Source of the DNA: Rhodanobacter sp. 67-28
Lineage (GTDB): Bacteria; Pseudomonadota; Gammaproteobacteria; Xanthomonadales; Rhodanobacteraceae
DNA length: 64,000 nucleotides
Reading direction: 5' to 3'
Assembly: GCA_001898415.1 (NCBI GenBank)
Contig: MKTU01000074.1
Coordinates: 8,134-72,133 of the forward strand
Part shown: in pieces, positions 1 to 64,000 of the stretch
Position numbering within the stretch: position 1 is the first letter of the stretch
Layout of the letters: every line of letters begins with the position of its first letter
The notes under the pieces: model-generated
The model's input: the letters and a program-made list of their open reading frames with translations, nothing else
The model's database searches: none
What the model was told of the DNA's origin: nothing
Position numbers and translations under genes: made by a program

Positions 1-1
1 G

Positions 2-1279
2 TGGCTGCTGCGTCCGCGCCGCCGGCGCCGACCCCTGCCGGTGCCCGACCGCGCCAGCCTGGAGCAGCGCATCGACAAGTTGCGCGAACACGGCGCCGAC
101 ACCGGCGCGCTCGCCACCGAGCTGGGCGAACTCGACCAGCGCCGGCTCGGCGCGCGCCTGTACGTCGCGCTGTTCGGCGAGATCTCCACCGGCAAGTCCA
201 GCCTGATCCGTGCGCTGGCGCCGCAGGCCACACTGGCCAGCGAGGCGCGCGGCGGCACCACGCGCGCGGTCGGTCACTACGACAGCACCTTGCCCGACGG
301 CCGCAGCCTGGTACTCGCCGACGTACCCGGCAGCCGCGAGAGTGGCGGCGAAGCGCGCGAACGCGAGGCACGCGAAGAAGCCCTGCGCGCCCACGCGGTG
401 ATCTACCTGTGTGCCGGCGACCTCACCCGCAGCCAGGTCGACGAACTGCGCTGGCTCGCCGATTTCGGCAAGCCGCTGCTGCTGGTGTTGAACAAGGCCG
501 ACCAGTGGGGCGAGCCGGAGCTGGCGCAGCTGCTGGACAAGCTGCGCGCGCAATCGCGCGGCATCGCCAGCGCGGTGGTGGCGATCAGCGCCGGCGGCAG
601 CGAGCGATACCAGCGCCGGCTCGCCGACGGCAGCACCGAATCGGTCGAACGCCAGCGCAAGCCGGCGATCCAACCGCTGCTGCGCGCACTCACCCGCCTC
701 ATCGCTCCCGGTGCCGAGGGACTGGAGCCGCGTCGCGAGCAGGCCGTGCTCGCCGGCCTGCACCAGCGCACCGGCACGCTGGAGGCGCAGACCCGCGCCG
801 AAACCGCCGAGCGCATCGTGCGCCAGTACGCCCGCCGCGCGATCGTCGGTGCGATGGCGGCGGTGGCGCCAGGCAGCGACCTGGTGATCCAGGGCGTGCT
901 CGCCACCGGGCTCACGCGGGCGCTGGCCGAGCTGTACGGCGTCGGGCTCAGCGACGTGCAGATCGAGGATTTCGTGCGCCAGGCCAGGCTGACCCTGCGC
1001 ACCGGCAGCTCGATCGTGCTGGCGGTTGCCGGCAATGCACTGAAGGCGTTCCCCGGCCTGGGCACGCTGGGCGGCGGCGTGCTGCACGCGTTCGCCTACG
1101 CGCTGATCTTCGACTCGATGGGCCGCGCCCTGGCCGCCTCGCTGGCCGAGCGGCAGACGCTGGACCAGGACGATGCCGACGCGCGGCTGAAGACCCTGCT
1201 CGCCGATGCCGGCGGCGCCCGCCTGCGGCAACTGGCGACCCTGACGATGGACACGCTGCGCGAACCGCGCGTGGAGTAA
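2..1279 (+). CDS. Era-like GTPase with DUF697-type C-terminus (5' truncated)
   Basis: The reading frame is open back to the first bases of the window, so the N-terminus, probably with further sequence, lies outside. The visible part has a full GTPase core: P-loop GEISTGKSS, G3 DVPGS and G4 NKAD. A C-terminal half with hydrophobic helices (GAMAAVAPGSDLVIQGVLATG and an alanine/leucine-rich stretch near AVAGNALKAFPGLG) fits DUF697 proteins of the YcjF/HflX-neighbour kind, which associate with the inner membrane. Its cellular role is not known from sequence. A GTG at 41 could serve as an internal start, but continuous coding sequence upstream (WLLRPRRRRRPLPV) suggests the real start is earlier. 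Confident as a GTPase, not on biological role. Confidence 0.85.
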   Translation, partial: WLLRPRRRRRPLPVPDRASLEQRIDKLREHGADTGALATELGELDQRRLGARLYVALFGEISTGKSSLIRALAPQATLASEARGGTTRAVGHYDSTLPDGRSLVLADVPGSRESGGEAREREAREEALRAHAVIYLCAGDLTRSQVDELRWLADFGKPLLLVLNKADQWGEPELAQLLDKLRAQSRGIASAVVAISAGGSERYQRRLADGSTESVERQRKPAIQPLLRALTRLIAPGAEGLEPRREQAVLAGLHQRTGTLEAQTRAETAERIVRQYARRAIVGAMAAVAPGSDLVIQGVLATGLTRALAELYGVGLSDVQIEDFVRQARLTLRTGSSIVLAVAGNALKAFPGLGTLGGGVLHAFAYALIFDSMGRALAASLAERQTLDQDDADARLKTLLADAGGARLRQLATLTMDTLREPRVE

Positions 1280-1292
1280 CCCGTGCTCACTG

Positions 1293-1360
1293 GTAGGGCG
1301 GGCACCGCCCGCCGGCTCTTGTTTCGTGTCACGGAAGGCGGCGGGCAGTGCCCGCCCTAC
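1293..1360. repeat. REP-like palindromic repeat, copy 1
   Basis: Two inverted arms of the form GTAGGGCGGGCACCGCC and GGCAGTGCCCGCCCTAC flank a short spacer, and each arm is itself a hairpin. A near-identical element lies at 59493-59565. It sits between a plus-strand gene and a minus-strand gene, where it could also act as a transcription terminator. Confidence 0.7.
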
Positions 1361-1388
1361 CCCGCCGTTGCCGCTGCCGAATCCCGGC

Positions 1389-3191
1389 CTAATGAAACTG
1401 ATCGCTCGCCGGCACCCACGAACTGGAAGCCGGGGCCGGCAATCGCACTGGCGTGGCGGGCGGCAATTCCGACGCGCAGCCCGGCGGCAGCGGGCCACCG
1501 GCGACGCGGGCGGCAGCGCATTCGGCGGCGTTGTCGAACTTCACCATCGGCGCGGAGGTCGCCGGTGCCGGCGTGCTGGCGGCCGCGGGCGGCGCCAGCG
1601 GGGCGGCAGGCGCCAGGTGCAATGGCGCATACGCGCTGGCGGCGACCGGTGCCGGCGGCGGGTCGGGGTTGCGGCAGCCGAACAGCGCGATCGGCAGCAG
1701 TGGTTTCACCGCGCACTCCACCCGCACGCCGCGCGGCAGGTGGAAGGTGTGCTTGACCGTGGTCTTTTCCACCGCGCGGCGCAGCGCGGTGTCGACCGAG
1801 CTTTCGTCCTCGGGCGTCCAGTCCTGCTCGAAGCGGGTGGGCCGGTAGCCGACGTCAGGCGTGCGGTGACGCATGATTTCGGTATCGCCGCTCGGCTTCA
1901 GCTGCACGTAGTCGCCCACCGCGCCGTGCTCCCCGCCTTGCGCTGCGCCGGGTCGATCGCCGCCGAGCTTGCCCGCGGCCAGCGAGGGCGCGTGCTGGCT
2001 GCCGGTACTGGCGGCGGCACGAACCGCCGGCGCAGGTGCCGAAGGCGGCGCGACGCTGGTGGCGCCGGCCGGCTCGCCGACCGTGGCGGTGTCGCTGCCT
2101 TGCGGCGAGGCCTCCGGCGCGCGGCTGACCTCGGCGGTGGCCGGCAGCGGCAGTGCGGAGGCGGCGGGCGGAGGCGTGATCGCGGCCACGGCGGTCGGTG
2201 CCTGCAACACCGGGCGCAGGGTCGCTGGCGTCATCGCCGGCGCCGGTGCGGAGCGCTGCAGGTCCAGCTGGGTCGGTGCCAGCGCGCGCGGGGGCGCGAC
2301 AACCTCGGCCGGCACGGCTTCGGCCAGTTGCGCGGGTTGGGTCAGCTGCGGCACCAGGCGCGGGGCGGGCGGCGCGATCGGCGTGGGGGGCACCAGCGTT
2401 TGCGGCTGCGGACGCGGCAGTTGCGGTGGCGCTGGCGCGGGTTCCGGCGCTTCGCTGAGCGGGGCCAGCGTGGTCGGCGCCGCGACTTGCAGCGTGATCG
2501 CCGGCGGTGCGGCGACCGCAGGCACGCTCGCCTGCGGCAAGGCCAGCGCGGTCGGCGGCAGGATCGGGCGATTGCCTTCGGCCTGCGGCGGACGTTGCGG
2601 CTCGGGCTGGGGCGCCGGCAGCGCGGGAGCCACCGGCGCCGGCAGGGTCAGCGCCAAGGGAGGCGCCGGCACCGCCGGTGCCGCCGGTTTGGGTAGCGGC
2701 AGCGGCGTCGGCGCCGGCAGGCTCACTGGCGGCTGCGGCGCGGCGACCGGCGCGGCTTTCGCCGGCTTCGCGGGGGTGGCGGCGGCCGTCAGCGCGACGG
2801 CATTGGCGCTCGGTTCGACGCGCGGTGCGGGATGCTGCCGACCCTGCTGGCGCGGCCCGCGCTGCTTCGGTGGCGTGCCATGCACCGGCGGCGGTGGCGG
2901 CGGTTCGGGTGGCTCGATCAGGCGCACCTGCAGCAGCGGTTCGCGCGAATGGTCCGGCAGCACGGTGGGTTCGTAGGCCGGGCCGAGCACGAACGCGAAC
3001 AGGCACAGCAGATGCACCAGCAAGGTGCCGAGGAAGGCCAGCGCGCGACGCCCCCGCGACGGCGGCGGCGCGTGCCGACGCAGATGATAGACGCGGCCGC
3101 GCGTGGCCGCCGCCAGCGGCGAGTCCAGCAGGACTCGCGCGGGGTTGGCGGCACGACGGGGTGGGACGGAATCCGGGGACGGCGCGGGCAT
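1389..3191 (-). CDS. Proline-rich TonB-like membrane protein, paralogue A
   Basis: The 600-aa protein has a basic N-terminus, one membrane segment (LAFLGTLLVHLLCLFAFVLG, about residues 44-64), then VRLIEPPEPPPPPP and a very long alanine/proline linker. This is the plan of TonB-type energy transducers. The C-terminus does not show a clear TonB fold. Instead it has a block containing GDTEIMRH, YRPTRFEQDW, SSVDTALRRAVEKTT and a cysteine pair, shared with the next gene upstream (3214-4086). The start ATG at 3191 is the first before the membrane segment; the longer open frame upstream is only antisense to the neighbour. Probably inner membrane with a periplasmic C-terminus; function unknown. Confidence 0.7.
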   Translation of the reverse strand: MPAPSPDSVPPRRAANPARVLLDSPLAAATRGRVYHLRRHAPPPSRGRRALAFLGTLLVHLLCLFAFVLGPAYEPTVLPDHSREPLLQVRLIEPPEPPPPPPVHGTPPKQRGPRQQGRQHPAPRVEPSANAVALTAAATPAKPAKAAPVAAPQPPVSLPAPTPLPLPKPAAPAVPAPPLALTLPAPVAPALPAPQPEPQRPPQAEGNRPILPPTALALPQASVPAVAAPPAITLQVAAPTTLAPLSEAPEPAPAPPQLPRPQPQTLVPPTPIAPPAPRLVPQLTQPAQLAEAVPAEVVAPPRALAPTQLDLQRSAPAPAMTPATLRPVLQAPTAVAAITPPPAASALPLPATAEVSRAPEASPQGSDTATVGEPAGATSVAPPSAPAPAVRAAASTGSQHAPSLAAGKLGGDRPGAAQGGEHGAVGDYVQLKPSGDTEIMRHRTPDVGYRPTRFEQDWTPEDESSVDTALRRAVEKTTVKHTFHLPRGVRVECAVKPLLPIALFGCRNPDPPPAPVAASAYAPLHLAPAAPLAPPAAASTPAPATSAPMVKFDNAAECAAARVAGGPLPPGCASELPPATPVRLPAPASSSWVPASDQFH

Positions 3192-3213
3192 GCGGCCAGT
3201 GTAGCGGGGGCCA

Positions 3214-4086
3214 TCAGCGGCCGGCGCCGCGCGCTGCCTTGCGCTCGCGCAACTCCTCGTCCACTGCGCGGTCGGGCGTATCCACCGGACAGCCTTGCGC
3301 CAGCGGCTTGCCGGCGCGATACATCGCGATGCAGGCCTCCACGCCGGGCGGGGTGAAACCGTGCGTGCGACCGTCGGGCGTGCTGGCCGGCGCCATGTTG
3401 AGGCGCATGTCGCCACTTTTCGCCGACGGTGGCGGCGGCGGGTCGCCACCGCAACCACCGGCGAGCATCGCCAGCGACACGGCGCAGTGGATGCGGATGC
3501 CGCCGGGCAGGTGGATCGTCGTTTTCTTCGTGGTCTTGTCCACCAGCTTCTGCAGCGCGCTGTCGACGGAGCTGCCGCCCTTGTCCCAGTCGTCCGCGAA
3601 GCGGGTGGGCTTGTACTTGACCGGGCTGTCGTGACGCATGACCTGCGTATCGCCCTGCGGCATGCGTTGCACGTAGCCGGGCACCGGCGCACTGGAAACA
3701 GGCGCCGGCGGCAGCAGTGGCTGGCCATGCTCGTCGTACAACCGCAGCGGCGGGGCCTGCACCACCATGGCGCCCTTGGCCGGCGGCTCCGGCCGTGCCC
3801 GCGTCGGCGGCGGTGCGGCGGGCGGCGCGGGCGGCAAGGCCAGCGGCGGCGGCGCGTGGCTTGCCGGTGTGTCCTCGATCAGGCGGATCTGCAGGAACTG
3901 CTCGGGTGGCGCCTCCTCGTGCGGTACCGGCGGGCGCGTGCCGTACCACGCCACCAGCGCGAACAACGCATGCAACAGCAGTACCGCGGCGAGCGTCCAG
4001 CGATGCGTGGCCCGCTCGACCGGCGGCTCGTGCCAGCGATGCCGCTGCCGCGTGGCCCGCGCACGCCAGTCGCCAGCCGCGGGCAC
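3214..4086 (-). CDS. Proline-rich TonB-like membrane protein, paralogue B
   Basis: The 290-aa protein has one N-terminal membrane helix (LAAVLLLHALFALVAWYG, about residues 31-48), then QIRLIED and a proline-rich linker. Its C-terminal block contains GDTQVMRH, KYKPTRFADDW, SSVDSALQKLVDKTT and HLPGGIRIHCAV, matching paralogue A almost position for position. The genes lie head to tail with 22 bp between them, so tandem duplication and co-transcription are likely. The frame has no ATG before the helix, so GTG 4086 is used. The open frame continues upstream to a stop near 4215 and the true start is uncertain. Function unknown. Confidence 0.65.
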   Translation of the reverse strand: MPAAGDWRARATRQRHRWHEPPVERATHRWTLAAVLLLHALFALVAWYGTRPPVPHEEAPPEQFLQIRLIEDTPASHAPPPLALPPAPPAAPPPTRARPEPPAKGAMVVQAPPLRLYDEHGQPLLPPAPVSSAPVPGYVQRMPQGDTQVMRHDSPVKYKPTRFADDWDKGGSSVDSALQKLVDKTTKKTTIHLPGGIRIHCAVSLAMLAGGCGGDPPPPPSAKSGDMRLNMAPASTPDGRTHGFTPPGVEACIAMYRAGKPLAQGCPVDTPDRAVDEELRERKAARGAGR

Positions 4087-4488
4087 GAGCTCGCGCCGCT
4101 CGGGTTCGGGCGGCTCGGGCGTGGCTGGCTGGGGCTGCGGCGCAACGGCGATGGCGGTGCCTCGTGGAAATCGGTGGGCGGTCGCAGCATGGCCGAAGGC
4201 GATTGAACCCCGCTAGACCGGCGTGACGATCGCGTCGCCGGGGCGCGCGACACCTGGGACAGACAGCCGCCGGCGCCGCGCGGTTCCCCGCAGTGCAGCT
4301 TGACCCCACTTGCGCATGGCACAAGGCTAGGCCGATCGACGCCCCGCGCCGATCCCCCGCCATGACCGCCCTCGCCGCCGCATCGCGCAGGACGACCATG
4401 ACGGCCCGCTTTTCCAGCCGCCCCGCGCGGCCTCGGGCGGTGCCGTTCATGCCACGAGGCTGCGCCCCCGCATGAGGAGGGTCGCATC
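4087..4488. other. Intergenic region between divergent genes
   Basis: This 400-bp gap separates the minus-strand paralogue pair from the EF-G-like gene. It must hold both promoters. I see a GAGGAG ribosome-binding site at about 4476-4481 for the downstream gene, and no convincing small gene or repeat. Confidence 0.5.
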
Positions 4489-6531
4489 GTGTCCGAACTC
4501 GTCACGGAACATATCCGCAACATCGCGCTCGCCGGTCACGCCGGCGCCGGCAAGACCACGCTGTTCGAGGCCTTGCTGCATGCCGGCGGGGCGATCCAGT
4601 CCATCGGCACCGTCGAGCGCGGCAATACCGTGTCGGACACCGACGCGCAGGAACAATCGCGTGCCCATTCCATCGACAGCAGCATCGCCCAGGTCGAGCA
4701 CGGCGACTGCCGCATCAACCTGATCGACACCGCCGGCTACGCCGATTTCCGCGGCGGCACGCTGTCCGCGCTGGCTGCGGTGGAGAGCGTGGCGATCGTA
4801 GTCAACGCGATCAACGGCATCGAGCACGGCACGCGCCGCATGATGATGCACGCCCACGAGCGCGGCCTGGCGCGCATGCTGGTGATCAACAAGATCGACT
4901 TCGACGGCGCCGACCTCGCCGCCCTGGTCGACGCGCTGCGCGAGGAATTCGGCAGCCAGTGCCTGCCGGTGAACCTGCCGGCGCAACGCGGCAACCGCGT
5001 GCTGGATTGCTTCTTCCACGACGACGGCGCCACCGATTTCTCCTCGCTGGCCGCGGCGCACCAGCAGATCATCGACCAGGTGGTGGAGGTCAACGAGGCA
5101 CTGATGGGCCGCTACCTGGACGAGGGCGAGCAGGCGCTGGGCGCGCAGCAATTGCACGACGCCTTCGAGCAATGCCTGCGCGAAGGCCACCTGGTGCCGA
5201 TCTGCTTCACCAGCGCGCGCACCGGTGCCGGGGTGAAGGAACTGCTCGACATCGCCGCGCGACTGCTGCCGAATCCGGCCGAGGGCAACCCGCCACCGTT
5301 CGTGCGCGGCGACGGCATGCCGCTGCGCGTGACCGGCGATGCGCGGGCGTCGGTGATCGCCGACGTGTTCAAGATCATCAACGACCCGTTCGTGGGCAAG
5401 CTGGGCGTGTTCCGCGTGTGGCAGGGCACCGTGCGGCGCGACAGCCAGTTGCTGGTCGACGACGGCCGCAAGCCGTTCAAGGTCGGCCACCTGTTCCGCC
5501 TGCAGGGCAAGAACCACGTGGAGATCGAGGCGGCGATCCCCGGCGACATCGCCGCGGTGGCCAAGGTCGAGGAAATCCACTACGACGCGGTGCTGCACGA
5601 TTCGCACGACGACGATCGCATCGCGCTGGCGCCACCGCGGTTCCCCACGCCGATGGTCGGCCTGGCGCTGGAGCCGCGGCACAAGGGCCAGGAGCAGAAG
5701 CTCTCCAACGCGCTGGCGCGCCTGGCCGAGGAAGATCCCTGCTTTCGCGTCGAGCACCACAAGGAACTCAACGAGACCGTGGTGCGCGGGCTCTCCGAGC
5801 TGCACCTGAAGGTGATGCTCGAGCGCATGCGCGAACGCTACGGCGTGGAAGTGGAGACGCGCCCGCCGCGCATCGCGTATCGCGAAACCATCGCCGCCCT
5901 CGCCGAAGGCCACCACCGGCACAAGAAGCAGACCGGCGGCGCCGGCCAGTTCGGCGAGGTGTTCCTGCGCATCGAGCCGCTCGATCGCGGCGCCGGCTTC
6001 GAATTCGTCGACGCGATCAAGGGCGGCGTGATCCCCGGCCAGTTCCTGCCGGCGATCGAGAAAGGCGTGCGCCAGGCGATGGAGCGCGGCGTGGTGGCCG
6101 GCTACCCGCTGCAGGACCTTCGCGTCACGGTCTACGACGGCAAGTACCACTCGGTCGACTCCAAGGAGGTGGCCTTCATCAGCGCCGGCAAGAAAGCCTT
6201 CCTCGACGCCGTGGCCAAGGCGCATCCCGTGCTGCTGGAGCCGATCGTCAACGTCGAGGTGGCGATCCCCGAGCGCCACGTCGGCGACGTCACCGGCAGC
6301 CTCGCCGGCAAGCGCGCGCGCATCCTGGGCACCGATGCGCAGCGTGGCGGCGAGCTGGTGATCAAGGCGCAGGCCCCGCTGGCCGAACTGATCGATTACC
6401 CCACCGAACTGAAATCCATGACCGGCGGCCGTGGCCGCTACAGCCTCGACCTGAGCCACTACGAAGCCGCCCCCGCCACCGTGCAGAAGCAGTTGGGAGA
6501 GGCTTGGAAGCCGCGCGCGGAGGAGGATTGA
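4489..6531 (+). CDS. Elongation factor G-like translational GTPase (EF-G2 type)
   Basis: The 680-aa product has EF-G domain order: G domain with GHAGAGKTT, DTAGYADF and NKID, then a domain II beta barrel (GKLGVFRVWQGTV), domain III (ELNETVVRGLSELHLKV), domain IV (QTGGAGQFGEVFLRIEP) and a C-terminal domain (TGSLAGKRARILG to MTGGRGRYSLDL). The divergent switch II (DTAGYADF instead of DTPGHVDF) and the degenerate switch I region are typical of the EF-G-like/EF-G2 paralogues rather than housekeeping FusA, which normally lies in the str operon with rpsL/rpsG. GTG start 4489 follows a GAGGAG site with good spacing. The exact role (ribosome-bound GTPase in stress or ribosome rescue) is not settled. 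Confidence 0.9.
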   Translation: MSELVTEHIRNIALAGHAGAGKTTLFEALLHAGGAIQSIGTVERGNTVSDTDAQEQSRAHSIDSSIAQVEHGDCRINLIDTAGYADFRGGTLSALAAVESVAIVVNAINGIEHGTRRMMMHAHERGLARMLVINKIDFDGADLAALVDALREEFGSQCLPVNLPAQRGNRVLDCFFHDDGATDFSSLAAAHQQIIDQVVEVNEALMGRYLDEGEQALGAQQLHDAFEQCLREGHLVPICFTSARTGAGVKELLDIAARLLPNPAEGNPPPFVRGDGMPLRVTGDARASVIADVFKIINDPFVGKLGVFRVWQGTVRRDSQLLVDDGRKPFKVGHLFRLQGKNHVEIEAAIPGDIAAVAKVEEIHYDAVLHDSHDDDRIALAPPRFPTPMVGLALEPRHKGQEQKLSNALARLAEEDPCFRVEHHKELNETVVRGLSELHLKVMLERMRERYGVEVETRPPRIAYRETIAALAEGHHRHKKQTGGAGQFGEVFLRIEPLDRGAGFEFVDAIKGGVIPGQFLPAIEKGVRQAMERGVVAGYPLQDLRVTVYDGKYHSVDSKEVAFISAGKKAFLDAVAKAHPVLLEPIVNVEVAIPERHVGDVTGSLAGKRARILGTDAQRGGELVIKAQAPLAELIDYPTELKSMTGGRGRYSLDLSHYEAAPATVQKQLGEAWKPRAEED

Positions 6532-6615
6532 AGTGCATCGGGTGGCCTCTTGCCGGCGCGCCACGCTACGATGCCGGAGCACTATCCAGTTCACCACCAG
6601 CCAAGGGAATTGCTG

Positions 6616-7464
6616 ATGAAGCCACTGTTGCTCGTTCCGACATGCCTGCTGCTGGCATGCGTCTCCACCCTTTGCCTGGCGGGTCAGTCGGCCGACGGCT
6701 CCAACGCACGGCCGGCTTCGACCCATGTCGCGCCCGCGGACGCGCCGCCACCGACGCCACCGCCACGGCAGACGCCTGACATCGAGCGCACCCTGCGCGC
6801 CATGGACGACGCCTCCACCCAGGGACACCCGGATCTCTTCGGCCAGTTTGCCGGCATGCGGCGCCTGTTCGAGGGCGACTACCAGGGCGCCATGAAGTAC
6901 TTCCGGATCGGTTCGCGCTACGCCGACAAGATGTCCCAGCTCAGCATCGCGATGATGTATCTCAACGGCCGGGGCGTGAGGAAGGACCGGGCCAGTGCCT
7001 GCGCCTGGATCACGCTGGCCGCCGAGCGTGGCTACCCTTCCTACGTCAACGCGCGCGACCGGATCTGCGCCGCGCTGGCACCCGCACAACGCACGCAGGC
7101 GAACACGATGCTGGCCGCGTTGATGGCCGAGTTCGGCGACGCCGTGGCCAAGCCGAGGATGAAGCTGGCCCTGATCTCGGCCAGGAACTCGCTGACGGGG
7201 TCGCACCTGGGCCACGACTCCGGCGTCAAGGTCATGGGGTTGAACGCCGACAATCCGACCCGCTGCGGCGGCAACCGTCTCGTCCTCGGCGGCGTGGAGA
7301 TTCCCCGCGAAGGATGCGGCAGGTACGACCCGTCGCTGCTGGACCCAAACCGTTATTTTGCCGCGCGGGACGCGCAATGGTTCGGCACGGTGACCGTCGG
7401 CAAGATGATCAAGGCGGACCCGCCGCCGTCCACCGCACCGGGTGCAAGCGATCACTCCCACTGA
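6616..7464 (+). CDS. Sel1-repeat-like putative lipoprotein
   Basis: The 282-aa product starts at ATG 6616, preceded by AAGGGA with 7-nt spacing. The N-terminus MKPLLLVPTCLLLACVS has a possible lipobox (LLAC), so export and lipidation are likely. The middle (YQGAMKYFRIGSRYADKM then AMMYLNGRGVRKDRASACAW) matches the alpha-alpha repeat of Sel1/TPR-like proteins, with LNGRGV as the typical turn. Such repeats bind protein partners. The C-terminal part, with CGGNRLVLGGVEIPREGCGRYD, contains two spaced cysteines that may form a disulfide. No function can be assigned. Confidence 0.75.
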   Translation: MKPLLLVPTCLLLACVSTLCLAGQSADGSNARPASTHVAPADAPPPTPPPRQTPDIERTLRAMDDASTQGHPDLFGQFAGMRRLFEGDYQGAMKYFRIGSRYADKMSQLSIAMMYLNGRGVRKDRASACAWITLAAERGYPSYVNARDRICAALAPAQRTQANTMLAALMAEFGDAVAKPRMKLALISARNSLTGSHLGHDSGVKVMGLNADNPTRCGGNRLVLGGVEIPREGCGRYDPSLLDPNRYFAARDAQWFGTVTVGKMIKADPPPSTAPGASDHSH

Positions 7465-7611
7465 GTGGGTCGCCCGAAGCCGCTCCGGTATGACTGTCAC
7501 TGCCCGATGGCGCGCGCCTTTCAGCGCGCGCCTGGAGGGCAGCCCAGGTCGAACCATGCCGTCTTGGCACGCGTGACGCCGAACCCGTGGGGTTCCGCGC
7601 CAACCGGCAGC

Positions 7612-7989
7612 CTAGTAATCCCTGGCCCCGAGCAGCCCCACCGCGTAACCGGCCTGGCGCAGCCGCGAGGTGGCCCGGGAACTCAGCATGACCAGCACGA
7701 GCAGGCCGACCAGCGGGACGAGCATCAGCACCAGCAGCACGATGCGCCCCCAGACGGGGTAGTCCAGGCCGCGGGCGATCTTGTAGATGCCGGTCCAGGA
7801 CATCCCCAGGCAGACCAGCAGGGCGAGCAAGGCGATCGGGCCGACCGCGGCGCGCAGCGCGGCGGCGAGGAAGTACAGCAGGATGGCGTAGATCACCAGC
7901 TTCTGGCCGGAAGCGACATCGTCCAGCGACGCGCTGCGCTTTTCGCGAACCTCCAGCACGGCACCGGGACTCTGGTACGGATTTTCCAT
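7612..7989 (-). CDS. Small membrane protein with NPYxSP N-terminus
   Basis: The 125-aa product begins MENPYQSPGA after GGGGGAAATC, which places the start at 7989 rather than the longer upstream ATG. It has about three hydrophobic segments (IYAILLYFLAAALRAAVGPIA, LLALLVCLGMSWTGIY, IVLLVLMLVPLVGLLVLVML). The N-terminal NPYxxP motif recurs in the RDD protein at 14660-15178 and is common in small membrane proteins of Xanthomonadales. It ends the minus-strand block downstream of the DUF58 gene, 66 bp away. Function unknown. Confidence 0.75.
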   Translation of the reverse strand: MENPYQSPGAVLEVREKRSASLDDVASGQKLVIYAILLYFLAAALRAAVGPIALLALLVCLGMSWTGIYKIARGLDYPVWGRIVLLVLMLVPLVGLLVLVMLSSRATSRLRQAGYAVGLLGARDY

Positions 7990-8055
7990 GATTTCCCCCT
8001 GATCGGTTTTGAACGACATTTGCCCGGCGACAAGCGCAACGCGCCGGGATTTCCC

Positions 8056-9362
8056 CTACAGCCGATTCCCCCGCTTGATCGCCAGGTAGCGCTCGATCAG
8101 CGCACCGGACAGTTCGCCGCAGCTCACGTCCAGCGTGTTGATGCCTTCGCGACGCAGCGCTTCGTGGGTGCGTTCGCGATCGGCCAGGTAGTTCATGGCG
8201 GCGGCGCTGCGGATGCTGCCTTCCAGTTCGTCGCCGGGGTCGGCGGCGGCGTGGTCGAGGGCCAGTTCGCGCAGGCTGACCAGCATCACCAGGTGACGCC
8301 GGGACAGCATGCTCACCGCGGCGCGCAGTTCGGCGTCGTCCTCGTCGCGCACGTTGGTGATCAGCACCACCAGCGCGCGACGTTGCTGGTGCGCCTGCAG
8401 GGCGCTGGCAGCGGCGAGGTAGTCGGTGGCCAGCGGCATCGCGTGCAGGTCGTAGCCGGCGCCGAGCAGCATGTCCATGCCGCCGCTGCCCTGTTGCGGC
8501 GGCAACCAGCGTTGCTGCTGGCCGGTGCAGGCCAGCAGGCCGACCGCATCGCCCTGGCGCAGCGCGATGCTGGCCAGTGCCAGCGAGGCGTTCAGCACGT
8601 GGTCGAAATGCACCCGGCGATCATCCTGCGCCAGCAGGCGGCGACCGCAGTCGAGCATCAGCACCACCTGCTGGTTGCGCTCGTCGCGGTACTCGCGCGA
8701 GATCAGCCGGCTGCTGCGCGCGGTGGCCTTCCAGTCGATCTTGCGCAGGCTGTCGCCGACGCGGTAGTCGCGCAGCTCCTGGAACTCGGTGCCTTCGCCG
8801 CGACGCCGTTGCAGCCGCGCGCCGACGCTGCGCGAGGCAAGTTCCACGCTCAAGCCCGCCAGCTCGACCAGCGCGGCGAAGTTCGGATACACACGCACCG
8901 TCGACGCGGCGCCGAGCACGCGGCGCACCGACCAGCAACGCCACGGCGAATGCAATTGCACGTGGCAGCCGTCGAAGGCGAACTGGCCGCGTGCGTCGGG
9001 CGTGACCGCGTACTCGAGTCGCACGTCGCCGCCCGCCGGCAGCAGCAGCGTGCGCGGCATGCCGCGCACCGCCCAGCCGCCCGGATGCAGGTCGTGCAGG
9101 CGCAGCTTCTGCGCGCGCCGCGTGGTGCCGCGCACGCGCAGGCCGATCCGCGCCTCCGGCCCCAGCGGCAGCACCGGCGCCAGCTCGCGCGACACCTCGG
9201 GCGACGGCATCCGGCGCAGGCGCCAACCATCGACGAGCGCCAGCAACGCAAGCGCACCGCCGGCAGCCAGCCACGCCGCCAGCGGCAGCCAGCCGAGGCT
9301 GGCCAGCACGCCGAGCACGGTCCAGCCGAGCAGCAGCCACAGCAGCGCGGGCGCAGGCCTCA

Positions 9363-9363
<1 letters not shown>
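8056..9363 (-). CDS. DUF58 domain protein (MoxR operon)
   Basis: The 435-aa protein has two N-terminal membrane helices (LLWLLLGWTVLGVLASLGWLPLA and LAAGGALALLALVDGW), then a periplasmic or cytosolic beta-rich part, and the DUF58 signature REGTEFQELRDYRVGD followed by RKIDWKATARS and a vWA-like core (VVLMLDCGRRL). DUF58 proteins are found with MoxR AAA ATPases, where they probably act as partner or substrate adaptors. Its ATG overlaps the TGA of the MoxR gene by one base, so the two are translationally coupled. Confidence 0.9.
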
Positions 9364-10357
<994 letters not shown>

Positions 10358-10361
<4 letters not shown>

Positions 10362-11473
10362 GGACGATTCCTGAGTCGGGCCAGGGTGAGGATGGAAACG
10401 CGAAACGCCTGCGCGTTCGCCGGTGACTGGAAGGCCTGCGCGATGCGCGCGGCGTCCAGCGCGCTGCGCTCGGCCAGGCGCGCGTACAGCGCCTCGCCGT
10501 GCAGCATCGCGCAGGCCGGATCGCGGCGACGCAGGCGCGCCAGCACGGCCTGGCAGGCCAGCGCGTGCAGGCTGCGACCGCCGTCGCGGCGATAGATGAA
10601 CTCGCCGGCGGCCTGCACGTGTTCAAGCAGGGCGCGGCGGTGCGCGGGCGGAGCCGGCAGCAATGGCCCGAGCCGTGCGCTGCGCATCGCCATCCACGCG
10701 GCCAGCAGCAACGCCAGCGCGAGCAGCGCGGGCCAGCCCCTGATCGCCAGGAATTGGAGGAAGGGCGGACCGTCCAGCGCGTAGACCAGGTAGATCGTGC
10801 CGCGGCCGCGATTGGGCTGCAGCAGGTTCCAGGCAAACTCCTGCGCCGCGGCCTGCTTCAGCGCGGTGTGCGCCAGCGGGGCAAAATTGGCCAGCACGCT
10901 GACCGTGCCCTGCCCCAGCGGCATGCGCGCGTACAGATAGCCGTCGTGCGGCGTGCCGATCGCCGCGTCGAGTTTCCCGATGACGCCCGGCCGCAGCCGG
11001 AAGCGCGAGCCGCACAGGGCGACGTCGTCGCGCTTGCGGGCAGTCGCGCTGTGCAAAGCCACGCACTCGAACGACGCCGAGCGCGGATCGAGCACGCCGA
11101 GCGCATCGAACAGCGGCGTGTGCGCCACGCTGGCCGCTCCCGGCGACAGCAGCAGGTGGCCGCCGCCGCGCACCCACGCCACCAGCCGTGCCGCATCGGC
11201 GGCATCGGCGCGGCCGGCATTTTCGCCCAGCAGCACCGTGTCGCCATGGCGCAACGGCAATCGCGCCGCACTCAATGTGGTCAGCGACTGCGCCGGCAGC
11301 TGCAGCTCATGCAGCATCAGTTCCAGCGCGAGGAAGCGGTTGCTGCGCGCCGCGCCGTGCGGCGGGATCGTCTCGGTGACGTCCTTGCGCTCGAAGGTGG
11401 CGAAGAACCCGGCGACCAGCAGCGCCAGCGCGGCCGCGACCAGGGCGGCGATCAGCAGCGTCTTGCGGTTCAT
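10358..11473 (-). CDS. DUF4350 domain membrane protein
   Basis: The 371-aa protein has an N-terminal membrane helix (LLIAALVAAALALLVAGFFATF), a soluble domain with HGDTVLLGENAGRADAADA and WVRGGGHLLLSPG resembling a glutamine-amidotransferase-like fold, then a second helix (GWPALLALALLLAAWMAM) and a cytosolic tail. This is the DUF4350 architecture, regularly found between DUF4129 and MoxR genes. It overlaps both neighbours by 4 bp (ATGA type). Function unknown. Confidence 0.85.
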
Positions 11474-13002
11474 GTCGACGCCCCGGGCTGCGCCGGCCAG
11501 CCCGCGAGCAGTTGCTCGACGGTGGCGTCGTCGGGATAGCGCCCGGCGTAGGCAGCGAACTGCCAGGTGCGCACGATCTCGATCACGCGGCGGCTGCGCT
11601 GCGGATCGTCGATGGCGCGCGCCTGGCGCAGCCAGTGCGCCTCGGTCGCATCCGCTGCGGGCGGCTGCCGCAGCTCGCGCGCGGTCTGCTCGACGCAGCC
11701 GCGATAGAGCAGCGCCAGTGCCTCGCGCCGGCGCTGTGCCTGCCACAGCGCGCGTGCCGCGCCGGCCAGGTCGGCGGGCAACGCGGCTGGCGCGTCGACG
11801 ATCGACGATATCGGCGGCGACAGCGCCGACGCGACCTCCTCGTCCCGCACCAGCCAGCGCCCGCGCCAGCGCCAGCCCAGCCAGACCAGGCCGCCGAGCA
11901 CGCCGATCAGCAGCAGCCACAACAGCAGCTGGAAGAACCCGCCCAGCAAGTGTCCGAGCCAGGGGAACAGCGGATTGATCGACGTCGCGGCCGGTTCCGG
12001 CTTGTACTTGAGCTGCCAGCGCCGCACCGTGTGTTCGCCGCCGAAGCGCGGGTCGCGATAAGCCCGCGCGGCCGCTTGCGCCAAGCCCGGCTCGGGTGCC
12101 TCCGCGCGCGCGCCGAACAACGCGTCCAGCGACACGCTGGCCGGCTTGTCGACCGCCGCGGCGTGCACCTCGGCCGTCGCCTGCGCCTGCGCGGGAGGTG
12201 TCCATGCGCCGAAGCACAGCAACGCAACCGCCAGCAGCGCGGTGCCCTGCAGCCGCGCGCGCAGGCGCCGGAAGGCCAGGTCGATGTCCCACGCCTCCAG
12301 TTGCGTGCGCCGGTTGAGATACAGCGCAAAGCCGCAGGCGACGTAGAGCGGTTCGATCACGCTCATCGCCAGATAGGCCACGCCGGCGCCGGCCAGCACC
12401 CACGCGGTGGGGATCACCTGCGTGTCGCCGCGCACCAGCTCGATCAGCGATTGCGGCCGCCATTCGTGCGGGATCAGCAGCAGCGCAAACAACCACACGC
12501 TGAGGAACAGCACCAGCTCGAACAGCAGGCAGAAATAGGTGAGCAGGCTGGTTTCCCCCACCAGGCGCCGACGCAGCACTTTCCAGCGTGCCGAACGCTG
12601 CGCCCGCGTGCTGCCTTCGAGCAGATCGAGCGGCAGGCGCAGCGCGCGGTTGCTGTCGATGCGCAACCAGGTCAGCGCCGCCAGCGTCCGTCGCCACGGC
12701 CAGCGCGCCTGGCCGCGCAGGGTCTGGCGCCAGCCCGGCGCCTGATCGAACACCGCCCGCGACAACACGTACAGCGGCAGCCGATCGAACAGCGGCTTCA
12801 GCCACCACATCAGCCCCCAGCCCAGCCACGGCCAGCCGAGCGCGACACCGAGCCCGTTGCACAACACGAACAGCGGCAGGGTGAAGGCGAACCACGCCGA
12901 CCAGACCGGCCGCGCATGCGCGCGCAACATCGCCGCGCCGAGATCCAGCGCCTCGCGCGTCACCCTGGGCCGCAACACCACGCCGATGCGTTCAAGCTCC
13001 AT
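11470..13002 (-). CDS. DUF4129 domain multi-pass membrane protein
   Basis: The 510-aa product has several N-terminal membrane helices, another pair near WLGHLLGGFFQLLLWLLLIGVL, and a C-terminal soluble block (AARALWQAQRRREALALLYRGC, then WLRQARAIDD and TWQFAAYAGRYP) characteristic of DUF4129. It overlaps the SpoIIM-like gene upstream by 11 bp and DUF4350 downstream by 4 bp. It is probably a scaffold of the envelope complex served by the MoxR ATPase. That role is inferred from context only. Confidence 0.85.
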   Translation of the reverse strand: MELERIGVVLRPRVTREALDLGAAMLRAHARPVWSAWFAFTLPLFVLCNGLGVALGWPWLGWGLMWWLKPLFDRLPLYVLSRAVFDQAPGWRQTLRGQARWPWRRTLAALTWLRIDSNRALRLPLDLLEGSTRAQRSARWKVLRRRLVGETSLLTYFCLLFELVLFLSVWLFALLLIPHEWRPQSLIELVRGDTQVIPTAWVLAGAGVAYLAMSVIEPLYVACGFALYLNRRTQLEAWDIDLAFRRLRARLQGTALLAVALLCFGAWTPPAQAQATAEVHAAAVDKPASVSLDALFGARAEAPEPGLAQAAARAYRDPRFGGEHTVRRWQLKYKPEPAATSINPLFPWLGHLLGGFFQLLLWLLLIGVLGGLVWLGWRWRGRWLVRDEEVASALSPPISSIVDAPAALPADLAGAARALWQAQRRREALALLYRGCVEQTARELRQPPAADATEAHWLRQARAIDDPQRSRRVIEIVRTWQFAAYAGRYPDDATVEQLLAGWPAQPGAST

Positions 13003-13969
13003 GCCGCACCGCCCTGCCGCCGCGCCACAGCCAAGCCAGCACCAGCACCCACAGCACGCCGGCCACGCCGAAGCGCAGCGGATCGGGCAGGCTGGCGATG
13101 GAGGACCAGTACGCCTCGATGAACGCCGCCACCAGCAGCATCGCGAATGCGCCCAGCGCCAGTTGCGCGCCGACCCAGCCGGCCGCGACCAGCGCCGGTC
13201 CGCGGCGCTGCCGGCCCGGCGCCAGCAAGGTCAGGCCCAGATGCAGGCCGGCGCCACCGGCGATCACCAGCGCGGTGAGCTCGAACGGCGAATGCCCCGC
13301 CACGAAGCGCCAGAACGGGCCGCCGTAGCCGATCGCGGTGAGATGGCCGGCGATGCCGCCGATCAGCACGCCGTTGGCGCCCAGCACGTAGACCGCACCG
13401 ACGCCGAACACCAGCCCCGAGGCGAACGTGCGAAACGCGATGCCGACGTTGTTCATCACGTAGAAGCCGAACATCTGCAGATCGGTGCCGCTGCTGCGGC
13501 CGATGTGCGGATTGGCCGGGTCGTACATCTTCTCGAACTGCGCCAGCTGGGCGCTGCTGAACAGCGTATGCGCCAGCTCCGGGCGCAGTTGCAGCAGCAC
13601 CAGCAGGCACAGCGCCGGCACGTAGAACAGCACCGCCGCCAGCGCCATGCAGCGCCACTGCGCGCGCACCAGCCGCGGGAAACCGGCCAGCAGAAACATC
13701 GCCACCCGATGCCAGCGCGGCGGCGGCGGCCGGTACAGCACGCGGTGGCCATGCTGCACGAGTTGCTGCAGCCGGTCGGTCACCTCGTGGCTGTAGCCGC
13801 GGCCGCGGGCCAGCGCCAGGTGGTGGCAGATGCGCCGGTATTCGGCGGGGAAATCCAGCGCCTGCTCCTGCCGCAGCGTGCGTCGCGGCTGGCGGTCCAG
13901 CGCATGCAGCCAGGATTGCAGGCGATCCCAGGTCTTGCCGTGCAAGGCCACGAAGCGTTCCTGTTTCAT
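12992..13969 (-). CDS. SpoIIM-like (stage II sporulation protein M family) membrane protein
   Basis: The 325-aa product has a cytosolic N-terminal part (FPAEYRRICHHLALARGRG) and about five to six membrane helices. The sequence FGFYVMNNVGIAFRTFASG with GVGAVYVLGANGVLIG is the family hallmark. The organism shows no sign of sporulation; this branch of the family is widespread in non-sporeformers beside RDD and MoxR genes. Start ATG 13969 overlaps the RDD gene stop by 4 bp. Confidence 0.85.
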   Translation of the reverse strand: MKQERFVALHGKTWDRLQSWLHALDRQPRRTLRQEQALDFPAEYRRICHHLALARGRGYSHEVTDRLQQLVQHGHRVLYRPPPPRWHRVAMFLLAGFPRLVRAQWRCMALAAVLFYVPALCLLVLLQLRPELAHTLFSSAQLAQFEKMYDPANPHIGRSSGTDLQMFGFYVMNNVGIAFRTFASGLVFGVGAVYVLGANGVLIGGIAGHLTAIGYGGPFWRFVAGHSPFELTALVIAGGAGLHLGLTLLAPGRQRRGPALVAAGWVGAQLALGAFAMLLVAAFIEAYWSSIASLPDPLRFGVAGVLWVLVLAWLWRGGRAVRHGA

Positions 13970-14646
13970 GCGCGCCCCAGCAGCCAGTTCACGTGCGCCA
14001 CCAGTTGCCGGATTGCCGCGGTGTCGCGCAGGCCGGTCAGCGGGGTCAGCAGGTTGGCCAGTTCCTCCTGGCGCTGCACGGTGAGCTGGCCGGCGCGCTC
14101 GGCATAGTCGACCAGCGCGGCCTGTTCGTCGGCGGACAAGGCCAGCGGCAGCGGCAGCGCGGACACCGCCGGTACCTGCTGGCCAGGCGGCAGTTCGCGC
14201 GCATGCACCACCATGGTGCCGGCCACGATGTCGCCGAGCCGGCGCGCGTGCGGATCGACCAGGGTGCTGACCAGGCCCACGCCATAGACGCCGGGCAGGA
14301 TGTCCACCACGCGCAGCAGGTTGCGCACCACCGACGGCAGCCAGGTCACCGGCGTGCCGTCGGCATGCACCACGCGCAGGCCGAGCGCGCGCTTGCCCGG
14401 CGTCTGGCCGTCCATCCAGACCTCGCAGACCACCCCATACGCCCACATCAGCGCGAACAGCAGCAGCATCGCCAGGCCGTTGCCGGCCACGCCGAAGATC
14501 GACAGCGGGATCATCGCCACCAAGAAGAAGACACCGCGCAACAGCAGGTCGAGCACCCACGCCTGCGCCCGCGGCAACGCTCCGGCGGCGCGCAGGCGCA
14601 GCGAGATGCCTTCGGCGGTCTCGATCTCGCGGACGGTATCAATCAT
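13966..14646 (-). CDS. RDD family membrane protein
   Basis: The 226-aa product has an N-terminal RDD-type domain: RAQAWVLDLLLRG near residue 26, a second helix (LAMLLLFALMWAYGVVCEVW), GQTPGKRALGLRVV, and VDPHARRLGDIVAGTMVV at the end of the domain. A non-membrane tail of about 70 residues follows. It is the second gene of the overlapping operon that ends with MoxR and DUF58, 13 bp after the first RDD gene. RDD proteins are poorly characterised; some act in ion exchange. Confidence 0.85.
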   Translation of the reverse strand: MIDTVREIETAEGISLRLRAAGALPRAQAWVLDLLLRGVFFLVAMIPLSIFGVAGNGLAMLLLFALMWAYGVVCEVWMDGQTPGKRALGLRVVHADGTPVTWLPSVVRNLLRVVDILPGVYGVGLVSTLVDPHARRLGDIVAGTMVVHARELPPGQQVPAVSALPLPLALSADEQAALVDYAERAGQLTVQRQEELANLLTPLTGLRDTAAIRQLVAHVNWLLGRA

Positions 14647-14659
14647 CGAGTGCCGATCA

Positions 14660-15178
14660 TCAGGCGTCGACGACGATGGTATCGGCGATCAGGTCGTGCA
14701 GGCAGCGGCGCTCGTTGCCGAAGATCAGCAGCGGATCGATCAGCGTCGCCAGCCGGCCGATGTAGGGAATCACGCCGAGCAGCGCCACCGGCAGCACGCG
14801 GATGAAGAGATAACGCAACAGACCCATGCGGCTGCCATCGGTACGCACGATGGCGATGTCCAGCATGCGCTTGCCGATGGTCTGGCCACTCCGATGCAGC
14901 ATGACGCAGTTGACCACGAAGATCGCCACCAGCAGGGCGAAACCCAGCAGCAGCACGCCGATCATCGGCGCGGCCGGCTTGATCCCCTTGCCGACGCCGA
15001 CTGCCATCATGGCGCCCCACAACACCGGGAGGGCCCAGACCAGGTTGATCACCCCGTCGAGCAGCGCCGCCGCCAGGCGCTTGCCGCGGCTGGCCTTGCG
15101 TTCCTCCAGGCCCTGCGCATCCCACGCGCGCACATCGTCGACCGTTGCCTCGGGCGCGGCATAAGGATTGGCTTCCAT
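14660..15178 (-). CDS. RDD family membrane protein with NPYxxP N-terminus
   Basis: The 172-aa product starts MEANPYAAPEATVDD, then RGKRLAAALLDGVINL with the RDD arginine/aspartate pattern, a helix ALLVAIFVVNCVML, SGQTIGKRMLDIAIV and a last helix pair ending in RRCLHDLIADTIVV. It heads the minus-strand operon. The NPYxxP start is shared with the gene at 7612-7989. Function unknown. Confidence 0.85.
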   Translation of the reverse strand: MEANPYAAPEATVDDVRAWDAQGLEERKASRGKRLAAALLDGVINLVWALPVLWGAMMAVGVGKGIKPAAPMIGVLLLGFALLVAIFVVNCVMLHRSGQTIGKRMLDIAIVRTDGSRMGLLRYLFIRVLPVALLGVIPYIGRLATLIDPLLIFGNERRCLHDLIADTIVVDA

Positions 15179-15260
15179 CGCATTCCCCCGTCACTGTCCA
15201 TGTTGCCGCTCCCCCCGGCCGGCAACTGCGGCGAGTATAAAAGCGTTGTCCGGAACGCGG

Positions 15261-15728
15261 CTACCGCTTGGGCTTGAGCAACGTGCCGGTGCATTTCGGC
15301 GCGCCGCACAGGCACTGCCACAGCTTCTTCAGCCGCGCGGTGTGCGGCACGTCAAGCACGATGCCGTAGTCGTAGGTGAGCTCATCGCCGGGCTTGATGT
15401 GGCGGATCGCCTCGATCTTCACCTTGTCCCGGCGCGGGTCGCCGCTGGCGCTTTCCTCGACCACGGCGCGGCAGTTCGGCGCGCAGCTGTGGTTGATCCA
15501 GCGCGCGGTGTTGCCGCGCTGGTTGGCGTCGATCACGTACTTCTCGTTGAGCGTGAACAAGAAGGTATGCCCGGTTTCACCACCGTCCCCGTACAGCGCA
15601 TCGGCTTCGTCCGGCGTGAGCAGCTTGCCCTTGTATTCGATGATCTCCTCGCCGCGGGCGATCGGCGCGGTGGCGAATACGCCGTTGCCGTGGATCGGCG
15701 AGCGGCGGGCAACGAAACGTCGTGACAT
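15261..15728 (-). CDS. SET domain-containing lysine methyltransferase-like protein
   Basis: The 155-aa product is almost only a SET domain: RSPIHGNGVFATAPIARGEEIIEY at the N-terminus, the pseudoknot motifs RWINHSCAPNC and DELTYDYG, and a post-SET-like cysteine cluster WQCLCGAPKCTG near the C-terminus. These are the cofactor-binding and catalytic elements of protein lysine methyltransferases using S-adenosylmethionine. The family is best known from eukaryotes; small bacterial versions have undefined targets. It lies 82 bp upstream of the RDD operon on the same strand and could be its first gene. Confidence 0.85.
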   Translation of the reverse strand: MSRRFVARRSPIHGNGVFATAPIARGEEIIEYKGKLLTPDEADALYGDGGETGHTFLFTLNEKYVIDANQRGNTARWINHSCAPNCRAVVEESASGDPRRDKVKIEAIRHIKPGDELTYDYGIVLDVPHTARLKKLWQCLCGAPKCTGTLLKPKR

Positions 15729-15907
15729 GCTGCAGTATCCGGGCTGGAAGGCAAGCCGACGATGATGCCTGTTCGCGCGCCATCGCGAAACCTCGGCACC
15801 ACCGCGATCCCCGGCGCGAGCCGCGACGACGGCCTGCCCGGTCGACTGGCGCGGACACCCCGATCGCGGTTAGAGTCAGGATTCAAACGATCGTTTGGAG
15901 AACTGCG

Positions 15908-16399
15908 ATGCGTCCGTTGCGCTGGGTCGTTGCCCCGTTCCTGCTCGCCGTGCTGGCGTTTGGCCTGGCCGCCTGCGGCCCGGCGAAGAAAAGCGTGTTC
16001 CCGCCCACGGTGAGCATCCAGCAGTTGCAGGTGCTGTCCAACGGGCAGTGGCAGCTGAGCGTGCGCATCCAGAACAACAGCTACGCCGGGATGGACTTCC
16101 AGTCGCTGGACGGCCAGTTGCAGGTCGCCGCGCTGGCGCCGGTGCGCCTGCACGACACGTTCGAGCTGGCCATCCCGCAACTTGCCGGCGACGTGGTGCA
16201 GCTCAAGGTATGGCCCACCGCCGCGATGAGCCGCGCACTGGAGGCCATCGCCGACAAGGGCAGCGCCGCGTCGCTGGCCTATTCGATCAGCGGCACCGCG
16301 ACCGCCAAGCCCGAGCAGGAGAGCAAGGCGCGCGCCTTCGACTTCAGCGGCAAGGACTGGATTTCGGCCGTGCCGGGCATCGCACACACCTTCCGTTAA
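15908..16399 (+). CDS. Putative lipoprotein, LEA/WHy-like beta domain
   Basis: The 163-aa product starts at ATG 15908 after TGGAG. The signal peptide ends in a lipobox (GLAAC, Cys about residue 21). The mature part (VSIQQLQVLSNGQWQLSVRI then NNSYAGMDFQSLDGQL) reads like a single beta sandwich of the LEA-2/WHy type, but the similarity is only by pattern. It is 22 bp upstream of the acyl-CoA dehydrogenase gene, so the two are probably co-transcribed. Confidence 0.75.
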   Translation: MRPLRWVVAPFLLAVLAFGLAACGPAKKSVFPPTVSIQQLQVLSNGQWQLSVRIQNNSYAGMDFQSLDGQLQVAALAPVRLHDTFELAIPQLAGDVVQLKVWPTAAMSRALEAIADKGSAASLAYSISGTATAKPEQESKARAFDFSGKDWISAVPGIAHTFR

Positions 16400-16421
16400 A
16401 CCGCCTGCATCAGGAGTTCCC

Positions 16422-18212
16422 ATGACCGCTTACAAGGCCCCCCTCGACGACCTGCGCTTCGCCCTGTTCGATGTGCTGGACGCCGAGCCGGTTCTCACCT
16501 CGCTGCAGGGCGGCGAGGCGCATGGCCGCGACCTGCTCGACGCCGTGCTGGAAGAAGCCGGTCGCCTGAGCGAGCAGTTGCTCGCGCCGACCAATGCACC
16601 GGCGGACGCCGAGGGCTGCCAGTTCGACAAGGCCACCGGCAAGGTCACCACGCCGGCCTCGTTCAAGGAGGCGTTCCGGCAGTTCGCCGAAGGTGGCTGG
16701 ACCGGCTTGACCAACCCCGAGCAGTACGGCGGACAGGCCCTGCCCGGCGTGCTCGGCACCGCCACCACGGAGATTTTCCAGTCCGGCAACCTCGCCTGGA
16801 GCCTGTACCCGCTGTTGTCCGAAGGCGCCACGCATGCGCTGCAACAGCACGGCGAGGAATGGCAGCGCGAGCTGTACATGAAGCCGATCGTGGCCGGCCG
16901 CTGGACCGGCACGATGTGCCTGACCGAACCGCAGGCGGGCTCCGACCTGGGCCTGCTGAAGACGCGCGCGGTACCGGGCGAGGCCGACGCCAACGGCCGG
17001 CCGACCTGGAAGCTCAGCGGCACCAAGATCTTCATCAGCGCCGGCGAGCACGACCTCACCGAGAACATCGTGCACCTCGTTCTGGCGCGCCTGCCTGATG
17101 CACCGGAAGGCAGCCGCGGCATCTCGATGTTCATCGTGCCCAAGTTCAAGCTCGACGCGGACGGCAAGCCGGGCGAACGCAACAGCGTCGCGGCCGGAGC
17201 GATCGAGCACAAGATGGGCATCCACGCCTGCTCCACCTGCGTGATGAACTTCGACGGCGCCGAGGGCTACCTGATCGGCAAGCCGCACAAGGGCCTGATG
17301 GCGATGTTCACCATGATGAATGCGGCGCGGCTGTCGGTCGGCGTGCAGGGACTGGCCCTGGCCGAGCGCGCGTTGCAGAACAGCCTCAACTACGCGCGCG
17401 AACGGCTGCAGTCGCGCTCGCTGTCCGGGCCGAAATTCCCCGACAAGCCGGCCGACAACCTGCTGGTGCAACCGGACGTGCGGCGCATGCTGCTGACCCA
17501 GCGCGCCTTTGTCGAAGGCTCGCGTGCGCTGGTGCTGTACACCGCGCTGCAGACCGACATCGAGCATCGCGCCACGGACGAGGCGGCGCGCCAGAAGGCC
17601 GGCGAACTGGTCGCCTTCCTGATCCCGATCGCCAAGGGCATGGTCACCGAGCTGGCGCAGGAGTGCACCAAGGAAGCGCTGCAGATCTACGGCGGCCACG
17701 GCTACATCGCCGAGAACGGGATGGAACAGTTCGTGCGCGACGCGCGCATCATCACCCTGTACGAGGGCACCACCGGCATCCAGGCCGCCGACCTGCTCGG
17801 CCGCAAGATCCTCCAGCTGCAGGGCGTGGGCTTCAAGCATTTCCTGGAGGAGATCAGCGCGTTCTGCCAGCAGCATGCCGACACCGAATCGCTGAAGGCG
17901 TTCATCGGCCCGCTCGCCGTGGCCACGCGAAACTGGAGCGAGCTCACCGTGGCACTAGCCCAGCGCATCCAGGGTAACCCCGAGGAACTGGGCGCGGCGG
18001 CCACCGATTACCTGTACTACTCCGGCTACGTGACCCTGGCCTACCTGTGGGCGCGCAGCGTGCTGGCGGCCGAGAATGGTACGCAGTCGGCCGCGTTCAA
18101 GCAGGCCAAGCGCGACACCGCGGCGTTCTACTTCAGCCGTCTGCTGCCCCGCACGCTCGCCCACCAGGCGGCAATCGAGGCCGGCGTGGCCAGCGTGCCG
18201 GCGATCGACTGA
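16422..18212 (+). CDS. Acyl-CoA dehydrogenase, long C-terminally extended type
   Basis: The 596-aa flavoenzyme oxidises acyl-CoA to enoyl-CoA. It has the FAD/substrate motif CLTEPQAGSDLG, the middle beta domain (GTKIFISAGEHD), and the C-terminal helical domain with QIYGGHGYIAENGMEQFVRD and YEGTTGIQ, whose Glu (about residue 448) is the catalytic base. Roughly 150 residues extend beyond this. That length and layout match the DmdC/FadE5-like group (about 590-600 aa) rather than short-chain enzymes of about 380 aa. The natural substrate cannot be told from sequence. A strong terminator follows at 18231-18261. Confidence 0.93.
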   Translation: MTAYKAPLDDLRFALFDVLDAEPVLTSLQGGEAHGRDLLDAVLEEAGRLSEQLLAPTNAPADAEGCQFDKATGKVTTPASFKEAFRQFAEGGWTGLTNPEQYGGQALPGVLGTATTEIFQSGNLAWSLYPLLSEGATHALQQHGEEWQRELYMKPIVAGRWTGTMCLTEPQAGSDLGLLKTRAVPGEADANGRPTWKLSGTKIFISAGEHDLTENIVHLVLARLPDAPEGSRGISMFIVPKFKLDADGKPGERNSVAAGAIEHKMGIHACSTCVMNFDGAEGYLIGKPHKGLMAMFTMMNAARLSVGVQGLALAERALQNSLNYARERLQSRSLSGPKFPDKPADNLLVQPDVRRMLLTQRAFVEGSRALVLYTALQTDIEHRATDEAARQKAGELVAFLIPIAKGMVTELAQECTKEALQIYGGHGYIAENGMEQFVRDARIITLYEGTTGIQAADLLGRKILQLQGVGFKHFLEEISAFCQQHADTESLKAFIGPLAVATRNWSELTVALAQRIQGNPEELGAAATDYLYYSGYVTLAYLWARSVLAAENGTQSAAFKQAKRDTAAFYFSRLLPRTLAHQAAIEAGVASVPAID

Positions 18213-18230
18213 GCCGCAGGCACCCCCGCA

Positions 18231-18261
18231 CGAAAGAGCCCGGCGATGCCGGGCTCTTTCG
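18231..18261 (+). terminator. Intrinsic terminator after acyl-CoA dehydrogenase
   Basis: A perfect 14-bp stem (CGAAAGAGCCCGGC with its complement) encloses a 3-nt loop, 19 bp after the stop codon. The A-rich and T-rich stem ends suit termination in both directions. Confidence 0.85.
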
Positions 18262-18364
18262 TATTCGGGGCAGTCATGGACCGAAGTTCGGCCATGTGCG
18301 GCACGTCACATGTCCCGGCGGGTCAACTTTTGCTCAAAAGTGGCAATGGCGGCCGGGCAGGTGT

Positions 18365-18610
18365 TCAACTGGCGCAGCTTTCGCGGAAGGTCTCGCCGCT
18401 CAGGCGCAGGTACTGCTGGACCATGGCGTCGTGGATCGGCGCGCACTGGATCAGCTCGCGGGCCAGCGCCTCCTGCGCCTCGGCCACGCCGGAGCGGGCG
18501 GCCCGTGCGGGAACGGTGGGAACGGCCCGAACGATCCGCGGCGCCGGCACATCGGCCTGTTGGCGTTCGACGTCGAGCAGATGGGAGATGTCATAGGCGA
18601 TGTCGTTCAT
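18365..18610 (-). CDS. Small hypothetical protein
   Basis: The 81-aa reading frame starts MNDIAYDISHLLDVERQQ and is rich in Ala/Arg in the middle, with two cysteines. It has no membrane segment. No strong ribosome-binding site is visible before ATG 18610. It sits between a plus-strand terminator and a plus-strand gene. The N-terminal residues look protein-like, but the call is tentative. Confidence 0.45.
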   Translation of the reverse strand: MNDIAYDISHLLDVERQQADVPAPRIVRAVPTVPARAARSGVAEAQEALARELIQCAPIHDAMVQQYLRLSGETFRESCAS

Positions 18611-18709
18611 GCCCGAGGTAATGCAACAGGCTTGCCAACTCACCGCCCGCCCGGCATCGGTTTCGGGCCGCGCGTTGTTTTCCGGCCGGGGAATCGGCAC
18701 GCTGGAGGA

Positions 18710-19744
18710 ATGGATCGCGGCAGCATCGGCGGGATGATGGACAAGCTCGGCATGATCGGTCGCGTGGCCATCGTGATGGTGATGACGCCGATCGTGTTCT
18801 GTTCCGGCGCGTGGGCCGCGCTGGCGCTGTGGTATCGGCTGCCCAGCGGCCGCGCCGGGCGCGCGCTGGGCAGTGCGCTCTGGGTGATCGCGACCGGAGT
18901 GCTGTACGCCTGCGCGATCGGCGGGCGCAGCTGGCTGCCGCTGGTCGTCCATGCCGCGCTGTACGCGATGGTCCTGCTGTGGTGGGTCGCGATCAGGCCC
19001 TCCGGCGCGCGCGACTGGCGCGACGACGTTGCCCGCACGCTGACCGGCAGCGTGCACGGCGATCGCGTGGTGCTCGACAACGTGCGCCACTTCGCCTGGC
19101 GCAGCGACAACGATTACGACATCCGCTGGGAGCGCCACGAGTACGACCTGGCGCAACTGGCCAGCGCCGATGCGGTGCTGTCGCACTGGGGCAGCCGGGC
19201 GATCGCCCACGCCATGATCTCGTTCGGTTTCGACGACGGCCGCCACCTGGTGTTCTCGGTGGAGGTGCGCAAGAGCCGCGACCAGGAGTATTCCTCGGTG
19301 GGCGGCTTCTTCAAGCAGTTCGAGACGATCCTGGTCGGCGCCGAGGAAGACGACATCATCCGCGTGCGCACCAACGTGCGCAACGAGGACGTCTATCTGT
19401 ATCCGCTGCAGATCGAACCGGCCACGCTGCGCGCGCTGCTGCTCTCCTACGTGCATGCGGCCAACCGGCTGGCCGCGCGGCCGGCGTTCTACAACACCTT
19501 CACCTCCAACTGCACCACCCTCGTCCATCGCATGGCGCGGCAGATCGATCCGGGCCTGCCATGGGACATGCGCCTGCTGCTGACCGGCTATCTGCCGGAG
19601 TATCTGCAAGGCATCGGCGCCCTCGATCGTCGCGTGCCGATCGGAACACTGCGCGAGCGCGCACGCATCAGCGAACGCGCCCGTGCGGCACCGGCCGGCG
19701 CCGATTTCTCGCGCGCGGTGCGCACCGTCACCGCACGCGACTGA
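18710..19744 (+). CDS. DUF4105/Lnb N-terminal-like membrane protein
   Basis: The product of about 344 aa has two to three N-terminal membrane helices (IVMVMTPIVFCSGAWAALALW and WLPLVVHAALYAMVLLWWVAI), then an exported domain with FAWRSDNDYDIRWERHEYDL, SHWGSRAIAHAMISFGF, EVRKSRDQEYSSVGGFF and FYNTFTSNCTTLVHRM. The conserved His and Cys pattern is that of DUF4105, a papain-like fold proposed as a peptidase or acyltransferase. GGAGGA touches the ATG at 18710 directly, so ATG 18734 or 18737 is an equally good start. Confidence 0.8.
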   Translation: MDRGSIGGMMDKLGMIGRVAIVMVMTPIVFCSGAWAALALWYRLPSGRAGRALGSALWVIATGVLYACAIGGRSWLPLVVHAALYAMVLLWWVAIRPSGARDWRDDVARTLTGSVHGDRVVLDNVRHFAWRSDNDYDIRWERHEYDLAQLASADAVLSHWGSRAIAHAMISFGFDDGRHLVFSVEVRKSRDQEYSSVGGFFKQFETILVGAEEDDIIRVRTNVRNEDVYLYPLQIEPATLRALLLSYVHAANRLAARPAFYNTFTSNCTTLVHRMARQIDPGLPWDMRLLLTGYLPEYLQGIGALDRRVPIGTLRERARISERARAAPAGADFSRAVRTVTARD

Positions 19745-19966
19745 TGCGCGCGAGCCGTTCGCGTCACGACGTCGACGCGAGCCGCGCAACGCAACCCGAC
19801 CTGAACGGCGCGACGCGGAATGTGCCGCTTTTACGCGTCCTTGCCGCCTCGATGGGTTAGGTTCCGGGAGGACAGCGATGGCGGCACCGTTTCGTTCGTC
19901 CTGCAGGCGCGCCGCTGTCATCAGCGCCTGCGTGCCCCCCCACCCCGTACAAACCAGGAGACCCGG

Positions 19967-20566
19967 ATGAACACGAGGATCACTCGCGTGGCCGCATTGA
20001 CGGCGGGATTGCTCACCATCGGCCTGGCCGGCTGCTCGCAGTACGTCAAGCAATCCGATTTCAACACGGCCATCCAGCAGCTGCAGCAGAAGCAGACCGA
20101 CCAGCAGCAGCAGATCGATGCCATCAAGCAGCAGATGCAATCGCAGTTTGCCAAGTACGACAGCCAGATCACCGCGATGCAGGGCCGCGTCAGCATCGAC
20201 ACGGTGGCGCACTTCGCGTTCAACAGCGCCACCCTGAGCGAGCAGGACAAGCCTGCGCTGCAGGACTTTGCCGCGACCATCGGCAAGTACCACCCCGGCG
20301 TGCTGATCACGGTGGAAGGCTTTGCCGACCCGGCCGGTTCGCGTGCCTACAACAAGAAGCTCGGCATGCAGCGCGCCGATGCGGTGCGCGATTTCCTGAT
20401 CAGCAGCGGCCTGTCCGCCGATCAGGTACGTGCGGTCAGCTACGGTGAAGACAGCAACCGCCAGGTCGCCAAGGGCGCCACGCACGACCAGGGCCGCGAC
20501 AACCGCCGCGTCTCGCTCACCGTCGATGCCACCGGCGCCGGTGCGGTCGCCACGACGGCCCCGTAA
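19967..20566 (+). CDS. OmpA-family (Pal-like) lipoprotein
   Basis: The 199-aa product starts at ATG 19967 after AGGAG. The signal peptide ends in lipobox LAGC (Cys about residue 20). A glutamine-rich coiled coil follows (about 30-70), then an OmpA C-terminal domain (FAFNSATLSEQDKPALQDFA, VEGFADPAGSRAYNKKLGMQR, NRRVSLTVD) that binds peptidoglycan. It resembles Pal or YiaD more than OmpA itself because the barrel is absent. It lies outside any tol-pal operon, so it is probably a paralogue. Confidence 0.88.
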   Translation: MNTRITRVAALTAGLLTIGLAGCSQYVKQSDFNTAIQQLQQKQTDQQQQIDAIKQQMQSQFAKYDSQITAMQGRVSIDTVAHFAFNSATLSEQDKPALQDFAATIGKYHPGVLITVEGFADPAGSRAYNKKLGMQRADAVRDFLISSGLSADQVRAVSYGEDSNRQVAKGATHDQGRDNRRVSLTVDATGAGAVATTAP

Positions 20567-20583
20567 GCGGCGCCCGTCGATGG

Positions 20584-20620
20584 CCAGCAGCGCGGGTGGC
20601 CGGCACGGCCGCGCTGCTGG
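20584..20620. terminator. Hairpin between convergent genes
   Basis: A perfect 12-bp inverted repeat (CCAGCAGCGCGG and its complement) with a 13-nt loop lies between the convergent OmpA-like and RNB genes. There is no clear T tract; it is a candidate bidirectional terminator. Confidence 0.6.
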
Positions 20621-20668
20621 CGTCGTGTCACCCCCCGGCATGCCTCGGCGCCGTCCCTCAGCGGCGTG

Positions 20669-22108
20669 TCAGCCTGCCAGCTCGAAACGCGTCACGCGCC
20701 GCCCCGGGTCGGCCTCGACCAGGCTCACCCGGACGTCGGCGCCGAGCGTGAGGTTGCCGCTGCCGGAAACGCCGGCCTCCACCGCCGGGTTGCGCACGAT
20801 CACCGTGCCCTTGGCCGGATCGCCGCGGGCGACCTCGACGATCGCACCGTCGAAAACCTCGCCCACCCGCGGCGCCAGCGCGGCGGCTTCGGCCAGGTTC
20901 AACACGGCGCTTTCGTACTGGCCCGCGCGATGGCCGGAAGCCTGCATGGTGTCCGGCAGGCCGGGCAAGGCGGCCAGTGCCCACGCCGGCACCGGCTGCT
21001 TCGCGCACAGCGCCAGGCAGACCTCGCCGGTATAGCGATCGACCAGCCGGCGCAGCGGCGCAGTGGCATGGGTGTACTGCGCGGCCAGCGCCGAATGCAT
21101 CGGCTGCGCGGGCAGCGCGCCGTCGAACGCCGCGTAGCCGGCCCCGCGCAGCACCGTGGTGCAGGCGGTCAGCATGGCCACGTGCACGTCGTTGGACGGG
21201 TCCAGCGAACGGATGAAGCCGGGATAGTCCAGCCCGGACGGCCAGGCGATGCCGAGCACCCGCGCGGTGACGCGCAGCCGCGCGATGGCGTGCGGGTCGG
21301 GCGGCGGCAGCGTGCGCAACAGCCCCACTTTCGCCTGCACCATCAATTGCGCCGCGGCCATGCCGACCAGCAGCGAGATCTGCTCGTTCCAGTTCTCGAT
21401 CGGCAAGCGCGCGCGGAACGCCAGCGTCCAGCGGCCGTCGACCACGTCGATCTCCTGTTCCGGCAGGGGCAGGCTCACGCCGCCGCGCGCGCGCTCGCAC
21501 TGCTCGCGCAACTCGCCGATCCGGCGCAGCACCGTCCACATCGGATCGTCGCTGCCGGCGTCGATGGCCTGCTGCACGCCGGCATAGTCGAGCTGGGCGC
21601 GGCTGCGCACGCGCGCCCGGCGCACGTCGATGGCGGCGATGCGGCCGGCAGGGTCCAGGTCCACCGTCCACAACAGCGCCGGGCGCACCTGATCCGGCAA
21701 CAGCGAGGCGGCATCCTCGGACAACACTTTCGGGTGCAGCGGGATCTTCGAATCCGCGCCGTACAGCGTCTCGCCGCGCCGATGCGCCTCCAGGTCCACC
21801 GGGTCGCCGGCCTGCACGAAGGCGGCGACGTCGGCGATGGCGTAATGCACGCGCCAGCCGTCGCCCTGCGCCTGCACGTGCATGGCCTGGTCGAGGTCGC
21901 GCGCACCCGGCGGGTCGATGGTGACCAGCGGCAGCTCGGTGCGGTCCAGCGCCGGCAGGCGCGGGTTCGCCGCGGCGGCCGCGGCGGCGGCTTCGACTTC
22001 GGCCGGAAACGCGGCGGGCAGGTCCAACTGTTGCCGGATCTCGTCCATGCCCTGCGCAAGCACGGCACTGCCCGCGGGCTGCAGGCGGATGCGTCGCGTC
22101 GTGGTCAT
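20669..22108 (-). CDS. RNB domain ribonuclease (short RNase II-like)
   Basis: The 479-aa protein is built around an RNB catalytic domain: VTIDPPGARDLDQAM, then HYAIADVAAFV, ETLYGADSKIPLHPKVLSE, SLLPDQVRPAL and, towards the C-terminus, YTHATAPLRRLVDRY. RNB enzymes degrade RNA 3' to 5' with Mg ions held by four Asp residues. The second half of the Asp cluster reads DLDQ where RNase II/R have DMDD or DFDD, so one metal ligand is replaced by Gln. It is shorter than RNase R (about 800 aa) and RNase II (about 640 aa) and lacks N-terminal cold-shock domains. Similar short forms occur in several phyla. Confidence 0.88.
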   Translation of the reverse strand: MTTTRRIRLQPAGSAVLAQGMDEIRQQLDLPAAFPAEVEAAAAAAAANPRLPALDRTELPLVTIDPPGARDLDQAMHVQAQGDGWRVHYAIADVAAFVQAGDPVDLEAHRRGETLYGADSKIPLHPKVLSEDAASLLPDQVRPALLWTVDLDPAGRIAAIDVRRARVRSRAQLDYAGVQQAIDAGSDDPMWTVLRRIGELREQCERARGGVSLPLPEQEIDVVDGRWTLAFRARLPIENWNEQISLLVGMAAAQLMVQAKVGLLRTLPPPDPHAIARLRVTARVLGIAWPSGLDYPGFIRSLDPSNDVHVAMLTACTTVLRGAGYAAFDGALPAQPMHSALAAQYTHATAPLRRLVDRYTGEVCLALCAKQPVPAWALAALPGLPDTMQASGHRAGQYESAVLNLAEAAALAPRVGEVFDGAIVEVARGDPAKGTVIVRNPAVEAGVSGSGNLTLGADVRVSLVEADPGRRVTRFELAG

Positions 22109-22223
22109 GGTTCCTCCGTTGATGGCTGCCGGCCGTACGCGAATATACATGCCGCCTCCGGTGGGCTTTCGTCCACGCCGGGGGCGGTGTAGAAAGCCGT
22201 CAGGCCCACCGACCCGATCGCCC

Positions 22224-22697
22224 ATGAACGACTCGCCCCTGCTGATCCGCCTGGCTGCCGACGACGACGATTTCATCCTTGCGCTGGTGCCACGCTTCGC
22301 CGACTTCGCGCTGCCGGCGTGGCGTCGCCGCCACGAATGCGTCGAAGGCATCCGCCGGGACCTGCTGCACCATCTGGAGGACCAGCCGGCGAACAGCTTC
22401 CTGTTCGTGGCCGAGAATGGCGACGGCGAGCGGGTGGGTTTCATCCACCTGCAGCGCACCGCCGATTTTTTCAGCGGCCGCAGCAACTGCCACATCTCCG
22501 ATCTCGCGGTGGCGCCGCAGCACGAAGGCAACGGCGTCGGCAAGGCCTTGCTGGCGCACGCCGAGCAGTGGGCGCGCGAGCACCAGTGCCAGCTGGTGAC
22601 GCTGGCGGTGTTCCCCGGCAATGAGCGCGCCCGCGCGCTGTACGAGGCCAGCGGCTACGCGACCGACCTGATCAAGCTGGCCAAGCCGGTGCGTTGA
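22224..22697 (+). CDS. GNAT family N-acetyltransferase
   Basis: The 157-aa protein has the GNAT fold signature: ISDLAVAPQHEGNGVGKALL carries the acetyl-CoA pyrophosphate loop (Q/E-x-x-G-x-G), followed by LAVFPGNERARALYEASGY. The acceptor substrate cannot be predicted. It is a single gene divergent from the RNB ribonuclease and ends at a terminator. Confidence 0.9.
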   Translation: MNDSPLLIRLAADDDDFILALVPRFADFALPAWRRRHECVEGIRRDLLHHLEDQPANSFLFVAENGDGERVGFIHLQRTADFFSGRSNCHISDLAVAPQHEGNGVGKALLAHAEQWAREHQCQLVTLAVFPGNERARALYEASGYATDLIKLAKPVR

Positions 22698-22710
22698 AGG
22701 CGCGCAAACG

Positions 22711-22736
22711 AACAAGCCGCCCGCAGGCGGCTTGTT
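22711..22736. terminator. Bidirectional terminator
   Basis: Perfect 11-bp stem AACAAGCCGCC with its complement and a 4-nt loop, between the convergent acetyltransferase and SapC genes. Confidence 0.85.
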
Positions 22737-22764
22737 GCGTGCAGCAGGCGAAGCGAAGTCCTGC

Positions 22765-23538
22765 TCAGTTGGTGGTCTTGGCCGCCGACTCGGCCTGCTC
22801 GCGCTCGTCCAGGCGACGGGCCAGGCGGTCGATGTTGCTGAGCGACAGCAGGTGGGCGTAGATCCACGCCATCACGCCTTCGCGCAGCATCTCGTGGGCG
22901 ACCTTCTCGTCCAGCGCGCGCAGCTTCTCCTCGTTGACCATGAACAGGCCGTTGAGCGTGATGCCATGGCCGGAATCCGGCTCGCCCTTGTGCAGTTGCA
23001 CGTTGCGCGCTTCCAGCAGGTCATGCTTGACCAGGTACTGCATGAAGGTGCGGGTGCGGTCGATGTTCTGCTGGAACTCGCCGAGGAAACCCACGGCGTT
23101 CTTCAGCAGCTCGGTGTCGCTGCCGTCCTCGTTGAACAGGCGCTCGCCGTCCGCCGCGTTGAAACCCTCGAAGCCCTGATCGAGGAACACCGCGAAATCG
23201 CCGCCCTCCTGCCCGGCCGGTTTCTCGGCCAGCACGAACGGGTAGCGGCGCACGAAGGCCGGCACGTAGGTGTTGGGCGCCCACTGGCCGGCGGCGTCGA
23301 CGTAGAGGTTCTCGTTCTGACGCAGGCCGAGCAACGCGATCGGGCCGGCATTGGCGGCGTCGGGACCGGCGAACACGATCAGCAGGTCACGCGCGGCCAG
23401 GCCGAACTCCGCCGCGGTCAACGGCACCGAGTGCGTGTTCATGGCGAACTTCATGTTGGGCACGCCCTTGAGCCGAAGATTCTTGTGTTCGGCCCGGTTC
23501 AGCGCCACCGGGTGCTCGTAGAAAATGACTTCAGCCAC
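22765..23538 (-). CDS. SapC family protein
   Basis: The 257-aa protein begins at GTG 23538 (VAEVIFYEHPVALNRAEH) with AAGGTGG upstream. This fits the family start better than the longer frame. It contains the SapC features HSVPLTAAEFGLAARDLLIVF, LLGLRQNENLYVDAAGQW and the terminal region of a RLFNEDG-containing domain. SapC-like proteins are common in Xanthomonadales and Caulobacterales, often beside TonB-dependent receptor genes; the biochemical role is unclear. Here it stands alone between terminators. Confidence 0.88.
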   Translation of the reverse strand: MAEVIFYEHPVALNRAEHKNLRLKGVPNMKFAMNTHSVPLTAAEFGLAARDLLIVFAGPDAANAGPIALLGLRQNENLYVDAAGQWAPNTYVPAFVRRYPFVLAEKPAGQEGGDFAVFLDQGFEGFNAADGERLFNEDGSDTELLKNAVGFLGEFQQNIDRTRTFMQYLVKHDLLEARNVQLHKGEPDSGHGITLNGLFMVNEEKLRALDEKVAHEMLREGVMAWIYAHLLSLSNIDRLARRLDEREQAESAAKTTN

Positions 23539-23768
23539 GTTGATCCACCTTTGGTCCCCCGTCGCGCCGGGCCGCCACGGCGGCGGCCCTGTCGAACCCG
23601 GCGTGGGTTTCATGTCGAGCCAGGGATCATATCAGCGGGCACCGGTGCCTGCGAATCCCGCCGCGCCGGCGCCTTCGGAACGGCGGAAAAGTGTTCTATG
23701 CTGCGATCGGGCTGGCCTTGCGCCATGCCCGCTGGTTCCCTCGATGCCCCGGCGGAAGGACGAACTGC

Positions 23769-24374
23769 ATGCTGATGGACGCTGTCAAACCGGCTGACCT
23801 GCAGGCGACGCGCGTGTTGTCGCTGGACGCCGCTGGCCGCATCCTGGACTGGATCAGCTGGCAGGACGCGGTGTGCCTGTACGTGCGCGACGTCGTCGCC
23901 TGGACCCTGGGCGATCCCTGCCTCACCGTGCACGGCGGCCACAACCGTGCGCTGGGCACGCAGAGCCTGCTGCAGTTGCACCCGATCATCGCCAGCACCG
24001 GCCACTGCCGCGAGCATGCGGTCGACCCGTCGCCGGCGCTGACCAACACCGCGCTGTTCGCGCGCGACCGGCACATCTGCATGTACTGCGGCGAGCACTT
24101 CACGCGCATGGAACTGACCCGCGACCACGTGCTGCCGATTTCCCGGCAAGGCAAGGACGAGTGGGAGAACGTGGTCAGCGCCTGCCTGTCGTGCAACCTG
24201 AAAAAGAGCAACCGCACGCCGCAGCAGGCCAACATGCCGCTGCTGGCGGTACCGTACCGGCCAAGCTGGGTGGAGCACCTGATCCTGTCCAACCGCAACA
24301 TCCTCGCCGACCAGATGGAGTTCCTGGTCAGCCGGCTGCCGCGCGACCGGCGCCCGATGACGGAATACGCCTAG
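23769..24374 (+). CDS. HNH endonuclease
   Basis: The 201-aa protein starts at ATG 23769 after GGAAGGA (8-nt spacing). It has a zinc knuckle CMYCGEHF and the HNH core LTRDHVLPISRQGKD, ENVVSACLSCNLKK, typical of the bacterial single-domain HNH proteins found as housekeeping genes near core loci. The paired CxxC motifs bind structural zinc, and the first His with Asn/His form the nuclease site. No restriction or phage genes surround it. Its TAG stop is also the target duplication of the adjacent MITE-like element. Confidence 0.88.
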   Translation: MLMDAVKPADLQATRVLSLDAAGRILDWISWQDAVCLYVRDVVAWTLGDPCLTVHGGHNRALGTQSLLQLHPIIASTGHCREHAVDPSPALTNTALFARDRHICMYCGEHFTRMELTRDHVLPISRQGKDEWENVVSACLSCNLKKSNRTPQQANMPLLAVPYRPSWVEHLILSNRNILADQMEFLVSRLPRDRRPMTEYA

Positions 24375-24532
24375 GAGCGTGGGCGGTAGAAACTTTCGAG
24401 GCAAAAGTGGCTGCGTGAGTGCAGATTTTCCACGCTTCGCCGGCCCATGATGGTTCTGTAGGCCGGAAAGCGGCGGAAACATAAACCGCGCAGACGCCTT
24501 TGCAGCCCGGAAGATTTCTACCGCCCACGCTC
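24375..24532. mobile_element. 158-bp MITE-like element
   Basis: Perfect 18-bp terminal inverted repeats (GAGCGTGGGCGGTAGAAA and its complement) bound a 158-bp non-coding segment. Flanking TAG on both sides (24372-24374 and 24533-24535) looks like a 3-bp target duplication; the left copy is the stop codon of the HNH gene. No transposase is encoded. Confidence 0.75.
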
Positions 24533-24548
24533 TAGGAGACGCCAAGCC

Positions 24549-25091
24549 TCACTTCCGCCGCTCCGCCGCGGTGTCGGCATGGCCCTCTTCCGCGCGCGTC
24601 TCGCGGTTCTTCTCCAGTTCGCGGTCGATCTCGTCGACCTCCTCGCAGGCTTCGTCCGCCTCGCCCGCTTCCTCGGCTTCGCCCCGGGCCGGGCCGCCGT
24701 GCCTGCGCTTGCGGCCGCCGCTGGCACGCTCGCGCCGTGCCGCCAGCTTGCGGTAGTTCTCGCGGATACGCTCCAGGGTCTCCTCGTCGAGGTCTTCCAG
24801 GTCGAGCAGGCCGTTGTGGGCCGCGGTAGTGCGGATCAGCTCGTCCAGCTTGATCTGCAGCGCCGCGCTGTCGCGGTTCTGGCTGTTCTGGATCAGGAAC
24901 ACCATCAGGAAGGTGATGATCGTGGTGCCGGTATTGATCACCAACTGCCAGGTGTCGCCGAAGTGAAAGAACGGCCCGCTGGCTGCCCAAACCGCCACGA
25001 TCAATACGGCCGCCAGGAAGGTCGCCGGTCGACCGGACTGGCGCGCGGTGGCTTCCGCAAAGCGGCGAAAAGCCTGCGAGACACTGGCCAT
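24549..25091 (-). CDS. Low-affinity iron permease family protein
   Basis: The 180-aa protein has the N-terminal [20 protein letters not shown] segment, a second helix, and the hallmark [23 protein letters not shown], then [13 protein letters not shown]. These define the low-affinity iron permease family, related to yeast Fet4. A highly charged tail (GRKRRHGG, then acidic repeats) follows; it is low complexity and variable. Iron transport by the bacterial members is inferred from homology. Confidence 0.88.
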
Positions 25092-25231
25092 GGACGGATC
25101 TCCGCAAGGGAATCTGCGCGCAGCATGCGATGCCGATTGTGTGCCGCACGTGCAGGCTGCACCGGTCGCAATCAGGCCTTGTTCACTGTTTCGCCCTTGC
25201 TCCGCCCCGCCGCTGGGCCAACAATACGAGG

Positions 25232-27121
25232 ATGAATGACCTCAGCCATTATCCCCGCCTGGCTTCGATCGACGCGCCCGCCGACCTGCGCCGGCTGCCC
25301 GACAACGAACTGCCGCAAGTCGCCGACGAACTGCGCCAGTATCTGATCGAGGCCGTCGCCAGCTCCGGCGGTCACTTCGGCGCGGGCCTGGGCGTGGTCG
25401 AGCTGACCGTGGCCCTGCACCACGAGTTCGACACGCCGCACGACCGCCTGGTCTGGGACGTCGGCCACCAGTGCTATCCGCACAAGATTCTCACCGGCCG
25501 CCGTGACCGCATCACCACGATCAAGAAGAAGGATGGCCTGGCGCCGTTTCCGCGCCGTGAGGAAAGCGAGTACGACACCTTCGGCGTCGGCCACTCGTCC
25601 ACCTCGATCTCGGCCGCGCTGGGCATGGCGATCGCCGCGCAGGCCAGCGGCGAGCAGCGCAAGGTGGTGGCCGTGATCGGCGACGGCGCGATGACCGCCG
25701 GGCTGGCGTTCGAGGCGCTCAACCACGCCGGCGACGTCGAGCCCGACCTGCTGGTGGTGTTCAACGACAACGGCATGTCGATCAGCGAGAACGTGGGCGC
25801 GCTGACCAAGATGATGGCGCGCGCGATGGCCAGCCGCCGCCTCAACGACTTGCGCGAGCGGGCCAAGCGGGCCATTCCCAAGCAGTCGTTCATGGGCCGC
25901 TGGTTCAAGCGCTGGGAGGAGCACGCCAAGGGCATGTTCGTGCCCTCGACGCTGTTCGAGGAACTCGGCTTCCACTACACCGGCCCGATCGACGGCCACA
26001 ACATCCCGCAACTGCTGCAGGCGCTGCGCACGGTGAAGAACCTGCCCGGCCCGCAGCTGCTGCACGTGATCACCACCAAGGGCAAGGGCTACGCCCCGGC
26101 CGAACAGGCGCAGATCGAATACCACGCGGTCGGCCCGTTCGACCCGCTGGCCGGCGTCAAGAAGAAAACCGGCAAGGCCAAGCCGACCTACACCGACGTG
26201 TTCGGCGACTGGTTGTGCGACCAGGCCGCCGCCGACCCGCGCCTGCTCGGCATCACCCCGGCGATGCGCGAGGGTTCGGGCCTGGTGCGTTTCTCCAGGG
26301 AATACCCCGCGCGCTATTTCGACGTGGCGATCGCCGAGCAGCACGCGGTGACACTGGCCGCGGGCATGGCGTGCGAGGGCGCCAAACCCGTGGTGGCGAT
26401 CTACTCCACCTTCCTGCAGCGTGCCTACGACCAGGCGATCCACGACGTGGCGCTGCAGAACCTCGACGTCACCTTCGCCATCGACCGCGCCGGCGTGGTC
26501 GGCCCGGACGGCGCCACCCACTCGGGCAGCTTCGACCTCACCTACCTGCGCTGCCTGCCGAATTTCGTGATCATGGCGCCGGCCGACGAGAACGAGTGCC
26601 GCATGATGCTCAGCACCGGCTTCAGCCACCCCGGCCCGGCGGCCATCCGCTACCCGCGCGGCACCGGCCCCGGCGTGGCGACCCACCACGAGCTGGAAAC
26701 GCTGCCGATCGGCAAGGCCGAGCTGCGCCGGCGCGGCCACGGCCTCGCCCTGCTCAGCTTCGGCGCGATGCTGGCACCGGCCGCCACCATCGCCGCCGAA
26801 CTCGACGCCACCCTGGTCAACATGCGCTTCATCAAGCCCCTTGACGACACCCTGATCCTGGAACTGGCCAAGACCCACGACGGCTTCGTCACCCTCGAGG
26901 ACAACGCCGTCGCCGGCGGCGCCGGCTCCGCCGTGGCCGAGTGCCTGGCCGCGCACGGCATCACCCTGCCGATCCTTCATCTCGGCCTTCCAGACGTCTA
27001 TCTGGAACACGGCAGCCGCGAGGAGGTGCTGAGCATGGCCGGCCTCGACCTGCCGGGCATCCGCCATGCCATCCACGCACGATTTCCGTTGATCGAGCGG
27101 CTCAGCCAGAACAGCGCCTGA
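25232..27121 (+). CDS. dxs: 1-deoxy-D-xylulose-5-phosphate synthase
   Basis: This 629-aa thiamin-diphosphate enzyme makes DXP from pyruvate and glyceraldehyde 3-phosphate, the first step of the MEP isoprenoid pathway and a precursor of thiamin and pyridoxal. Seen motifs: [34 protein letters not shown], the ThDP motif [52 protein letters not shown] and [15 protein letters not shown]. The length is normal (about 620-640). ATG 25232 fits the conserved start; GAGG lies close upstream. The gene is not followed by an obvious terminator, and the accessory region begins about 300 bp later. Confidence 0.97.
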
Positions 27122-27420
27122 TTCCGGCCATCCATCCGGGTTCGCCAGCGCTCCAGGACCCGGATCACGCTCGGCCGCTTCGTGCTTCAGTTACGCTCGG
27201 AGCAGCGCAGCGACACCACGGAAGGGAACATCTTGACGGGATGGATCGACGGATCATGGCGCCAGCTGAAAGACTGGGCCAGCCGGCAAGCGGCCACGCC
27301 GCGATGAAGCGCGCCTGATCGCAACCCGTGCCGACTGCCTGCGCATCGCCATCGAACGTTCCGAGGGCATCGCCGCCGGGCAGGTTCTGCATGACCTCCG
27401 CGAACTGAGGACCCAGGCTC
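27122..27420 (+). other. Gap with a possible degenerate small reading frame
   Basis: Nothing firm is encoded. A TTG at 27233 after GGAAGGGAAC opens a short frame (TGWIDGSWRQLKDWASRQAA) that stops at 27307. In the next frame protein-like sequence continues (DEARLIATRADCLRIAIERS, then GQVLHDLRELRTQAH) to the transposon edge. This may be a frameshifted relic. The last bases carry the ribosome-binding site (GAGGA, about 27406-27410) of the gene broken by the transposon. Confidence 0.35.
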
Positions 27421-27429
27421 ATGATCCAG

Positions 27430-27460
27430 AATTTTGTGGGTATCCGGATTTTAGTGTGGG
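27430..27460. repeat. Left target duplication and left inverted repeat of the mer transposon
   Basis: AATTTTGT at 27430-27437 is followed directly by the left terminal repeat at 27438-27460, which starts GGGTATCCGGA and ends GTGTGGG. Confidence 0.92.
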
Positions 27461-27663
27461 AAGACCGCACTAGCCCTTCTTGTCTGACAGCTCTCGTTCG
27501 GTAGGTTTCTGGTATCGCAAGGCTTACGCGCTTTTAGCCTTCAGTGTGGGCTTTGTCTGGCGCATGTCGGTGCAAGGAAACAATCAGTGGCAGGTCACCT
27601 TGCCCCCGGCTCGAACTGGGGTTTGAGGCGCAGTGGAACGGAAAACCGGGTTAAGCCACGCGC

Positions 27664-28071
27664 CTAGCTCCCGTGCAGAGAATCGATCAGCGGGCACGAC
27701 ACAGTGCCTCGCTGCGCATGGCACTCGTTGACCAACCGTGACAGCACCGCTTCGATTCGCGTCAGGTCCGCCATCTTGGTGCGCACGTCGGTGAGCTGGA
27801 GCGCAGCCAGCTCGGCGGCTTCGCTGCAGTGAGTGCCGTCCTCAAGCTGTAGGAGTTGGCCGACTTCGTCCAGGTTGAACCCCAGCCGCTGGGCGGATTT
27901 CACGAAACGCACCCGCGCCACGTCCGCCGATCCGTAGCGGCGAATACTGCCGACGGGCCGACCTGGTTCTGGCAATAACCCCTTGCGCTGATAGAACCGG
28001 ATGGTCTCCACGTTGACCCCAGCGGCCTTGGCGAAAGCCCCGATGGTCAGTGTTTGCGGATCGTTCACCAT
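27664..28071 (-). CDS. merR: Mercury-responsive transcriptional regulator MerR
   Basis: The 135-aa protein represses and, with Hg(II), activates the divergent merTPA promoter. It has the N-terminal winged helix ([20 protein letters not shown]), the long dimer helix and the three metal-binding cysteines at residues 82 (GTHCSEA), 117 (NECHAQ) and 126 (VSCPLI), the positions known from Tn501 MerR. That set separates it from Cu, Zn or Pb regulators of the same family. It starts 5 bp from the -35 element of the operon it controls. Confidence 0.96.
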
Positions 28072-28076
28072 CGCGC

Positions 28077-28107
28077 TTGACTCCGTACTTGACTACGGAA
28101 GTAACCT
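28077..28107 (+). promoter_or_regulatory. mer promoter and MerR operator
   Basis: -35 TTGACT (28077-28082) and -10 TAACCT (28102-28107) are separated by an overlong 19-bp spacer containing the dyad CCGTAC-TTGA-CTACGGAAG. The 19-bp spacing with a central dyad is the diagnostic MerR-type design, where the regulator untwists the DNA to activate transcription. Confidence 0.92.
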
Positions 28108-28145
28108 TAGCGCATCACGCAACGTCTCGGAAGGAGATCCCTCAC

Positions 28146-28496
28146 ATGGCAGACCCCAGCAACGGCCGCGGTGCACTGGCCGCCGGTGGCCTCGCCGCCA
28201 TCCTCGCCTCGACCTGCTGCCTCGGTCCGCTGGTGCTGATCACGCTGGGTGTCTCCGGCGCCTGGATCGGCAACTTGACCGCGCTGGAACCGTACCGGCC
28301 GATCTTCATTGGCGTGGCGCTCGTGGCGCTGTTCTTCGCGTGGCGTCGCATCTTCCGGCCGGCTCGCGCCTGCGCGCCGGACGACGCATGCGCCGTGCCC
28401 CAGGTGCGGACGGCCTACAAGGTGATCTTCTGGATCGTCACCGCCCTGGTGCTGATCGCGCTCGTGTTCCCCTACCTCATGCCCCTGTTCTACTGA
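28146..28496 (+). CDS. merT: Mercuric ion transport protein MerT
   Basis: The 116-aa inner-membrane protein has three helices. The Hg(II)-transferring cysteine pairs are present: vicinal Cys24-Cys25 in the first helix (ILASTCCLGPL) and Cys75/Cys81 in the cytosolic loop (ARACAPDDACAVP). It passes Hg(II) from MerP to MerA. It starts at ATG 28146 after GGAAGGAGA and is 12 bp upstream of merP. Confidence 0.96.
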   Translation: MADPSNGRGALAAGGLAAILASTCCLGPLVLITLGVSGAWIGNLTALEPYRPIFIGVALVALFFAWRRIFRPARACAPDDACAVPQVRTAYKVIFWIVTALVLIALVFPYLMPLFY

Positions 28497-28508
28497 AAGG
28501 AGATTGCC

Positions 28509-30492
<1,984 letters not shown>

Positions 30493-30574
30493 TGGCTGGG
30501 CCTCTTACCTATGCTTCATCGGCTGAATCACAAATTCAGGCTGAAGCGCCGCCTCTTGCACAATGGGCTGAGGA

Positions 30575-31915
30575 CTATTCGAAATACCCCTCTTCGAGTA
30601 GCCGCGCCAGCGTCGGGAGATAGGGGCCGTACTCGACCACGCGCGTGATCTTCTTCTTGCGCGTTGCCGCCGTGGTCATCCGCTGGAACACGAAGTCCGT
30701 GGTCATTGGGTCGTCGTCATCGACCAACACGGTTTCGATAACCGAGCCATCCTTGCGCGCCTTCTTGTCGTAGAGCATGCGCGCCCGAAGCACCTCGAAG
30801 CTGTAACCCCTGCCCATGCGGTTCATGTCTTTGGCCACTCGGTTGACTGACTCAGTATAGGCATTGGTAATCGGCTGCTCGAAGTAGGCGAAGATTTCGT
30901 CGTGCCAGTTGTGCACGGCGGTGGTCAGGTCCTTGAACGTGGCCGCCAATTCGGTCGGAATATTGGCCTGCCACTTCGCGCAGGCGGCTTCTGCTGCTGG
31001 GCGGGTCTTCTGATCCCAGATCGACAGAAATCCTTCCTTGAGCGCGTGGGCTTCGCTTAGGAGCGGGAACTGTTGGAACCATTCCCGCATCCGGTCCATA
31101 TCTCTCCCTGTCAGGTCGTGCTGCCGCTTGAGCAGCAGGAACCGCTCGTCCTTGAGTTTGAGGCGCTGCCGGGTGGACAAATCCTTGCGAATGCGCTTGC
31201 GCAGCTTCTCCAGCGCGTCGTTCGCCATGCGCTGGATATGGAATCGATCGACCACGATCCGGGCCTGTGGCAGCGTGGCGCGCACCACCTGCCGATAAAC
31301 GTGGTACATGTCCATCGCCACCCACTCGACCGAGTCCTTGTCCCGCAGGTCGCGGAAATAGGGCATCAACTCGGCTTTGGCCCGGCTGGGGCGGATATCG
31401 AACACGGTCTTGCGCTCGACGTTGGTGATCATGGCCCGGTACTGGCCGATGATCTTGAGCTCGTCGATACCCAGCACCCGCGGCGTCCGGAACTGGGTCT
31501 TGGCCTCGACCTCCTCGATGAAATCGTCGAAGACGTGGCGGACCGTCTTTTCGTCCACGGCTACTTCCCGGGCAAGGGCCGCAAAGGTCTTGGAGAAGGA
31601 CTGGTCGCGGATATAACGCACCAGACGCGCCGTGGCTTGGCGTTTTCCATCAAGGTCCGCCACAGGCTCAAACAAGGTCTTGGTGCAGCTTGTACAGCGA
31701 TAGCGACGGCGCTGGATGAAGATCACGACGGGTTTGCCGTGCGTCGGTGTGTCCTGAAACGACTGTTCCTGTGAGCCGTGACCATGCAGGCGTCCGGTCT
31801 TGCACAGCGGGCAGGTCACCCACTGATTGACGCCTTCGGCCTTGACGACGTAACTGTCCTCGCTGGTCAGGATTTCAAGCGTCTTCAGGCTTCGCAGCTG
31901 GAGAAAGTCCGTCAC
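30575..31915 (-). CDS. tnpA: ISL3-family transposase
   Basis: The 446-aa protein has an N-terminal zinc-finger region (CPLCKTGRLHGHG and YRCTSCTKTLFE), a helix-turn-helix part and the DDE domain with VLGIDELKI, WVAMDMYHVYRQVV, the RFHIQRMAN segment and the Glu-bearing NAYTESVNRVAKDMNRMGRG. This is the ISL3 (DDE_Tnp_ISL3) layout at full length. GTG 31915 follows AAGGTG with 5-nt spacing. It mobilises the surrounding mer transposon. Confidence 0.94.
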   Translation of the reverse strand: MTDFLQLRSLKTLEILTSEDSYVVKAEGVNQWVTCPLCKTGRLHGHGSQEQSFQDTPTHGKPVVIFIQRRRYRCTSCTKTLFEPVADLDGKRQATARLVRYIRDQSFSKTFAALAREVAVDEKTVRHVFDDFIEEVEAKTQFRTPRVLGIDELKIIGQYRAMITNVERKTVFDIRPSRAKAELMPYFRDLRDKDSVEWVAMDMYHVYRQVVRATLPQARIVVDRFHIQRMANDALEKLRKRIRKDLSTRQRLKLKDERFLLLKRQHDLTGRDMDRMREWFQQFPLLSEAHALKEGFLSIWDQKTRPAAEAACAKWQANIPTELAATFKDLTTAVHNWHDEIFAYFEQPITNAYTESVNRVAKDMNRMGRGYSFEVLRARMLYDKKARKDGSVIETVLVDDDDPMTTDFVFQRMTTAATRKKKITRVVEYGPYLPTLARLLEEGYFE

Positions 31916-32035
31916 TCAGCACCTTGGGCGAACCCACACTGAAATCCGACTTTTACTCTAGCACATCCGCTCAGCCGTCCAACACCAAAATCCATTCTTT
32001 GAAAGTGATAGCTACAAAGACCCAAGGAGCCAGAA

Positions 32036-32066
32036 CCCACACCAGATTCCGGATACCCAATTTTGT
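32036..32066. repeat. Right inverted repeat and right target duplication of the mer transposon
   Basis: The right terminal repeat at 32036-32058 ends GGATACCC and is followed by AATTTTGT (32059-32066), identical to the copy at 27430-27437. Confidence 0.92.
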
Positions 32067-32550
32067 TTACGTTCTGAACAACGGCCTCAGGACCAAAGTT
32101 GGTGAGTACCTGCCTTCAGTGCCGCTGCTTCAGCAAATCAATGACCCGGAGTACCGACCAAAGGCGTACCAATGGGAGAACGATGGTCGAACGTTTACAC
32201 GGCAGATTGATGGTCATGACACGCGGACTGCGCACCTCCTGCCCGACGGAGACGGCATCATCGTCCTTCAGGCACAAGCTCATTGCGGTGCCGACAACGT
32301 CATCGTTCTGGATGCTGCGAACGAACTGCTCCGACGCATCGTCAATCCTTACCGGACCTCAAAGTTCTTCATGAATGGCGACGAATTCTGGTTCTATGGC
32401 ATCACCGTGCGCGGTGACGACGTCATCTTGAACATTCAGGTGCAACGCAAACTTGCAGGGAGGTCACACGATGCCGTGCCGATCTACGAGGCAAGTTACG
32501 ACCCCATGACATGGGACTTGAAAAAGATCGAATGGAAGCCTGCGACGTAA
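32059..32550 (+). pseudogene. Hypothetical gene split by the mer transposon (3' part)
   Basis: Removing the transposon and one duplication joins ATG ATC CAG at 27421-27429 in frame to this segment and gives a 166-aa protein beginning MIQNFVYVLNNGLRTKVGEY. The original GAGGA ribosome-binding site lies about 10 bp before 27421. The protein has no signal peptide or membrane helix and contains VPLLQQINDPEYRPKAYQWE, TAHLLPDGDGIIVLQAQAHC and ILNIQVQRKLAG. I do not recognise a family. Base composition is clearly AT-richer than nearby core genes. A chimeric frame from TTG 31924 inside the element reads into it and might still express a fusion. Confidence 0.8.
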
Positions 32551-32646
32551 AATCTCTCCTTCGCGGGGCGCAGCAACAATCGCCACCGCCAGCAGCAGGT
32601 TGTGCGTTGAACCGGAGCATCGTGGACGGGGGGTGCACGCCGGCCG

Positions 32647-33477
32647 TCATCGCCGAACACAACGCCCGCCGCTCACGCGATCGCGCTGCTCCAGATCCTG
32701 CGCCGTGAATACTTCGGCATAGCCGGCATCGCGCAGCAATACGCGCGCGGCCTCGCCCTGGTTCCAGCCGTGCTCGAACAGCAGCCAGCCGCCCGGGGCG
32801 AGATGGCCGAGGGCGCCATCGACGATGCGGCGGATGTCGTCCAGGCCGTCGCGGCCCGAGGCCAGCGCGCTGGCCGGCTCGAAGCGCAGGTCGCCGCGGG
32901 CCAGGTGTGGATCGCCGGCCTCGATGTAGGGCGGGTTCGAGACGATCAGCTCGAAGCGCTGGCCCGCCAGCGGCGCCAGCCAGTCGCCTTGCACAAAGCT
33001 GACGTTGTCGATGCCGTGGCGCTGCGCATTGCGTCGGGCAACGGCCAGCGCCGTCGCGCTGGCATCGGTGGCGATCACCTGCGCGCGGGGATGCTCGCGC
33101 GCGATCGCCAGCGCAATCGCGCCGCTGCCGGTGCCGAGGTCGGCGACGCGGCCGCTGAAACCGGGTGGCAGGCGCTGCAGCGCCAGTTCCACCAGCAGCT
33201 CGGTTTCCGGGCGCGGGATCAGCGTCGCCGACGTAACTTCCAGATCCAGCGTCCAGAAGCCGCGATGGCCGACGAGGTAGGCCACCGGCTCGCCGGCCTC
33301 GCGACGGGAAAGCAACTTCTGGTAAGACGTCTGGACGTCCATTTCAAGCGGATCGCCGGCATGCGCGAACAGCCAGCTTCGCGGCCGCTGCAGGACGTGC
33401 AGCAGCAGGAGTTCGGCCTCGGTGCGGTCGCCCAGCCGTTGCGTCGCCGCGGCCAGCGCCTCGCGCACGTCAGGCAT
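32647..33477 (-). CDS. prmC: Release factor glutamine methyltransferase
   Basis: The 276-aa SAM-dependent enzyme methylates the Gln of the GGQ motif in peptide release factors. An N-terminal helical domain is followed by [15 protein letters not shown], the SAM loop [16 protein letters not shown] and the catalytic VSNPPYIE. Length is normal. ATG 33477 overlaps the end of the large upstream gene by 8 bp, so they are coupled. In many relatives prmC lies beside prfA, which is not the case here. Confidence 0.95.
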
Positions 33478-36400
33478 CGCGCCCCGGCCCCGCCGCCGAA
33501 GGCGGCAGTTGCGGCGGCACCACGCCAGGCTTCGGCTCGCGCTTGCGCCAGTAGCCACCATGCGTCCACGCGTCGAAGGCCCAGCGCAGCCAGCCGATCA
33601 GCGCATTGGCGAGCCACAGCGCCCAGACCAGCATGGCGAGCTTGTAGATCCACAACGGCAGGCTGAACACGCCGGCCAGCGGCAACGCTCCGTCGCTGCG
33701 ATCGGCAAACCAGTGCAGGTTCGACCCCGACGAGTGGTTGCCGGCCACATGCATGTCCGGCAAGCCCAGCAGACCCTGCGGCACGGCGCCGACCAGCACG
33801 CACAGTGCCAGCACGGTCAAGGTCGCCAGGCCCAGCTGCAGCAGGTTGAAACGCAGGCGTTCGAGCTGCTCCGGCGCCCGCAGCCGCGCACGCAGACCCA
33901 GGGCGATCAGCCACACCACCACCAGCGCGAACGCACTCCAGGCGAAGGCCGAGAAGCCCAGCCCCAGCAGCACCCAGTGGCGCAGGCGCAACGGCGTCGG
34001 GGCGTAGCGCGCCAGCAGCCAGGCGGCGATCAACAGCACCAGCACCTGTGACCAGTACAGCACCGCCGGGCCGTCGGTGGGCCCCCACGTCCACAACACC
34101 CAGCGATCCTGCGGCAGTTGCAGGTTCAGGTCGATGTTGGCCACCGGTGCATGCAGATCCAGCGCAGGCGTGCGCACGCGCGTCGCCACGCCCAGCGGCT
34201 CACGCAGATGCACGGCGTAGTCATGCGCGCCGGGCAGCAGCGGCAGGCTCAGCTTGCCGTCACGCACCGCCAGGTTGATCGGCTGGTTGTCGCGCCGGGC
34301 ATCGATCAACTCGCTGCCGGGCGGCAAGTCGATGGCATGCTCGCCGCCACGGGTGCTGCGCACGCGCAGGTCCAGCTGCAACTCGCTGGCGCGCTCGCCG
34401 GTGCGGATGGTCAGCTGCGCGCCGTCGATGGCGAGGCTGTCGCCGGCCATGGCCACCGGCTGCGTGATCGCCAGTTGCAGCTTCTCGCCCGGCAGCGGAT
34501 CGAACCGCAGGCCATCGTCGCTGGCGCTGGTCGGCACGCCTTCGGCATCCACATGCCACATCGGCGCCGCGCCCACTTCCCACACCTCGGAGCGCTCGCC
34601 CAGCGGCGGTGCTTCCAGGGTGATCTTCGCGGAGCGATCGAGCTGGCTGCTCCAGCTCACCATCGATTCGCCGGCCTTGAAGGTGACGTTGATCCTGCCG
34701 TCCTTGACCAGCACGCCCTCGCCGCGCGGATGCTCGCCCGGCAGCAGCGGCAGGCTGATGCTGAAGCCGCCCTCCTGCGGCGCGATGCGCTCGACCCGGT
34801 TCAGCACGATCCAGTCCAGCCCCAGGCCGATGCTGCGGGTCAACCGCACATACGGCGGAAAGCTCTGCGCGGTCGGCAGTTGCTTGCCGTCGGCCGCCGT
34901 CTGCACGCGGCGCAGGGTGACGCTGTCGCCCAGCACCCGGCCGCCATCGACGCCATCGAGCGACCAGCCCGGGTCGCTGAAGGCGATGCGTTGCGGCGCC
35001 AGCGCGAAGTGCAGCGCGGCGCTGTCCACCGCGTCCAGCCGGTAGCGCAGGCTGACGCGGTGCACGCCGCGATCCAGCCGCAGCAGCAGCTGATCATCGT
35101 CGCGCAACAGCGCCGGATCGGCCTGGCCGTCGAGGCGGACATCGACCAGCGGCATTGCCTGGTCGGATGTCGGCAACGGCAGCGCCACGCTGGCGCCGGC
35201 ATGGGCTTCCAGCACGACCTCCAGCATCGCGCCGTTGACCTGAAGTTGCGCCTGCGCCACCTCGGCACACTGCGGCGCGCACTTCGGCGCCTCGGTGAGC
35301 CGGCCGCGCAACTGGCTGAGCAACTGCGCATCCGGCAGCGCCTGCGCGCGTGCGCCGGTGGGCAAGAAGGCGATCGCCAGCAAGGCGGCACCGGCGATGC
35401 CTGTACCACGCGAAGGCAGCCAGTGGTTACGCAGCGGTCGCCACAGCTTCATGGCCAATCGACCCAGCACCACCGCCAGCAAGCCGACCATCACTATGCG
35501 CAACAGGCGCACCAGCCATGCCGGTGCGATCACCAGCCGGGTGGTTTGCTGCGGCGTCACCGGCCCCGACCAGCCGAGCCGGTAGTTGTTGCCCTCGTCC
35601 CAATGCGGCGTGCCGACGCCGGCCTGGATCACGGTGCGGTTGTCCTGCTCGCTGGCCACCAGTTGGCTGGCCGTCATCCGCGAACCGGTGACAACCACGC
35701 TGGCCAGGGTGCCGGGGGCCGCCTGCACGACATTCGCGCTCATCTCGCTCACGGCCCGCGCGCCCGGTGGCGGTGGCGGAGGCGGTGCCGGCACGCCGGC
35801 CGCCATCTTGTCGGCGACGACGGCCTGCGGTGCATACGCCGCCGACACCATCCGCGGCGCGCTGCCGTGCTCCAGTTGCGGATGCAGCGCGTACTGCAAT
35901 TGCGCGGCCGCGAACGGCAGCGCCCACAGCACCGCCAGCGCAAACACGGCCAGCGCGCCGCCGCGCGCAAACCCGCGCAAGCGACCTTCCGGCAGCGCGC
36001 GCAGCAACAAGGCGAGCGCCAATGCCAGCGCCAGCGTCCACAGCGGTGCCAGCGCCTCGTGCTGCGCCAGCGCCAGATAGCCCGCCGCCAGCAGGGCCCA
36101 CGGCCAACCGAGCAAGCGCCCGGCCAGCAACGCAACCAATGCCACCACGAACAGGTCGAGCAGGCTCCATTGCGCGGCCCAGGAATCGTTCGAGCGATCC
36201 GCACCGATCACACCGAGCAGACGATAGCCGTGCGGCAGGTGCACGGTAGCCTCGATGCCGTCCAGCGGCAGCTGCCAACCGGAACCCGGCATCGCGCCGA
36301 CTCCGGCCGGCACGCGCAGGCCGGCTGCCACGTCGATGCGGCGATCGCGCAGCTCGACACCCGCATGGCCTTTCGCATCCCTGGTGACCAGCAGCGGTTC

Positions 36401-37567
36401 GCCGTCTTCCGAGGCACGCTGCAACTGCCACGGCGCGGTGACGTCGAGCCGCTGGTGATGGCGAAGTTCGCCACTGAGACGATCGGCGACGCTGAAATGC
36501 CCACCGTCGAAATCCAGCCACATCTCGCGTTGCAGGTGCAGCGCGTCGCTGCGGCTGCCTTCATTGCCGCGGTTGCCCTGCTCCACGCTCAGCCCGCTGC
36601 GGTCATCCAGCGCGTAGGCCGGCAGGTTGGCCCAGTCGCCCGGCACCCCGGCCTGCGCCGCGTCGACCGCATTGCCTTCCACGCGCGTGCCGCGCAGCGC
36701 GTTGTCATCGGCGTAACTCCAGACCTCCTGCTTCGGCCACGGCGCGGGCGGCAGGGTCACGCCGACCTTCGCCAGTGGCGCGACGCTGCGCGCCAGCAGG
36801 GTCAGCGTCCACTGGCCCGGCCGCAATTGCACGCGCAGATGGCCATCGTTCTCCAGTCGCGCGGGCAGCTCGCCGCTGAGCGCAGTGGCGACGAAACCCG
36901 CGGGCAGCACCGGCCCCAGCACCTGCTCGCGCGCGCTGCCGCTGACGTTGAATTGCAGCCGCGTTTCCAGCGTGGCCGGGAGGCCATCGGCCAGGCGGCG
37001 ATACACGCGCAGCGAAAGCGCATCGGCCGCGCGTTGCGCGCTGGCCGCTTCGCCCAGCGTGAGCTGCCGGCCATCGCGTTCGATTCGCGTCACCGTGGCG
37101 CCGTCGACGCGAAGCGTCACCAGCCCGATCGACTCCGGCACGCCCAGGTTGGCGGGTCGCGACGTCCATGGCAGCTCGCCCTGGATGTGATAATCGCCCG
37201 ACTCCAGCCACAACATCGGTTGGCCCTGATGCTCCAGCACCGTCGCCGGCCGGTTGCCCAGGTTCACCTGCTGCGGCCAGTGGCGACTGTCCCCCGGCAG
37301 GGCCACCCAGCTCGGCGCATCCACATGCACCTCCAGGCTGAAGTGCCCGCCATCCTCGCCGGCATCGAGCGCCAGCCGCCCCGGCCAGGCGCAGCGGTAA
37401 CTGTCCTCACCCGGTGCCTGGTCGGCCAGGAACGGGCAAGCGTGCCCGGGCACGTCGTGCAGCACCCAACCCTGCCAGTCACGCAACGGCGGCGGAATGT
37501 CCTGCGCCGCCAGCGGCGCGGTCAGCAGCAGACCCAGACCCAGCAAAATGCACAATCGACGAAGCAT
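33470..37567 (-). CDS. Very large multi-domain membrane protein, unknown function
   Basis: The 1,365-aa product has a signal peptide ([15 protein letters not shown]), a beta-rich exported part to about residue 460, a cluster of helices at about 470-562, a proline run ([10 protein letters not shown], about 595), the motif SVVVTGSRM (about 622-630), a helix at about 686-706, a second signal-like segment ending GARAQA (about 742), another long beta-rich part to about 1150, and six or so helices to the end. This reads like two exported modules each followed by helices. I do not recognise a family. It overlaps prmC by 8 bp. AAAGC lies before ATG 37567. Confidence 0.85.
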
Positions 37568-38155
37568 GCTGCTTTACCCCTTTAGGCCGGTCGGCGGGCA
37601 CAGTGTAAGTGGAACGCGGCGAGCGGACGAAGCGGCCCGTAACTGCGCCAGCCGCGATACGCGTTCGCACATTGCGCACTCCGGATTCAACGCAGCACGG
37701 GGTGGAATGGGGTCGAGGCCCGCCCCTCCCTCACGCCTCGTCGTGCCTGCGCAGGCACGCATCGCACTTCGTCATTGCGGGCAGTGGTGGCATTGGAGGG
37801 CAGCGGGCCGCACGCAAGCCAGAAGCGGCCGATTGCTTGCAGCTGCAGGAGCGCACTTGTGCGCGATGCTCTTGCTTTCAGAGCAGAGCGGTCGATCGCC
37901 CAAGGCGATCGACCGCTCTTCGCTTTGAATTCGGCCAAAGGCATCGCGCGCAAGCGCGCTCCTGCAAGTGCGAGGGATCGACCGTTCTTGTGAGAGGGGC
38001 GATGCCTGTCTTCGCAGGCATGACGGAGTGTGGGGACGACGTGAGAGGCCTGTCGAAAGCCCGGCAGCCACGTCATATCTCTCAATCAAAAGAATGGCGC
38101 GCCGGCCAGACAACCGGCGCGCCACATGACACATGCTGAGCGAGCGTCAGCGCGG
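37568..38155. other. Repeat-rich intergenic region
   Basis: No gene is supported in this 588-bp gap. It holds a REP pair (37844-37966), an inner 16-bp hairpin, and motifs such as GTGCCTGCGCAGGCACG (near 37742) and GATGCCTGTCTTCGCAGGCATGACG split across 38000-38030, which resemble dispersed Xanthomonadales repeats. Confidence 0.65.
37844..37966. repeat. Paired REP elements (BIME-like) with inner hairpin
   Basis: A 26-bp arm starting TGCAGGAGCGCACTTG (37844-37869) and an inverted arm ending GCGCTCCTGCA (37941-37966) match at about 24 of 26 positions. Between them, 37885-37919 is a perfect 16-bp inverted repeat AGAGCGGTCGATCGCC with a 3-nt loop, a plausible terminator as well. Confidence 0.8.
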
Positions 38156-40858
38156 TTACTGCAGGATCGCTGCAGGGTCCTGCGCCTGCTTCAGCGCCGC
38201 GCACAGCTCGATCGATTCGCCGGTTTGCGCCAGGCCGCGGGCGATGCCGGCCGCGTCGTCCACGCGCGAATCGAAGAAGGCGTGCAGGCGCGCGGACTCG
38301 GCGGTGCTGCAGCCGCCGGCTGCGGCCAGCGACGGCAGGCGGCCGCCGGCGAAGCTGCCGGTGCGCTCGAGGATCCGCGGGTAGTGCGCGGTGAACCACT
38401 GCCACATCGCATCGCGCTGCGCGACGGTATCGCGCTCGCCCATCAGCAGCCGGCCCATCTCGCCCACCTTCACCGCGTCGGTCAGGGCGAAGTTGCGCAC
38501 CTGTTCGGCGAGTGCCGGATCTTCCGCGCGCGACAGCCCGTCGAGGATGCCGTTGCGCAGCGCCGGATCGCTGGTGCGGGGCAGTTCGGCGATCAGCGCG
38601 TCCACCGCGGATTTTCCGTGCGTCTGCACTGCCATGCCCAGCGCATCACCGAGCAGGTCGGGGTTGGCGGCGGCCAGGTCCAGGCGACCGTTGGCGCCGG
38701 GCTTGAGCGCCGCCTCGCCCTGCTTGAGCAAGGCCGCGCGCACTTCCGGCACGCGGAAGTCGAACGCCAGCGCGTCGGCGAGCGTGCTGCGCAGCAAGGC
38801 CGCTGTATCCGTCTCGCCGGCCACGCGCTGGTAGCCGAGCTTCTGCAGCCGCGGCAGGTATGCCGCGCGAACCCAGCCGTCCACGCGTGCACGCTGCGCG
38901 TCGGTGCGCGCCGCGTGGTGCGCGATCCACGCCAGCTGGCCCAGCGGGGCGGTGGCGACGTCGGAGATCGGCGAGGCGGTCAGCGGCTTGAACGCGGCCA
39001 GCACGTCGCCGGCATCGAGATCGCCGCGACGGAAACTGGCGCTGACCGCATCGGCATACGCGAGCTGCTCGGCGTCGCCGAGCTGGCCGACCACGGCGGT
39101 CAGCCGGGCCAGTTGCGGCTTGTCGAGGCTGAAACGGTAATAGCCGTTGGCGTTCGCGTTAGGCATGACCCAGGTCGGCTTGCCGGCACCGGGCAGCGCC
39201 ATCGAGCCGCTGGCCTGGTCGAGCATCTTGCACTCCACCTTGCTGGACTGCGCTTCATCCTTGCCGTTGGCGCGGGTGCCGTAACGCACGCACACCGGCA
39301 CGCCCCACAGGCGCTGCGGGTCGCCCTTGCTGCCCAGCGGCAGGTAGCGATCCTGGCTCAGCCGCAGCACGGTCTGGCCGCCCTTGTATTCCAGCTTGGT
39401 GCGCACGTAGGGCACGCCGGACTGGTTGAGGAAGCTCTCGAATGCGTGCTTGAACGGCGCGCCCTTGCCCGCCGCGTCGGCGATGGCGTCGACCAGATCA
39501 TCGGCGGTGGCGTTGCCGAACTTGTGATCCTGGATGTACGCGCGCATCCCCTTGCGAAAGATCTCCTCGCCCACGTAGTTCTCGAACATGCCGAGCACGC
39601 TGGCACCCTTCTGGTAGGTGATGCCGTCGAACGCGGTAGTGATGTCGCCGTTGCCGGTGATCGGCTGGCGCACGCTGCGCGCGCTGACCAGGCTGTCGCT
39701 GCCCATCGCGCGCTGGCCGCCGCGCACGCGGTCGAGATCGGCGCGGTATTCCGGATGCACCTGCATCGTCACCTTCTGCTGCATCCAGGTGGCGAACGCC
39801 TCGTTGAGCCAGATGTCGTTCCACCACTCGGTGGTGACCGTGTCGCCGGTCCACATGTGCGCCAGCTCGTGCGCGGTGACGTTGAACGAGCCGCGCACGT
39901 TGCGCGCGGGGGAATCGTTGTCGAGCAGCAGCAGCCAGTCGCGGAAGGTGACCAGGCCGGGGTTCTCCATCGCGCCGGCGGAGAAATCCGGCGCGGCCAG
40001 CAGGTCGAGCTTGTCGAACGGATAGCCGAAGCCGTAATAGTTCTCCAGCGCGTGGATGATGCTCGGCGTTTCGGAGAGGACATGCTGCATGCGATGGCCC
40101 TCGCCTTCGGCGGCGACGCCACGCAGCTGCAGCGGCTTGGCGCGGTAAGCGGTCGGCGAAATGTCCGGGCCGGCAACGACATCCCACGGGCCGACCGCGA
40201 AGGCCACCAGGTAGGTCGGCAGCGGCACGGTGCGGGCGAAGGTGACGGTCTTCCAGCCCTTGCCGGCGCCCTGCTCGCTCACCGGCTTGGTGTTGGCCAC
40301 CACGGTCTCGTCGGCGGGCGCGGTGATGGAGATGTCGAACGGAGTCTTGAAGCCGGGCTCGTCGAAGCCGGGAAAGGCGAAGCGCGCGCTGATCGGTTCC
40401 ATCTGGGTCATCGCATACGGCTTGCCCTTGGCGCTGACCTTGTACAACCCCTGCAGCTGCGCATTGAGCGGCGCGGTGTACTCGAACTTCACGCTGAGCT
40501 GCTGCGGCTGCAACACGCTGCCGAAATCCACCCGCGCCACACCGGCCTTCGCATCCGCCGCCACGTACTTGCCCACGTGCACCGCGCCGGCAGCATCGGT
40601 GATCTCCACCCTCGACACCTTCAGGTCGGCGCCGTCCAGCCACAGGTGGTCGGAGGCCTTTTCGAGCTTCACCTCGATCGTCGTGGTGCCGGAGAAATCT
40701 GCCTGCGCGGGGTCCACCTTGAACGCCAACTGGTACGACTGCGGCATGGCCCAGCCGGGCAACCGGCCGCTGGGCGCCTGCTCGGCGGAAGCGGCCAGGG
40801 TCGAGGCGCCACAGGCAGCGAGCGCGGTGAACAAGGCGGTCTGGACAAGGCGGCGCAT
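38156..40858 (-). CDS. M1 family metallo-aminopeptidase (exported)
   Basis: The 900-aa zinc peptidase has a signal peptide with possible lipobox (TALAACGAS), the exopeptidase motif GAMENPG (about residue 294) and the zinc site HELAHMWTGD (about 330) with the third ligand in WLNEAFATW (about 353). The C-terminal half is the helical ERAP1-like domain. It should remove N-terminal residues from peptides in the periplasm, unlike cytosolic PepN. ATG 40858 has GGAG at 7-nt spacing. It is divergent from oxyR, which may place it near OxyR control. Confidence 0.93.
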   Translation of the reverse strand: MRRLVQTALFTALAACGASTLAASAEQAPSGRLPGWAMPQSYQLAFKVDPAQADFSGTTTIEVKLEKASDHLWLDGADLKVSRVEITDAAGAVHVGKYVAADAKAGVARVDFGSVLQPQQLSVKFEYTAPLNAQLQGLYKVSAKGKPYAMTQMEPISARFAFPGFDEPGFKTPFDISITAPADETVVANTKPVSEQGAGKGWKTVTFARTVPLPTYLVAFAVGPWDVVAGPDISPTAYRAKPLQLRGVAAEGEGHRMQHVLSETPSIIHALENYYGFGYPFDKLDLLAAPDFSAGAMENPGLVTFRDWLLLLDNDSPARNVRGSFNVTAHELAHMWTGDTVTTEWWNDIWLNEAFATWMQQKVTMQVHPEYRADLDRVRGGQRAMGSDSLVSARSVRQPITGNGDITTAFDGITYQKGASVLGMFENYVGEEIFRKGMRAYIQDHKFGNATADDLVDAIADAAGKGAPFKHAFESFLNQSGVPYVRTKLEYKGGQTVLRLSQDRYLPLGSKGDPQRLWGVPVCVRYGTRANGKDEAQSSKVECKMLDQASGSMALPGAGKPTWVMPNANANGYYRFSLDKPQLARLTAVVGQLGDAEQLAYADAVSASFRRGDLDAGDVLAAFKPLTASPISDVATAPLGQLAWIAHHAARTDAQRARVDGWVRAAYLPRLQKLGYQRVAGETDTAALLRSTLADALAFDFRVPEVRAALLKQGEAALKPGANGRLDLAAANPDLLGDALGMAVQTHGKSAVDALIAELPRTSDPALRNGILDGLSRAEDPALAEQVRNFALTDAVKVGEMGRLLMGERDTVAQRDAMWQWFTAHYPRILERTGSFAGGRLPSLAAAGGCSTAESARLHAFFDSRVDDAAGIARGLAQTGESIELCAALKQAQDPAAILQ

Positions 40859-40979
40859 GGCTTCACTCCGGGACGGGCAAAGCCCCACGCTAGGGGGCGG
40901 CATGACTTTCGACCCAGTGCCAGAAGGCATGGCTGGCGGCCTGCGGCATCGTCAACGCTGATTATTTGCGTGGCGCATC

Positions 40980-40994
40980 ATAGGTATGATCTAT
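40980..40994 (+). promoter_or_regulatory. OxyR operator upstream of oxyR
   Basis: The 15-bp sequence ATAGGTATGATCTAT matches the OxyR/LysR-type consensus ATAGnTnnnAnCTAT at every defined position, 23 bp before the oxyR start and in the divergent region with the M1 peptidase gene. Confidence 0.85.
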
Positions 40995-41017
40995 GTTTCG
41001 ACGGACCGGGAGCGGCG

Positions 41018-42013
41018 ATGAACCTGCGCGACCTGCAATACCTCGTGGCCCTGGCGGAGCACCGCCATTTCGGTCGCGCGGCGGCCGCGTGTTTCGTCAG
41101 CCAGCCCACCCTCTCCACCCAGATCAAGAAACTGGAAGAAGAACTGGGCGTGTCGCTGGTCGAGCGCGCGCCGCGCAAGGTGCTGCTGACCGAGGTCGGC
41201 CGCGACATCGCGATCCGCGCGCGCGACGTGCTGGGCGGCGTGGAACAGATCCGCGCGGTGGCGCGGCGCACGCTGGACCCGGAGTCCGGCACGGTGCGGC
41301 TGGGCATCTTCCCCACGCTGGGGCCGTACCTGCTGCCGCATGCGCTGCCGCTGGTGCGCGCGGCCTTTCCCAAGCTGGAGCTGCTGCTGGTCGAGGAAAA
41401 GACCGAGGCGATCCTGCGCCTGCTGCGCGAGGGCCGGCTCGACGCCGGCATCCTTGCCCTGCCGCTGCACGAGGACAGCCTGCACAGCGAGTTCCTGTTC
41501 GAGGAGCCGTTCCTGCTCGCCGTATCCGACGAACACCCGCTGGCGCACCAGCCGGGGCTGCTCAAGCTGCGCGACCTGTCCCACCAGAACCTGCTGCTGC
41601 TGGAAGACGGCCACTGCCTGCGTGACCAGGCGCTGGAGGTTTGCCACATGGCCGGCGCCGGCGAGCACTCGGGCTTTCGCGCCACCAGCCTGGAGACCCT
41701 GCGCCAGATGGTGGCGGCCAACGTCGGCATCACCCTGCTGCCGGTGACGGCGGTAAAGCCGCCGGTGGCGCCGGTCGACGGCCTGCACCTGATCGAGTTC
41801 AAGGGCCACGCGCCAAGTCGCCGCATCGCAATGGTGTGGCGCAAGAGCTCGGCGATGCACGCCTTCCTGCAGCGCCTGGCCGAGGTGTTCCGGCAACTGC
41901 CCGCCGAACTGCTGGATGCACATTCGGCCGCCTCGCCGACAGTATCGGCACCGGCAACCCGTCGCGGCCGCAAGGCGACAAGACCCCAGGCATCCGCCGC
42001 CGACGCCGGCTGA
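41018..42013 (+). CDS. oxyR: Hydrogen peroxide-sensing regulator OxyR
   Basis: The 331-aa LysR-family regulator activates peroxide defence. The N-terminal helix-turn-helix (MNLRDLQYLVALAEHRHFGR, then SQPTLSTQIKKLE) is followed by the sensor domain with the redox cysteines Cys200 and Cys209 in GHCLRDQALEVCHMAG, equivalent to C199/C208 of E. coli OxyR. The C-terminal tail from about residue 300 is longer and Ala/Arg-rich. ATG 41018 follows GGGAG. No catalase or ahp gene lies beside it. Confidence 0.96.
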   Translation: MNLRDLQYLVALAEHRHFGRAAAACFVSQPTLSTQIKKLEEELGVSLVERAPRKVLLTEVGRDIAIRARDVLGGVEQIRAVARRTLDPESGTVRLGIFPTLGPYLLPHALPLVRAAFPKLELLLVEEKTEAILRLLREGRLDAGILALPLHEDSLHSEFLFEEPFLLAVSDEHPLAHQPGLLKLRDLSHQNLLLLEDGHCLRDQALEVCHMAGAGEHSGFRATSLETLRQMVAANVGITLLPVTAVKPPVAPVDGLHLIEFKGHAPSRRIAMVWRKSSAMHAFLQRLAEVFRQLPAELLDAHSAASPTVSAPATRRGRKATRPQASAADAG

Positions 42014-42064
42014 GCGCGGCGCGCGCATCGCGTACACTCTGCGCAGACCGAGGGTCGGGGCCCC

Positions 42065-42664
42065 ATGCGCAAACTTCTGATCGTCGCCGCCGCGGCGTTG
42101 CTGCTGCTGGGCGTGCTCAAGCATCGCGAGCACGCCGCCGTGCATCCCGACCCCGGCGTGCTGGCCGCGGCAGCGCCGGAGCAGGTGGATCTGGACCACG
42201 GCGCGCAGTTGCAGAAGGGCGACACCACGCTGACCACCCGCGCGCACTTCGACATCACCGCCCGCGTGCTCTCGCGCAAGGACTACGGCGGCGCCGACGG
42301 CGAGCTGGTGCCGCTGGATCTCGCCATGGGCTGGGGCCGCATGTCCGACAGCGACGTGCTGCAGCACATCGACATCAAGCAGTCCGGCCGCTTCTACTAC
42401 TGGCACGTGCAGGAGTTCCCGATCCCCCGGCGCGAGATCGAAACCTCCAGCGCCAACATGCACATGATCCCCGCCGACGCCGACGTGAAAAACCAGCTAG
42501 AGCAGGTGCGCGCTGGCGAGGTCGTCCACCTCGAAGGCTTCCTGGTCGACGCCAGCCGGCCTGGGGGCTGGCACTGGAAGACGTCCATGACCCGCGAGGA
42601 CACGGGTGCGGGGGCGTGCGAGTTGATTTATGTGGAGCGGGTGGACGTGGTGCCGGCGCCATAG
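42065..42664 (+). CDS. Conserved hypothetical membrane-anchored protein
   Basis: The 199-aa product has one N-terminal helix (LLIVAAAALLLLGVL), then a soluble domain with TRAHFDITARVLSRKDYGG, PLDLAMGWGRMSD, FYYWHVQEFPIPRREIE, SANMHMIPAD and a terminal CELIYVERVDVV. Similar proteins occur in many proteobacteria as unnamed single genes. The conserved Trp/His/Arg residues suggest a structured periplasmic domain. Function unknown. It is the last core-type gene before the cassette array. Confidence 0.8.
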   Translation: MRKLLIVAAAALLLLGVLKHREHAAVHPDPGVLAAAAPEQVDLDHGAQLQKGDTTLTTRAHFDITARVLSRKDYGGADGELVPLDLAMGWGRMSDSDVLQHIDIKQSGRFYYWHVQEFPIPRREIETSSANMHMIPADADVKNQLEQVRAGEVVHLEGFLVDASRPGGWHWKTSMTREDTGAGACELIYVERVDVVPAP

Positions 42665-43144
42665 CGGCGCGTAAAGCAAGCCGCGCTGGGAACTGCAAGG
42701 CCGGCGGCAGGTTTGCGTGACCTGACGGGCGGCGATGCTCCGCTCCTGATCCGGTTGGCGCGGTACCCGCTTACGATGGCAAGCGCACGGGAGAGCCACC
42801 ACGGACCGCCGAGGCAGCAAGGCGCGAGAAATATCCCGAACTGTCGAATTCCCGTCCGTCATCCCCGCAAGCCGCCCTCGACAGCTAAGCCTGATCAAAC
42901 CGTGGCCCGGCATGCGGTTGACCGCAAGCAGAATCGACCGTGCCGCGGTAGCATGCATATCGGCGTTTTCGAGGTGATAACGCATACAAGCCTCGTTTCG
43001 CGAGATATGCACGCCAGCGTGCACCGAATGGCGCACCGAGATGGCGAGGCAACTCCTTGATAGGCTGCAGAACTTCCGACTTGACGGTGCCGCAGCGAGC
43101 GCGGAGCATGGCGTGCATATGCCCCGATCTGGGGTCTACTTGGC
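42665..43144. other. Gap before the cassette array; no integrase seen
   Basis: No frame in these 480 bp looks like a real protein on either strand. In particular I see none of the tyrosine recombinase motifs expected of an integron integrase, which would normally sit here facing left. The region ends at GCGTTAGGC, the apparent left edge of the array. Confidence 0.6.
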
Positions 43145-43163
43145 GTTAGGCACGGAGACACGC

Positions 43164-43460
43164 ATGTCCTTTTTTGCCGGTGTTGCACTCGTGGCTTTTG
43201 CGGCCATCTGGCTCACGGCGGTCCTCACTTTGCTGGCTTGTGTCATCTATTCTTTCAAGGCTGTTCGCCGGGCTCGCCCAGACATCAATCTCTGGGGCCG
43301 CGACACCCTGTGGAACCCGCTCAACGTGTTGCTTAGCTCGAAGATGCTCACAGACGAGGGCCTGCGCTACCGTCACAAGTCTCTTGTGTCACTGGCAATC
43401 TTCGTCGCATGCGTCGGTGGTACTTTGCTGTTTGCAGCAATCACAGGGCACCTCAGGTGA
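43164..43460 (+). CDS. Cassette 1: small two-helix membrane protein
   Basis: The 98-aa product starts at ATG 43164 with GGAG upstream, within 20 bp of the cassette edge as is usual. It has an N-terminal helix (VALVAFAAIWLTAVLTLLACVIY), a loop with INLWGRDTLWNPLNVLLSS, and a C-terminal helix (SLVSLAIFVACVGGTLLFAAI). Family unknown; similar membrane proteins are common in cassette arrays. Confidence 0.75.
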   Translation: MSFFAGVALVAFAAIWLTAVLTLLACVIYSFKAVRRARPDINLWGRDTLWNPLNVLLSSKMLTDEGLRYRHKSLVSLAIFVACVGGTLLFAAITGHLR

Positions 43461-43470
43461 GTTACGGGCT

Positions 43471-43527
43471 GCCTAACCAGTCGTTCAAGGCGGACGGCTG
43501 CGCCGCCGCTTAACTCCAGCGTTAGGC
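43471..43527 (+). repeat. attC1
   Basis: 57-bp attC: GCCTAAC at the left, GTTAGGC at the right, with an imperfect palindrome around GGCGGACGGCTGCGCCGCC between them. It ends cassette 1. Confidence 0.92.
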
Positions 43528-43587
43528 CGCTCAAAACGGTATCGTCGTAATCGCTGCATTTCTTTCAATTGCAAAGGGGAGTTGCTC

Positions 43588-43827
43588 ATGAAGGTCTTCG
43601 AATCTGCGTTGCTTTTAGTCGTGGGTACGGTGTTGCTTACGTTCAGCGCCATCTCGCTTGGACTTTTCCCGCGCCCACTCACGCTCAGCAATCCCACGCT
43701 ATTCGTTGAGGCGCTCGCCATCGCCGGCTTGGTTCTTTTCGGTCTTGGTGTACGCGGTCTCTATCGCGTTCATCGCATCATTTCCGGCAACAGCTCGTAC
43801 GCTCCGTCCCGCAGCGCAGCGGCCTAA
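43588..43827 (+). CDS. Cassette 2: small two-helix membrane protein
   Basis: The 79-aa product starts at ATG 43588 after AAGGGGA. It is nearly all membrane: ALLLVVGTVLLTFSAISLGLF and LFVEALAIAGLVLFGLGVRGL. Its TAA stop is part of the GCCTAAC of attC2, a frequent arrangement in cassettes. Function unknown. Confidence 0.75.
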   Translation: MKVFESALLLVVGTVLLTFSAISLGLFPRPLTLSNPTLFVEALAIAGLVLFGLGVRGLYRVHRIISGNSSYAPSRSAAA

Positions 43828-43885
43828 CCCGTCGTCCAAGCGGACGCGCGAAAAAGCCGCGCGCCGCTTAACTCCAGCGTTAGAC
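43822..43885 (+). repeat. attC2
   Basis: 64-bp attC of the longer-stem type (GCGGACGCGCG and GCCGCGCGCCGC arms), left core GCCTAAC, right core GTTAGAC. Confidence 0.92.
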
Positions 43886-43899
43886 AAAAAGGGAAAATC

Positions 43900-44220
43900 A
43901 TGTCGATCGTCAAAGAGCGGGAAAAGCTAGCACTAGACGCAATCAGGAAGGTTTTCGGCACGGAGGCTGGCGAAGACAGCGTCAATCTGTTTGTTGAGCA
44001 TCACCTAGCAGAACTGCCGCAGAGCTACTGGGTACAATATCTCGGCTCAGAGTCTCCTGAAGCTTCGGCCGTCATTAATCTTCTGGAGCTCAACTCTTCG
44101 TGGGGGGATGGCGAGATTGAAAATTTCGATTTCACACTCCCCGGTGACGTGACGGACTACATGGTTTCTGTGCATTTTGACGAGAGCGGCAACATTGATG
44201 AAATATCGATGGAAAGTTGA
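43900..44220 (+). CDS. Cassette 3: DUF2004-like protein
   Basis: The 106-aa soluble, acidic protein ends with FDFTLPGDVTDYMVSVHFDE and a terminal IDEISMES, which is how DUF2004 proteins end. There are no membrane segments. The start is 15 bp inside the cassette. DUF2004 proteins are of unknown role, often found near toxin immunity-type genes; that link is not shown here. Confidence 0.75.
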   Translation: MSIVKEREKLALDAIRKVFGTEAGEDSVNLFVEHHLAELPQSYWVQYLGSESPEASAVINLLELNSSWGDGEIENFDFTLPGDVTDYMVSVHFDESGNIDEISMES

Positions 44221-44232
44221 GCGATTGTATCT

Positions 44233-44289
44233 GTCTAACAGTTCGTTCGAGGCGGACGGCTCCGCCGCCGCTCAACTCAAGCGTTAGGC
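44233..44289 (+). repeat. attC3
   Basis: 57-bp attC, left core GTCTAAC, right core GTTAGGC, central palindrome GGCGGACGGCTCCGCCGCC. Confidence 0.92.
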
Positions 44290-44294
44290 CGCAG

Positions 44295-44636
44295 ATGAAG
44301 AATCTCGACATATTCTTAGACAGGGTCGAATCAGACGGCATTTTCGTCGCAACTAATAATGCTGACGAGGTGCCGGTCGGCACAGTGTTCACACAGCTCG
44401 TAAAAGTACGCGTTGGGGGTGCCTCCGACGCTGGTAGTGCTACTGAGTTGTGCTCAACCCCTGTTCGCCTCCGCCTGACTGGCGCTGTCATTCTTCGTAA
44501 GTCCGTTCCGGCAATACCTAGGGGCTGGAGCGCGGGCCTACGCCTAGAGGGCACGGGATTGGATACAGTCGAAGATGCACTCTCTGGCAAGGTAGCAGGA
44601 GAGTTCATTCACCTACGGGCTGCGGATGCGGCCTAA
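44295..44636 (+). CDS. Cassette 4: hypothetical soluble protein
   Basis: The 113-aa product (MKNLDIFLDRVESDGIFVAT) starts six bases after the attC3 core, with no room for a strong ribosome-binding site, so it may depend on a leaderless or weak start. It contains EVPVGTVFTQLVKVRV and IPRGWSAGLRLEG, suggesting a beta-rich fold. Its TAA overlaps attC4. Family unknown. Confidence 0.7.
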   Translation: MKNLDIFLDRVESDGIFVATNNADEVPVGTVFTQLVKVRVGGASDAGSATELCSTPVRLRLTGAVILRKSVPAIPRGWSAGLRLEGTGLDTVEDALSGKVAGEFIHLRAADAA

Positions 44637-44687
44637 CATTTCATTCGAGGCGGACGGCTACGCCGCCGCTCAATTCCAGCGTTAGCA
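44631..44687 (+). repeat. attC4
   Basis: 57-bp attC, left core GCCTAAC, right core GTTAGCA. The central palindrome is GGCGGACGGCTACGCCGCC. Confidence 0.9.
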
Positions 44688-44710
44688 CTCAAGAGCATGG
44701 AGCTCTGCAC

Positions 44711-44935
44711 ATGTCCAACACTCGCATCACTTTTCGCAAAGTTGCTACAGGCGCTGCATGTGGCCTGGTTGGTTTCGTGGTTGGCGGTTTCGTAGCCCAA
44801 GCAGTTGTACGCTACTTCGCAGGGTCACCGGCGTGGGAGCTCCCAGCAATCATTTGTGGTGCACTTGCTTTGTTTGTTGTTGCCGTCTTGGTTGTCGCGC
44901 CTGCTATCGGAGCAAAGGCATCCAATCGCAAGTAG
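44711..44935 (+). CDS. Cassette 5: small two-helix membrane protein
   Basis: The 74-aa product has a glycine-rich helix (GAACGLVGFVVGGFVAQAVV) and a second helix (AIICGALALFVVAVLVVAPAI), with a basic C-terminus. Unknown function; typical small cassette membrane protein. Confidence 0.7.
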   Translation: MSNTRITFRKVATGAACGLVGFVVGGFVAQAVVRYFAGSPAWELPAIICGALALFVVAVLVVAPAIGAKASNRK

Positions 44936-44945
44936 CGCGCCGGCG

Positions 44946-45001
44946 TGCTAACCAGTCATCCAAGCGGACGGCTCCGCCGCCGCTTAATTCCAGCGTTAGA
45001 C
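44946..45001 (+). repeat. attC5
   Basis: 56-bp attC, left core TGCTAAC, right core GTTAGAC, central palindrome around GCGGACGGCTCCGCCGC. Confidence 0.9.
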
Positions 45002-45003
45002 CT

Positions 45004-45405
45004 ATGCGCCTTCTACTAACCATCGCACTGCTCGTCTTCATGGGCGTAGCCCACGGCCAAGGGCCCTCGGTTCCGGCTTCAATCGCTGGACTCTGGCAAT
45101 TTGGTGAGCACACGGTTTGGATCCGTATCGACCCGAACGGTACTACCTACCAGTGTCGCATCGCTCCCGGCGGCACTGTTTACACTTCCGAAGGCACCTT
45201 TGCCCCACCTAGCTCCATCCGATGGCGGCAAATCTGGGGCACGGATCAAGCTTCAAATCCTCAAGCGGGCGCATTGATACTCAAAGGCCCATACGGTTCC
45301 TTTGAGTACCATGCCACCTCACAGCCAATGTATGGCGCATGTGCAGCTCCGGGGCAGGCGTCTAACTCTTCGTCCAAGCGGACGCGCGTACCGCGCGCCG
45401 CTTAA
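45004..45405 (+). CDS. Cassette 6: exported hypothetical protein ending inside attC
   Basis: The 133-aa product starts at ATG 45004, only two bases after the attC5 core. It has a signal peptide (LLLTIALLVFMGVAHGQ, cleavage near residue 19) and a small beta-like domain (SIAGLWQFGEHTVWIRIDPN, TYQCRIAPGG) with three cysteines. There is no stop before attC6, so the last 14 residues or so (SNSSSKRTRVPRAA) are encoded by the attC site itself. Function unknown. Confidence 0.7.
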   Translation: MRLLLTIALLVFMGVAHGQGPSVPASIAGLWQFGEHTVWIRIDPNGTTYQCRIAPGGTVYTSEGTFAPPSSIRWRQIWGTDQASNPQAGALILKGPYGSFEYHATSQPMYGACAAPGQASNSSSKRTRVPRAA

Positions 45406-45419
45406 CTCCAGCGTTAGGC
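45360..45419 (+). repeat. attC6
   Basis: 60-bp attC of the longer-stem type, left core GTCTAAC, right core GTTAGGC; its left half is translated as the end of cassette 6. Confidence 0.92.
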
Positions 45420-45422
45420 CGC

Positions 45423-45740
45423 ATGGAAAGTCTATTCGCGCTCGCATACACCACTGGCCTCATTGCATTCTGGTCGGGTGTCATCGTGACACTTTGGCGC
45501 TTCGTGCAGATGGCTTCCCGGCTCTCAGCTGCGACTGCAGTCCGGTTCGCGGCTGCGTCTTTGGCACTCGCGGTCGGGGGTTACATTCCGGCTGCACTCA
45601 TCGGCGCTTGGGGCTTTTGCTCGGCGTCAGCCGGCGGCCTCTGTGCACTGGGTGGGTATGTCGGCACCGGGCTGGTCGCTGCCGGTGGCGTGCTGCTTTA
45701 CCGTTTCTTTCGGGCGCGCCGGGAACTCGCTGCGGCCTAA
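45423..45740 (+). CDS. Cassette 7: three-helix membrane protein
   Basis: The 105-aa product starts four bases after the attC6 core. It has helices FALAYTTGLIAFWSGVIVTL, FAAASLALAVGGYIPAALIG and GLVAAGGVLLYRFF, and a cysteine pair (FCSASAGGLCALGG). Its TAA is part of attC7. Family unknown. Confidence 0.72.
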   Translation: MESLFALAYTTGLIAFWSGVIVTLWRFVQMASRLSAATAVRFAAASLALAVGGYIPAALIGAWGFCSASAGGLCALGGYVGTGLVAAGGVLLYRFFRARRELAAA

Positions 45741-45787
45741 CAATTCGTTCAAGGCGGACGGCTCCGCCGCCGCTCAACTCAAGCGTT
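45735..45787 (+). repeat. attC7, left part, interrupted by the IS
   Basis: GCCTAAC, the central palindrome and GCGTT are present up to 45787. The rest of the right core (AGGA) resumes at 47592 after the IS and a second GTT (47589-47591). Confidence 0.9.
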
Positions 45788-45957
45788 GAGGCTGTAGAAA
45801 AACCCCTTTCCACGGACGGATAGACGGCCAACACGATGACCGTGGCATCTCGTCACTCAACGGCGTGGTTTCCCGGGGTCTCGCGTTGCGGGTTGCCCGG
45901 CTTGATTTGACGCCATGGGCACGCGTTTCAGGCGGCCGTGGGCACGCCTTGTACCGC

Positions 45958-47524
45958 TCAGGCTGCCTTGCGGTAGTTCGCCCACTTCTCGATGTTGTGG
46001 ACCAGCGCAAACAACTTCCATTGGCCGTCCACCTTCGCCTGGCCGCGCAGGGTGAAGCGGTTGAGCCGCTTGTTGGCGCGCACGTTGCCGAAGACGGGTT
46101 CGACGGTGGCGAAGCGTCGCCCGTACTGTTCGCGTCCCCACGCGCTGTCGATGCGCTCGCGCATGCGCTGGCTGTGGGTGGGTTCGGCCTTGCGGGTGAG
46201 CACGGCAACTTGCCGCGAGCGCGTGGTCTGGGGTTTGCGCAAGCACTTCGTGCGCAGCGGGCAGCCTTGGCAGGCAGCCTCCGGTGCGCGGAACTTGATC
46301 GCGGCGTAGCCGCCGATGGTGCAGTCCTTGCCGTTGCGATGCAGGCGCTTTCCGGCCGGACAGGTCGCATGGGACTGGTCCGGCGCGATGATGAAATCCG
46401 CGCTGCCGAAGAGACGTGGCTTGGTCGGTTGGCGGGTCTTGTCGTGCAGCGGATCGGGCTTGGCCAGGTGCTTATCCTGCTCGGCGAAACGTTCGTCGCG
46501 CCGGCGCATGGCGTTGTCGGCGATCAGGGCGTCGATGCCCCTCTCGGCCAGCGCTTCCAGGTTGGCTTCGCTGTGATAGCCGGCATCGGCGGTGATCAGC
46601 GTGGCTGTCGTGCGCTGGCCGGCGCAGGCGTCGAGGACGGGTAGCAACAGCTCCTGTTCCGCGCTGGTGCCGTGGGCGGATGCCTCGACGATCACCTGAT
46701 GCTTGTCATCGACCACGGCGACGCCGCAGTAGCCCTGGATCACGCCCTTGTCCGTGGCCAGCTTGGCCGATTCGTTGTCGGTGCGGTTGGACTTGCGAAC
46801 CTTGCCGCGCGAACCGGGCCGGTCTTCCGGATGATCGGCCAGCCACTGGCGGATCTTGGTTGCCTCGCGGGTCAGTCGCTCGAGGCGAGCAGCGGCCTTG
46901 GCATCTCGTACGTCTTCGGCTGCGCCGGCGTCGTTGGCCTGGTGGCGTTCCAGCATGGTGGTCGCCGCACGCTCCATCTTCTGCGCCTGCGCGAGGAACT
47001 CGGCGCGGGTGCCGGAGCGATGTTTGGAGGCGTTCGAGGGCAACTTGACGCCATCGATGGCGAACACGACCCACAGGGATGTGGGAAGTGGTTGTTGGCG
47101 TCTGGAACGCCAACAGGCCCTCGCGACCGATCAGGCCCTCGCCATCGAGCAGGGTCAGCACTTGGGCAAATATCGTGGCTATGGCTTCGCGCGAACGACT
47201 GACGAAGTCCGCGAGGGTGGTGAAGTGCGGCTTGGCATCGCCGGTCAGGGCAATGAACAACACGTTGTCGCGGCACGCCCGCTCGATCGAACGCGAACTC
47301 ACCATGCCTTGCGAGTACGCCAGCAGCACGGCCTTGAGCAGCATCGCCGGTGCATGGGCCGGCGCGCCGGCCTCATCATTGCGGTAGCGCGCATCGAATG
47401 CCGTCAGATCCAGCTGATCGACCAGATGGTGCACGGCATGGGCAAACGATCCCGGCACCAGCTGCGCTTGCAGGTCCACCGGCAACAGCCGCGGACTCAT
47501 GTCGATGTGTCGGTAGCGTGCCAT
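45958..47524 (-). pseudogene. IS1182-family transposase, disrupted by a 52-bp insertion
   Basis: The N-terminal part (47524 down to 47120) reads MARYRHIDMSPRLLPVDLQA, LLAYSQGMVSSRSIERACRD, DFVSRSREAIATIFAQVL and LLDGEGLIGRE. After 52 extra bases the frame resumes with VFAIDGVKLPSNASKHRSGT and runs to 45958 with the DDE core (ITADAGYHSEANLEAL) and a cysteine motif (CQGCPLRTKC). Without the insertion the protein would be about 504 aa, right for IS1182. As it stands the frame is lost after about residue 135. Confidence 0.85.
47068..47119. repeat. 52-bp palindromic insertion in the transposase gene
   Basis: The segment contains two perfect hairpins: TGTTGGCGT/ACGCCAACA around a 5-nt loop, and CCCACA/TGTGGG around a 4-nt loop. 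Its removal restores one continuous transposase frame (LIGRE joined to VFAIDG). Confidence 0.7.
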
Positions 47525-47607
47525 GCCGGTTCCACTTGTTCGCGTGGGGCTATTGAAGCAAGATCGGCAGAGGTTTTTCTACAGCCTCGTTAGGAGTAAG
47601 AAACAGG

Positions 47608-48120
47608 ATGTTGGCTCTCGAAAGTCCTTTTTGGTCCGAGCTCCGGCACGCCTACGGAGCCGCGACAGATATCCCTGCGTTGTTGAGTCAACTCTCTAGC
47701 TACCCAAGCGAGGCGTCCTACCAAGACGAACCATGGTTCACGTTGTGGAGTTCGCTCTGCCATCAAGGCGATATCTACTCTGCGTCTTTCGCGGCGGTTC
47801 CCCATATTGTCCGCGCTCTAGCGGCTAACACTTCACAGGCTTCTGTCAGCTACTTCCTACTGCCAGCGAGCATCGAGGTAGCTCGTGCATCGGAAAATAC
47901 GGTTGTTCCCCCATCGTTGTCCGTGGCCTACTTTGCTGCGCTCGCTCAACTCCCTGCGCTTGCAGGGGCGGCCGCGCGGCCCGAGTGGGACGAATCGCTG
48001 TGTACTTCGGCTCTCGCAGCAACCGCCGCTGCCACCGGCAACCATCAAACTGCACAGCTACTGTTGGAGACGGAGCAGAGCGATATTCTTGAGGTCATCA
48101 ATTGGCTCCAGTCGCGCTGA
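47608..48120 (+). CDS. Cassette 8: hypothetical soluble alpha-helical protein
   Basis: The 170-aa product starts at ATG 47608, 17 bp past the restored GTTAGGA core. It is rich in Ala/Leu/Ser with WSSLCHQGDIYSASFAAVPH followed by IVRAL, a pattern found in uncharacterised HEAT-like bacterial proteins. It has no membrane helix or signal. Its upstream boundary is now the IS end rather than an intact attC. Function unknown. Confidence 0.72.
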   Translation: MLALESPFWSELRHAYGAATDIPALLSQLSSYPSEASYQDEPWFTLWSSLCHQGDIYSASFAAVPHIVRALAANTSQASVSYFLLPASIEVARASENTVVPPSLSVAYFAALAQLPALAGAAARPEWDESLCTSALAATAAATGNHQTAQLLLETEQSDILEVINWLQSR

Positions 48121-48121
48121 C

Positions 48122-48180
48122 TCCTAACCACTCGTCCAAGCGGACGCGCGAAAAGCCGCGCGCCGCTTAACTCCAGCGTT
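48122..48180 (+). repeat. attC8, left part, interrupted by a 157-bp element
   Basis: TCCTAAC, the longer palindrome (GCGGACGCGCGAAAAGCCGCGC region) and GCGTT are present to 48180. The right core resumes as GTTAGGC at 48338-48344 after the insertion. Confidence 0.9.
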
Positions 48181-48337
48181 GAGGTTGTAGAAAAAGTCGG
48201 TTTGCCAAGTTGATCGCGGCGGCGCCGAAAATCGCCCTCACAGGAGGCGCTAGAATCGACGCGCAGCACCTTGGGAGGGGTCGAAGTACCCCCGGAAATC
48301 GGCAAATTTCTTGACCAAGGACTTTTTCTACAACCTC
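48181..48337. mobile_element. 157-bp MITE-like element inside attC8
   Basis: Perfect 18-bp terminal repeats GAGGTTGTAGAAAAAGTC and its complement bound non-coding DNA. GTT flanks both ends. The termini match those of the IS at 45788-47588 at 14 of the first 15 bases, so that IS family probably moved it. Confidence 0.88.
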
Positions 48338-48350
48338 GTTAGGCTTGCCC

Positions 48351-48686
48351 ATGGAATTTGTCACAACTTTGATGGAAACCGCCGCAGCCGACACGGATGT
48401 ACTTCGGTCACTCGATCGCAATGGCGACCACTTTTCGGTGTTCCGCGATGTTGATTTTCTTCTGGTGGCACCCGACGCAGAAAAGGCGGCGCTCGTTGCA
48501 TCCTTTGTTAATGAGCACAGCTATGGCAAGGCTATCCTTCAAGACACTGCATCCATTCTTGTCACTATCAACATGCCTGTCGAGCAACCCGTAGCTCTAT
48601 GCGTCTCTGGCTTTTTCACGTGTCTCGCGCAGCTATTCGGCGTCGAGTACGATGGCTGGGGGTGTGTGGCACAGGCGCAAGCCTAA
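48351..48686 (+). CDS. Cassette 9: RraB-family (ribonuclease E inhibitor-like) protein
   Basis: The 111-aa acidic protein starts at ATG 48351, seven bases after the attC core. It contains DRNGDHFSVFRDVDFLLVAP, a segment beginning EHSYGKAILQ, and the C-terminal FGVEYDGWGC, which matches the VEYDGWG ending of RraB. RraB binds RNase E and changes degradosome composition in E. coli. The family match rests mainly on the C-terminal motif and overall size. Whether the cassette copy inhibits RNase E is unknown. Confidence 0.75.
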   Translation: MEFVTTLMETAAADTDVLRSLDRNGDHFSVFRDVDFLLVAPDAEKAALVASFVNEHSYGKAILQDTASILVTINMPVEQPVALCVSGFFTCLAQLFGVEYDGWGCVAQAQA

Positions 48687-48737
48687 CCACTCGTTCGAGG
48701 CGGACGGCTCCGCCGCCGCTCAACTCAAGCGTTAGGT
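48681..48737 (+). repeat. attC9
   Basis: 57-bp attC, left core GCCTAAC, right core GTTAGGT, central palindrome GGCGGACGGCTCCGCCGCC. Last attC recognised in the array. Confidence 0.92.
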
Positions 48738-48755
48738 ACACATGGGGGCTTCATC

Positions 48756-49160
48756 GTGCGGGTCGTCATCATTTCCATGTTGCTGTGTCTTGTCGGCTGC
48801 GCGTCTAACCAGCCGAGCGCGCCGCCTGTGGTGTACTCCGTAAATTCGAACGACGCATCCTCAAACGTATGGGTTGTGGACGCTATCGACCATGTTGCAA
48901 AAAAACGGGTTCGGTATTTCTTGGTCTGCGATTTTTACCACTGGGGCAACCGCGAGATCGTTAAAGGCCCAACAGCCTGCGATCTTTCGGTAGGGGAAGA
49001 GATAGCGCCCAATCCATTCCAGACTCGACCCGGCGGCTTTCTTGACATTTGGGTGCGCCAAGGGATTTTGTCGATCACCAAAGGCACTGGCAGTGAGCAG
49101 GTTGTAGAGCAATTCACCATCCAGTCGGCTAAGGTTCTACCGTATGCGGATAAAGGATAA
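48756..49160 (+). CDS. Cassette 10: putative lipoprotein, no attC downstream
   Basis: The 134-aa product starts at GTG 48756, with GGGGG upstream. The signal peptide ends in lipobox LVGC (VIISMLLCLVGCAS). The mature part includes VWVVDAIDHVAKKRVRYFLV, YHWGNREIVKGPTACDLSVG and FTIQSAKVLPY. Its last codons run into the repeat patch (GATAAAGGATAA). No attC follows, so its own recombination site may have been lost. Function unknown. Confidence 0.7.
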   Translation: MRVVIISMLLCLVGCASNQPSAPPVVYSVNSNDASSNVWVVDAIDHVAKKRVRYFLVCDFYHWGNREIVKGPTACDLSVGEEIAPNPFQTRPGGFLDIWVRQGILSITKGTGSEQVVEQFTIQSAKVLPYADKG

Positions 49161-49386
49161 AGGGGACGTGGCCAATTAAATGGGGCAGGATAAAGGGGAC
49201 GTCAATAAAGGGAACGAATAATGGGGACGTCGAATAATGGGGACGGAATAATGGGGACGTGGCCAATTGAATAATGGAATAATGGGGACGTGGCCAATTA
49301 AATCAGTTCTTGGTTGCTTCGCAGTGGCCGCCCCGCGAGCGGCATACGGTGGTGGGATAAAGAGGACGCGGCCAATTGAATCCGGC
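49161..49386. repeat. Degenerate short-repeat patch
   Basis: About 225 bp of imperfect repeats built from AATAATGGGGACGT or GATAAAGGGGACGT and GGCCAATT (four copies of the latter). The units are irregularly spaced and partly broken. No gene is present. This marks the right edge of the accessory region. Confidence 0.75.
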
Positions 49387-49432
49387 GAACCTCAGAACCT
49401 GACCCGTTCCGGCCTCCCAAACGGAGCATCCC

Positions 49433-49990
49433 ATGGGCCTCTTGACCTTCAGCATCAACCTCACCCTGGACGGCTGCGTCGACCATCAGGAAGGCATCGC
49501 CGACGACGAGACGCACGCGTTCTTCACTCGCCTCATGGACGAGAGCGGGGCGATGCTGTGGGGCCGCGTCACCTACGAGATGATGGAGAGTTACTGGCCG
49601 GCGGTCGCACGCGGCGAGGTGGAAGCGCTGCCGGCGATGCGCGAATGGGCGGTCAAGCTGGAGGCCAAGCCGAAGTACGTGGTGTCTTCGACGCGGAAGG
49701 ATTTCCCCTGGGCCCACAGCCACCATGTCGCCGGCGACCTGCGCACAGGCGTGCAGAAGCTAAAGGACGCGACACCGGCCGGCGTGCTGCTCGGCAGCGG
49801 CAAGCTTGCGGCGGAACTGGACCGGCTGGAGCTGATCGACGAGTACAGGTTCCTCATCCATCCCCGGATCGCCGGTCATGGACCGACTTTGTACCAGGAC
49901 GGGCTGCCCGGCACGCGCCGACTGGAGCTGGTCTCGGCCACGTCGCTGCGCAACGGCGCAGTCGCCGTGCACTACCGGCGCGCACGCTGA
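49433..49990 (+). CDS. RibD C-terminal/dihydrofolate reductase-like protein
   Basis: The 185-aa protein has the RibD_C/DHFR-like fold: FSINLTLDGCVDHQEG at the start, AMLWGRVTYEMMESYWP, KYVVSSTRKDFPW, LLGSGKLAAEL and FLIHPRIAGHGPTLYQ. Such stand-alone proteins are probably NADPH-dependent reductases with unknown substrate. Core-like composition shows that the accessory region has ended. Confidence 0.88.
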   Translation: MGLLTFSINLTLDGCVDHQEGIADDETHAFFTRLMDESGAMLWGRVTYEMMESYWPAVARGEVEALPAMREWAVKLEAKPKYVVSSTRKDFPWAHSHHVAGDLRTGVQKLKDATPAGVLLGSGKLAAELDRLELIDEYRFLIHPRIAGHGPTLYQDGLPGTRRLELVSATSLRNGAVAVHYRRAR

Positions 49991-50019
49991 CCGGTAGTGC
50001 TCCGATGGCGAACTGATAG

Positions 50020-50508
<489 letters not shown>

Positions 50509-50532
50509 AGGGCGCCCGACCCTGCCCCGCGC

Positions 50533-50949
50533 TTACCCGGGCCGGTTGCAGTTGACCATCCACATCGCGCCGTAACGATCGGTGAGCATGCCGAAGCGCA
50601 GCGCCCAGTCGGTCTCGGCCATCGGCATGGTCACCTGCGCACCGTCGGACAGGGCGGCGAACAGGCGCTCGGCTTCCTGCGGCTGGTCGACGCTGAGCGA
50701 CACGGCGTTGCCGTGGATGCCCGGATACGGGCCGCTCTCGGGATTGCACCAGTCCGAGCCCATCAGCACGGCGTCGCCCACCTGCAGGCGCACGTGGGCA
50801 ATGAGGTGGCGGGTGGCGGGCGGCGCCGCATCGCCGGACATGTCGCCCATGGTCACCTTCATCGCGATCTGGCCGCCCAGGCAGCGGGCGTAGAAGTCGA
50901 ATGCTTCGGCGGCGTTGTCCTTGAAAAACAGGTAGCTCACGAGTTGCAT
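50533..50949 (-). CDS. VOC family protein, PhnB/3-demethylubiquinone-like
   Basis: The 138-aa protein has the PhnB-type pattern: FKDNAAEAFDFYARCLGGQI, HVRLQVGDAVLMGSDW, VSLSVDQPQEAERLFAAL and terminal WALRFGMLTDRYGAMWMVN. It lacks the usual His/Glu metal set of glyoxalases. Found convergent to the other VOC gene and 70 bp from the glutathione transferase. Function unknown. Confidence 0.88.
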   Translation of the reverse strand: MQLVSYLFFKDNAAEAFDFYARCLGGQIAMKVTMGDMSGDAAPPATRHLIAHVRLQVGDAVLMGSDWCNPESGPYPGIHGNAVSLSVDQPQEAERLFAALSDGAQVTMPMAETDWALRFGMLTDRYGAMWMVNCNRPG

Positions 50950-51019
50950 CGGTGGTCTCCGGCGGGGTGCTCTGCAGGGATGACGAACGGCGCGGGCGCA
51001 AATCGACAGTCAGCGCGAA

Positions 51020-51643
51020 TCAGGCGGCCACGGCGATTTCGGGGAAGGGTTCGCGCCAGGCTTCGAGCTCGTTCATGCGCTCGTGCCAGCGCTGGACGGC
51101 AGGGAACTCGGCCAGCGGGATGTGCGCGCGGGTCGCGTGCGGAAGCGCCACGGCGAGCGCGAAGTCGGCCAGCGTGAGCGAGTCGCCGACGACGTAGTTG
51201 CGATGTTGCAGATGGCCGTCCAGCACCGCCGCAGCGCGGCGCCATTCGTGAGAAGCCCGCTCCATTTCGGCGGCGTCTGCCTCGCCCAGGTTGAAACGCG
51301 GCCTGATGATGTGCTCGAAGTAAAGCGCGCCGCCGGGCCGGGTGAAGTGCTGATGGTTCCAGCTGAACCAGCGGACCACCTCGATCTGGCGTGCGTCCTG
51401 CGGCCACAACTCCGAGTCGCAGCGCGCGGCGAGGTGGCACATGATCGCGTCCGACTCCCACAGCGCCAGCGCGCCGTCGACCAGGGTGGGCACCTTGCCG
51501 TTGGGATTGAGCGCCAGGTACTCGGGGCGGCGTTGCTCGCCGCGGCCGAGGTCGAGATAGACGTATTCAACCGGGGATTCCAGGTATTTCGCGACCGCGC
51601 ACGCGGAGCGCGGTTTCAACACGTCGGACCAGTAGAGCTTCAT
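51020..51643 (-). CDS. Glutathione S-transferase family protein
   Basis: The 207-aa protein has a thioredoxin-like N-terminal domain with the cis-Pro motif NPNGKVPTLVDG and the glutathione-binding WESDAIMCHLA, then an all-helical C-terminal domain with the N-capping box region VVGDSLTLADFALAVAL. It conjugates glutathione to electrophiles. Substrate unknown. It is on the same strand as the PhnB-like gene. Confidence 0.92.
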   Translation of the reverse strand: MKLYWSDVLKPRSACAVAKYLESPVEYVYLDLGRGEQRRPEYLALNPNGKVPTLVDGALALWESDAIMCHLAARCDSELWPQDARQIEVVRWFSWNHQHFTRPGGALYFEHIIRPRFNLGEADAAEMERASHEWRRAAAVLDGHLQHRNYVVGDSLTLADFALAVALPHATRAHIPLAEFPAVQRWHERMNELEAWREPFPEIAVAA

Positions 51644-51718
51644 GATTGGAGTTTCCTCGCGAAGGTGGGGACTTCCCTGCCACGACGAACGACGCTCCCG
51701 TGAATCGACAGGCGCGGA

Positions 51719-52636
51719 TCAACCGCGCGGATGATGCTGCGCGTGCAGCCGTTTCAGCCCCTCCTTCGCCACCAGCGTGTAGATCTGGGTGGTGCTGAGC
51801 GAGCTGTGGCCGAGCAGCATCTGCAGCGCGCGCAGGTCGGCGCCGTGGTTGAGCAGGTGGGTGGCGAAGGAATGGCGCAGCACGTGCGGAGAAATGCGTT
51901 TGGGGTGGATGCCGACCTGCTGCGCGTAGCGCTTGACCAGGGTCCAGAACATCTGCCGGCTCATGCCCTCGCCGCGGTTGCTCAGGAACAGCGCCGCGGG
52001 CTGCCGGCCGCGGGCCAGCGCCGGCCGGGCGTCGGCGAGGTAATCGCCGATCCGCGCCAGCGCTTCCTCGCCCACCGGCACCAGCCGGTCCTTGCCGCCC
52101 TTGCCGGTGATCCGCAGCACGCCCTGGCGGGTGTTCAGTGCCGCCAGCGGCAGTTCCACCAGCTCGGACACGCGCAGGCCGGAGGCGTACATCAGCTCCA
52201 GCATGGCGCGGTCGCGCAGGCCCAGCATGGTGCCGGTGTCGGGCGCGCCGAGCAGGCCCTCGATCTCGCGCTCGGCCAGCGCCTTGGGCAGGCTGCGCGG
52301 CATTTTCGGCCGCTCGATCAGCAAGGTGGGATCGACGAAATCCGGCTCGTCACGGGCCACGCAGGCGTAGTAGCGGCGAAACGCCGACTGCCGTCGCGCG
52401 ATCGAGCGGACGGCCACCGCCTGGGTGCCGTGGTAGGCGGAGATGTCCTCGCGCGTGGCCGTGCGCAGGCTGCGTCCGCGCGACGCCAGCCAGCGCGCCA
52501 GCGCTTCCAGATCGCGCCGGTACGCTTCGAGCGTGCGCTCGGCCAGGCCGTCCTCCGACCACACCCGCTCGATGAACAGCGCGATGCCGCGGCGATCGGC
52601 TTCGGCGATACTGGCGGGGTTTTCTTCCTTGTCCAT
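51719..52636 (-). CDS. xerD: Site-specific tyrosine recombinase XerD
   Basis: The 305-aa enzyme resolves chromosome dimers at dif with XerC. It has the SAM-like N-terminal domain (LAERTLEAYRRDLEALARWL) and catalytic residues in ASGLRVSELVEL (Arg), GKGGKDR (Lys), HVLRHSFATHLLNHGAD (His-Arg), LLGHSSLSTTQIYT (His and Tyr nucleophile). The length fits XerD (about 298), and it lacks the additional insert of integron integrases. ATG 52636 is chosen; ATG 52654 is possible. Divergent RDD gene follows. Confidence 0.94.
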   Translation of the reverse strand: MDKEENPASIAEADRRGIALFIERVWSEDGLAERTLEAYRRDLEALARWLASRGRSLRTATREDISAYHGTQAVAVRSIARRQSAFRRYYACVARDEPDFVDPTLLIERPKMPRSLPKALAEREIEGLLGAPDTGTMLGLRDRAMLELMYASGLRVSELVELPLAALNTRQGVLRITGKGGKDRLVPVGEEALARIGDYLADARPALARGRQPAALFLSNRGEGMSRQMFWTLVKRYAQQVGIHPKRISPHVLRHSFATHLLNHGADLRALQMLLGHSSLSTTQIYTLVAKEGLKRLHAQHHPRG

Positions 52637-52680
52637 GCGCACGATGCTGACCATCGCGCGCGCTCCACGCAAGCGATCCG

Positions 52681-53193
52681 ATGCCGATGCCCGCCCGTTC
52701 CGACACGCCCTCCGCCATGCCCTGTCCGCTGTGGCGGCGCCTGCTCGCACTGGTCTACGACCTGCTGATCGTGGTGGCGATCGTGATGGTGGTGGGCCTG
52801 CTCAGCCAGCTGGCCACCGGCGGGCAACTGGTGCAGGGCGCCGATCACGCGCAGGTGCCGGCGTGGTACCGGCCGCTGCAGGGGCTGGTGGTGTCGGCGT
52901 ACTTCATCGGCTCGTGGCTGCGCGGCGGCCAGACCGTGGGCATGCGGCCGTGGCACATCCGCGTGACCGCTCGCGACGGCGCCGCGCCGACCTTGCAGCA
53001 GGCGGTGCTGCGTCTGCTGGTCGCTGCCGCGCCGATGCTGCTGCTGATGCTGGCGCCCGTGCTGGGCCTGCGCGCCACCTTGTGGCTGCTGCTGGCGGCC
53101 TGGGGTGCGTGGTTTGCGGTGGCCTTGTTCGACCCGCGCCGCCGCGCGCTGCACGATATCGTCGCGGGCACCGAGTTGCGGCAAACGGGCTGA
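52681..53193 (+). CDS. RDD family membrane protein
   Basis: The 170-aa protein has LWRRLLALVYDLLIVVAIVM with the RDD pattern, a second helix (VVSAYFIGSWLRGGQTVGM), RPWHIRVT, a third helix pair and a terminal DPRRRALHDIVAGTEL. Divergent from xerD; in related genomes an RDD gene commonly lies at the lptFG/xerD locus, though lptFG are not here. Function unknown. Confidence 0.88.
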   Translation: MPMPARSDTPSAMPCPLWRRLLALVYDLLIVVAIVMVVGLLSQLATGGQLVQGADHAQVPAWYRPLQGLVVSAYFIGSWLRGGQTVGMRPWHIRVTARDGAAPTLQQAVLRLLVAAAPMLLLMLAPVLGLRATLWLLLAAWGAWFAVALFDPRRRALHDIVAGTELRQTG

Positions 53194-53234
53194 GCTTCAC
53201 GTATTGCACAGCGCCGACGCGGTTCAATCCGCCG

Positions 53235-53984
53235 ATGCCCTCCCCGCCCGCCGCCGAGCTTCGCAGCAACGACGAGTCGATCCGCCGCAACCGTGGCTTC
53301 TACGAGCCGTTGTGGACGCGGGCGAACCTGGTCGAACCCTCGCGCTTCAATACCTGGCCCTTGCTGCAGGCGTTGGCGGACGAAGCACCGCGCCGGCTCG
53401 AAGTGGCGCCCGGACTGCGCCCGCGGCTGCCGCTGCGCGGCACCTGCTTCGTCGACTTGAGCCATGCCGCAGTACGGCGGCTGCAGGCCAGCGGGGCCAC
53501 CGCGGTGCATGGCCTGATCGGCGCGCTGCCCTGGCGCGACGCCAGTTTCGACCTGGTCTGCGCGCTGGACATCCTCGAACACGTCGCCGACGACCACGGC
53601 GCGCTGGCGGAACTGGCCCGCGTGGCGGCTCCCGGCGCGCGCGTGCTGATGTCGGTGCCGCTGCACCCGCAGGCATGGACCGCGTTCGACGACTGCGTGG
53701 GCCACTGTCGCCGCTACGAGCCGGCGCAGATCCTCGCCCTGCTGGCCGAACACGGCTTCGTGCTGGAACACAGCGCGGTTTACGGCATGCAGCCGAATTC
53801 GCCGCGGTTGCTGGCCATGGCCGAGTGGTTCCTCGACCACCAGCGCGAACGCGCGATGTGGTGGTACAACCGCGTGTTCATGCCGCTGGGCCTGCATTTC
53901 CAGCAGCCGCTGCGCTGGCGCGAGGGACTGGGCAATACCGACGGCGTGGACGAAATCCTGCTGCGCTGCCGCCGCGCAGGTTGA
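53235..53984 (+). CDS. Class I SAM-dependent methyltransferase
   Basis: The 249-aa protein has a degenerate SAM-binding region (RRLEVAPGLRPRLPL, then TCFVDLSHAAVRRL), LPWRDASFDLVCALDILEHV (the usual motif before beta-5), and VLMSVPLHPQAWTAFDDCVG, GHCRRYEPAQILALL. This is the Methyltransf_11 layout of small-molecule or glycan/lipid methyltransferases. Substrate unknown. Confidence 0.85.
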   Translation: MPSPPAAELRSNDESIRRNRGFYEPLWTRANLVEPSRFNTWPLLQALADEAPRRLEVAPGLRPRLPLRGTCFVDLSHAAVRRLQASGATAVHGLIGALPWRDASFDLVCALDILEHVADDHGALAELARVAAPGARVLMSVPLHPQAWTAFDDCVGHCRRYEPAQILALLAEHGFVLEHSAVYGMQPNSPRLLAMAEWFLDHQRERAMWWYNRVFMPLGLHFQQPLRWREGLGNTDGVDEILLRCRRAG

Positions 53985-54068
53985 GACCCAGCTCTCTGCC
54001 GCATTGCAACACCAGCCGGTCATTCCCGCTAAGATGCAACGGTTTACGACCAACGGCCACCCCATCCG

Positions 54069-55352
54069 ATGCTCTATCAAATCCATGAATGGCAGCGCTC
54101 GCTGCTCGGTCCGCTGAGCTACTTCGCCGAGGCCAACGCCCGCATGCTCAGTGCCCGCGGCAACCCGTTCGCCGCCTGGCCCGGCGTGCAGCGGCTGTCC
54201 GCCGCCAACGAGCTGGTCTACCGGCTGGGCAAGGATTACGAGAAGCCCGCGTTCGGCATCCATGCCGCCGAGGCGCACGGGCAGGAAATCGCGGTGATCG
54301 AACGGGTGGCGCTGGCCAAATCTTTCTGCCAGCTCAAGCGCTTCAAGCGCTTCAGCGACGATCCGGCCACCATCGAGAAGATGAAGAAGGATCCGGTGGT
54401 GCTGATGGTGGCGCCGCTGTCCGGCCACCACGCCAGCCTGCTGCGCGATACCGTGCGCACCCTGCTGCGCGACCACAAGGTGTACATCACCGACTGGGTC
54501 GACGCGCGCATGGTGCCGGCCGCCGAGGGCACCTTCAGCCTGGACGACTACGTCGCCTACGTGGAGGATTTCATCCGCCACATCGGCGCCGAATCGCTGC
54601 ATGTCATTTCCGTGTGCCAGCCCACCGTGCCGGTGCTGGCGGCGGTATCGCTGATGGCCGCGCGCGGCGAGGCCACCCCACGCAGCCTGACCATGATGGG
54701 CGGTCCGATCGACCCCCGGCGCAGCCCCACCAGCGTCGACAACCTGGCCACCCGGCAGCCGCTGGCGTGGTTCAGGGGCAACGTGATCCACACCGTACCG
54801 CCGAACTATCCGGGGCGCGGGCGGGAGGTCTACCCGGGCTTCCTGCAGCACGCCGGCTTCATCGCGATGAATCCCGGCCGGCACATGAGTTCGCACTGGG
54901 ACTTCTACCAGGACCTGCTGCGCGGCGACCAGGAAGATGCCGAGGCGCACCGCAAGTTCTACGACGAGTACAACGCGGTGCTGGACATGCCGGCGCGGTT
55001 CTACCTGGACACGATAGAGAAGGTGTTCCAGCAGGCGCTGCTGCCGCGCGGGCTGTGGGACGTGGCCGGCGAGCGCGTGGAGCCCGCCGCGATCCGGCAC
55101 AGCGCGCTGCTGACCATCGAGGGCGAGCTGGACGACATCTCCGGCCTGGGCCAGACCGAGGCCGCGCACGACCTGTGCAGCAGCATCCCGGCGAAGCGCC
55201 GCGCACACAAGGTGATCGAAGGCGCCGGCCACTACGGCATCTTCAGCGGACGGCGCTGGCGCGAGACCGTGTACCCGCAGGTACGCGACTTCATCCGCCA
55301 GTTCGACCAGCCGTTCCGGCCGGCCGGGCGCCGTCGCGGCGACGCGAAATAA
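54069..55352 (+). CDS. phaZ: Intracellular polyhydroxyalkanoate depolymerase
   Basis: The 427-aa protein breaks down stored PHB granules. It has the long N-terminal part MLYQIHEWQRSLLGPLSYF, VMLMVAPLSGHHASLL-like oxyanion region (seen as VVLMVAPLSGHHASL), the nucleophile elbow SVCQPTVPVLA with Cys about residue 183 in place of Ser, as in the intracellular PhaZ group, and the His region EGAGHYGIFSGRRW. Length is normal. No phaC or phasin gene is in the window. Confidence 0.93.
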   Translation: MLYQIHEWQRSLLGPLSYFAEANARMLSARGNPFAAWPGVQRLSAANELVYRLGKDYEKPAFGIHAAEAHGQEIAVIERVALAKSFCQLKRFKRFSDDPATIEKMKKDPVVLMVAPLSGHHASLLRDTVRTLLRDHKVYITDWVDARMVPAAEGTFSLDDYVAYVEDFIRHIGAESLHVISVCQPTVPVLAAVSLMAARGEATPRSLTMMGGPIDPRRSPTSVDNLATRQPLAWFRGNVIHTVPPNYPGRGREVYPGFLQHAGFIAMNPGRHMSSHWDFYQDLLRGDQEDAEAHRKFYDEYNAVLDMPARFYLDTIEKVFQQALLPRGLWDVAGERVEPAAIRHSALLTIEGELDDISGLGQTEAAHDLCSSIPAKRRAHKVIEGAGHYGIFSGRRWRETVYPQVRDFIRQFDQPFRPAGRRRGDAK

Positions 55353-55361
55353 TCGGGCCAC

Positions 55362-55703
55362 TCAGGCCCCGGGCCAGCCCCACAGCGCGTGGTCGAGGTC
55401 GCCATCCAGGCCGAAGCGCGACAGCGGCACGCGGCCATTGACCACCTCCACGCCCTCGGCGCGCAGCCGGCGGCACTGCTCGCGGAAGCCACGGCTGCCC
55501 GGCGGCATCGCGACGTGGCCGCTGGCCCGCAGCACGCGGAACCACGGCAACTCCATGCCCTCGGGCACCTCGCCCAGCAGCCGCCCGACCAGCCGTGCCC
55601 GCCCCGGCAGCCCCGCACGCGCGGCGATCGCGCCATAACTGGCCACGCGGCCTGGCGGAATCGCGGCGATGGCGGCATAGATGCGGGCGTTGCGGTCTTG
55701 CAT
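55362..55703 (-). CDS. Alkyltransferase-like protein (ATL, MGMT family)
   Basis: The 113-aa protein resembles the C-terminal domain of O6-alkylguanine-DNA alkyltransferase: IPPGRVASYGAIAARAGLPG, RLVGRLLGEVP and PWFRVLRASG. The active-site Cys of the PCHRV motif is replaced by Trp (PWFRV), the mark of ATL proteins that bind O6-alkylguanine and hand it to nucleotide excision repair. It lies convergent to phaZ, 9 bp away. Confidence 0.9.
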   Translation of the reverse strand: MQDRNARIYAAIAAIPPGRVASYGAIAARAGLPGRARLVGRLLGEVPEGMELPWFRVLRASGHVAMPPGSRGFREQCRRLRAEGVEVVNGRVPLSRFGLDGDLDHALWGWPGA

Positions 55704-55784
55704 GGGCACTCCGGTACAACCCGCCGACTCGGCAGGCGAGGCCCGACAGAGTAACCTCGGGCTCTGTCCCACGGGAATGGCACC

Positions 55785-56189
55785 ATGCGCCACTTCGAAG
55801 CCGTGCGCTCCCACCTGGCCGGCGCGCACCAGTTGCACCACAACGATCCCTACCTGATCAGCTTCGACCTGGCGCTCGGCCAGGGTCGCCACCAGGGCAT
55901 CTACCTGGCCGAGCTGGAGGGCGAATCCGGCCGTCGCTACCTGCGCGTGTCCACCCCGATCGGTCCGCTTGCCGGCACCGATCCGCAGCGCTGCCTGCGC
56001 TTCAACTGGGAACAGCGCACCGGTTTCCTGGCGGTGGCCGACCTGGACGGTTCGCCCTACCTGCACCTGTGCGAGAACCGCCTGTACGAATTCCTCGACG
56101 CCGCGGAACTGGACCGGGTGATCCGCGTGCTGGGCAAGCTGGGCGACCGCCTGGAGCAGGTCATCGCCAGCGACGAGGATGCCTTGTAG
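55785..56189 (+). CDS. Conserved hypothetical protein
   Basis: The 134-aa soluble protein (MRHFEAVRSHLAGAHQLHHN) contains YLRVSTPIGPLAGTDPQRCL, FNWEQRTGFLAVADLDGSPY and LCENRLYEFLDAAELDR. The fold pattern recalls type III secretion chaperone-like or YbjN-type sensor domains, but this is not firm. It ends eight bases before the PiT stop (convergent). Function unknown. Confidence 0.78.
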   Translation: MRHFEAVRSHLAGAHQLHHNDPYLISFDLALGQGRHQGIYLAELEGESGRRYLRVSTPIGPLAGTDPQRCLRFNWEQRTGFLAVADLDGSPYLHLCENRLYEFLDAAELDRVIRVLGKLGDRLEQVIASDEDAL

Positions 56190-56196
56190 CGGTGCC

Positions 56197-57309
56197 TCAG
56201 AACGCCGCGCGATACGCCAGCACGAAGCCGTAGGCCAGCAGCGCGGTGATCGGCAGGGTCAGAATCCACGCCCATACCATCCGCTCTACCACCGACCAGC
56301 GAATCGCGCTGAAACGCTTGGCAGCGCCCACGCCCATGATCGAGGACGACACGATATGGGTGGTCGACACCGGGATGCCGAACACCGAGGCGCTGAGGAT
56401 CACCAGCGCACCGCTGGTTTCGGCGGCGAAACCGTTGATCGGATGCAGCTTGACCATCTTGTGGCCCAGCGTCTTGATGATGCGCCAGCCGCCGCCGGCG
56501 GTGCCCGCGGCCATGGTCAGCGCCGAGACCACCTTCACCCACACCGGGATCACGAAGCCGCCGGCCGGGTTCTCCTCGATGCGCAGGAAGCCGAGTATCC
56601 ACGGCAGGTGGTCGAACTCGTGCGCCGCGGTGGCGCCGGCCAGCGCCAGCGCGATGATGCCCATGCTCTTCTGCGCATCGTTCATGCCGTGCGCCACGCC
56701 CATCGCGCCGGCCGAGAGGATCTGCGCCTTGCCGAACAGCGCGTTGACGAACGGCGTGCGGCCGAACCGACGCGACCAGCCCTGACGGCTGGCGAACCAC
56801 GACAGCAGCGCGTACAGCAAACCCATCACGATGAAACCGATGATGAAGCCGCCCACCGGCGACACCACCATCGGGATGATGACCTTGGGAATGACGCCGC
56901 TGCCTTCGAACCAGCCGCCATGGATCCAGATCACCGAGTCGAAGTTGTTGCCCGACGCGGCCAGCGCGGCGCCGACCAGGGAGCCGATCAGCGCGTGGCT
57001 GGAGCTCGACGGCAGGCCCAGCCACCAGGTGATCAGGTTCCACACGATCGCCGCCAGAAGCGCGCAGATCAGCAGCTGCGAGCTCACCTCCAGCACGCCG
57101 GCATTGATCAGGCCCGAGGCGATCGTGGCGGCCACGGCGGTGCCGAGGAAGGCGCCGACCAGGTTGGTGCCGGCGGCCATCAACACGGCCTGGCCCGGAC
57201 TGAGCACCTTGGTGGCCACCACCGTGGCGATGGAATTGGCGGTGTCGTGGAAGCCGTTGATGTAGGTGAACGCCAGCGCGATCACCACCACCGCGATGAC
57301 GACGCTCAT
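56197..57309 (-). CDS. pit: Inorganic phosphate transporter, PiT family
   Basis: The 370-aa membrane protein has about ten helices with the two PiT signature repeats: FTYINGFHDTANSIATVVAT near the N-terminus and GVAHGMNDAQKSMGIIALAL in the middle. It imports phosphate with cations or metal-phosphate complexes. It follows a DUF47 gene by 72 bp in the same orientation, the usual pairing. Gene symbol by family, not by exact orthology. Confidence 0.93.
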   Translation of the reverse strand: MSVVIAVVVIALAFTYINGFHDTANSIATVVATKVLSPGQAVLMAAGTNLVGAFLGTAVAATIASGLINAGVLEVSSQLLICALLAAIVWNLITWWLGLPSSSSHALIGSLVGAALAASGNNFDSVIWIHGGWFEGSGVIPKVIIPMVVSPVGGFIIGFIVMGLLYALLSWFASRQGWSRRFGRTPFVNALFGKAQILSAGAMGVAHGMNDAQKSMGIIALALAGATAAHEFDHLPWILGFLRIEENPAGGFVIPVWVKVVSALTMAAGTAGGGWRIIKTLGHKMVKLHPINGFAAETSGALVILSASVFGIPVSTTHIVSSSIMGVGAAKRFSAIRWSVVERMVWAWILTLPITALLAYGFVLAYRAAF

Positions 57310-57381
57310 GCGCGAACTCCCGCGGCAAGGCGGCGGCCGGCGGCCGAACGAGGCGAAAGGCGCAGGGTCACGAGCGGGCCC

Positions 57382-58020
57382 TCAGGAGTTCTTCAGCACG
57401 ATCGAGTAGACGATATTGCCCACGTCGCGACACTTGTCGATGGCCTTCTCGATCAGCTCGAACAGATCCTTGGCCAGCATCGCGCGCATCGCGTCGCTGC
57501 CTTCGACATACAGGGTGCGGTACGGCGCCAGCAGCATGCGATCGCCCTCCGACTCCAGCGCCTGCAGGCGATCCTGCAGCTTCTTCACGCGATCGATGCG
57601 CAGGCCGTTGCGCAGCTCGCCGACCATCTCGGCCACCACCTCGCTGGAATGCAGCAGCACCTGCGCGCGCTGCGCGAAATCCACGCCGCCCAGGCGGGCG
57701 GAGACGATCTCGTAGCGCTCGGCGAATTTCTCGATGGTCTTGGGGATCTTGTAGAGCGAGGAGTTCAGCGCCTCGATGTCCTCGCGATCCAGCGCGGTGA
57801 CGAAGGTGTTGACCAGCCCCTCGCTGATCTGCGCGGCCAGCTCCTTCTCCCGCGCGCGGGTCGCCGCGAAGCGCGCCATCACCGAGCCCTGGTCCGGCTT
57901 GGTCAGCAGGTCGTGCAGGGCCTGGGCGCTTTCGCTGGCGGCGCTGGCGCTCTGTTCAAGCAGGCCGTAGAACTTGTCGCCTTTGCCGAAAATCGTCTGC
58001 AATGAAAACATGCTGGCCAT
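57382..58020 (-). CDS. DUF47 (PhoU-like) phosphate transport regulator
   Basis: The 212-aa helical protein has the DUF47 layout (FYGLLEQSASAASESAQALH, then a PhoU-like bundle with ALDREDIEALNSSLYKIPKT and DLFELIEKAIDKCRDVGNIV). DUF47 proteins bind and regulate PiT transporters. It is upstream of pit on the same transcript. Complete. Confidence 0.93.
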   Translation of the reverse strand: MASMFSLQTIFGKGDKFYGLLEQSASAASESAQALHDLLTKPDQGSVMARFAATRAREKELAAQISEGLVNTFVTALDREDIEALNSSLYKIPKTIEKFAERYEIVSARLGGVDFAQRAQVLLHSSEVVAEMVGELRNGLRIDRVKKLQDRLQALESEGDRMLLAPYRTLYVEGSDAMRAMLAKDLFELIEKAIDKCRDVGNIVYSIVLKNS

Positions 58021-58145
58021 GCCTGAAGGAGCGGGATGACGGAAATGTTACAGGATGCCCGTGCTGCCATGCATCAATATCCGCGTGAAGCGGAGCCCCG
58101 CTGCCTTTACACTGTGCCCATGCACCCTCCGACACCTTCGCCGCG

Positions 58146-59465
58146 ATGCTGACCGAAATCGCGCTCGTCTTCGTGCTTGCGCTGTGCAACGGCTTCTTCG
58201 CGCTGTCGGAGATGGCCCTGGTCGCGTCGCGGCCCAGCCGCCTCAAGCAGATGGCCCGCACCAGCCGCAAGGCCGCGGCCGCGCTGCGCCACGCCGAGGC
58301 GCCGGAGCGCTTCCTCTCCACCGTGCAGGTCGGCATCACCCTGGTGATGCTGGTGACCGGCGCGGTTGCCGGCGATGCACTGGGCGCCCACATCGCCGCC
58401 GTGCTGACCGGCGAGCACATGGCCTGGCTGCTGCCGTACGCGCGCGGCGCGGGCATCGTGCTCGGTTTCGCGCTGATCTCGTACATCCAGATCGTGATCG
58501 GCGAACTGGTGCCCAAGCGGCTGGCGCTCGCCGCACCGGAGAAGGTGGCGTCGTACGCCGCCATCCCGATGCTGGTGCTGGCGCGGATCACCTCACCGTT
58601 CGTGTGGCTGCTCAACGCATCCAGCGGCCTGCTGCTGCGCCTGCTGCGCATCAATACGCACGGCCGCGGCGTGGTCACCGAGGAGGAGATCCGCCTGCTG
58701 GTTGCCGAGAGCGTCGAGGCGGGCGTGATCGACGAGGACGAACACAACATGGTCAACCGCGTGCTGCGCCTGGGCGACCGCACGGTGGACAGCGTGATGA
58801 CGCCGCGCATGCGCATCGCCTGGCTGGACCTCACCGCATCGCGCGAGGAGAACATCGAGGTGATGCGGCAGACGCCGTACTCGCGCTACCCGGTGTACCG
58901 CGGCGACGAGAGCGACGTGGTCGGCGTGGTCGAGGTCAAGCGCATGCTGCACAGCTTCGCCGAAGGCAGCCCGGAGTTGTTCGGCCATCTGTCCCGGCCG
59001 CTGTTCGTGCCGGCCACGGCGCGCGCCCTCGACCTGCTGGAGGAGTTCCGCGACGCGGAGACGCCGCTGGCCCTGGTGGTGGACGAGTACGGCGACATCG
59101 AGGGCGTGGTCACCGTCAACGACCTGCTGGCCGCGGTGGTCGGCGCCAGCCAGATCGGCCACGGCGGCAGCGACGAAAGCCCGATCAAGCAGCGCGCCGA
59201 CGGCAGCTGGCTGATCGACGGCAGCCTGTCCACCGACGACCTGCGCGAACTGCTGCGCACCGGCGAACTGCCGGGCGAGGCGGACCACGATTTCCGCACC
59301 GTGGCCGGCATGGTGATGACCGCGTTGGGCCACGTGCCGCAGGTCGGCGAGGTATTCGCCTGGCGCGGCATCCGCTTCGAGGTGGTCGACCTGGACGGCG
59401 CCCGCATCGACAAGCTGCTGGTCACCCCGGCGCCGTCGCTGGAACCGGCCGACGACGAGATGTAG
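58146..59465 (+). CDS. CNNM/HlyC-CorC family transporter (hemolysin family)
   Basis: The 439-aa membrane protein has a DUF21 domain (FVLALCNGFFALSEMALV, then three helices to about residue 190), a CBS-domain pair (SVMTPRMRIAWLDLTASREE, TPYSRYPVYRGDESD, TPLALVVDEYGDIEGVVT), and a CorC/HlyC C-terminal domain (DFRTVAGMVMTALGHVP). Such proteins transport or sense Mg2+ or other divalent cations. Confidence 0.93.
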   Translation: MLTEIALVFVLALCNGFFALSEMALVASRPSRLKQMARTSRKAAAALRHAEAPERFLSTVQVGITLVMLVTGAVAGDALGAHIAAVLTGEHMAWLLPYARGAGIVLGFALISYIQIVIGELVPKRLALAAPEKVASYAAIPMLVLARITSPFVWLLNASSGLLLRLLRINTHGRGVVTEEEIRLLVAESVEAGVIDEDEHNMVNRVLRLGDRTVDSVMTPRMRIAWLDLTASREENIEVMRQTPYSRYPVYRGDESDVVGVVEVKRMLHSFAEGSPELFGHLSRPLFVPATARALDLLEEFRDAETPLALVVDEYGDIEGVVTVNDLLAAVVGASQIGHGGSDESPIKQRADGSWLIDGSLSTDDLRELLRTGELPGEADHDFRTVAGMVMTALGHVPQVGEVFAWRGIRFEVVDLDGARIDKLLVTPAPSLEPADDEM

Positions 59466-59492
59466 GAGCGCCGTTCGTCGGCCCGACGAGCT

Positions 59493-59565
59493 GTAGGGCG
59501 GGCACTGCCCGCCGCCCTTGCACCGCTACGGCATCGCCAGAAATGGCGGGCACTGCCCGCCCTAC
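59493..59565. repeat. REP-like palindromic repeat, copy 2
   Basis: Arms starting GTAGGGCGGGCACTG (59493) and ending CACTGCCCGCCCTAC (59565) are inverted copies; each is also internally palindromic. The trmJ stop codon (59562-59564) lies in the right arm, so the element overlaps the gene end. Close match to 1293-1360. Confidence 0.8.
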
Positions 59566-60326
59566 GGATCGTGCCGTTTCGCCAGACCGGCCATGCGCTG
59601 TGCATCGGCCAGGATGCCGTGCAGCACACGCAACTCGCGCTGGTCCGGCTGGGCGCGCTGGAACAGCTTGCGCAGGCGCAGCATGATCGTCGTCGGCTCG
59701 CGGCCCTTGTGGAACTCGATGTCGTCCAGTGTCTGCGCCAGATGGCGGTAGAACTGTTCCATCAGGGCGGCGTCGGCGAGCGGCTCGTCGTGCTCCGGCG
59801 GTGGTGCGGGCACTTCGTCGCCCAGGGCCGCCATGCGCAATTCGTACGCCATCACCTGCACCGCCTGCGACAGGTTGAGCGAGCTGAAATCGTCCACGCT
59901 GGGAATCCGCACCATCGCGTGGCAGTGCGCCAGCTCCTCGTTCGCCAGCCCGCTGCGCTCGTTGCCGAACAGCAGCGCCACCTGTTCGCCGCGCCGCGCG
60001 GCAGCCAGCGCCTGTCGCGCGGCTTCGCGCGGCCCGATTTCCGGCAGGGTGATGCCGCGCCGACGCGCGGAAAGGCCCAGCGCGAAACTGCAGCCGGCCA
60101 GCGCGTCGACCAGCTCGCCGTGCACGCCGGCATGCTCGAGCACTTCATCGGCACCGGCCGCCAGCGCGTTCGCCTCGCGGTCGGGGAAATGTGCCGGGCT
60201 GACCAGCTCCATCCGCGCGAAACCCATCGTGCGGATCGCCCGTGCCGCGCTGCCGATGTTGCCCGGGTGCGAGGTACGCACCAGCACGAAGCGGAGGCGG
60301 GAAGCGAGGTCGGCGGTGTCGGGCAT
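59562..60326 (-). CDS. trmJ: tRNA (cytidine/uridine-2'-O-)-methyltransferase TrmJ
   Basis: The 254-aa SPOUT methyltransferase modifies position 32 of tRNAs. It has RLRFVLVRTSHPGNIGSAAR at the start, VALLFGNERSGLANEEL (SAM-binding knot), VRIPSVDDFSSLNLSQAVQV and a C-terminal helical extension. The start ATG 60326 is divergent from suhB, an arrangement shared with many gammaproteobacteria. Complete. Confidence 0.94.
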   Translation of the reverse strand: MPDTADLASRLRFVLVRTSHPGNIGSAARAIRTMGFARMELVSPAHFPDREANALAAGADEVLEHAGVHGELVDALAGCSFALGLSARRRGITLPEIGPREAARQALAAARRGEQVALLFGNERSGLANEELAHCHAMVRIPSVDDFSSLNLSQAVQVMAYELRMAALGDEVPAPPPEHDEPLADAALMEQFYRHLAQTLDDIEFHKGREPTTIMLRLRKLFQRAQPDQRELRVLHGILADAQRMAGLAKRHDP

Positions 60327-60462
60327 GCGCGGATCGGCGTGGCGGGCGGAACACGCAAGGATAACGGACAAGTGCCGGCGCCGGCCGCTTTCCGCCCGCA
60401 GCGGCGGGCGGCCTGCTAGAATCGGCGGCCGCAAACCCCGCTCTCTTCCAAAGTCGATACCC

Positions 60463-61266
60463 ATGGCCAGACCACACGTCACGATCGCGGCGCGCGCCGC
60501 GCGTTCTGCAGGCAATGTGATCCTGCGCTACATGAACCGCATCGACGGCCTGCACGTGGTCGAGAAGCAGCAGATGGATTTCGTCTCCGAGGTCGACAAG
60601 CTGGCCGAGGCGGAAATCGTCAAGGAACTGCGCCGCGCCTACCCCGACCACGCCATCCTCGCCGAGGAAAGCGGCGCGACCGGCAAGGGTCCGCTGACCT
60701 GGGTGATCGACCCGCTGGACGGCACCCACAACTACCTGCGTGGCATCCCCCACTTCTGCGTGTCGATCGCGCTGCTGGAAAAGGGCGTGCCGATCCACGC
60801 GGTGGTATTCGACCCGCTGCGCGACGAGCTGTACACCGCCAGCAAGGGCGACGGCGCCTACCTCAACGACCGCCGCATGCGCGTGGGCAAACGCGAGAAC
60901 CTGGGCGGCGCGATGATCGCCACCGGCTTCCCGTTCCGCCAGCGCGAGCACCTCGGCCCGCAGCTGGACATGACCCGCGCCATCCTCGGCCAGGCCGAGG
61001 ACATCCGCCGCTCCGGCTCCGCCGCGCTGGACCTGGCCTATGTCGCCGCCGGCCGCTACGACGGCTATTTCGAGATCGGCCTGAAGCCGTGGGACATGGC
61101 CGCCGGCGTGCTGCTGGTGCATGAGGCCGGTGGCCGCTACTGCGACTTCGCCGGCCGCGACGGCATCCCCGCCAGCGGCAACATCATCGCCGGCAACCTC
61201 AACGTGGCGAAGGCGATGGTCGATGCGATCGGGCAGCAGGCGACGCCGGGATTGCTCAAGGCCTGA
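60463..61266 (+). CDS. suhB: Inositol-1-monophosphatase SuhB
   Basis: The 267-aa Mg-dependent phosphatase has the metal-binding motifs AILAEESGA, WVIDPLDGTHNYLRG (DPLDGT) and PWDMAAGVLLVHEAGG (WDxAAG), in order and at usual spacing. SuhB hydrolyses inositol phosphate and also joins the rRNA transcription antitermination complex in E. coli. Divergent from trmJ. Confidence 0.95.
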   Translation: MARPHVTIAARAARSAGNVILRYMNRIDGLHVVEKQQMDFVSEVDKLAEAEIVKELRRAYPDHAILAEESGATGKGPLTWVIDPLDGTHNYLRGIPHFCVSIALLEKGVPIHAVVFDPLRDELYTASKGDGAYLNDRRMRVGKRENLGGAMIATGFPFRQREHLGPQLDMTRAILGQAEDIRRSGSAALDLAYVAAGRYDGYFEIGLKPWDMAAGVLLVHEAGGRYCDFAGRDGIPASGNIIAGNLNVAKAMVDAIGQQATPGLLKA

Positions 61267-61450
61267 ACCGACGGCCAGCCGGAACCTGATCAGGGCGCCC
61301 TCATGGCAATGACCGCGTCAAGGTCGAATTCGCCCTCTTGAAGCTTCGCGCTACTCAGCATGGGGGATGGGCTGCAGTACGATGCCTTCCACGTATTGGG
61401 CTGGAGCTTCGACCATGGGCGAAAGCTCGGCGAACGAATGCAGGGGATTT

Positions 61451-62095
61451 ATGCAGAACTCCAAGGCGGATGCGTCTGGTAGCCAAGCGGTGTTCGCGTC
61501 TGCGGCCGCTTCGCCATGGCCTATGTTGCTGCTGGTTTGCGCTATGTCCGTGCTGTCGGGCTGCGCCAACCCACCGGCGCCGAGCCCCACGCCGAATCCG
61601 CATCCTACGCGTTACCAAAAGCTCAAGATAAGCGCGGAGAAGGAGTCTGGGGTCAATCGAGTTGAGGTTGAGTCGAATTGGGTTGTCGGCGATCTGAGTT
61701 GCGCTCCCGTCGTTTGGCCGTCAGGCAGTACCAAGATCAAACAGGTTGACGTTCCGGAAAAAGTGGAAAAGGTGGGCGACGACTATATCGCCACGCTTGT
61801 CATGGATCGTTTTTTGCCCGACCAATGTCACTGGGTTAGTGGCGGCTATGGGATCAAGTTTTATCACGACAAATCATTACTTGCGGCGACGGGCGGAAGC
61901 ATAGGATCTCTTCATGAAAGTGGAGGGGTGTTTGAAGGCGTGTGCGTTCCCCCGCCAGATGACCCTCCCCCCTGCTTCTCGAGAGACAAGAAGCACGATT
62001 TATTCCTTCGTAGTCATTTCAAAGGTGTGTTCAAGGAGACCGAAGAACTGATGCCAAGTCTCCAATTTCCAGCTGTTTCGGGTGAGGGGCATTAG
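61451..62095 (+). CDS. Hypothetical lipoprotein
   Basis: The 214-aa product begins at ATG 61451 after AGGGGA, 5-nt spacing; a longer frame from 61367 is possible. The signal segment (SPWPMLLLVCAMSVLSGCAN) has lipobox LSGC and is followed by a proline-rich linker. The rest has paired cysteines (VVGDLSCAPVV, LPDQCHWVSGG, GVCVPPPDDPPPCF). Base composition is AT-richer than its neighbours, suggesting recent gain. Function unknown. Confidence 0.75.
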   Translation: MQNSKADASGSQAVFASAAASPWPMLLLVCAMSVLSGCANPPAPSPTPNPHPTRYQKLKISAEKESGVNRVEVESNWVVGDLSCAPVVWPSGSTKIKQVDVPEKVEKVGDDYIATLVMDRFLPDQCHWVSGGYGIKFYHDKSLLAATGGSIGSLHESGGVFEGVCVPPPDDPPPCFSRDKKHDLFLRSHFKGVFKETEELMPSLQFPAVSGEGH

Positions 62096-62124
62096 CCGCA
62101 GGGAACAAACGTACGGCGAATCTG

Positions 62125-62457
62125 CTACTTCACCACCAGGGTCGCCTGCATCGTGGGGTGGAACTTGCAGAAGAACGCCACGGTGCCGGGCTTCGCTGTG
62201 GTGCGCACGCTGGCGCCGGGCTTGAGGTCGACGTCGAAGCTGCCGTCGCGGGCGGTGGCGCTGTGTTCGAAGATGTCGTGGTTGACCCATTCGATGATGT
62301 CGCCGGCGCGAACGCCGGCAGGCATCGGACCGAATGCCATCTTGTCGACCACGATCACATGCACGCGCGGCGCCTGCGCGGTGCCGGTCGCCGTGGCGGG
62401 TATCGCCCCGGCGAACAGCAGCAGAAGGCCGGCGAGCATGATCACGATACGAGGCAT
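62125..62457 (-). CDS. Cupredoxin (plastocyanin/amicyanin-like copper protein)
   Basis: The 110-aa protein has a signal peptide (IVIMLAGLLLLFAGAIPATA) and a type 1 copper site: the first His in NHDIFEHSATA and Cys/His/Met in FFCKFHPTM near the C-terminus. It is probably a periplasmic electron carrier or copper-binding protein. It lies 10 bp downstream of the DUF4142 gene on the same strand. Confidence 0.9.
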   Translation of the reverse strand: MPRIVIMLAGLLLLFAGAIPATATGTAQAPRVHVIVVDKMAFGPMPAGVRAGDIIEWVNHDIFEHSATARDGSFDVDLKPGASVRTTAKPGTVAFFCKFHPTMQATLVVK

Positions 62458-62467
62458 GACGTGCCCC

Positions 62468-63004
62468 TTACTTCAGGCCGTGCACGAGATGCTCGGCATG
62501 CATCTGGTGCGACTGGAACAGCTTCAGGCCGGTTTCCAGCAGCGATTTCAGCTCCGGGTTCTGCGCCGAGGGGATCAGCGTGCCGCTGAGCGCACCATTG
62601 ACGGTCTTGTGAAAGGCGACTTCGTTCGCCGCATAGGCCTTGTCGTATGCCGCGCCACTGAGCGCGGCGAGTTTCGTCTGCTCGGCGGCGGCGGCGCTCG
62701 CCAGCGACTGGCTGGTCGGGTTGTCCTGCGGCGTCACGCCCAGCTTCTTCACCAGCGCCAGCGCCTGATCGTTCACCGCGGCGTGGTCGCGCGCCATCTC
62801 CTCGGCGAACGCGCGCACCTGCGGGTTGTGCGATTTCTGCAGCGCCTGCTTTGCGGCGGTGACGTCGATGGCGCCGGCGGTGTAGGCAATGTGCGCGATC
62901 TGCGCGTCGTTGATGGCGGGAGCCGGCGTGGCGGCGTTGACGCCAGTCACGGAGGCCGCGACGAAGGCAAGGCCGAGAGCGAGGGCAAACAGCGGCTTGT
63001 TCAT
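62468..63004 (-). CDS. DUF4142 domain protein (exported)
   Basis: The 178-aa product has a signal peptide (LFALALGLAFVAASVTGVNA) and a ferritin-like four-helix DUF4142 domain: HIAYTAGAIDVTAAKQALQK, VRAFAEEMARDHAAVNDQAL, and the region YAANEVAFHKTVNGAL with a terminal HAEHLVHGL. Acid residues and His may bind metal. GGAAACC precedes ATG 63004. Likely co-transcribed with the cupredoxin. Confidence 0.88.
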   Translation of the reverse strand: MNKPLFALALGLAFVAASVTGVNAATPAPAINDAQIAHIAYTAGAIDVTAAKQALQKSHNPQVRAFAEEMARDHAAVNDQALALVKKLGVTPQDNPTSQSLASAAAAEQTKLAALSGAAYDKAYAANEVAFHKTVNGALSGTLIPSAQNPELKSLLETGLKLFQSHQMHAEHLVHGLK

Positions 63005-63123
63005 GATGGAGGTTTCCTTGCGTGAAAGAGGGCGCACGACAGGCGCCGGTGCCCATCTGATGCAGTAGCAACATGCAGGTTCCCGCGCTGTCACGGGAAC
63101 CGTGGCGACGGTGTCTGCATCGC

Positions 63124-63780
63124 ATGGCTGTCACCACCCACGAAGCCACGCCCATGCTCGAATCCGACCAGACCCTCGACCTCGCACCGACCGCGCCCGC
63201 GGTCACCCGCGAGAATTCACAGCCATCCCGCGCCGAAGCGGAAGCGGCGGTGCGCACGCTGATCCGCTGGGCCGGCGATGATCCCGCGCGCGAAGGCCTG
63301 CTGGCCACGCCGGCACGCGTGGTGCGCGCGTACGAGGAGTGGTTTGGCGGGTACCGGCAGGATCCGGCCAGCCTGCTCACGCGCACGTTCGGCGAAGTCG
63401 GCGGCTACGACGATGCGGTGATCCTGCGCGACATCCCGCTGCAATCGACGTGCGAGCACCACATGGCGCCGATCCGCGGCCTGGTGCACATCGCCTACCT
63501 GCCGCGCCGACGCGTGGTCGGCATTTCCAAGCTGGCGCGGCTGGTCGAGGCCTTCGGTCGACGCCTGCAGATCCAGGAGCGGCTGACCACGGAGATCGCC
63601 GACACCCTGGCCCAGGTGTTGCAGCCGCGCGGCGTGGCGGTGATCGTGCAGGCCAGCCACGAGTGCCTGTCGTCACGCGGGGTGAGCCTGCACGGCGTGT
63701 CCATGCAGACCCGCCGCCTGCTCGGCGAATTTGCCCAGGAGCCGCGCCGGACGGAAATCCTGGCCACTCTCGCGGGTTGA
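63124..63780 (+). CDS. folE: GTP cyclohydrolase I
   Basis: The product (218 aa from ATG 63124; ATG 63154 gives 208 aa) makes 7,8-dihydroneopterin triphosphate from GTP, the first step of folate synthesis. It has DDPAREGLLATPARVVRAYE, the zinc site CEHHMAPIRG (Cys and His), GISKLARLVEAFGRRLQIQE and a terminal SHECLSSRGV zinc Cys. Normal length; complete. Confidence 0.95.
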   Translation: MAVTTHEATPMLESDQTLDLAPTAPAVTRENSQPSRAEAEAAVRTLIRWAGDDPAREGLLATPARVVRAYEEWFGGYRQDPASLLTRTFGEVGGYDDAVILRDIPLQSTCEHHMAPIRGLVHIAYLPRRRVVGISKLARLVEAFGRRLQIQERLTTEIADTLAQVLQPRGVAVIVQASHECLSSRGVSLHGVSMQTRRLLGEFAQEPRRTEILATLAG

Positions 63781-63784
63781 GCCG

Positions 63785-63814
63785 GGAACCTCCAAGCATG
63801 CAGATGCATCGTAT
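63785..63814 (+). promoter_or_regulatory. Possible ECF-type promoter before the sigma factor gene
   Basis: GGAACCT (63785-63791) resembles the -35 consensus GGAAC of ECF sigma factors, and CGTAT (63810-63814) lies 18 bp further as a possible -10. This fits autoregulation, but the match is short. Confidence 0.4.
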
Positions 63815-63835
63815 CGGGTGTAAAAGGAGAAAATC

Positions 63836-64000
63836 ATGCAAGGCCATGCCCATGTTGCATCCGTCGACTACACCGCGCTGGACGACCACGCGCTGGTGGC
63901 GCTTGTTCGCAGCGGCGAGCGCGAGGCGTTCCGCCACATCATGCAACGCTGCAACCAGCGCCTGTTCCGTGTCGCGCGCGCCGTGATCGGCGAGGACTCC
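63836..64000 (+). CDS. ECF-type RNA polymerase sigma factor (3' truncated)
   Basis: The first 55 residues are visible. ATG 63836 follows AAGGAGA. The residues DHALVALVRSGEREAFRHIM followed by QRCNQRLFRVARAVIGED are the start of sigma-70 region 2 of ECF factors. The rest, including the -35 binding region and any anti-sigma gene, is beyond the window. Confidence 0.88.
   Translation, partial: MQGHAHVASVDYTALDDHALVALVRSGEREAFRHIMQRCNQRLFRVARAVIGEDS

Follow-up and report, generated by a model that had tools for sequence, protein, structure and literature searches.

A MITE and an insertion sequence lie in neighbouring attC sites

The window (the whole stretch of 64,000 nucleotides analysed here, from Rhodanobacter sp. 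67-28) contains a cassette array with nine attC sites on the plus strand, of which the seventh is occupied by an insertion sequence (IS) and the eighth by a MITE. The first six sites (43471–43527, 43822–43885, 44233–44289, 44631–44687, 44946–45001 and 45360–45419) and attC9 (48681–48737, called by the attC model) are unoccupied. The attC covariance model was trained on these seven unoccupied sites only, and both occupied sites, attC7 (45735–45787) and attC8 (48122–48180, E 2.2e-13), were recognised by the model trained without them. In the whole genome the model detects 39 attC, namely 22 on contig 67, nine on the window's contig, five on contig 77 and three on contig 35; contig 67 also encodes an integrase that passes the TIGR02249 cut-off. 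At the end of the window's array (49154–49381) there is a cluster of short direct repeats, ATAATGGGGACGTGGCCAATT-like, with five copies of 28 nt.

The MITE occupies 157 bp on the plus strand (48181–48337), contains no transposase gene, and is supported by its terminal inverted repeats (TIRs), by a second copy in the genome and by a model of the MITE family. Its two 18-bp TIRs, the left at 48181–48198 (plus) and the right at 48320–48337 (minus), are perfect and 100% complementary to each other. On the attC side it follows the GTT that ends attC8 and forms the integrase crossover triplet (48178–48180, plus), and on the other side a second copy of GTT (48338–48340, plus) starts the core GTTAGGC of the next cassette. 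The upstream cassette contains an ORF of 170 aa (47608–48120, plus) without a Pfam match at E 0.001, and the downstream cassette an RraB-like ORF of 113 aa (48345–48686, plus). Bases 1–15 of the MITE are identical to the end of the IS in the same array at 14 of 15 positions. Thus, the earlier note, which had placed a 157-bp MITE in attC8 at the same GTT position as the IS in attC7 and had reported this 14/15 terminal match, proved right in its coordinates, TIRs, GTT flanks and terminal identity.

Being short and non-coding, with TIRs common to an autonomous IS, the element has the characters of the MITE class. Its minus strand is crossed by chance ORFs of 84–86 aa, and a consensus scan of positions 48100–48400 found no sigma-70 promoter or terminator within it. 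The attC model found no attC of its own within either the MITE or the IS of the window, so that neither of them qualifies as a gene cassette. When joined to the first bases of the element, attC8 still folds as single-stranded DNA (−17.2 kcal/mol vs −19.0 kcal/mol for the natural site), and the upstream attC may therefore remain usable; for attC7 the energy is unchanged (−11.8 kcal/mol) and the fold is different. The MITE interior (48225–48295) contains the motifs GAAAAGCGACC.CAC and CTACAATCGACG and a hairpin GGGG-TTCAAG-CCCC, which are partly common to MITEs from different families of the order.

The IS in attC7 belongs to the IS1182 family

The IS is 1801 bp long, lies on the minus strand (45788–47588) and is flanked by GTT on both sides (45785–45787 and 47589–47591). 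Its transposase gene is split. The C-terminal part, with a DDE_Tnp_1_6 match in Pfam, covers 45958–47067 (minus), and the N-terminal part, with a DUF772 match, is contained in an ORF at 46706–47524 (minus), in which the transposase match ends at 47120; between the two, an insert of 52 bp with two predicted hairpins (47068–47119, minus) splits the frame. The window's copy of the IS is for this reason probably inactive, and its split transposase is the only relative of its clade found in its own genome. The assignment to the IS1182 family is based on two intact relatives, which score 316.5 and 272.3 bits with the NCBIfam model NF033551 (cut-off 270). The residues D140, D296 and E458 are invariant in all eight aligned transposases, and their position in the motif suggests that they form the catalytic DDE triad.

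The insert in the transposase gene has features of its own. The folding z-score of the segment 47060–47130 is −3.3. At the corresponding position Rhodanobacter spathiphylli contains a 50-bp version of the insert, in which one pair of the first stem is C-G instead of T-A; the 52-bp and 50-bp versions leave different reading frames. Possible readings of the insert are a mobile palindrome of small size, a remnant, or a bypassed stretch.

Copies of the MITE are found in the same genome and in relatives

A second copy, identical to that of the window at 157 of 157 positions, was found on contig 32 of the same genome. It follows the end of an attC (CGCCGCTTAACTCAAGCGTT), precedes GTTAGGC and has the same orientation as the window copy. 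The attC of this copy has lost its 5' part and is not called by the attC model; the 5' cut (near position 2889 of locus L117) adjoins what resembles an IS3-type transposase gene. The earlier note had named duplication within the array as the event that could mimic two independent insertions. The identical copies differ in both the upstream attC and the downstream cassette, and two copies in a related genome (G030) also have different neighbours, so that the copies are not explained by such a duplication.

A BLAST search revealed MITE copies with 70–80% identity at four places in three other genomes of the genus; of the eight genomes matched by the search, four (G028, G096, G224 and G256) had matches of only 21–38 nt, which were not counted as copies (one such locus, L007, was inspected). 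The attC and GTT are clear at three of the four places, and the copy in G032 is decayed yet still lies between GTT and GTTAGGC. The search for copies in relatives, proposed in the earlier note, was extended with the MITE model to 297 relatives and gave 18 distinct places in 10 genomes (own genome included). GTT is present on both sides at 12 of the 18 places, on one side at four (the variants on the other side being ATT, ATT, GTG and GCT) and on neither side at two (G190, G043). The attC model confirms an attC on the GTT side at nine places (the window, two each in G030, G002 and G196, one each in G179 and G060), the G196 copy at 19444 with an E of 0.05 only. No attC-model match was obtained at the remaining nine, one of which is the 5'-truncated attC described above. 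Nine places with MITEs of the window's type (window, contig 32, two in G030, one each in G002 and G032, three in G179) all have one direction relative to the array.

Clearly different MITEs were also found: 167 bp in G002, 188–189 bp in G196 and 127 bp in G276. The last, which comes from another family of the order, is present twice (C110:7404–7530 and C146:15345–15471; L282 and L286), shares the TIR and is flanked by GTT on either side; no attC was visible at this pair by eye or with the attC model. Between MITEs of different genomes 23–30 of 30 TIR positions are identical, and the interiors are 42–88% identical. Preservation of the TIRs while the interiors diverge is as expected if a transposase reads the TIRs, and we infer that the MITE would be moved in trans by a partner transposase. 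A collection of plasmids contained no match to the DNA of the MITE or of the IS.

GTT flanks the element across its transposase relatives

Here, we scanned a species-genome collection with an alignment of eight transposases, and the best 79 distinct loci of 407 relatives were analysed. By their labels they come mostly from Beta- or Gammaproteobacteria, with several from Gemmatimonadota. Single contigs among these best 79 are labelled Verrucomicrobia, Armatimonadetes or Alphaproteobacteria; such single labels may be binning errors, since MAGs are frequent among the genomes and an Oxalobacteraceae MAG encodes exactly the protein found in the Armatimonadetes contig.

All of these best 79 transposase-anchored loci show GTT at an end. 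Both ends could be read in 64 of them, and in 58 of the 64 GTT is found on both sides in the sense of the array, which by the sense of the transposase gives 35 loci with AAC/AAC and 23 with GTT/GTT. The other six deviate on one side, including two (L186 and L189) which look like wrongly picked ends and were kept in the 64. At all 15 loci with only one readable end, this end carries GTT or its complement. Among perfect TIRs in loci fetched by place, 5 of 35 are not preceded by GTT or AAC. In G060 (C2:4115235–4118737, L079) two IS copies follow each other in tandem, separated by one GTT only, as though the GTT next to the first had been used by the second.

The target sites are attC as a rule

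The attC model is a Rhodanobacter model that was not built from the 79 loci. Among its best matches in these loci (the best 72 of 83), 17 end within 6 nt of an element end, as compared with 0.14 expected, and all 72 lie on the strand expected from the array direction that the element predicts. The TIR-like ends at 45 loci (window, own genome and relatives) were classified by the preceding triplet: GTT stands before 34 of them, AAC before 39 and another triplet before 10, some of the last being decayed or unrelated. An attC-model match was found at 27 of the 34 GTT-side ends vs none of the 39 AAC-side ends.

A comparison of 63 sites with 669 control GTTs shows a stronger hairpin before the GTT of the element sites (p=2e-10). 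At 11 of the 63 sites the hairpin is weak, and the mark applied here is also attained by 425 of the 669 controls. At 52 sites the sequence around the element was aligned; C stands before GTT in 49 and AG after the second GTT in 37, and no other column of the 40 upstream exceeds 0.8 bit (rounded). As conservation upstream is low beyond this C, the attC is probably recognised by its structure. We also tested R'/R'' pairing on joined empty sites, and both criteria were passed by 20 of 52 sites vs 33 of 930 controls; this test is insensitive, since the next cassette need not match the preceding attC.

The true site preference proposed in the earlier note is thus borne out by the GTT pairs and the attC matches. 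The condition that the note had set for refutation, a majority of copies away from attC, does not apply: GTT is on both sides at 58 of 64 transposase loci, an attC-model match at 27 of 34 GTT-side ends, and 9 of 18 MITE places are confirmed by the model. Among the exceptions are the sites with weak hairpins, the G276 copies and L096. The last (G176:C37, 1682) is an IS of clade B, whose transposase is about 49% identical to those of the first clade; the attC model gave no match at its site, and the IS is preceded by a hairpin (−10.6 to −12.7 kcal/mol) ending in CGTT. This site may be a natural hint at the minimal target.

Orientation is fixed within transposase lineages

The tree comprised 76 clade members, of which 71 come from the 79 loci and five are additional, and three outgroup proteins; eight of the 79 transposases have a broken frame and were left out. 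The orientation of the transposase relative to attC requires two changes (antisense) or three (sense) on this tree, as compared with means of 26.0 and 25.0 for shuffled labels, and none of 500 shuffles was as low; the shuffle tests label clustering only, and near-copies contribute to it. Thus, orientation is fixed within transposase lineages. The outgroup branch is long, which leaves both the root and the polarity of these changes unsure.

A lineage probably specialised on attC

Whether or not they carry a transposase gene, elements with the TIR GAGGYTGTAGAAAAA as a rule stand directly after the GTT of an attC, and a second GTT opens the next cassette. We consider it likely that the 157-bp MITE derives from an IS1182-family lineage specialised on integron attC. 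A DDE transposase, acting in trans in the case of the MITE, would bind the TIR and recognise the attC hairpin together with CGTT, as the attC sequences share little else; the element would then be joined at the attC with a 3-bp target duplication of GTT. As attC is asymmetric, the orientation would be locked and the element ends would not be exchangeable. The insertion would leave the attC hairpin in place, and the first bases of the element (mostly GAGG, GACG or GAAG) would extend GTT toward the natural GTTRRRY, so that the upstream attC could still fold. The MITE may then travel as a leader of the downstream cassette. The earlier note had suggested a small non-autonomous family in integron arrays. 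MITEs at attC were indeed found, but this description is too narrow for what appears to be a deep IS1182 lineage with several different MITEs.

GTT is also the crossover triplet of the integron integrase, and one may ask whether the integrase inserts the element. The transposase would then excise a circle with GTT at its joined ends, and IntI would recombine this circle at G^TT of an attC as a pseudo-cassette devoid of attC. The triplet itself fits this idea, as do the locked orientation, as if GTT travelled with the circle, the tandem IS-GTT-IS in G060, which resembles a cassette array, and the presence of IntI above cut-off in 13 of 15 genomes (two matches being partial). If it were true, transposition would be coupled to integron activity and the orientation would be inherited via the GTT on the circle. 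We nevertheless find it unlikely. Neither the MITE nor the IS of the window contains an attC-model match, G137 and G196 have elements at attC without an IntI above cut-off (both are draft genomes), and MITEs that encode nothing have retained their TIRs, for which IntI would have no use. The conservation of TIRs in elements without genes argues for a role of the transposase in excision at least. The fixed orientation fits both an integrase-inserted GTT circle and a transposase that reads an asymmetric target. Eight one-sided GTT variants (four transposase loci, with L186 and L189 set aside, and four MITE places) include five that fit the integrase cut, and about four would be expected by chance.

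Cassette shuffling after one old insertion, in which the copies would have travelled solely along with gene cassettes, is a still less probable account. An occupied attC still folds upstream, so that the element and the downstream cassette could be excised together, but the identical MITEs of the genome have different neighbours on both sides, the G030 pair likewise, and the IS as well as several different MITEs are found at the same position; we regard this account as already mostly refuted. Over-reading of common GTT-flanked palindromes, by chance or through mis-called attC, is very improbable. Hairpins near GTT are indeed common in GC-rich DNA, where 284 of the 669 controls reach −10 kcal/mol, but this does not account for the 17 attC matches at element ends in place of 0.14, for the concentration of matches on GTT sides (27/34 vs 0/39 on AAC sides) or for the 58 of 64 loci with GTT on both sides. 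The reading that we prefer is the transposase lineage specialised on attC.

Relation to distant IS1182 copies and to known systems

A protein search of plasmids matched 1913 records, all with less than 60% identity; among the 60 matches listed, H1–H3 reach 40–43% identity and the remaining 57 no more than about 30%. Eight plasmid records were read, and element ends were found in five; none were found in H2, H3 and H60. H1 (L290, Pseudoalteromonas, 41% identity) has GTT/GTT, and the attC model matches that locus only elsewhere. The four distant IS1182 copies (26–28% identity) have other ends (with GTGTGAAAAC), and no GTT/GTT was found at their ends, nor an attC-model match in their loci. Two of them, L294 and ISPpu20 (L295), each occupy the centre of a palindrome, and the other two (L293 and L296) are not clear.

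Some IS1182 members are described as targeting palindromic sequences, and IS1272 as replacing stem-loops without target duplication (PMC5678879). Replacement is the mode of this one member and does not define the family. It was not seen here, the attC being kept and GTT present on both sides in 58 of 64 loci. An inverted-repeat target, a trait of some IS1182 members, is found here as well, with a weak hairpin at 11 of 63 sites. Like IS1272 and ISPpu20 of that family, the elements have an NF033551 transposase, terminal inverted repeats and an inverted-repeat target; unlike these kin, they use a single type of hairpin, attC, at one position, with the hairpin kept and GTT on both sides. On a small outgroup sample, the simplest reading is that attC targeting looks like a specialisation from general palindrome targeting to the foot of the attC hairpin.

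Insertion sequences of the IS1111-attC group that target attC were reportedly described by Tetu and Holmes in 2008 and by Post and Hall in 2009. This group of the IS110 family (ISKpn4, ISPst6) targets one end of the cassette attC; it has a DEDD transposase and subterminal repeats, and a non-coding region supplies its guide RNA (PMC11187229). The elements described here are alike in their attC target, but they combine an IS1182 DDE transposase with terminal repeats. Membership in the IS1111-attC group was rejected on these grounds, as the NF033551 and Pfam matches do not indicate a DEDD transposase and the repeats are terminal, not subterminal.

Group IIC-attC introns are mobile elements that also target attC. 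The window's elements share this target, but a Rfam search of 43000–49400 gave no match to an intron family at E up to 5, and a Pfam scan of five ORFs found no reverse transcriptase, for which reasons an intron was rejected. The one Rfam match to a known RNA family in the array is far under the gathering score and away from the MITE. Bacterial MITEs such as MITEAba12 and the Tn3-derived TIMEs are short, gene-less, present in several copies and bear the TIRs of an autonomous element. The 157-bp element has the same build, and attC is not given as a target in the brief descriptions of these MITEs that were compared.

Among the matches listed in a search of open-licence literature, we found no paper presented as describing attC targeting by IS1182 elements or by MITEs; in the parts of the open-licence papers where 'IS1182' and 'attC' are both named, their co-mention is incidental. 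The lineage is a widespread branch of jumping genes, represented in at least two phyla and accompanied by several miniature derivatives, which apparently has not been described so far. Next to IS1111, whose transposase is unrelated, it would form a second class of insertion sequences specific for attC, and if so, attC hairpins would be a niche to which transposons have adapted on more than one occasion. It would also offer a DDE transposase whose target is apparently read mostly by structure. The lineage has a bearing on how DNA other than cassettes enters an array, and on what moves cassettes or freezes them in place. In a survey of plant-associated arrays, 49% of the transposases in phyllosphere cassette arrays were assigned to IS5 (PMC11089894). 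Some of these 'IS5' transposases may belong to the present IS1182 lineage, filed under IS5.
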